Shown in pieces: positions 1 to 22,833 of a stretch of DNA of 22,833 nt (positions are counted from its first letter, which is position 1; the number at the start of each line of letters is the position of its first letter). Source of the DNA: a virus; the IMG/VR virus record IMGVR_UViG_3300050821_012663, positions 1 to 22,833 of that record; one strand, given 5' to 3'. Both the position numbers and the translations under genes were made by a program. The notes beneath the pieces were generated by a model. The model had not been told where the DNA came from and ran no database searches. It saw nothing but the letters and a program-made list of their open reading frames with translations.

Positions 1-430
1 CTGCGTCGTCAGAATGGCTGTGCTCATGTTCGTGGGTGTCATCGTCGCCCTGAACACCGAATGCTGGGTGCGCATGTGTATGAGAGCCAGTCATCGGCTC
101 GTGGTTGGCGGGTGCTGCGGCGCGTGTGAGCGCCTCTTCTGTCTTTTTGTCCATAGAGCGCTCCTGTGCGTCGTCTTTATCGTCTTCTTTTGCGGTATCA
201 GGAAGTGAGGCGGATAGACCGAGGCGTTTGGCGATGGCCTTGATTTTGGCGCGCACTGCATCAGGATTGTCGGCATGTCCCGCGAGATTCCACGCATCCT
301 CTACGTCGCTACCATCCTCGATCGGGAATGAGCCGTTAGGGCCAGCGTGGTTCTCTGGGTGATCTTTGAGGTATTGTTTGCGCTTTGCGGTTGTCCACTT
401 TGCGCGCTCAAGTGTGTACAGGTTCGCCAT
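1..430 (-). CDS. capsid scaffold/maturation-associated protein, truncated by window edge
   Basis: The frame is open from an ATG at 430 to the left edge with no stop, so the 3' part is missing. The first 70 residues contain a basic stretch (KWTTAKRKQYLKDHPENH) followed by GSFPIEDGSDVEDAWNLAGH and a basic KIKAIAKRLGL segment. This layout (self-correcting 'FPI.D..D...A..LAGH..NP...R.KIKAIAKRLG') is known from DUF6582-type regions fused to phage prohead protease or scaffold genes. A run of acidic and His-rich residues follows (HSHSDDA near the edge). The gene lies downstream of the portal and Mu F-like head genes, where a capsid maturation gene is expected. It has its own promoter at 531-559 and a terminator-like hairpin in its leader. 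The exact role (protease versus scaffold) cannot be seen because the rest lies outside the window. Confidence 0.75.
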   Translation of the reverse strand, partial: MANLYTLERAKWTTAKRKQYLKDHPENHAGPNGSFPIEDGSDVEDAWNLAGHADNPDAVRAKIKAIAKRLGLSASLPDTAKEDDKDDAQERSMDKKTEEALTRAAAPANHEPMTGSHTHAHPAFGVQGDDDTHEHEHSHSDDA

Positions 431-461
431 CAGCGCCTCAGAGGATGCGGGCAATAAAAAT

Positions 462-493
462 GGCCGACATCCGAAACTGTTTCGGACTCGGCC
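462..493 (-). terminator. leader hairpin with U-tract (attenuator candidate)
   Basis: GGCCGA (462-467) pairs with TCGGCC (488-493), and TCCGAAA (470-476) pairs with TTTCGGA (480-486), around a 3-nt loop. On the minus strand the stem is followed by ATTTTTATT (about 453-461), the form of an intrinsic terminator. It lies between the predicted promoter and the ATG at 430. An alternative small hairpin, GCCT (491-494) with AGGC (500-503), uses three bases of the terminator stem and could compete with it. Confidence 0.65.
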
Positions 494-530
494 TGCGCGA
501 GGCTATGGCTCTAAATCATTTGTTGGCTCA

Positions 531-559
531 AGTGTAGCATATAGCAGTGGTGCATGCAA
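531..559 (-). promoter_or_regulatory. sigma70-type promoter for the gene starting at 430
   Basis: On the minus strand there is a -35 TTGCAT (554-559), a 17-bp spacer and a -10 TACACT (531-536). The predicted start is near 524, so the leader of about 95 nt contains the hairpin at 462-493. Confidence 0.5.
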
Positions 560-592
560 GGGTATGGTAGAATAGCGCGAGAGGAGGGATGT

Positions 593-856
593 ATGAGTCA
601 ATACGGCCTATATTATCAAGACAACTTACTCATGAACTTCGTTGCTGGTCCTGGCATTGATAGTCTGCTTCCTGTACATTTCTGTGGCATCCACCATATT
701 AACTTAGCGACGATGGAGATATATATACAGTGTCCTGTGGAAGATGTGCGCGTGGAATGTGATGGGAAGCCAGTCGAGTTGCATGCAGGTACTGCGGTCA
801 CTGATTATGGGATAACATCAACAACATATAAACTACAGCCAGAACAGGGAGCATAG
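593..856 (+). CDS. hypothetical protein, first gene of accessory operon
   Basis: This encodes 87 residues starting MSQYGLYYQDN. The start at 593 is chosen because GAGGAGGG (581-588) sits just upstream. An in-frame upstream ATG at 554 has no such site. No family is recognised. The sequence is mixed hydrophobic and polar with a short EIYIQCPVEDVRVECDGKPVEL stretch that looks like beta strands of a small folded domain. It opens a rightward group of three to four small genes (593-1454) that runs against the surrounding leftward phage genes and ends at the terminator at 1468-1508, so it is probably an independently expressed accessory (moron-like) cluster. Confidence 0.7.
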   Translation: MSQYGLYYQDNLLMNFVAGPGIDSLLPVHFCGIHHINLATMEIYIQCPVEDVRVECDGKPVELHAGTAVTDYGITSTTYKLQPEQGA

Positions 857-857
857 C

Positions 858-1061
858 ATGGATATCGTCGTGCTAGTCCGATGCTCGCAGTGCGAGCATG
901 TTCGCAAACAATGGGACAAACGTTTCTGGGTGAGGAACCGCGAGATAGCGTTTATCCCTAGCACGCTCAAAGAATACGCCGAAATGACATGCGAGCGCTG
1001 CTCTAAGCAAGGGATGGAAATTGCTGTCGCTGATGTCGCTCAAGAAGAGCAGGGAGCATAG
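858..1061 (+). CDS. small zinc-ribbon-like protein
   Basis: This encodes 67 residues with two Cys pairs, CSQC (about residues 9-12) and CERC (about 45-48), spaced as in a treble-clef or zinc-ribbon fold, so zinc binding is likely. The function is unknown. The start codon follows the stop of the previous gene by one base, and the preceding CAGGGAGCATAGC supplies the ribosome binding site. The last codons (EEQGA, stop) and the junction repeat the 3' end of the preceding gene (LQPEQGA). This suggests the two junctions arose by duplication. Confidence 0.7.
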   Translation: MDIVVLVRCSQCEHVRKQWDKRFWVRNREIAFIPSTLKEYAEMTCERCSKQGMEIAVADVAQEEQGA

Positions 1062-1062
1062 C

Positions 1063-1155
1063 ATGGGCTACCAGCCAGCGCAACCAGGGCCAGCGCAGAA
1101 CCCGCCGCAGAATCATCCCGTGGGATGGACGTGTAACCGCGCAACAAGCCGCTGA
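1063..1155 (+). CDS. Pro/Gln-rich short ORF, possibly frameshifted
   Basis: This encodes 30 residues, MGYQPAQPGPAQNPPQNH and onward, beginning one base after the previous stop with the same CAGGGAGCATAGC ribosome site. It ends early at a TGA. The +1 frame then stays open to 1255 and encodes a more protein-like sequence. The pair therefore looks like one roughly 63-residue gene split by a frameshift, either a mutation, a sequencing error or programmed. It could also be a genuine short peptide. Confidence 0.4.
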   Translation: MGYQPAQPGPAQNPPQNHPVGWTCNRATSR

Positions 1156-1255
1156 CGCTCTCATTCTCGCGTTCGGTGGCTTGCATCGCACTGGGATAGG
1201 CGAGACATACGCCACGCCGCAAGAGGTTGGATGCGCGGGTTATGAGGAATTGTGA
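1112..1255 (+). pseudogene. continuation of the 1063 gene in the +1 frame
   Basis: This frame reads AQQAADALILAFGGLHRTGI, then GETYATPQEVGCAGYEEL and a TGA at 1253-1255, two bases before the ATG of the next gene. It has no start codon or ribosome site of its own, but its composition and the tight stop-start junction with the 1257 gene look like real coding sequence. It most likely belongs with the 1063-1155 fragment. Confidence 0.4.
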
Positions 1256-1256
1256 T

Positions 1257-1454
1257 ATGGATGAGACAACACAGAAGATACGCGATTTTGTCAATGAAAG
1301 AGTCGCGTACATGATACAACAGGGCATGACCCTCGACGCAGAGACAATGAACCTCTACGTGCAATTCAAAATACTGGACATGCTCGACTCGATTGATAGC
1401 CGCTTAATCAGTCTAGAGGACGAGATAAGCAAACTCAATCCTGAGTACAAGTGA
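1257..1454 (+). CDS. small helical hypothetical protein
   Basis: This encodes 65 residues, MDETTQKIRDFVNERVAYMI and onward, rich in Asp, Glu, Leu and Ile and predicted to be almost all alpha helix. The C-terminal half (DMLDSIDSRLISLEDEISKL) has a heptad-like pattern suitable for a short coiled coil. The start at 1257 is preceded by GAGGAATTGT. A further in-frame ATG at 1227 lacks a good site. It is the last gene of the rightward operon and is followed within 15 bases by a strong terminator. No family is recognised. Confidence 0.7.
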   Translation: MDETTQKIRDFVNERVAYMIQQGMTLDAETMNLYVQFKILDMLDSIDSRLISLEDEISKLNPEYK

Positions 1455-1467
1455 GCACAAAATGAAG

Positions 1468-1508
1468 AGGAACTTCTCATTAGTCTTGTTAATGGGAAAT
1501 TCCTTTTT
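1468..1508 (+). terminator. intrinsic terminator of the 593-1454 operon
   Basis: AGGAA pairs with TTCCT and CTCATTA pairs with TAATGGG (with a G-U pair). The stem is followed by TTTTT at about 1504-1508. Confidence 0.8.
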
Positions 1509-1534
1509 GGCACTATTTACCCATTTATAAACAA

Positions 1535-1580
1535 CAAAAAGCACGTTACCCGCTTCTGTTTCCAGGGCAAAGGTCGTGCT
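1535..1580 (-). terminator. probable leftward terminator after the tRNA-like genes
   Basis: AGCACG (1540-1545) pairs with CGTGCT (1575-1580), with a further inner CCC/GGG. On the minus strand the stem is followed by TTTTTGTTG. It faces the rightward terminator at 1468-1508. Bases 1581-1693 between here and the first tRNA-like element carry several short stems (for example CGGGC/GCCCG) but no gene that can be supported. Confidence 0.55.
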
Positions 1581-1693
1581 CTTTGTCATTTCGCAGCCAG
1601 CTTGCGCGACACTGGCAACGCACGGGCATAAGGCCCGATTGACGCACTTGCCCCTTGCATCAGAGACGCTGCTCACAGGATGCTACTGCGCCC

Positions 1694-1784
1694 ATTTGGG
1701 ATAAGTGAGCGATCAGGATTTGCACCTGACATGATGGGAAGGGTCTCGCGCGTGTCTATCAGTCTCTACGAGCTTATCCCAAAT
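1694..1784. repeat. 12-bp inverted repeat spanning the tRNA-like element's 3' half
   Basis: ATTTGGGATAAG (1694-1705) and CTTATCCCAAAT (1773-1784) are perfect complements. One arm lies in the extra-long middle of the tRNA-Leu-like sequence and the other begins at its 3' end and extends into the trailer. Confidence 0.85.
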
Positions 1785-1827
1785 TTGATAGCCTGTCGCT
1801 AGCGTCTACCTATTCCGCCATGCTCAC
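1705..1827 (-). tRNA. tRNA-Leu-like sequence with abnormal, expanded middle
   Basis: On the minus strand the 5' part matches the Leu tRNA pattern: acceptor GTGAGCA, then TG, then GCGGAATAGGTAGACGC (D arm). The 3' part has a T arm, TCAGG-TGCAAAT-CCTGA, and an acceptor strand CGCTCAC that pairs with the 5' end in six of seven positions, with one extra base after the T stem. Between the D and T arms lie about 75 nt, against about 35 expected even for a long-variable-arm tRNA, and no 5-bp stem with a 7-nt anticodon loop can be drawn. A 4-bp TAGC/GCTA hairpin or an extended CTATCA/TGATAG arm are the best alternatives. It may be a decayed tRNA, an interrupted tRNA or another tRNA-like RNA. No anticodon is assigned. 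Confidence 0.45.
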
Positions 1828-1886
1828 TTTTTCATTCAGAGTGTGCTCTTGGTACATCACACCAGCATGTCCCTCTCTGAATAAAA

Positions 1887-1954
1887 TCCGCTGACGGGTA
1901 TCGGACCCGCGCCCTCTCTGTTTCTTGAGCGCTCTACCACTGAGCTACAGCAGA
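1887..1954 (-). tRNA. tRNA-like sequence with shortened anticodon arm
   Basis: The minus strand shows a 7-bp acceptor (TCTGCTG with CAGCGGA, one G-U), TA, a perfect D arm (GCTC-AGTGGTA-GAGC) and a T arm (GCGGG-TCCGATA-CCCGT). The total is only 68 nt, because the region from position 26 to 48 is 20 nt instead of 23. The anticodon arm reduces to CTC/GAG around an 8-nt loop, AAGAAACA, with no U33. The acceptor and D arm resemble tRNA-Asn, but the anticodon is not interpretable. It is probably a degenerate or highly unusual phage tRNA, lying 60 nt upstream of the Leu-like one on the same strand. Confidence 0.5.
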
Positions 1955-2031
1955 TCTTTCAACTACTAGCGCGCCCGTGCATGAGCAACGTGTTCACCTA
2001 GACGCCCAATGCACCGGATGCCGAGAACATT

Positions 2032-2271
2032 CTACACCCTCGGCTCACCCGGCGCAACACACTGCACGCTCTCGCCACGCTCCCACATCGCTACAACCTG
2101 TTTCCGGCTGTACCAATGCGGTTCCTGGCAGGTTTTACAATAAGCCCAAAGGCCATCTTGCTCATTCCTGTTTTCGGACTTGAGCACCAGCTTAGGTCGC
2201 CCGAAGTTGTTGCGTGGGCCGGGAGTGTTGCACGTGATAATCTGCTCTGTGGGCGCTGCTTGCTCGATCAT
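2032..2271 (-). CDS. small zinc-ribbon-like protein
   Basis: This encodes 79 residues. A central LWAYCKTCQEPHWYSRKQVV segment carries a CxxC pair and aromatic residues. With a Cys near residue 14 and one near 71 it could bind zinc. Its ATG overlaps the TGA of the upstream gene (ATGA at 2268-2271), showing translational coupling. It is the last protein gene of the leftward late operon, directly upstream of the tRNA-like sequences. The function is unknown. Confidence 0.75.
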   Translation of the reverse strand: MIEQAAPTEQIITCNTPGPRNNFGRPKLVLKSENRNEQDGLWAYCKTCQEPHWYSRKQVVAMWERGESVQCVAPGEPRV

Positions 2272-2507
2272 CCTGACACCTCTGGGTACTCTGGCAGTTC
2301 TGCTACAATGGTGTATACACCATCTTTAAAGCGCTCATGTAAAGCAGTATCATTCAGTGACATCGTTTCTGTCGGGCCGTATTCATCCAATCGCCGAAAT
2401 GAAAAGGTATTTGCCCTGGTATCCAACCAACAATCATATGTTTCTGAGTTTGGCTCAGGCATTGTCATTTTCACGTGTCGATAAAGAATTTTGTATGTAT
2501 TGCTCAT
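2268..2507 (-). CDS. hypothetical protein
   Basis: This encodes 79 residues starting MSNTYKILYRHVKMTMPEP. It is an acidic, probably beta-rich small domain with no recognised family. ATGA overlaps occur at both ends with the neighbouring small genes (2504-2507 and 2268-2271), so the three genes from 2800 to 2032 form a coupled set originally continuous with the Mu F-like head gene. Confidence 0.75.
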   Translation of the reverse strand: MSNTYKILYRHVKMTMPEPNSETYDCWLDTRANTFSFRRLDEYGPTETMSLNDTALHERFKDGVYTIVAELPEYPEVSG

Positions 2508-2800
2508 CTCATCCCCCTGTTGTATCGTCTCTGCGCGGCCCTGCGCTGGCGTCGTTTGTGTTTGCGCGCTCGCTCTTCACGTCGTATACGTGCGTTGACT
2601 TTCATCCGGTATAAGCCAAGCATGGCGTCGATTGAGCGCGATGGGATAGGTTTCCAATACTCAGGTGTGAACGTATGCTGCCATACGCCAGGACTAATCT
2701 CGCGCGATTCGTGTTGCGAGTTACTAGCTAGCATATAAGTCAGCCACATGCTATCCATGGCAGGGTTATCTATTATTGGCCCATTGAGCGGCTGAATCAT
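2504..2800 (-). CDS. hypothetical protein with Arg/Lys-rich tail
   Basis: This encodes 98 residues. The first 70 contain several Trp and Met residues (MDSMWLTYML, GVWQHTFTPEYW). The last 28 are almost all basic (RIRREERARKHKRRQRRAAQ), suggesting nucleic-acid or capsid-interior binding. Its ATG overlaps the TGA that ends the duplicated Mu F-like tail at 2797-2835. This places it immediately downstream of the head protein gene before the endonuclease gene inserted. The function is not known. Confidence 0.75.
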   Translation of the reverse strand: MIQPLNGPIIDNPAMDSMWLTYMLASNSQHESREISPGVWQHTFTPEYWKPIPSRSIDAMLGLYRMKVNARIRREERARKHKRRQRRAAQRRYNRGMR

Positions 2801-2835
2801 CCGTTATCATCTCCTAGCCCCAGGCTACATCTGCA
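2797..2835 (-). pseudogene. duplicate 3' end of the Mu F-like head gene
   Basis: These 13 codons read CRCSLGLGDDNG-stop. They parallel CRCSLGLPGDAGS-stop at the true end of the head gene (3789-4325). Several codons differ only synonymously (TGC AGA TGT AGC here, TGC CGC TGC TCG there), so the two copies are diverged rather than freshly duplicated. The stop overlaps the downstream ATG, which suggests that this is the ancestral 3' end. Confidence 0.75.
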
Positions 2836-2867
2836 ATGAGAAATACCTATGCAGCATGCACAATGTA

Positions 2868-2876
2868 TGATATAAT
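2868..2876 (+). promoter_or_regulatory. extended -10 promoter of the endonuclease gene
   Basis: TGATATAAT is a perfect -10 (2871-2876) with the TGN extension. No good -35 is visible. The leader to the GTG at 2920 is about 37 nt and contains TAAGGAG. Confidence 0.55.
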
Positions 2877-2919
2877 CAACCATGTTAATGTATGTTAGGT
2901 TATCCACTAAGGAGTACTC

Positions 2920-3792
2920 GTGAAAAGGAATGATCCCAACTTTAACGCAGTTGTTGAGCAAGCGATATATGACTACAGTCAGGGCACGCCACTCATGGAA
3001 GTAGCCAAACGATACAGCATTGATAGCAAGAAATTGACTCCCATTCTGAAACAGCGAGGCATCCATCGCGATGCTAAAGCGGCGGCAGCACTGTATATTC
3101 CCAGAACAAGCAAATTGAAGCGCATCGAGTTGCCTATAGAAGAAATTTGTCAGCGCTATCAGCAAGGAGAAACCGAACTCTCTCTTGCTAAAGCATTTGG
3201 TGTTTCGCGTCCAGTCATCGTAAGACGGCTGGAAGAATTTGGCATCGTGCGTAGAACACAAGGAGAAACGAATCGATTGCTGATCGCATCCCGCACCTCC
3301 GAGCAACGTCAGGCATACTCTAAGGCGGCCCATGATGCTGTACGCGGTACGCACGCAACATTCGAAACAAAGTGCAAAAATGCATTGACTCGGCAAGAAA
3401 GACAACTGGGAATATCGCCCGCAGAGCAATTGCTGCATCGGTGGCTTATCGATCGCGGGGTTGAATCCATCCCACAAAAAGCTATCGGCCCATATAACGC
3501 GGATCTTGCTATTGATCATACCGCTATCGAGATTTATGGCGGTGGTTGGCACGCCTCCGGACACCATATCAAGCGCGCCGCTGAACGCAGACGATATCTC
3601 ATCGAGAGCGGGTATTCCATTCTCATTATTTGGGTAGATGGGCGCAAGTGGCCTCTGTCGCACTATGTCGCAGATTATATTGTCTCGTTTATCAGTCAGC
3701 ATCATAATCCTACTACCCATGTCCTCAACGGCAAGGGTGAAGAGTTTTCGCCCGAAAATGCGTACTACAAAAAAGCCATCGGCGATATTTAA
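2920..3792 (+). CDS. EDxHD/Vsr-like homing endonuclease with two HTH segments
   Basis: This encodes 290 residues. It starts at GTG 2920, supported by AAGGAG 6 nt upstream. Two helix-turn-helix segments for target binding appear, at residues about 8-47 (PLMEVAKRYSIDSKKLTPIL) and about 73-108 (ETELSLAKAFGVSRPVIVRR). The C-terminal half is a DUF559/Vsr-type nuclease fold: SPAEQLLHRWL (E169), NADLAI (D195), AIEIYGGGWH (E204, H211) and LIIWVDG near 235-241. Such enzymes cut one allele of a conserved gene and spread by repair. The gene reads against its neighbours and lies at the 3' end of the Mu F-like head gene. The two stop codons overlap head to head in TTAA (3789-3792). Catalytic assignment is by analogy with the I-Bth0305I type. 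Confidence 0.85.
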   Translation: MKRNDPNFNAVVEQAIYDYSQGTPLMEVAKRYSIDSKKLTPILKQRGIHRDAKAAAALYIPRTSKLKRIELPIEEICQRYQQGETELSLAKAFGVSRPVIVRRLEEFGIVRRTQGETNRLLIASRTSEQRQAYSKAAHDAVRGTHATFETKCKNALTRQERQLGISPAEQLLHRWLIDRGVESIPQKAIGPYNADLAIDHTAIEIYGGGWHASGHHIKRAAERRRYLIESGYSILIIWVDGRKWPLSHYVADYIVSFISQHHNPTTHVLNGKGEEFSPENAYYKKAIGDI

Positions 3793-4325
3793 CTTCCTGC
3801 ATCCCCAGGTAGCCCCAGCGAGCAGCGGCACCTGGGGTGCGCTGGCGGGAATGTATCACCGTTGAAATCTGTCCCGATGGGCACGCTGCCCATATCCGCG
3901 TTCGCCTGGCAGTGCTCACAGGCCCCAGGCATCGCGAGCCAGCGAATCTGCATCACGCCCTGGCTCTGCAGTGTGTCCATCACCTCTTGCTCGATCGCGC
4001 TGGGCACTTCAACACTGGCCACCGTCTCAGCAAGGGTGTCCACCTCGGCGATGATATCCTCTTCGCTCAAGTCCGATGCATCCTGCCCGGATATCCAGTC
4101 ACCAATGCGCTGCACAAAGTTGCTCACGATCCCCCAGGCGCTGTTCAGTGCGTTCTGAAACTTGCCACCCCAGGCGATGCTACGCTCGTGCTCATCTTGC
4201 GCGTGTGCATGGCCGATATCCTGCGCCTGCCTGATAATGCTGGCGATCATCCCCGCTGCGCTTTCTTTGTCGTCGTGGGACGGATGCTTGCTCTTGGCGA
4301 ACAGTTCACGCAGGATCACTACCAT
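3789..4325 (-). CDS. phage head morphogenesis protein, Mu F-like C-terminal domain
   Basis: This encodes 178 residues. The N-terminal two thirds are helical and acidic. The C-terminus has the Mu F signature: GACEHCQAN (Cys pair, residues about 135-139), then TFPPAHPRCRC (about 158-168), the paired Cys/His motif of SPP1 gp7 and Mu gpF minor head proteins that associate with the portal. It is shorter than many family members because the usual N-terminal region is brief. Its ATG overlaps the end of the portal gene by 7 nt, the usual gene order. The 3' end lies at the homing endonuclease insertion and ends LGLPGDAGS, while a diverged copy of the terminal codons is found at 2797-2835. Confidence 0.85.
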   Translation of the reverse strand: MVVILRELFAKSKHPSHDDKESAAGMIASIIRQAQDIGHAHAQDEHERSIAWGGKFQNALNSAWGIVSNFVQRIGDWISGQDASDLSEEDIIAEVDTLAETVASVEVPSAIEQEVMDTLQSQGVMQIRWLAMPGACEHCQANADMGSVPIGTDFNGDTFPPAHPRCRCSLGLPGDAGS

Positions 4326-6505
4326 CTCAGTTTCCAGTTGCTCTTGCTCTGCGGTTGGTTGCCTCCACTCTCGGAGGCGCTGGCTTTTGGGCTTGCATCC
4401 CTTTCGAGTGGTTGCTCTCGAAACACTGGGAATACGGCGCGCACTGCTTCTGGCGTAGTGCAGAGCGACAGCGACCAGCGCAACGCTTCCTGCTGCTCTT
4501 CAGGGATCACATCGGAGACGAAGCGGCGCACTGGCTTCCCAGCCTTTACGTCTTTGAGCGCGACTTCCCGCCAGCGCCGAAACTCAGCCCCGACTTCTCG
4601 ACGATCTTGCCCGCTCTCTTGAGTTCGTATGTCCGCAGGTTGCGTTCCTGCTCCGGCATCGCTGCTAGTTCCTCGTCCAGTATCATCAGCACGTCCCGTT
4701 TCGTCTTCTGTGTCCGATTGTGTCCTCTCGACATTCGTATCCTCGATTCTGCCTTTGTATGGCTCTAAAACGCGCTCGATTTCCGCCCGTGTCCATGCGC
4801 GTGGCTGCTCATCCTCCATCACATTGCGCGCTCGAAGTATGCGCAGTTGTTCCTCGACGCCAGCCAGCGCCTCTACCACACGCGACATAGTTGGCTTGGC
4901 GGCGTCGTCTTTCTGCGCTGGCTGCTCCCCGTTCTGATTTGGCTTCTGTGGCGGTTTCGCGCTACCCTTGCCCTCTTGTTGCTCCCCAGGTTGCTGCTCG
5001 GTAGGATCGGGTGGGTTGGCGGCCATCTGATAACCCGCAAGTTGTGCCTGCTGGGCTGCCTTGCGTACATTCGGCTGGGCCATGTCGTCGATGAACACGG
5101 GACCATCCTTGCTCATGTACACACGCCCGATCTGCGGCGCGCCCGGTTCCTCTGGTAGCCCCGCGAGTTTGGCCGCCGCTGACAACCCCAGCACGCCCGC
5201 ATTCGTGTATGTCGTGATGGCAACCGCTTTCGATTGTTCGTCCTCGACCTCTTCGTACCCGCTGAGTGTAGCGCACAGCAAATCGCCATGCATCGACGGT
5301 TCGAAGTCAGTGGCCATGCACTCTGAGAAGACGTTGCCATAGATCACCGCGAATGGATCAATCGTGCGTCGGTACACCATCGCTTCCTGCGATTCGCCTA
5401 CGGACTTGTTCGAGGTATCAGTGAAGCCCAGCTCGTCCATCGGCACACCGTAGATGCTGGCCCGGATGTTGAGCATGTAGCGATCGAAGATCGAGTCGAA
5501 TGCGGGCTGCACAAAGGGTGTGTACTTCATGCCGGGTTGGGTGAACTTGATGCGACGCATCTGCTGCACATTGCCCGCCATGAGCGCATTCCAGGATTGC
5601 TCGTAGGCGTCGATCTGATCTGGTGTCCAGTTGACGGCCTCTGGCACTTCCATCATGCCCGCAGGTATATTGCCATCGGTATAGTACGCGAGATCCATCT
5701 TGGCTTTGCGTAGCGCCAGGTTGGTGATGAGGATCACACGCTCTACCCTGGACATGCCGTATGGATCGTCTACCGCAGGCGTCTCGCGCTTGTGGATCAT
5801 CATATCCGTGGTGTAGAGCGCGCCAGGGATGCCCCACGGGTACTGCTGATACGCGAACTTCGGCGCAAGTGGCGTGTATCCCCAGTCATCCAAGAGCGGC
5901 TTCATCTGATCCGCTGCTACCAGTCGCAGGCCGAGCAGTTTGCCGCCACGTGTGCGATTCTTGTAGATATAGAGATCGTCCACCTGGCTCTGCTCGCGCA
6001 ATGCGCTCTGTATCCACTCATGAATGTTGTGCTCACGATCTGGCTTGCTGAAAAAGTCCGTGAAAAACGATATCTCTTTTTGATAATCCTTTTCTTCAGC
6101 GCCCTCTGCAATTACCTCTGGTCGAAGCCCTATCTTGAGCTTCATACGCGGGACTAAATCAAGCCAATATCTTTCGCACAAATTGATTCCATAATCTAGA
6201 CGCGCTAGCCTACGTAACTGCTCGAATGATGGTATATCGTCCTGTTGTAGCGAGCGATCTGGGGGGAATGTATTCTGGGCGATGAGGTATTTATAGGCGA
6301 TCGGCAATCCGCCCGGATTCACCCCTTGCTGTGGCGGCAAGTTTGCACCAGGGGAAAATAAAGCGGTTTGTCCGACTGGCAGATTCTTTAATGCATTGCC
6401 GTAGAACGTGTTGCCATACGGCGTTTGCTGCATACCAGCGGGTACGTACATCAGCGCACCACCGGGCGCGGCACGTTGTAGCTTCTTGCGGGCGCGTTTA
6501 TTCAT
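4319..6505 (-). CDS. phage portal protein with long C-terminal extension
   Basis: This encodes 728 residues. The portal forms the dodecameric DNA entry channel of the head. Residues about 90-480 have portal-type sequence: DYGINLCERYWLDLVPRM, then SALREQSQVDDLYIYKNRT, DPYGMSRVERVILITNLA and SFTDTSNKSVGES-like turns near the clip/stem region. Residues about 500-560 are a Pro/Gln/Glu-rich linker. The C-terminal 230 residues include a charged segment and EFRRWREVALKDVKAGKPVR with RRFVSDVIPEEQQ, seen as extensions of some phage portals. A GTGAGGT ribosome site precedes the ATG at 6505. It sits between the terminase and Mu F-like genes. The portal call is firm. The role of the extension is unknown. 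Confidence 0.85.
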   Translation of the reverse strand: MNKRARKKLQRAAPGGALMYVPAGMQQTPYGNTFYGNALKNLPVGQTALFSPGANLPPQQGVNPGGLPIAYKYLIAQNTFPPDRSLQQDDIPSFEQLRRLARLDYGINLCERYWLDLVPRMKLKIGLRPEVIAEGAEEKDYQKEISFFTDFFSKPDREHNIHEWIQSALREQSQVDDLYIYKNRTRGGKLLGLRLVAADQMKPLLDDWGYTPLAPKFAYQQYPWGIPGALYTTDMMIHKRETPAVDDPYGMSRVERVILITNLALRKAKMDLAYYTDGNIPAGMMEVPEAVNWTPDQIDAYEQSWNALMAGNVQQMRRIKFTQPGMKYTPFVQPAFDSIFDRYMLNIRASIYGVPMDELGFTDTSNKSVGESQEAMVYRRTIDPFAVIYGNVFSECMATDFEPSMHGDLLCATLSGYEEVEDEQSKAVAITTYTNAGVLGLSAAAKLAGLPEEPGAPQIGRVYMSKDGPVFIDDMAQPNVRKAAQQAQLAGYQMAANPPDPTEQQPGEQQEGKGSAKPPQKPNQNGEQPAQKDDAAKPTMSRVVEALAGVEEQLRILRARNVMEDEQPRAWTRAEIERVLEPYKGRIEDTNVERTQSDTEDETGRADDTGRGTSSDAGAGTQPADIRTQESGQDRREVGAEFRRWREVALKDVKAGKPVRRFVSDVIPEEQQEALRWSLSLCTTPEAVRAVFPVFREQPLERDASPKASASESGGNQPQSKSNWKLRW

Positions 6506-6515
6506 GAGCTATACC

Positions 6516-6845
6516 TCACCATTCGAGAAATCCGAAAATGATCGTATGCGAGTCAAGACTGGGCAGTGGTACGATATCCATCGCCCTGCCCGTTGTCTGA
6601 TTGATCCAATGTGTTACCCTTTCAGGTTTTTGCGCATCGAAACCATAGTAGTTTGTACCTGCCAAGACAACTTCAAGAAGCGCATCCATGTTCTCAGGTG
6701 CAATAAAAAGAGAAGCAGGATTGGCCAGCAGTTTTAGATATCCCTGTTCAAGCGCCCCGTTTATCACCGACATACTAAGCGCCTCGAACTTTACGCTGAA
6801 AGATGCGTGAGTCTGTATCTCTATTTCGTTGACTGTAGTGCTCAT
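6516..6845 (-). CDS. hypothetical protein
   Basis: This encodes 109 residues starting MSTTVNEIEIQTHASFSVKF. It appears to be an alpha/beta domain (LEQGYLKLLANPASLFIAPE then a helix and VVLAGTNYYGF). No family is recognised. Its ATG overlaps the stop of the upstream zinc-ribbon gene by 4 nt, and the portal begins 11 nt downstream. Expression with the packaging operon suggests a small structural or regulatory role, but nothing in the sequence proves it. Confidence 0.7.
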   Translation of the reverse strand: MSTTVNEIEIQTHASFSVKFEALSMSVINGALEQGYLKLLANPASLFIAPENMDALLEVVLAGTNYYGFDAQKPERVTHWINQTTGRAMDIVPLPSLDSHTIIFGFLEW

Positions 6846-7354
6846 CCCTCTTGCTCCTTTGCTAGCAATTCAAGTTTGCCTTTTTCTTGTGTAAGCCACG
6901 CGAGCAGGGAGAGGGCTTGTGCTGGCATCAAGCCTATCCCGTTAGGGCTGGTATTGTCATTGATGTAAACACCTTGCATTGGGCCATAGATCGCATAGAT
7001 TTCATCATGAGCAGCAACCAGCCAACCATGCTCATCCAACTTGCCATCATGCTTCGGCGCTGGCTCAGGTGGATGCATTCTCCACTGCACAGCCTTGAGT
7101 ACATACTCGCTTATATCTTCTTTTGCCTCCTGTGCAGCGTTCTCGATTGCTTGTTTCAACTCCTGCGAAAGTCGAAACCCCAGATAGGCAGTCTTTTGAC
7201 TCTTGCGTTGTTCCGTATCGTGCCTTAGCGCTGGCTCGGGATCGTCAAGCCGTCTCAGCACCAGCGTCGTTTCGCAGCGCCCGCATTGTATCCCATCCAG
7301 ATCTCGCCACTGCTCACATTTCGGGCAATACTTGTGTGGTGGATGTATGCTCAT
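6842..7354 (-). CDS. zinc-ribbon plus ribbon-helix-helix-like protein
   Basis: This encodes 170 residues. The start at ATG 7354 is chosen for the GGGAGGG just upstream and the 4-nt overlap with the preceding small gene. A longer frame exists but would overlap that gene. The N-terminus is a zinc ribbon (YCPKCEQW at about 8-15, IQCGRCETTL at about 21-30). Residues about 50-85 (TAYLGFRLSQELKQAIENAA, then ISEYVLKAVQWRM) have the strand-helix-helix pattern of CopG/Arc-type DNA-binding proteins. The C-terminal 80 residues are an unknown domain ending in a helix. Inside the packaging operon it may be a DNA-binding regulator. This is inference. Confidence 0.7.
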   Translation of the reverse strand: MSIHPPHKYCPKCEQWRDLDGIQCGRCETTLVLRRLDDPEPALRHDTEQRKSQKTAYLGFRLSQELKQAIENAAQEAKEDISEYVLKAVQWRMHPPEPAPKHDGKLDEHGWLVAAHDEIYAIYGPMQGVYINDNTSPNGIGLMPAQALSLLAWLTQEKGKLELLAKEQEG

Positions 7355-7491
7355 GGCGTCCCTCCCTGCTGTGGCGGCTTCTGCACAGCCCGATTGAACC
7401 GCCGATCCATGTACGGCTTCGCTAGCCCCATCACGTAGCCCGTGACGCAACCGACCAGCATTGTCAGCGCGCCGAGAATGTACTCGCTCAT
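7351..7491 (-). CDS. single-span membrane miniprotein
   Basis: This encodes 46 residues. It starts MSEYILGALTMLVGCVTGYV, so nearly the whole N-terminal half is one membrane helix. A basic tail (KPYMDRRFNRAVQKPP) favours N-out/C-in topology. It is linked by ATGA overlaps to the terminase gene upstream (7488-7491) and to the 6842-7354 gene downstream (7351-7354), which makes it a real gene despite its size. It could be a small holin-like or structural membrane protein. No family can be assigned. Confidence 0.65.
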   Translation of the reverse strand: MSEYILGALTMLVGCVTGYVMGLAKPYMDRRFNRAVQKPPQQGGTP

Positions 7492-9005
7492 ATATCCCCC
7501 CAGAACGATTGTTTCATTGGCGCTAATTGTGATTGCAGGGCCAGCGATGGAGCCTGGCCCTGGACTGGTGCGAGATCGTGCTGCTGGGCAAGTTCAGCAC
7601 GCCGCTTGAGAGCCTGTAGATGATCTTGCGAACTCACCTTGATGAAAAGTTGTTCCATCACACCACTACTCGCATCAACAGGATCGTCATGGATCTTCTT
7701 GCTCGGAAAGGGCTCAAGAAAACCAAAGTACCCATCGTTCCAGTGCCCGCGCAGGATGCCAATATTGCCAACTTCAGCCTGTGACGACATGGTATTAGCC
7801 CTGATTTCCTTTGGTCCTGTAGCACGTATGCCCTGGACGAAGAAACCTTCTAACACTTTCGTCTTATAGTTGTAGGTGTTATTCTTCCCAGCGCTGCCCG
7901 GTTCCTCTTCGATGTAGATCTCACACACTGGCCCATCCTGCTCAGCCAGATTGCGTATCATTGTTTCGACTTTGCCAGGTGATAACCGATCCCAAGTCGC
8001 GTGCAGGATCACGTAACGCGGTGATACGCCATTCTTGCGCCGTCCCATCTTTACGCTCGCAGAGTAGTCAGGGCCGTCTCGTTCGCTATTGGCTGGCGTC
8101 TCTTCTGTGGCTGCCAAATCCCAGAAGCGTGCTACTTTCTCGATGTCATCAGGAATAGCATCCAGGATCGGGAACCATGCTCGCTTGAATTTATTGCCGC
8201 CCTCGGCGCGGATTTGCCAGTTCTTGTTGAGCAGGCGTTCACGCTCTACGATGTCCAGCGCATTCAGTCGCTTGATGTAGTCGGGATCTTTCTCAAGCAG
8301 TTTGGGATTATCATGGATATCCGCTTCGATGAATGTGCAGGACAGCGCATCAGGGTGCGTCTCGCCCTCCATCAGCCAGCGTATCTCATTGCCATCACGC
8401 ACGAACCAGCGTATCTCGCCCGACTGCGCCCTATCCTCTGCTGGCCAGTCCTCGTGTACCCACGGTGCTAGAAATATCTTTACCCAGGAATCGGCATCAG
8501 GGTTACATGTGGCGCGCATGTATGGTTTCACACCGCAGGTTGAGCGGTTACGCGAGAGCATATAAAAGAATTGTGATTTGGTGAAGTGGGTGAGCTCGTC
8601 GAAGCCAATGAGCGGGATTTGCGCGCCCTGCCAGGAATACTTATCCTTGTCGTGCTGCATGTGGGCGAAGCGAATCTTCGCCCCACTAGGGAACGTCCAC
8701 TCTGGCGGGCTCTCTGAGGACTTCCCATTGACGAGCGGATAAATGTTCGAGGACTCATCCCACAGGCCGCCCTCGTTCGTGATCTCAGGATACGTGCGCC
8801 GAAAGATCACCGCGCCATAGCCAGGGTTGTCGATGGAACGCAGCGCCTCTAAGAGTAACCCGTAACTTTTGCCGCCGCCGGCACTACCCCCGTACACACA
8901 CACATCAGCCGGCGTACTCAGGAACATCTCCTGTGGACCCGGCTGCGGTGCAATGATAACCTCTCGTACCGCCGGCTTACTCTTCTGGCGTTGGGTTACG
9001 GCCAT
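7488..9005 (-). CDS. terL: terminase large subunit
   Basis: This encodes 505 residues, the DNA-packaging motor: an N-terminal ATPase that pumps DNA through the portal and a C-terminal RNase H-like nuclease that cuts the concatemer. The Walker A motif is GGSAGGGKS (residues 39-47). Walker B is IPLIGFDEL near 130-138. A coupling motif (MRATCNPD) follows. Nuclease acidic residues are FWDLAATEE (about 292-300), IYIEEEPGSAG (about 368-378) and HDDPVDA (about 442-448). The length is typical. The ATG at 9005 lies inside the end of terS (29-nt overlap), and the 3' end overlaps the membrane miniprotein by ATGA. Confidence 0.95.
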   Translation of the reverse strand: MAVTQRQKSKPAVREVIIAPQPGPQEMFLSTPADVCVYGGSAGGGKSYGLLLEALRSIDNPGYGAVIFRRTYPEITNEGGLWDESSNIYPLVNGKSSESPPEWTFPSGAKIRFAHMQHDKDKYSWQGAQIPLIGFDELTHFTKSQFFYMLSRNRSTCGVKPYMRATCNPDADSWVKIFLAPWVHEDWPAEDRAQSGEIRWFVRDGNEIRWLMEGETHPDALSCTFIEADIHDNPKLLEKDPDYIKRLNALDIVERERLLNKNWQIRAEGGNKFKRAWFPILDAIPDDIEKVARFWDLAATEETPANSERDGPDYSASVKMGRRKNGVSPRYVILHATWDRLSPGKVETMIRNLAEQDGPVCEIYIEEEPGSAGKNNTYNYKTKVLEGFFVQGIRATGPKEIRANTMSSQAEVGNIGILRGHWNDGYFGFLEPFPSKKIHDDPVDASSGVMEQLFIKVSSQDHLQALKRRAELAQQHDLAPVQGQAPSLALQSQLAPMKQSFWGDI

Positions 9006-9456
9006 TGTCAGGTATCCTTACTTTGTAGATCTCGACGGTTTGCAGTGGGCCACCATTCGGCCCGCTCAACTCAACCTGCTGCTTGTCCCGGTACTCTGGC
9101 ATCAGCATCTTCGCGTGAAAGATGAGCAATGTATCGCTATACTTGTGAACTGTCCCAGCATACTTGCCCAGCTGGTACACATCCTCATCCCAGCCATCCT
9201 GTCCCCGCTTGCGCACCTCGTCGCGGATCGCGTCTTTCGCTTCTTCGAGTGCGTGGTTATAGAGCATCATGAACTGATCATCGTGCTCTTTCCAGGTGTA
9301 GACCGTCGAGCGATCAATGCCAGCGTCTTTACAGGCACGAGTGACGATGCCATGCTCAGCAAACGATGTAAGAAAGGCAGCTTTGCGCGCATCGGTGGTG
9401 AGATGTGTTTTTTTAGTTGTCGATTTTTGCTGTTTCTCGCTCGTTTGCTTAGTCAT
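8977..9456 (-). CDS. terS: terminase small subunit
   Basis: This encodes 159 residues starting MTKQTSEKQQKSTTKKTHLT. The start at 9456 is chosen because the upstream gene's stop and this ATG share a base (TGATG). A longer frame would overlap that gene. After a basic N-terminus, residues about 25-60 form an HTH (GIVTRACKDAGIDRSTVYTW), followed by helices (QLGKYAGTVHKYSDTLLIFH) that mediate oligomerisation in small terminases. It recognises the packaging site and hands DNA to TerL, encoded directly downstream. Confidence 0.85.
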   Translation of the reverse strand: MTKQTSEKQQKSTTKKTHLTTDARKAAFLTSFAEHGIVTRACKDAGIDRSTVYTWKEHDDQFMMLYNHALEEAKDAIRDEVRKRGQDGWDEDVYQLGKYAGTVHKYSDTLLIFHAKMLMPEYRDKQQVELSGPNGGPLQTVEIYKVRIPDNGRNPTPEE

Positions 9457-9806
9457 CACTCGCTCTCTTTCTCTACCCCATACAGCACGCCACGCCACCG
9501 CTTGCCCTGCTCCGTCACCATCTCGACGCGCATGTGCTCATGTGGGTTGGCCATCTCAGCCACCGGATAGAGCGCACGATGCACTTCCTCACGAATGAAG
9601 GCGCGAATTTCGGCTTTCGATGGGATGTAGCGATCCACCGCAGGATGCTCGCCCGTGTCCTGCTCACTCTCGCCCAACAACATCTGCTCATCCTGGCTAT
9701 CTATTTCTTTGTGCAACCGGTATGTATTTTCGCTCAATATCTTTAGTCGCTCTGCTGCATAATCCAAACTGTGACGACGTGGATCAAACCGCTCTTCTTC
9801 GTTCAC
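9456..9806 (-). CDS. hypothetical protein in packaging operon
   Basis: This encodes 116 residues. The start is GTG 9806, supported by TGGGAGG upstream and a GTGA overlap with the stop of the preceding gene. An ATG at 9866 in the same frame is poorer and overlaps that gene by 64 nt. The sequence starts MNEEERFDPRRHSLDYAAER and is highly charged. A segment AEIRAFIREEVHRAL resembles REIVREELDKW in the next gene (9803-10030), a short regulatory-looking helix shared by the two proteins. The function is unknown. Confidence 0.7.
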   Translation of the reverse strand: MNEEERFDPRRHSLDYAAERLKILSENTYRLHKEIDSQDEQMLLGESEQDTGEHPAVDRYIPSKAEIRAFIREEVHRALYPVAEMANPHEHMRVEMVTEQGKRWRGVLYGVEKESE

Positions 9807-10030
9807 AACGTACCTCCCATTGGCATCCCATTCGTGCGAAATCTCGTGGCAAGGTTCTTCTCCCACTTGTCGAGTTCTTCGCGCACGATCTCACGTATGC
9901 GGCCCTCAGTCAGCGCCTGTGCATCGGGCACACAGGTACACCAAGCAATCTTGGCAGGATCGACAAACGATCCCTGTGCATCGTAAACTTTCACCCTGCC
10001 GCACATAGGACAGTAGTGGTGCTCGTTCAT
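9803..10030 (-). CDS. zinc-ribbon-like protein with C-terminal helix
   Basis: This encodes 75 residues starting MNEHHYCPMCGRVKVYDAQG. The start at 10030 is chosen because GAGGTGA sits just upstream, rather than 10084 in the same frame. CPMC (residues 7-10) and CTC (about 29-31) form a likely zinc site. A charged helix (EGRIREIVREELDKWEKN) follows. Its stop overlaps the next start (GTGA). It is part of the chain of small genes between the methyltransferase and terminase. The role is unknown. Confidence 0.7.
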   Translation of the reverse strand: MNEHHYCPMCGRVKVYDAQGSFVDPAKIAWCTCVPDAQALTEGRIREIVREELDKWEKNLATRFRTNGMPMGGTL

Positions 10031-10032
10031 AC

Positions 10033-10173
10033 TCACCTCATTGCCAGTCCGTGTACCAGCCATATCCAGAATCCGACGCACCACAGAGCCGCCAGTATCA
10101 CGCCGATCAGCTCAGCACGCGGGTAGCGCATCGGCGGCGACGAACTGCGTGGGCAGTCGATGTGGTTACTCAT
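10033..10173 (-). CDS. single-span membrane miniprotein
   Basis: This encodes 46 residues. A polar N-terminus (MSNHIDCPRSSSPPMRYPR) is followed by one membrane helix (ELIGVILAALWCVGFWIWLV). Its ATG overlaps the TGA of the upstream gene (10170-10173), and its stop lies 2 nt before the next start. Coupling at both ends supports a real gene. It is one of three such tiny membrane proteins in the operon. Holin or antiholin roles are possible but not shown. Confidence 0.65.
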   Translation of the reverse strand: MSNHIDCPRSSSPPMRYPRAELIGVILAALWCVGFWIWLVHGLAMR

Positions 10174-10403
10174 ATCTTCTCCGCTACTTGCTGAATTTCG
10201 TTAAGCCATGGCGCAGGCTTGCAGCACAGATCATCCACCAATCCATGAGAACTGATACAGTGGCTAAAAGGGCCGTCTAATAATTCGCGTATAGCCTCAT
10301 ACCAGACACCCTCACGCTGGACGTACACCACTGCGTACTCAAATCCATTCTTGCGCTCATGCATCAGCCAGATATTCTGTACTGGTGTGGAATGCTCGCT
10401 CAT
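10170..10403 (-). CDS. hypothetical protein
   Basis: This encodes 77 residues starting MSEHSTPVQNIWLMHERKNG. The sequence is compact alpha/beta with a SHCISSHGLVDDLCCKPAPW stretch that contains three Cys. No family is recognised. ATGA overlaps with both flanking genes, including the upstream membrane miniprotein, make expression as part of the operon very likely. Confidence 0.7.
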   Translation of the reverse strand: MSEHSTPVQNIWLMHERKNGFEYAVVYVQREGVWYEAIRELLDGPFSHCISSHGLVDDLCCKPAPWLNEIQQVAEKI

Positions 10404-10513
10404 TCGCTGGCCTCCATGCTCTTCTGCCAGGCATGCTCAATCACGACGCCGAGGCACATGCCGATGAACAGGCACACAGCGCCAGTGATGATCACAATTG
10501 TCCAGTCCATCAT
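10400..10513 (-). CDS. single-span membrane miniprotein
   Basis: This encodes 37 residues. It starts MMDWTIVIITGAVCLFIGMC, one hydrophobic helix of about 22 residues, then EHAWQKSMEASE. Two adjacent ATGs (10513 and 10510) are possible starts. The first overlaps the upstream stop as ATGA and is preferred. The stop overlaps the next ATG. It has the size and topology of the other two membrane miniproteins of this operon, without obvious sequence identity to them. Confidence 0.6.
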   Translation of the reverse strand: MMDWTIVIITGAVCLFIGMCLGVVIEHAWQKSMEASE

Positions 10514-10701
10514 GCACCCGCTTTCTCTTGCGCCGCATTCTGCTCGGCACGCTTCTGCCGTTTGCGCTCTTGTGCTTTGTGTGCGGCTCGACTGTGCTTG
10601 GCGGATTTGTCGAGTTGCTGTGCGATGTCTTCGTCGCTCAAGTGCTCAGGCAAGCCGAGCGGGTAGAGCGCGTGGGTATAGGCTTCGGGTTGTGTCGTCA
10701 T
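10510..10701 (-). CDS. hypothetical charged helical protein
   Basis: This encodes 63 residues. An N-terminal YTHALYPLGLPEHLSDEDIA segment is followed by a long Lys/Arg/Ala/Glu/Gln-rich helix (KAQERKRQKRAEQNAAQEKA), suited to a coiled coil or to binding DNA. It begins inside the stop of the PD-(D/E)XK-like gene (ATGA 10698-10701) and overlaps the next gene at its end. No family is recognised. Confidence 0.65.
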   Translation of the reverse strand: MTTQPEAYTHALYPLGLPEHLSDEDIAQQLDKSAKHSRAAHKAQERKRQKRAEQNAAQEKAGA

Positions 10702-11243
10702 GCGGCGTGTCCCTCCAGTTCGTCAATACATTCACCATCAAAAGAGAGAAAATAATGCCGAGCCGGGACTCGACGAATGCACCATTGAACTGAGACAAGC
10801 CGCCCCTGGCTCTGGTTCTTGTCTGGGTTGCGATGCCAGTCAAAAGGACAAGGGCGCTTTGCCATCTCCACCCAGAACCACTCCTTAAACTCAGGAAATT
10901 TCAAAATATAGATATCAAGCCCACGATCAGGTACAGTAAAGGCATAAACCAAATAATGAGCTTTGCTAGTTCGCATCCACCCATCTGTGATCATGCCAGG
11001 CTTTGAGCAAGATTCAGTTTCGCAGTAAAATTTAGAATATTGCTTGCTAATAAGTTTTTCTTCGAGTTGAAGTTCGCGCCCGCGATAGCACAGCGCTAAA
11101 TCAACCTTATCGTCTAACTGCTCACTGCTTCCGTCAGGATAATAGTGAAGATCAGTATGCCCTGGAAAGACATGAGAATAGAGAATCGGGAAAAGATGGC
11201 GATACTTCTTACTATCCTCGTTATTTACTGGGTAGTCATTCAT
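10698..11243 (-). CDS. putative PD-(D/E)XK-fold protein
   Basis: This encodes 181 residues. DDKVDLALCYRGRELQLEEK (residues 44-63) gives D48 followed by a strand and E61-x-K63, the D...ExK core of PD-(D/E)XK nucleases. Then come YSKFYCETES (E75) and a GWMRTSKAHYLVYAF segment (about 88-102) that resembles the conserved 'GW..SKADY..Y' stretch of that fold. No restriction enzyme family is recognised, and the assignment rests on the motif pattern. It is translationally coupled (ATGA) to the ParB-methyltransferase gene upstream, so the two proteins may act on the same DNA or in sequence, but this is inference. Confidence 0.6.
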   Translation of the reverse strand: MNDYPVNNEDSKKYRHLFPILYSHVFPGHTDLHYYPDGSSEQLDDKVDLALCYRGRELQLEEKLISKQYSKFYCETESCSKPGMITDGWMRTSKAHYLVYAFTVPDRGLDIYILKFPEFKEWFWVEMAKRPCPFDWHRNPDKNQSQGRLVSVQWCIRRVPARHYFLSFDGECIDELEGHAA

Positions 11244-12817
11244 TCAGCGAGCCTCCGTTGCATTGCCTCAAAATAGGCTTTGTCCTGCTCTATGCCGATG
11301 AACTTGCGCCCCTTGTCTTTCGCTACCTTGCCAGAACTGCCCACGCCAGCGAAGCCATCAAACACGGTATCGCCCCGGTTGCTGCTGATCTCCAGGAGAT
11401 GACGGAGAACCTGTTCAGGCTTTTGCGTTGGGTGAAGAGTATTGCCTTTGGCATCCACCAGTCGCTCTTTTCCTAAGCAAATAGGCGACTCGATGAAGTT
11501 ATGCATCTCATTTTCGCCCTGCCAGTTAAAGGTATGGCCACCCTGGTCTTTGGTGAAGAAGAGGATGTATTCGACGCTGCTCTTGAAATTGGTTTTCACA
11601 ACCTGAGTGCCAGGGTTGGTTTTATGCCACACGATAGTGGCCTTGACGTGCAGATCAGATGATTCTAGTGCCGCCCTGAGATGCGAGATATAGCCATCAG
11701 AGGTGAACACATACCCGCTGCCCTGCTCTCGGAGAATGCGCGCCCACTCACGTGCCCATAGTTTGAATGTATCGATGAATTGTTCAGGATCGCATTTATC
11801 CCACTCGCCAAAGTCCTGGGAGATGTTAGAGCGCCCCTCTAACTCGAACTCGTTGTCACGAGCAATGTTATAGGGGGGATCGGTAAGGACAAGATCCACA
11901 GAGCCAGCGCCGATCTTTAACACTTCTTCATAAAAGTCACCATGGACGAGGTGAATGCTATTTTTGCGCTCCCACTCGTCACGAATAGAGGCTATCAGCT
12001 TATGAAGTTTCGGATGCTCGGCATTCTCGCGCCAGTCCTTATCGTATGCACCCTTATCGATTTCGTTGTCTAACTGAGAGAGATAGGTTTCTCCCAAGTC
12101 GCCTAGTTGCTGGCGCGCGTACTTTTTCATCTCATTGCGAGCGCGGTAGTTTGTGGCCCGTTCTTTAAATGAACCAGGAGACATATATCCACTAATAGAC
12201 TCTCTAATAAGCCCTATCTGTTGCTCATGAGTCAGCGGGAGGATAGAACGCAGAAGAGTTTCGTTAAATGTCGGAGTCCCGACAATCCCTGTCGGGAGCG
12301 TACCATTTGATTCTGTCGGGGATTGCTCAAAAGTCCCGACAATGAGTTCCCAGGCAATCGGATGAATATTTTGAAGTAAAGCATAGTCCCCAACCTTTGA
12401 CCGACTCCATCCCAACATCTCTGCAATATCATGCTGCTTATACTTCTCCGCCAGCCGCGTCCACACAAATTCAGCAAATGTCACCAACGTCGAAGGTACC
12501 ACCGTTTCAGCCGCGCTATTCGATTCCAGAGCCAGTTTGTAGCGTTCCTGCTCAGTGAGATCAGTCTTTACCACGCAGGGGACCATAAGCAAGTTGAGCG
12601 CCTTTGCTGCCTCATAACGGTGCCTACCGTCAATAAGTTGATAACCATTCTCGCATGGTGTCACCACCAGCGGGTAGTTATCGAGAAAGCCCACGCGCTC
12701 CATGCTCTCTTGCACGCGCTTGAGCCCAGCAGAACTCACCCGCCGTACCGGGAGAGTCGAGACAATAGTATATAGAGGAATCATCTCATAGATTTGCTGT
12801 TCATTAGCTATCGCCAT
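11240..12817 (-). CDS. ParB-domain/DNA N6- or N4-methyltransferase fusion
   Basis: This encodes 525 residues. Residues about 10-105 are a ParB/Srx nuclease-like domain (QLIDGRHRYEAAK, 60-72). Residues 123-148 form a ParB-type HTH (QHDIAEMLGWSRSKVGDYAL). Residues about 285-525 are a beta-class methyltransferase: LVLTDPPYNIA (309-319) is the catalytic motif, VWHKT and HPTQKP (462-467) follow, and VFDGFAGVGSSG (485-496) binds SAM. The order DPPY before FAGxG defines the beta class. It adds methyl groups to adenine or cytosine amino groups of phage DNA, probably against host restriction. The ParB part may aid site binding. It heads the late leftward operon. The upstream region 12818-12948 shows no clear promoter. 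Confidence 0.9.
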   Translation of the reverse strand: MAIANEQQIYEMIPLYTIVSTLPVRRVSSAGLKRVQESMERVGFLDNYPLVVTPCENGYQLIDGRHRYEAAKALNLLMVPCVVKTDLTEQERYKLALESNSAAETVVPSTLVTFAEFVWTRLAEKYKQHDIAEMLGWSRSKVGDYALLQNIHPIAWELIVGTFEQSPTESNGTLPTGIVGTPTFNETLLRSILPLTHEQQIGLIRESISGYMSPGSFKERATNYRARNEMKKYARQQLGDLGETYLSQLDNEIDKGAYDKDWRENAEHPKLHKLIASIRDEWERKNSIHLVHGDFYEEVLKIGAGSVDLVLTDPPYNIARDNEFELEGRSNISQDFGEWDKCDPEQFIDTFKLWAREWARILREQGSGYVFTSDGYISHLRAALESSDLHVKATIVWHKTNPGTQVVKTNFKSSVEYILFFTKDQGGHTFNWQGENEMHNFIESPICLGKERLVDAKGNTLHPTQKPEQVLRHLLEISSNRGDTVFDGFAGVGSSGKVAKDKGRKFIGIEQDKAYFEAMQRRLAE

Positions 12818-12842
12818 TTATCACCTGTTGCGAATTGCCCCA

Positions 12843-12866
12843 GGGCCAATCACACCGGACTGGCCC
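12843..12866. other. stem-loop upstream of the methyltransferase gene
   Basis: GGGCCA (12843-12848) pairs with TGGCCC (12861-12866) around a 12-nt loop. No U-tract follows on either strand. It lies 25 nt from the start codon at 12817 and could influence its expression. Confidence 0.45.
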
Positions 12867-12941
12867 AACATCACACGAAAGGAAAGGACCCCGAAAGAAA
12901 CCCCACTGGCAAGGACGGTAAGAGATAGTTTGCTCAGAAAA

Positions 12942-12983
12942 ACAAAAAGGACGCCGAAAAGCTCTTTCAAGCCTTTCGCGTCC
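12942..12983 (-). terminator. intrinsic terminator below the 13015 gene
   Basis: GGACG (12949-12953) pairs with CGTCC (12979-12983), and CGAAA pairs with TTTCG inside. On the minus strand the stem is followed by TTTTTGTT. It separates the xis/13015 transcript from the methyltransferase operon. Confidence 0.75.
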
Positions 12984-13014
12984 GGAATCTATGTCTCGTT
13001 ACGCGTTACAGGAT

Positions 13015-13227
13015 TTAGTTGTTACTGCGATCTCGATGAAAGATCTGACTGGTTGTACACTCGATGAGAAAGACAAGTCCACGTTTCAGTTCGATAAACA
13101 CTTTGCCGAAGCCACCATTCTCTGCTCTGATCCGCCCGACAGTTCGTTCTAGGTACAGGATCTCAGCCGAATGGACATTATCTAACTGAATGGCTTCCAT
13201 CTCACCTGTGGGTATGAGTTGTGCCAT
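13015..13227 (-). CDS. hypothetical protein downstream of xis
   Basis: This encodes 70 residues starting MAQLIPTGEMEAIQLDNVHS. The start at 13227 is chosen because TGGGAGCG lies upstream. A TTG at 13287 in frame is less likely. The sequence looks beta-rich (GRIRAENGGFGKVFIELKRG). No family is recognised. It follows the excisionase-like gene in the same direction and ends just before the terminator at 12942-12983, so the two probably form one transcript from the promoter at 13523-13550. Confidence 0.65.
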   Translation of the reverse strand: MAQLIPTGEMEAIQLDNVHSAEILYLERTVGRIRAENGGFGKVFIELKRGLVFLIECTTSQIFHRDRSNN

Positions 13228-13298
13228 GATAAAACGCTCCCAAATGCGCTTTAGCATAAGTATAGCTTGCGTTCGATCATTGCGCAAGGGAGCAGGAA

Positions 13299-13505
13299 TT
13301 AATCGTCGTTTGGGATCACGCGTGGGGTTTTCATCGCATCGAGATCGCTCTTACGAAAAAACTTTGCCTTGCGGGTTCCAGTGATCGTGTAACTCTTAAC
13401 ACCGAACCGTTTACGCCAGGTGCGAAATGTCACGTCGCCCACACCAACATATTCCGCTGCCTCAGCAGTATTCAAATACTCAACGTCATTAACAGATACT
13501 GTCAT
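13299..13505 (-). CDS. excisionase-like / MerR-type HTH protein
   Basis: This encodes 68 residues. The start at 13505 follows GGAGGTG closely. A longer frame from 13550 would run into the promoter. LNTAEAAEYVGVGDVTFRTW (residues about 10-29) is a winged-helix HTH of the HTH_17 family, followed by a wing and KFFRKSDLDAMK. Such proteins act as excisionases (recombination directionality factors) or small repressors. The gene is divergent from the integrase gene, 161 nt away, which is the usual place for xis. Which role it plays cannot be told from sequence. Confidence 0.7.
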   Translation of the reverse strand: MTVSVNDVEYLNTAEAAEYVGVGDVTFRTWRKRFGVKSYTITGTRKAKFFRKSDLDAMKTPRVIPNDD

Positions 13506-13522
13506 ATTCACCTCCACACTAT

Positions 13523-13550
13523 ATGATACCCTATTATTGAAAATCGTCAA
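13523..13550 (-). promoter_or_regulatory. promoter of the excisionase-like gene
   Basis: On the minus strand there is a -35 TTGACG (13545-13550), a 16-bp spacer and a -10 TATCAT (13523-13528), with transcription starting near 13516. The spacer contains TTTTCAATA, also found in the early leftward promoter at 18782-18790. Confidence 0.7.
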
Positions 13551-13565
13551 CGCATGTTACACAAG

Positions 13566-13594
13566 TTGATTATCCGTCAGTTTTCAGGTATGCT
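13566..13594 (+). promoter_or_regulatory. possible integrase promoter
   Basis: TTGATT (13566-13571), a 17-bp spacer and TATGCT (13589-13594) precede the integrase start at 13667 and are divergent to the xis promoter. The consensus match is moderate. Confidence 0.4.
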
Positions 13595-13666
13595 TGAAGT
13601 GCTTCATTAAGCGATGTTTGGGGACGTGTTATTGACATGTTCTCTTTCTCGCACAAGGAGCACCAC

Positions 13667-14692
13667 ATGACTAGACCGCAACCATCCAAATCCACGCCAG
13701 TGAGGGTATTCCGCAACGAACAATGGCAGTTATGCTACTGCCAGTTCATCGAGAGCATCACGGTTCCGCACACCCGCCACGACTACCAGATCATCATCTC
13801 GCGCTTCTTCAAGCAGGTGGACAAGACACCAGATAAAGTCTCACGGGCAGATATCGAAGCATTCTTGCACGCACCAGCCGCTACCGGGCGCAATGTTGGT
13901 CAGCCGCTCTCTGCCTATACGCAGAGTTGTTACTATGGCACGCTCTGTAGCTGGTTCAACTGGTGTAGCGAGTACCAGGTGGAGTTTCGCGGCAAGATGT
14001 GCCCGATCCTGCGCGGTGAGAAGCCAACCGTCGGCGTGAAGCGGATTCGGCTGCCGGAGGTTGAACGCGACATGTCAGAAGAGGAAGTGCGCAACTTCTT
14101 CGCGGCCATCGATCGCACGACGCTCATCGGCAAAAGGGATTATGCCATCTTTTTTGCGCTGCTCATCACCGGGCGACGAAAATCTGAGATTCTCAACTTG
14201 TGTTGGTGCGATCTGGAGCAAACGATCTTCATGGACAGCGGACGCCCTCGCACCGGCTGGATTTATCACTGGAAAGGCAAGGGAAAACTCAATCGTGATA
14301 CAGCCGAATGGCCTGATAGCTGTATGAATGCGCTCAAAGAATACCTAGAAGCGCTCGGCAGCTGGGAACACATGCAGCCAGAAACACCGCTATTTGGTGG
14401 AATAGCGGGCAGAGGAACCAAAGATACACCGATGTGGGGGGATAGTCTCGACCGCCGATTCCGCAAGTATGCGCGCCTGGCTGCCATCCCAGATAATATA
14501 GTATGTCATTCTTTGAGGCACGAGAACGCATGGCAACGATATTGTGAGGGTGGAAAAGATATTCTGGCGGTGCGTGATGCGCTCCGTCACGCAGATGTGA
14601 AAACGACAGAGCATTATCTTCGCAGAAGACAACAAAAACTGCAAAGCGACCCCATTGGAGCGAAGATAGCAACGAAATTCAGTTACTTATAG
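13667..14692 (+). CDS. int: tyrosine recombinase (phage integrase)
   Basis: This encodes 341 residues starting MTRPQPSKSTPV. The start at 13667 is preceded by AAGGAG with 6-nt spacing. An in-frame ATG at 13637 lacks a site. Residues about 20-115 are a SAM-like core-binding domain (DYQIIISRFFKQVDKTPDKV). The catalytic domain shows Arg I in LLITGRRKSEIL (R171), a Lys-rich beta hairpin HWKGKGKL (about 201-208), CHSLRH (H281, R284), and LRHADVKTTEHYL (H308, Tyr nucleophile 317). All six catalytic positions are present, so it is probably active. It integrates and, with Xis, excises the phage genome. The att core cannot be identified, because no copy of a target site is visible. A bidirectional terminator follows at 14703-14729. 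Confidence 0.92.
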   Translation: MTRPQPSKSTPVRVFRNEQWQLCYCQFIESITVPHTRHDYQIIISRFFKQVDKTPDKVSRADIEAFLHAPAATGRNVGQPLSAYTQSCYYGTLCSWFNWCSEYQVEFRGKMCPILRGEKPTVGVKRIRLPEVERDMSEEEVRNFFAAIDRTTLIGKRDYAIFFALLITGRRKSEILNLCWCDLEQTIFMDSGRPRTGWIYHWKGKGKLNRDTAEWPDSCMNALKEYLEALGSWEHMQPETPLFGGIAGRGTKDTPMWGDSLDRRFRKYARLAAIPDNIVCHSLRHENAWQRYCEGGKDILAVRDALRHADVKTTEHYLRRRQQKLQSDPIGAKIATKFSYL

Positions 14693-14702
14693 GCAACAAA
14701 AC

Positions 14703-14729
14703 GCCCTGGATGCTATCAACATCCAGGGC
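14703..14729. terminator. bidirectional terminator between int and the early operon
   Basis: GCCCTGGATG (14703-14712) pairs perfectly with CATCCAGGGC (14720-14729) around a 7-nt loop. The minus strand has GTTTTGTT after the stem, and the plus strand has a weaker AATATCTCTT. It can end the integrase transcript and the converging leftward early transcript. Bases 14730-14875 hold nothing more that can be supported. Confidence 0.75.
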
Positions 14730-14875
14730 AATATCTCTTGCCACATGGCATCCGTTTCACGCGCTACAAGCAAGCATTGAAACCTTGGCCGGTGAGCAAC
14801 CTGTCAGCGCGCTCGCTCAGGATATCCAACCAACTAAACACTATCAGCCACGCAAGGGAAGTATAACACAGAACA

Positions 14876-15466
14876 TCAGGCGACAGGGTATGCGTCGGCG
14901 AATTGGCTATAGTAGTCTTTCATGCCAACGTGGCAAATGCGCGATTCCTGGCACCACTCACACTCACAGCAGGGATCGTTCTCGTCGTGCAGGCGGGTAA
15001 CATAGAAGTATGGATGCGCGCTCTCGGGATCGTGGCTGAAAACCAAATGCCGATCCGTTATGAGCATCCACATTCTTTGCTCATCTGCCAGGTAGGGATC
15101 GATTTCCAACTTCGTGAGCGTGCGCCAGTCGATGTTATGTTCCCAGCGCAGATCCCACAGGGCGGCTCGGAGCATGCGCATCTCTGGACGCCGCATCGCC
15201 GAGAAGAACATGCCTCTAGCAGTCAGGCCTGGGCCATATGGTTTGAGGAGATAATCATAGTCGCTATAGAACGCATTAAACGTGACCACAACCTTACCGC
15301 GTTCCATGCGCATCATTGCAAATTGTTCGTTGTTGAGATGAAATGTCCAGTCCTTGCCATCGACACCACCAGCCGATTCGATCTCGTGAATATCGGCAAG
15401 ATCGATCTCCAGTTCGTCCACAAGTGCTTGCAAGCACTCAGCCAGGAATGCAAAAAATTCAGACAT
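14876..15466 (-). CDS. hypothetical protein with C-terminal Cys cluster
   Basis: This encodes 196 residues. The N-terminus is helical and acidic (FFAFLAECLQALVDELEIDL). The middle has YSDYDYLLKPYGPG and several Trp. DENDPCCECEWCQESRICH near residues 163-181 has five Cys and a His in a compact cluster, suggestive of metal binding. Upstream AAAGGATAAG is a good ribosome site. No family is recognised. It is the last gene of the leftward early operon and faces the integrase. Confidence 0.75.
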   Translation of the reverse strand: MSEFFAFLAECLQALVDELEIDLADIHEIESAGGVDGKDWTFHLNNEQFAMMRMERGKVVVTFNAFYSDYDYLLKPYGPGLTARGMFFSAMRRPEMRMLRAALWDLRWEHNIDWRTLTKLEIDPYLADEQRMWMLITDRHLVFSHDPESAHPYFYVTRLHDENDPCCECEWCQESRICHVGMKDYYSQFADAYPVA

Positions 15467-15482
15467 CTCTTATCCTTTCCTT

Positions 15483-15947
15483 TTAGTCTTCGCGGAACCA
15501 TGCCCGCCTGTTAATCAGATGCATCTCATTGGGAAGCCTGCCCTGATTGCGCCACTCTCTCAGCCATTCCACGCCCACGTCAGATGCTTTCACGTAGTAC
15601 TCGTTTGGGTGAGATGGCCGCTCAAGGTAGCGTATAGTTTTCCCGATATGAGCTGCATAGAAGTGTTCTCTGAGCGTGGACTGGCCCATATAACCGCCAA
15701 CGTTCAGAAATAACACCTCGTCGGCAAGTTCGATCTTGCGCATGTGCAATTCGTCCAGACGCTCTTTATCCTCCGGCATCAACTCACCAGCAAGCAGCAA
15801 ATCCTTGTCGCTCTTGAAGTCGCACCCGATGGACAACACAATTTTTCCAGCCAGCGTCTCTCTCAGATTCGCCTCGTGAAATGCATCTAAGAAGCGAGTT
15901 GAGCCACAAAGACATACGATTGTTGGGCGATCGGTAGTGTTAATCAT
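15483..15947 (-). CDS. nucleoside 2-deoxyribosyltransferase-like / DUF4406-type protein
   Basis: This encodes 154 residues. The start at 15947 follows GGAAAGGACAAAG, in preference to an in-frame ATG at 15971. IVCLCGSTRFLDAF (residues about 10-23), LDELHMRKIELADEVLFLN (64-82) and GGYMGQSTLREHFYAAHIGK (84-103) are the phosphate-loop, active-site and helix motifs of the nucleoside deoxyribosyltransferase fold. Members cut or exchange bases on deoxynucleotides, and phage copies may reshape nucleotide pools. The catalytic Glu candidate lies in TLREHF. The exact substrate is unknown. Confidence 0.75.
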   Translation of the reverse strand: MINTTDRPTIVCLCGSTRFLDAFHEANLRETLAGKIVLSIGCDFKSDKDLLLAGELMPEDKERLDELHMRKIELADEVLFLNVGGYMGQSTLREHFYAAHIGKTIRYLERPSHPNEYYVKASDVGVEWLREWRNQGRLPNEMHLINRRAWFRED

Positions 15948-15995
15948 CTTTGTCCTTTCCAGGGCCAGCATCAGCCAGACAGCCCTGCTCTCGTG

Positions 15996-16343
15996 CTATT
16001 TGCCTTCGCGCTCTATGCGGTTCTTGATAACATAGAAGTCTCGTAGGAGGTTGGCCATTAACGAAAATGAGATGTTTTGATATCCGACCGCAGTTTGCCC
16101 AATGATCGTGATAAGCATATCCTGATCGATGCCAGAAAGCTCGCTGATCTTTGCGAGCATGGCAGGCACGATTTCATATGTGCGATGCAAGTCCATCTCT
16201 GATCGCTCAATAGCATTGTGCTCATTCTCATATGCGCTCTCGATCCGCTTGACAAAACTTGCTCTAATTGCATTGCCAACTTCTGCATTTTTGCGCAAAT
16301 TTTCTAAAAATTGTTGCTCTTCGTAGTCTCGAATGCTTGTCAT
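15996..16343 (-). CDS. hypothetical helical protein
   Basis: This encodes 115 residues. The N-terminus is strongly charged and helical (IRDYEEQQFLENLRKNAEVG, VKRIESAYENEHNAIERSE). The C-terminus has SLMANLLRDFYVIKNRIERE. No family or catalytic motif is seen. AAAGGAAGAG precedes the ATG. It lies between the annealing-protein cluster and the deoxyribosyltransferase-like gene, so an early role is likely. Confidence 0.7.
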   Translation of the reverse strand: MTSIRDYEEQQFLENLRKNAEVGNAIRASFVKRIESAYENEHNAIERSEMDLHRTYEIVPAMLAKISELSGIDQDMLITIIGQTAVGYQNISFSLMANLLRDFYVIKNRIEREGK

Positions 16344-16362
16344 GTTATCTCTTCCTTTCTGG

Positions 16363-16557
16363 TTATGCCGCGTCCGCGATCCGATACGCGAACGTGGCGT
16401 CTATCTGCTCAATCTTGCCCGCATCGATCAGTTCAGCCAGCGCGTACTGCATCTCGTCGAACGCGGGATCGTCTGTCTCGACTGCTGCCCACAGATCGGC
16501 GTATGCGATAGGTCCGCGCTCGATCACCGCCAGCAGATGTTGTGCTAACTCGCTCAT
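16363..16557 (-). CDS. small winged-helix-like protein
   Basis: This encodes 64 residues: MSELAQHLLAVIERGPIAYA, then DLWAAVETDDPAFDEMQYAL and AELIDAGKIEQIDATFAYRI. The helix-helix-helix-wing order with a hydrophobic ALAELIDAGKIE recognition-like helix resembles small winged-helix DNA-binding domains. It starts inside the stop of the annealing protein gene (ATGA 16554-16557). The function is unknown. Confidence 0.65.
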   Translation of the reverse strand: MSELAQHLLAVIERGPIAYADLWAAVETDDPAFDEMQYALAELIDAGKIEQIDATFAYRIADAA

Positions 16558-17171
16558 GCTACCCCCAACTCGACGGCGACCTGCTCAGCCGCCTCTGCCA
16601 GCTTCTTGAGTTGAGCAGCCGTGAGCACGGTATCTTTGGCCACAGGGATATCACCCAGGATAGCGGAGGACGCAACGTAGAAGTTTTTCTCTGTCCACGC
16701 TCTGGTAACGAGTCCACGTTTGTAAATCTGCCCAATCGTAGGCGTTGGCTCAACTGGTGAATCGACAATTCGATGATGCTCGTTCAACTCATCGCCTGTG
16801 AACTGAGTGCCATACCCCAACGTCGCCAGCGCTCTGCCGATCGCGCCCGATTCCGCCTTTTCGATGTACTCAGAGAAGTCTACTGCCGTTTCCGACTTCG
16901 TGCCGGAGCCTATCCCGCCCTTGCCATCTTTCACCACAGCATGAAACACACAATAGCCCTTTGCCCGCTTGATCACCTTTTCTTTGCGACGCGTGTCGTT
17001 ATTCCACACAGACCCCTCGGCCTCTACCTCACGATCCAAATCAAGCTTTATCATTTCAGTTTCGATCGTTCCATTTGGGCATTCTTGCCGAAACCACACC
17101 AACCGCCACTTCACCTCTAAGTAGTCTTTGCCCTGGAGTTGCATCACATGTTCTTCAGCATTAAATGGCAT
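16554..17171 (-). CDS. Rad52/Sak-type single-strand annealing protein (putative)
   Basis: This encodes 205 residues. The N-terminus has YLEVKWRLVWFRQECPNGTI, and residues about 95-120 have DFSEYIEKAESGAIGRALAT, then LGYGTQF. This pattern, with an E-A-x-x-A-IGRAL-x-LGYGTQF helix after a WRLVWFR strand, is shared by phage proteins related to Rad52 and DUF1071-type annealing proteins. These load on ssDNA and pair complementary strands in phage recombination. The C-terminal tail ends in VLTAAQLKKLAEAAEQV. The SD is in the recurrent leader motif 17178-17190. No exonuclease or SSB gene is recognised beside it. Confidence 0.7.
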   Translation of the reverse strand: MPFNAEEHVMQLQGKDYLEVKWRLVWFRQECPNGTIETEMIKLDLDREVEAEGSVWNNDTRRKEKVIKRAKGYCVFHAVVKDGKGGIGSGTKSETAVDFSEYIEKAESGAIGRALATLGYGTQFTGDELNEHHRIVDSPVEPTPTIGQIYKRGLVTRAWTEKNFYVASSAILGDIPVAKDTVLTAAQLKKLAEAAEQVAVELGVA

Positions 17172-17230
17172 AATATCTCACCTCACTGGCAAAACAGGCC
17201 GACAGCGAACCATCGGCCACTATACACGCA

Positions 17231-17488
17231 CTACGCACACATCGCGACCGGGGCTGTCGCCAGCATCTCGTCTGTCGTCCACAGCACACCACTGAGTTCA
17301 TAGCGCCACTCATACAGATCAGGCGTCAACTCATCGCCAGGGATCGCCACGCACCAGCGCATACCAGTGACAATAAACACGCCGTCAAGATAGGCAACCT
17401 GCTGGCCAAACCGATAGCGCGGACGGGACCAGCGCGCAGGATAGGCCACATTGGATAGTGAAGAAATGTTCATACGTGTCGCGATCAT
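17231..17488 (-). CDS. hypothetical protein
   Basis: This encodes 85 residues starting MIATRMNISSLSNVAYPARW. A YRFGQQVAYLDGVFIVTGMR segment, with the later YEWRYELSGVLW, looks like a small beta barrel (SH3/KOW-like). The ATG overlaps the upstream stop as ATGA. A second ATG (MNIS) five codons further in is an alternative. No family is recognised. Confidence 0.65.
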   Translation of the reverse strand: MIATRMNISSLSNVAYPARWSRPRYRFGQQVAYLDGVFIVTGMRWCVAIPGDELTPDLYEWRYELSGVLWTTDEMLATAPVAMCA

Positions 17489-17628
17489 GCTGCCCTCATT
17501 TCTGCCGTGTCCTGCTCAGCAGTGGCTTGCATGTCGAGCAGTCGTGCGATCCCCAAACTGATCACGGCGCGCTCTTCGGGATCCCAGGCATCAGCCAGGG
17601 CGTCATACAAGATCGAAAGTTCATCCAT
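17485..17628 (-). CDS. small helical hypothetical protein
   Basis: This encodes 47 residues starting MDELSILYDALADAWDPEER and continuing AVISLGIARLLDMQATAEQD. It is acidic and fully helical. The start follows the recurrent leader motif (17632-17647) with GAGGTGA. The stop overlaps the next gene's ATG. Its size and helical pattern fit a small regulator or accessory subunit, but no family is known. Confidence 0.65.
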   Translation of the reverse strand: MDELSILYDALADAWDPEERAVISLGIARLLDMQATAEQDTAEMRAA

Positions 17629-17717
17629 AAATCACCTCACTGGCATTGTGAATAAGTCGCCAACCTGGCGCGCCTGCCGCCAACCGAGGCCAGCGGCAAT
17701 CGTGCAAAGTCAACGCG

Positions 17718-18020
17718 CTACAATAACGAGTCGATATATGCGCCCTCGCCAAACCCGCTATCACGATCCTCCATCGCCTGTTCTGCTTGCTTCGCATCCC
17801 GGTACCGCTCGACGTAGGACGGGACAGCCAGAAAGCTCTCCATCGCCTCGCGCTCATCGTTCAGCCGCTCCCATTCATCCTCCCACGCAGGTGCAGGTTG
17901 CTCATCCGGCTCGCCCGGCATGCACCAGGGACAATCGCATCGCTCATCGTGCGCAGTGCTGTTGTGCGGCGCATACGGGATACGCTCGTAGGTGGTTGGT
18001 GTCCACTTGGGTTCAAACAT
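17718..18020 (-). CDS. hypothetical protein, acidic with CxCxxC site
   Basis: This encodes 100 residues. DERCDCPWCMPGEP (residues about 26-39) contains a CxCxxC cluster that could bind metal. The rest is a long charged helix (DEWERLNDEREAMESFLAV, then YVERYRDAKQAEQAMEDRDS). No family is recognised. AATGAG precedes the ATG. Confidence 0.65.
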   Translation of the reverse strand: MFEPKWTPTTYERIPYAPHNSTAHDERCDCPWCMPGEPDEQPAPAWEDEWERLNDEREAMESFLAVPSYVERYRDAKQAEQAMEDRDSGFGEGAYIDSLL

Positions 18021-18061
18021 CTCATTGCCTTTCGCCGGGATTGTCGCGCCCGGCTCGCGTG

Positions 18062-18244
18062 CTATAGGGTTGTCGTTAAGAACTCACGTGCCTGCCGCGC
18101 AGTATATGAGAGTGGCTGTTTGCCATGTGGCGGCAAGATCGAGTATTGCCGCGTGCTCCTATCGTAGGAAATCGAGCAGTTACCCACATGTGTCTCGCCT
18201 TTACGTGCCTGAGCCAGAATGGTGTTTGCTTCTTCTGTCGTCAT
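18062..18244 (-). CDS. small hypothetical protein
   Basis: This encodes 60 residues starting MTTEEANTILAQARKGETHV. The start at 18244, just after GGGGTGCAAG, is preferred to an upstream in-frame ATG at 18280, because the latter would overlap the 18255-18725 gene. The N-terminal helix is followed by a beta segment (NCSISYDRSTRQYSI) and the C-terminal helix ARQAREFLTTTL. The role is unknown. Confidence 0.6.
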   Translation of the reverse strand: MTTEEANTILAQARKGETHVGNCSISYDRSTRQYSILPPHGKQPLSYTARQAREFLTTTL

Positions 18245-18254
18245 CTTGCACCCC

Positions 18255-18725
18255 CTATGCCGCGTAGTAGCTATAATCATCGGGATACATCGCCCGGTAC
18301 GCTTCCCGGCGCTGCTGCTCGCTCATGCCAGCGAACGGATCGGACCAGTCCATCTCGCCCGACGCGATCGAGTCCTCAATGTGCACCTGTGTATCGCTCT
18401 CATCCCAACGCTGCTGATGGTAGCGCTCTTTGCAGATCGCGTTGACGAGAGCAGCATCGTCGCACTGATGGCGGAACTGGTAGCGCTGGCAGGTGCAGGC
18501 GTGCTTGTTCCAGTCGCTATCCCAGCGCACGATGTACGCATAACCGGGATGCGAACCGCAGGCCACCAGATGGAATGTCTCACCCTGATGAATACCGTAC
18601 TCTGGCATGTCAACACGAGCCACACACGTCATGTGCTCGGACTGCATCTCAGTACGCACGACACGATGTTCGGAGATAAGTTTGTCGAGCTCAGTTGCGA
18701 TGCGCTCTAGTTGCTTCGTCGTCAT
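18255..18725 (-). CDS. SWIM-zinc-finger-like protein, first gene of early operon
   Basis: This encodes 156 residues starting MTTKQLERIATELDKLISEH. Strands HMTCVARVDMP and AYIVRWDSDWNKHACTCQRY lead into CTCQRYQFRHQC (residues about 76-87), the CxC...HxC metal site of SWIM-type fingers. An acidic, Gln-rich tail follows (GMSEQQRREAYRAMYPDDYS). SWIM domains bind nucleic acid or protein in recombination-associated proteins. It is translated from the leader motif 18729-18745 and transcribed from the strong promoter at 18771-18799. The family assignment is tentative. Confidence 0.65.
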   Translation of the reverse strand: MTTKQLERIATELDKLISEHRVVRTEMQSEHMTCVARVDMPEYGIHQGETFHLVACGSHPGYAYIVRWDSDWNKHACTCQRYQFRHQCDDAALVNAICKERYHQQRWDESDTQVHIEDSIASGEMDWSDPFAGMSEQQRREAYRAMYPDDYSYYAA

Positions 18726-18728
18726 GGT

Positions 18729-18745
18729 TCACCTCACTGGCATTG
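18729..18745 (-). promoter_or_regulatory. recurrent leader/ribosome-site motif (one of three)
   Basis: The minus strand reads GCCAGTGAGGTGA immediately upstream of the start codon at 18725. Identical copies precede the genes starting at 17628 (17632-17647) and 17171 (17178-17190). Two copies share a longer AATGCCAGTGAGGTGA. A related GGCAATGAGGTGA precedes the gene at 10030. Confidence 0.7.
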
Positions 18746-18770
18746 ATGATTAACTTGTTTCATTGAGAGA

Positions 18771-18799
18771 AGTGTATCATATTTTCAATACTTTGTCAA
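18771..18799 (-). promoter_or_regulatory. strong early leftward promoter
   Basis: The minus strand has a perfect -35 TTGACA (18794-18799), a 17-bp spacer and a -10 TACACT (18771-18776). It drives the 18725-to-14876 operon. The -35 lies within tandem repeats (18785-18806). Confidence 0.85.
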
Positions 18800-18806
18800 T
18801 ACTTTG
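18785..18806. repeat. tandem 11-bp repeat, operator candidate
   Basis: TCAATACTTTG occurs twice in direct tandem, 18785-18795 and 18796-18806, exactly over the -35 region of the leftward promoter. A protein bound here would block RNA polymerase. Confidence 0.75.
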
Positions 18807-18822
18807 ACGATATGAATTTGTT

Positions 18823-18835
18823 ATCCTAAGAGGAT
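18823..18835. promoter_or_regulatory. palindromic operator candidate
   Basis: ATCCT-AAG-AGGAT (18823-18835) is a perfect 5-bp inverted repeat with a 3-bp gap. It ends at the first base of the -35 of the rightward promoter. Confidence 0.5.
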
Positions 18836-18863
18836 TGTGTAAACGCAGTTTTCGTGCTACTAT
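18835..18863 (+). promoter_or_regulatory. rightward promoter of the HTH genes
   Basis: TTGTGT (18835-18840), a 17-bp spacer and TACTAT (18858-18863) precede the gene at 18900 and point away from the leftward promoter, forming a compact switch region of about 175 bp (18726-18899). Confidence 0.6.
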
Positions 18864-18899
18864 TGATACCAACATAGATACTTAAAGGAGGTGAGAACA

Positions 18900-19223
18900 T
18901 TGGCAGTGCTTTACACGTCGAAAGATATCCAGAAGATGCTGGAGAAGTTGCGCATCAAACCGATCGATGGCAAAGTCACCACACAGGAAGCGGCTCGTAT
19001 CTTGACGCAGAGGGCAAAGGAAGAGTGTAACATTGATCATACCTACACGCCCACTGCAGTGCGGCGACACATTCATGGCGGCCATCTCAATCCAGAGCGC
19101 AAGAGCACCCGCAAAAACATGTATCCCGTTGAGAGCATCTTCGATTTGCCCATTAAGCCGCGAATAAAACAAGACCAACATCAGTCAACCTCTACGGAGA
19201 GTGTACCTGATCGGAGCGCGTAA
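18900..19223 (+). CDS. HTH DNA-binding protein (MerR/excisionase-like)
   Basis: This encodes 107 residues starting MAVLYTSKDIQKMLEKLRIK. The start is TTG 18900, placed 7 nt after AAAGGAGG. A GTG at 18891 in frame overlaps the ribosome site and is rejected. KVTTQEAARILTQRAKEECN, then YTPTAVRRHIHGGHLNPERK form an HTH and wing of the HTH_17 type with an insertion, and FDLPIKPRIK closes the domain. It faces the early operon and is the first gene in the rightward unit, so it is likely a switch regulator (Cro- or Cox-like). The binding site is not proven. Confidence 0.7.
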   Translation: MAVLYTSKDIQKMLEKLRIKPIDGKVTTQEAARILTQRAKEECNIDHTYTPTAVRRHIHGGHLNPERKSTRKNMYPVESIFDLPIKPRIKQDQHQSTSTESVPDRSA

Positions 19224-19266
19224 ATCGGGGATATCTCATAATTTGTATGCCAGTTGTCCCAGGAAA

Positions 19267-19282
19267 CCACGAAAAGTCACGA
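19267..19282. repeat. left copy of 16-bp inverted repeat flanking the HTH-Nudix gene
   Basis: CCACGAAAAGTCACGA is exactly reverse complementary to TCGTGACTTTTCGTGG at 20524-20539. It contains two CACGA half-sites (CACGAAAAGT and CACGAAAGG, 9 bp apart) and overlaps the leader of the gene at 19296, as expected for an autoregulatory operator. Confidence 0.85.
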
Positions 19283-19295
19283 AAGGACCGTGACC

Positions 19296-20516
19296 ATGCA
19301 GCAGAAGACACGCTATGCGAATAATCTACGGGCGCTCGTCGATGAAAATGGATGGAAGATGCGCGAGCTGGCGCAGGAGTTGGGTGTTGTCGAAACGACG
19401 CTGCACTCATGGGCATCAAGTAAGATCCCCCATCGATACCGGGCAGAGATTGCGCGATTGCTTGGGTGCAACGTGCAAGATCTGGCCCCATACTACGAAG
19501 AAAGAGGGACGCCGATGACATCGGCAACATATGTTATGACACACAGACCGCAGGATCAGTCCAGGTTTGAAGCAGTTGACGAACACTTTTCGTTTGGAAA
19601 GTTAAAAACCACGTCGATTGTCCTGGACGGAGACGGCGAAGGCGTATATCTGCCTGGCAATATCCGTACTCACTATGATCCTCAGCCTGCTACATTTTTT
19701 GATGAAGTCATGCAGGCCAAAGAGCAGATACAACGAGAGCAAGAAGAGAAGCAGGCGAGAGGCGAACCATACCAGTGGAATGGCGAGAAATACCATCTCT
19801 CAAAAATTGTTATCAGCCGCGAACCTATACGCGAGGATATGGTGCTGGTGCTCTGGTTCAAGCCACGCGACCACTATACCGGACTGGCAACCCGGCGATG
19901 TCTTGACGATCCGGCATTTCGTAAGAAGTATCTCACCAACGAATGGGATGAACCAATTGTCGGCATGAGTTGTTCGCTGGGAATCGATCTCACTGTTGTC
20001 TCTGCTGATGGGTTCGCATTTTTGACCCAACGCGGCAAGAATCAAAGCGTTCACCAGAACATGTACCACACATCTGTCTCAGAGGCTGTCAGTCCGACGC
20101 GTGACCGGAGCGCAACCGGACGCGAGCCTGATCTCTATGCATGCGCTCGCCGAGGGATTATGGAAGAATTAGGACTCTACGAGACGCGCGACTTCTCACC
20201 CTCAGATATTCAGCTTCTCAGTTTCAGCGTCGATACCCACTACGCACTTTATGGGTTACGCGGGATCGCACGAGTGAGCCGAAGTGCAGAAGAGATTCAG
20301 CGGATCTGGAGTGATGGCGTGAAGGATAAAACAGAAAACAAGCACCTTTTTGCTGTCCCATTTACACCAGAAGCGATATGCGGATTTGTTTTCACTCACC
20401 AAGCATTTGCGCCTGGCGCGCTCGTCTGTCTCTACCACTCGCTTGTTCATGAGTTCGGGCGCGAAACCGTCGATCGGGCGATTGAGCACGAGGGCAAGCC
20501 CCCACGCATCGAATAG
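19296..20516 (+). CDS. Cro/CI-type HTH fused to a Nudix-like domain
   Basis: This encodes 406 residues. The start at 19296 follows AAAGGA. A start at 19254 is possible but lies in the inverted repeat. Residues about 8-60 are an HTH (WKMRELAQELGVVETTLHSW). Residues about 230-365 are Nudix-like: DLTVVSADGFAFLTQRG, then the helix ARRGIMEELGL (285-294), which keeps the metal-binding E290 and E291 but has Gly at the Glu of the RE pair, and PFTPEAICGFVF. A linker of about 150 residues joins them. Nudix domains bind or cleave NDP-linked compounds, and HTH-Nudix proteins are nucleotide-responsive regulators. It probably governs lysogeny, sensing a host metabolite. The catalytic ability is doubtful. 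Confidence 0.75.
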   Translation: MQQKTRYANNLRALVDENGWKMRELAQELGVVETTLHSWASSKIPHRYRAEIARLLGCNVQDLAPYYEERGTPMTSATYVMTHRPQDQSRFEAVDEHFSFGKLKTTSIVLDGDGEGVYLPGNIRTHYDPQPATFFDEVMQAKEQIQREQEEKQARGEPYQWNGEKYHLSKIVISREPIREDMVLVLWFKPRDHYTGLATRRCLDDPAFRKKYLTNEWDEPIVGMSCSLGIDLTVVSADGFAFLTQRGKNQSVHQNMYHTSVSEAVSPTRDRSATGREPDLYACARRGIMEELGLYETRDFSPSDIQLLSFSVDTHYALYGLRGIARVSRSAEEIQRIWSDGVKDKTENKHLFAVPFTPEAICGFVFTHQAFAPGALVCLYHSLVHEFGRETVDRAIEHEGKPPRIE

Positions 20517-20523
20517 AAAATAC

Positions 20524-20539
20524 TCGTGACTTTTCGTGG
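20524..20539. repeat. right copy of 16-bp inverted repeat
   Basis: TCGTGACTTTTCGTGG is the exact reverse complement of 19267-19282 and starts 7 nt after the stop codon of the HTH-Nudix gene. Its last bases overlap the terminator stem. Confidence 0.85.
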
Positions 20540-20575
20540 CATTCTCACGGCTCTTCGTGAGAATGCCACTTTTTT
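20536..20575 (+). terminator. strong terminator of the HTH-Nudix gene
   Basis: GTGGCATTCTCACG (20536-20549) pairs perfectly with CGTGAGAATGCCAC (20556-20569) around GCTCTT, followed by TTTTTT. Confidence 0.9.
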
Positions 20576-20604
20576 GTGTCCTCGACAAGCTATACTTTTC
20601 ACAT

Positions 20605-20736
20605 CGACTCCGGCAGGACGCCAGCCCCTGTTGGTGGATGTATAGGGCCGGAGTCGCGACCTAAAAAGAAAGGACTCCTGCTCAAAAGTGAATATCGCCA
20701 GGAAAGGACTCCAAACCCTAAAACACTGGCGATATT
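20605..20736. ncRNA. structured region with two long stems, possible small RNA
   Basis: Stem 1 is CGACTCCGGC (20605-20614) with GCCGGAGTCG (20647-20656). Stem 2 is AATATCGCCAG (20691-20701) with CTGGCGATATT (20726-20736). GAAAGGACTCC occurs twice, between the stems (20668-20678) and in the second loop (20702-20712). No open frame with a good ribosome site is seen, and no promoter is clear. A structured transcript is possible but unproven. Confidence 0.35.
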
Positions 20737-20862
20737 TCCTCTTGAGTATACCATCAGTACATGAACAACCGCATACTGCTCCCACCCTGACCTAGTGAGC
20801 CAGGTTAACGACCCACGGACTAACTGTGTCCCGTCGAGGAGAGCGCACCCACAGCAATAAAC

Positions 20863-20908
20863 ACTGCCGACTGTCCAGTTATGAGATGAGCAGTCGGCAG
20901 TTTGTTTT
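20863..20908. terminator. bidirectional terminator in the gene-free region
   Basis: ACTGCCGACTG (20863-20873) pairs perfectly with CAGTCGGCAGT (20891-20901), followed on the plus strand by TTGTTTT. On the minus strand GTTTATTG follows. A second hairpin, TTTCGGT (20906-20912) with ACCGAAA (20919-20925), lies immediately after. Confidence 0.7.
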
Positions 20909-20925
20909 CGGTGCAGATACCGAAA

Positions 20926-21400
20926 CATTTAGGTTAAGAGCTTGTTAAGGGCACACGTCAAAAGTGTTTGTTTCTGCACCCATACATACATATATGCAAC
21001 ATTTGTAACAACAATGTTGTCCGGCCAAATATGGCTGAGATGCCGCCTGTAGAGCGGTGCGAAAAGAGGGTAAACGTTGATCTTGTGGATGAGATGAGGG
21101 TAAAAATGAGACAGCGTGTCTTATTTTAACGCGAAAATGAAGCACTAGTATTTCTGCAAAATATTATGCATACTATTTGCGTACCGTACCCATCACACCA
21201 ACTTCTGCCAGGGCGATACCTGGCTCCGATACATCACGCCACAAGGAGGTGCGCCGACCATACCTGCGTGCCAAGCATTATGAGTGCCTGGGCGCATACA
21301 ACGTCGTTGAGCCTTTGTAGTAGTCCTCAACGTCACAATGGAGCAACGCTGCGCAGCGCTCCCTTTTCTGAGATAGAGTATAGCATATTTCTATGCATCT
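20926..21400. other. gene-free stretch with small stem-loops
   Basis: No coding region can be supported here. A hairpin CAACATT/AATGTTG lies at 20997-21019. A short frame near 21240-21312 (KEVRRPYLRAKHYECLGAYN) and another near 21188-21281 (CQGDTWLRYITPQGGAPTIP) have protein-like composition but no starts or ribosome sites, and may be remnants of a broken gene. GGAGC/GCTCC at about 21342-21363, followed by CTTTT, resembles a weak rightward terminator. Confidence 0.3.
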
Positions 21401-21420
21401 CTCGCGGGACATCCCGCGAG
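21401..21420. other. perfect GC-rich hairpin
   Basis: CTCGCGGGA (21401-21409) is the reverse complement of TCCCGCGAG (21412-21420), around a 2-nt gap. It is placed 20 nt beyond the stop of the XRE gene. No U-tract follows on either strand, so it looks like a processing or protein-binding site rather than a classical terminator. Confidence 0.5.
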
Positions 21421-21440
21421 TAGTACTGTACACTTAAAAA

Positions 21441-21662
21441 TTAAATATGGCCCGAATTATCTAACACAGACTCGATCAACTCGCTGGCGTCCACTTCGAG
21501 CGCAGTGGCAAGCTTGCCCAGCGTCTCAGTCGTCACGTTGGCGAACTCGTCGTGAAAGATCCTGCGTACGGCATTGATATCCACACCCGATGTCATCGAC
21601 AACTTGCGCTGGCTGATCCCTTTGCGCAAGGCCACATCCTTTACTTTTAGCCGTACTATCAT
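21441..21662 (-). CDS. Cro/CI-type HTH protein (repressor-like)
   Basis: This encodes 73 residues starting MIVRLKVKDVALRKGISQRK. HTH helices are KDVALRKGISQRKLSMTS and VDINAVRRIFHDEF, ending in the typical TLGKLATALEVDASELIESV. It has no ribosome site. Instead a -10 TATACT sits 7 nt upstream, so the mRNA may start at the ATG (leaderless, as for lambda cI from PRM). It is a paralogue of the neighbouring 21761-21979 gene. Confidence 0.8.
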   Translation of the reverse strand: MIVRLKVKDVALRKGISQRKLSMTSGVDINAVRRIFHDEFANVTTETLGKLATALEVDASELIESVLDNSGHI

Positions 21663-21668
21663 ATGGTG

Positions 21669-21674
21669 AGTATA
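21669..21674 (-). promoter_or_regulatory. -10 element placing transcription start at the ATG
   Basis: TATACT at 21669-21674 is followed by 6 bases and then the ATG at 21662. A weak TTGTAA (21690-21695) is 15 bp further up. Bases 21675-21760 contain no other signal that can be supported. Confidence 0.45.
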
Positions 21675-21760
21675 TCTAGGCGTTGTGTTTTACAATAGCC
21701 GGATTGCTCGCATACGGCTTATGGGCAAGGTGGCGAGTGGCCCGGTGGCCCGTAGACCAT

Positions 21761-21979
21761 CTAGGGTTCGTTGGGAACGGACTCAATGAGTTCTGATGCA
21801 TCCACCTGCAAGGCAGTGGCGATGCGATCGAGCACCTGTAACGTGAGGTTCGCCGACTCGGACGTGCCGCCGCGCCATATCTTGCGCATCCGTTCCACGT
21901 CGATGAACGCAAGCTGGCCCAGGCGCGTCTGGCTGATCCCCTGGCGCTGCGCAGCCTCTCGGACTTTTAAACGTATCAC
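21761..21979 (-). CDS. second Cro/CI-type HTH protein
   Basis: This encodes 72 residues starting MIRLKVREAAQRQGISQTRL. The GTG at 21979 is chosen because the protein aligns from its first residues with the other XRE protein: both begin (V)RLKV, share QG/KGISQ and end IATAL-VDASELIESV. The frame continues upstream, but not with protein-like sequence. A weak AGAGAG site and a -10 TATACT (22007-22012) precede it. The tandem pair may be repressor and anti-repressor, or recent duplicates with different operator specificity. This is inference. Confidence 0.75.
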   Translation of the reverse strand: MIRLKVREAAQRQGISQTRLGQLAFIDVERMRKIWRGGTSESANLTLQVLDRIATALQVDASELIESVPNEP

Positions 21980-22006
21980 GGTTATCTCTCTACCCCCTGT
22001 GAATGC

Positions 22007-22012
22007 AGTATA
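22007..22012 (-). promoter_or_regulatory. -10 of leftward promoter for the 21979 gene
   Basis: TATACT on the minus strand, with TTATCG 17 bp further up as a weak -35. It is back to back with the rightward promoter at 22058-22085. Inverted TCTCTA/TAGAGA elements flank it. Confidence 0.45.
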
Positions 22013-22057
22013 GAGAGCTATCCCTATCTCGATAAGAGGCGTTTTGTCTGCTAGAGA

Positions 22058-22085
22058 TTGAGCTAGAAGAGCCATATGGTATACT
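22058..22085 (+). promoter_or_regulatory. rightward promoter of the 22142 gene
   Basis: TTGAGC (22058-22063), a 16-bp spacer and TATACT (22080-22085). Transcription would start near 22092. Confidence 0.55.
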
Positions 22086-22133
22086 CTCAGGTGTAGGGAG
22101 GTTATAACCCCACTGTGTAAAACCCCCTGAGAG
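22084..22133. promoter_or_regulatory. inverted repeat between -10 and ribosome site
   Basis: CTCTCAGG (22084-22091) and CCTGAGAG (22126-22133) are perfect inverted repeats. The left arm overlaps the -10 and start site, and the right arm overlaps the GAGAGGA ribosome site of the 22142 gene. The centre contains GGTTATAACC. Because the left arm is mostly outside the transcript, DNA-level operator function is more likely than RNA folding. Confidence 0.5.
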
Positions 22134-22141
22134 GATGGCGT

Positions 22142-22384
22142 ATGGAAGCAGCGACAAGGGAAGAGATCACGACAAAAGTGAGACTGTTGAGCAGCAACTG
22201 GATCGCGTACGGGATAGCCGAGTCTGCGCGCGACTACGAAACAATGAATGTGCTCAACCGAGAGCACCGCGAGTTGTGCCGATGGCTCGCCGAGCATGGG
22301 ATGCCATTCAATGCGCTGGAGTATAGCAAGGACACGTTGACGTTCGCGCTGCCTGCAACTATAATGGCTACGGCGTCGATGTGA
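22142..22384 (+). CDS. hypothetical protein divergent to the repressor pair
   Basis: This encodes 80 residues starting MEAATREEITTKVRLLSSNW. It is helical in the first two thirds (YETMNVLNREHRELCRWLAE), then HGMPFNALEYSKDTLTFALP. The GAGAGGA site lies 6 nt before the ATG. A position back to back with a Cro/CI-type gene suggests it is controlled by it. No family is recognised. Confidence 0.65.
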   Translation: MEAATREEITTKVRLLSSNWIAYGIAESARDYETMNVLNREHRELCRWLAEHGMPFNALEYSKDTLTFALPATIMATASM

Positions 22385-22425
22385 CGCCAATTCGTTCGCA
22401 TAGCGATAAACTGACACTTCCAAAA

Positions 22426-22477
22426 ATGCTGCACAGATGCCAGGGCCGATGTCACGAGTTAGCCCTGGCATCTGTGC
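22426..22477 (-). terminator. strong terminator of the 22488 gene
   Basis: GCACAGATGCCAGGGC (22431-22446) pairs perfectly with GCCCTGGCATCTGTGC (22462-22477), 16 bp. On the minus strand the stem is followed by AGCATTTTTGG. It may also end the converging transcript of the 22142 gene. Confidence 0.85.
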
Positions 22478-22487
22478 GTCTACGGGA

Positions 22488-22826
22488 CTACTGCCGCTGC
22501 GCCAGCCACTCTTGCGAGCGCACGAACGTGATCGTCGTCTTCCCTTTGCTTCTGGATGCCCCTGTGACCAACGAGAGCGGACTGAATACCACGGCCTTAG
22601 CCACGGTACGCCCGACGTTGATGTGGCTCGCTATAGCAGCGGCACCTTGCGGTATCCATCCGAACTGGCCAGCCGCTTCTACCTCACGCTGCATCTGCTT
22701 TTCATTCGTGTAAACAGCAACGTGTGTGAGCGCGCTGGGCGAGTGATACCACTCACTACCGGCCTGCTGGCCCTGGATGTTCGGGAACAATGCCGCGAGT
22801 TTCGCGAAGTTTGTTCTCGTGACCAT
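22488..22826 (-). CDS. conserved-looking hypothetical protein at window edge
   Basis: This encodes 112 residues from an ATG at 22826, 7 bases from the edge, so a start further upstream cannot be excluded. Segments FGWIPQGAAAIASHINVGRT, then ASRSKGKTTITFVRSQEWL suggest a small beta-rich domain with a Gly/Lys-rich loop and a terminal Trp-Leu. No named family is recognised. It has the strongest terminator of the window behind it. It may be a phage accessory gene or already host DNA beside an integrated element. The sequence does not decide. Confidence 0.65.
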   Translation of the reverse strand: MVTRTNFAKLAALFPNIQGQQAGSEWYHSPSALTHVAVYTNEKQMQREVEAAGQFGWIPQGAAAIASHINVGRTVAKAVVFSPLSLVTGASRSKGKTTITFVRSQEWLAQRQ

Positions 22827-22833
22827 CTCTGCC

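Follow-up and report, generated by a model that had tools for sequence, protein, structure and literature searches.

The MuF-like head gene of the window, the whole stretch of 22,833 nucleotides of viral DNA analysed here, ends against an antisense gene that is probably an intein-derived homing endonuclease of the EDxHD type, with splicing lost and the end of the head gene supplied by homing instead. The head protein is predicted to be whole because its last 13 codons are present in a second copy, which closes the gene and is set against the endonuclease stop, and the other copy of this tail would have been left on the far side of the endonuclease gene. An earlier inspection of the letters (the sequence-only reading) had proposed an element that repairs the gene it enters by supplying a recoded end, which would fit the anatomy of the locus. 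Going beyond that proposal, and judged from sequence comparison, the insertion point is the site of MuF inteins and the relatives of the endonuclease are endonucleases lying antisense inside such inteins.

Locus layout and the endonuclease gene

The window is an IMG/VR virus record, a metagenomic contig, and features a run of minus-strand genes for terminase, portal (4319-6505), the MuF-like head protein (3789-4325) and small gene products. The MuF-like minor head or head morphogenesis gene encodes a 178 aa protein that ends in HPRCRCSLGLPGDAGS and matches head morphogenesis and minor head proteins of PHROG; the gene is complete, in agreement with the earlier statement that its frame is intact. 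Its product is 52-60% identical to those of contigs L099 and L101, both of which are without the endonuclease. The homing-type endonuclease gene that had been placed at the 3' end of the MuF gene is found there as a 290 aa ORF on the plus strand (2920-3792), between the head gene and the next phage gene (2504-2800, minus strand, 98 aa). It has a GTG start, five bases upstream of which lies the Shine-Dalgarno sequence AAGGAG (2909-2914, plus strand), and its stop codon overlaps that of the head gene in a shared TTAA, as had also been noticed. An ORF similar by eye to the 98 aa gene is present at another place in contig L100. Further along the window, an ORF at 11240-12817 (minus strand) encodes a fusion of an N6/N4 DNA methylase (Pfam N6_N4_Mtase) with a ParB N-terminal domain (Pfam ParB_N).

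The endonuclease is composed of helix-turn-helix units and a Vsr-like or EDxHD-type nuclease domain, and E169, D195, E204, IYGGGWH, H216 and R219 are invariant among nine family members. Profile matches were obtained to 3hrl (E 5.5e-4), 3r3p (E 0.033) and 1cw0 (E 0.33), and a fold search returned 3r3p (probability 1.00, E 0.014, TM 0.63 of the target); the AlphaFold model of the endonuclease has a mean pLDDT of 81 and a pTM of 0.49. The profile and fold searches relate the nuclease domain to I-Bth0305I and Vsr with moderate confidence. No Rfam intron was identified at 2500-4400 of the window or at 4500-6300 of L002, a record with a second free-standing relative, and a group I intron was thus rejected as the carrier of the endonuclease.

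The two tails of the head gene

The sequence-only reading had described two borders that encode CRCSLGL-type tails with differing codons, and both are present on the minus strand. The 5' tail copy (tail 1, 3789-3830) encodes CRCSLGLPGDAGS followed by a stop in the codons TGC CGC TGC TCG CTG GGG CTA CCT GGG GAT GCA GGA AGT TAA, and starts exactly at the intein site of the relatives (HPR/CRC). The 3' tail copy (tail 2, 2797-2835) encodes CRCSLGLGDDNG in the codons TGC AGA TGT AGC CTG GGG CTA GGA GAT GAT AAC GGA TGA; it lies in the orientation of the head gene about 1 kb from tail 1, across the antisense endonuclease gene, and contains the AGGAG of the next gene (2504-2800). Its TGA stop overlaps the ATG of that gene, which upholds the description of a displaced tail beyond the endonuclease. 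Among 3,000 simulations with a first-order Markov model, a match of seven residues between the tails never occurred (six residues in 3/3,000), and the observation of a duplicated tail is therefore right.

A 9 bp repeat said to be shared by the borders is also present, as exact copies of TAGCCCCAG at 2815-2823 and 3810-3818 within the codons for the LGL of the tails, but taken alone it is at chance level, with other exact repeats equally long found within 1.2 kb. The repeat was rejected as a target-site duplication because the homology of the tails runs past it on both sides. In the codons next to the site 6/12 bases differ between the tails, followed by nine identical bases, a clustering of differences with a chance of about 0.017 in a calculation made by hand and post hoc. 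Tail 2 uses AGA, which accounts for 6% of Arg codons, and the codons of tail 1 are commoner; the Pro of tail 1 is kin-like, being common to the tails of L099, L101 and L100. By its Shine-Dalgarno sequence and its overlap with the ATG, tail 2 resembles an original gene end. The original may nevertheless be either of the two, the tails being short and their codons too few for codon usage or phylogeny, and the codon differences appear compatible with recoding for cleavage resistance.

Phages without the endonuclease

A comparison with related phages lacking the endonuclease had been suggested as a check. The first search, with the MuF protein, identified no close relatives, and the bacterial genome collection held none at the sensitivity used; searches with the portal and a portal alignment identified contigs L099, L100 and L101, whose portals are 50-66% identical and whose MuF genes are 37-60% identical to those of the window. 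Each encodes a single CRC-containing tail with the next gene directly after it, and in L099 the MuF stop overlaps the start of that gene, as the proposal anticipated. The MuF protein ends in HGKCRCSTAPVDEGD in L099 (tail form CRCSTAPVDEGD), in HPRCRCNVVPV in L100 and in HPRCRCSLGMP in L101. The tails of these kin vary (CRCSTAPVDEGD, CRCNVVPV and CRCSLGMP), so neither tail of the window is identical to theirs. In another kin phage, L013, the ORF at 2677-5568 (plus strand) encodes a portal apparently fused to a MuF-like C-terminus, with an inserted stretch that by eye resembles a 2H phosphoesterase (HCTL...HITL).

Endonucleases antisense to MuF inteins

About 155 related loci were scanned, consisting of the best 80 of 416 viral-contig relatives and a second set of 80, with overlap. 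A related stretch is found in 125 phage records, where most of those listed overlie annotated head, minor head or capsid genes, and in the public records inspected the stretches are antisense to these genes. All examined relatives except L002 (the same as L038 and L182) exhibit a stop-free back strand, and nearly all of them also exhibit intein motifs as scored by script. Pfam Intein_splicing and the TIGR intein N- and C-terminal models match the relatives tested. The intein lies directly before the CRC motif of MuF, as (H)N/CRC; the motif is exactly CRC in 52 of the 80 scored junctions, for which Asn before CRC was the selection criterion, and CxC-like in most others. Both tails of the window begin exactly at this site. 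The MuF intein of L005 (about 6404-4866, minus strand) seems to begin with Ala instead of Cys (HPN/AILGGQE).

In all 94 relatives compared, endonuclease and intein are encoded on opposite strands in codon register. At about 85 loci, intein block B (LxVTPNHPVL) and the endonuclease tail motif [QE]YRVI[RW]GDGE are reverse complements of each other, codon by codon. A distance of 111-114 nt from the block B Thr is common for the endonuclease stop, which there faces the first residues of the intein. In most loci the start codon is 61-67 nt away from Cys+1 and faces the His of the GHVYNL motif, with a Shine-Dalgarno-like sequence before it in 46/64 loci. The back-strand ORF is predicted to be a real gene, beyond the shadow of a conserved intein, because of the nuclease-fold match and of the survival of two free-standing copies where no intein is left. 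It is a striking instance of gene overlap, where the residues for splicing and those of the endonuclease act as constraints on one another.

None of the ten public records inspected (L014-L019 and L260-L263) has the endonuclease ORF annotated; in L017, L019 and L260 the head gene has intein notes and the endonuclease ORF is without annotation. Hundreds of largely unannotated endonuclease genes are thereby indicated on the back strand of phage inteins. Endonucleases antisense to phage inteins may have been described before; a 2025 preprint by Gosselin has 'non-canonical architecture' in its title.

The window gene as an escaped intein endonuclease

On the minus strand of the window, an open frame of 352 codons without a stop (2800-3855) is codon-aligned with the endonuclease gene and shares the frame of the 3' tail copy. 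The antisense ORF at 2797-3831 had been taken for abandoned head-gene sequence, an identification that fails: this ORF represents the strand opposite the endonuclease gene, read in the frame of tail 2. The endonuclease gene contains TTA, CTA or TCA in 0/39 Leu and Ser codons (P about 0.003 from the codon usage of the phage, for the endonuclease part), and the back strand therefore meets no stop in the intein phase as far as the far tail; in L002, 6/42 Leu and Ser codons are of these three kinds. The frame at 2800-3855 is, very probably, a relic of the intein reading frame. The C-terminal segment HVLNGKGEEF (3718-3747, plus strand) matches the family motif YRVI[RW]GDGE and lies opposite block B. 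Its back strand reads KLFTLAVEDM, where the catalytic Thr and His of block B are lost; L002 reads GARPTNDS opposite block B and has lost both residues as well, although the homologous endonuclease segment is retained in both free-standing copies.

The remaining parts of an intein were looked for in the window. The N-extein frame exhibits no N-terminal nucleophile and no blocks A and B, as the MuF frame stops after CRCSLGLPGDAGS, and the Pfam and NCBIfam/TIGR intein models gave no match. There is no C-terminal (H)N before the +1 residue, where the window reads GISH/CRC; Asn stands there in the 80 scored relatives, but these were selected by that pattern. The spacer between the endonuclease start and the 3' tail (2836-2919, minus strand) occupies the position of intein blocks F and G in the relatives. 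A likeness of this spacer to blocks F/G is suggestive by eye and was rejected as evidence, since 549 of 2,000 shuffles were as good in a pairwise test; part of the likeness arises because translation signals force it (a His codon opposite the start, and CTCC opposite the Shine-Dalgarno sequence).

A tree of 79 endonucleases groups the window gene with the intein-borne L025 (SH-aLRT 93) and the gene of L002 with the intein-borne L031, L082 and L027 (SH-aLRT 83), which places both within the intein-borne genes. This is a quick tree of modest support, which suggests two changes to the free-standing state, with a single origin possible. The second free-standing relative (L002, 4750-5786) is located at the 3' end of MuF in a provirus-like record, and its product has an extra N-terminal Cys/His-rich stretch. 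In both free-standing genes the endonuclease stop overlaps the end of the head gene. L002 has no tail duplication, and no second free-standing example with a duplicated tail was found among the loci scanned. The tree and the overprint together argue strongly that the window gene is an escaped intein endonuclease, descended from one on the back strand of a MuF intein. One locus would thus display a route from intein to free-standing endonuclease.

Proposed mechanism and alternative explanations

In the preferred explanation, the enzyme would cut an uninterrupted MuF gene near HPR/CRC, and repair would copy the whole stretch that separates the MuF body from the far tail. The recipient would gain the element-borne tail and the endonuclease gene while its own tail became an orphan, and homing would move tail and endonuclease as one unit. 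The carried tail should be immune through synonymous changes, since without them the restored junction could be cut once more. Homing by the window element is moderately supported; the recoding of the tail as resistance is the weakest step, with weak to moderate support. The duplicated tail is known from a single case, and the free-standing state without duplication likewise from one (L002).

The chief rival would produce the same anatomy with no rescue function. It supposes a one-sided homing accident, in which an intein-borne endonuclease cut MuF and repair of one end from the donor copied in its C-extein tail together with the endonuclease gene, while joining at the other end involved no homology. 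In that case the 5' tail would be the recipient's own and the 3' tail the donor's, and nothing would have been brought to rescue the gene. The kin-like Pro (L099, L101, L100) and commoner codons of the 5' tail agree with this, as do the AGA of the 3' tail and the absence of a second tail from L002, and a random join predicts the overlap of endonuclease and head gene stops that occurs in both free-standing cases. Against it, the 3' tail carries the Shine-Dalgarno sequence and the overlap with the next ATG, like the original gene end in L099, and the 9-mer CTGGGGCTA is common to both tails although the adjoining codons differ. On balance such an accident is rather unlikely, if worth serious consideration.

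An ordinary free-standing homing endonuclease, inserted between genes without intein ancestry, is highly improbable. Free-standing homing endonucleases do occur in phages such as T4 (PMC3943268), and the window yields no detectable intein domain; yet the window gene is nested among intein-borne genes, its C-terminal segment is an imprint of block B, its back strand is open and codon-aligned, and the insertion lies exactly at the intein site. The least probable account is an assembly chimera of intein-bearing and intein-free phage variants in one sample. The record is an IMG/VR contig, for which mixed populations are common, but the join of MuF tail and endonuclease offers no obvious shared sequence of a length that could mislead an assembler, the block B residues are mutated and not intact, and the independent record L002 has the same tail-to-tail join.

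Comparison with known systems

The nuclease domain, with its helix-turn-helix DNA-binding units, is related to the EDxHD or Vsr-like I-Bth0305I. Dassa (2009) is said to have described this EDxHD or Vsr-like family in stand-alone and split-intein settings. Unlike the window gene, I-Bth0305I belongs to a mobile intron (PMC3943268). A similar setting is that of the inteins in phage minor head or capsid morphogenesis genes (such as those of Snoke and LSPA1; PMC6776784), which occupy the same gene at the same insertion point before CRC, and whose back strand encodes a relative of the window endonuclease. These inteins keep the splicing motifs and the terminal Asn, whereas the window has none, and their public annotation is that of the host gene or intein, without the antisense endonuclease. 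The out-of-frame HNH insertions of ShiLan (PMC11855218) are similar in being a phage homing element with the endonuclease in a frame other than that of the host gene.

The sequence-only reading had likened the recoded end to integrative elements that rebuild tRNA ends, and a closer likeness is to the WHO elements of Torulaspora and Lachancea yeasts, which are related to the VDE intein (PMC7282813). In the model for WHO, homing into FBA1 replaces the 3' end with a cleavage-resistant one, the old end is left as a fragment beyond the endonuclease gene, and protein splicing is not needed (PMC7282813). The window shares this layout: an intein-related endonuclease gene stands next to a host gene that is complete, and a displaced fragment of the 3' end of the host gene (about 40 bp) lies on the far side. 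WHO elements have a LAGLIDADG-type intein-like domain with a zinc finger and FBA1 fragments of about 400 bp, occur in clusters and have demonstrated cleavage (PMC7282813); the window has an EDxHD-type nuclease on the opposite strand with a tail of about 40 bp, in one copy and with a predicted activity. The LAGLIDADG-superfamily domain fused to a zinc finger that defines WHO/HO homology is absent from the window endonuclease. Its nuclease family is different, and the element is therefore WHO-like in layout and no member of WHO. In its fullest form, the reading is that a widespread class of phage inteins carries on its back strand a complete endonuclease gene in codon-for-codon overprint, with block B and the endonuclease tail encoded by shared bases, and that the window holds such an element after it gave up splicing, now supplying a recoded, cleavage-resistant gene end as an independent phage counterpart of yeast WHO/HO; this is tentative and falls a little short of an even chance. 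The locus would then be a natural parallel, in phages and in a different nuclease family, to the yeast elements that have been proposed as the source of HO.
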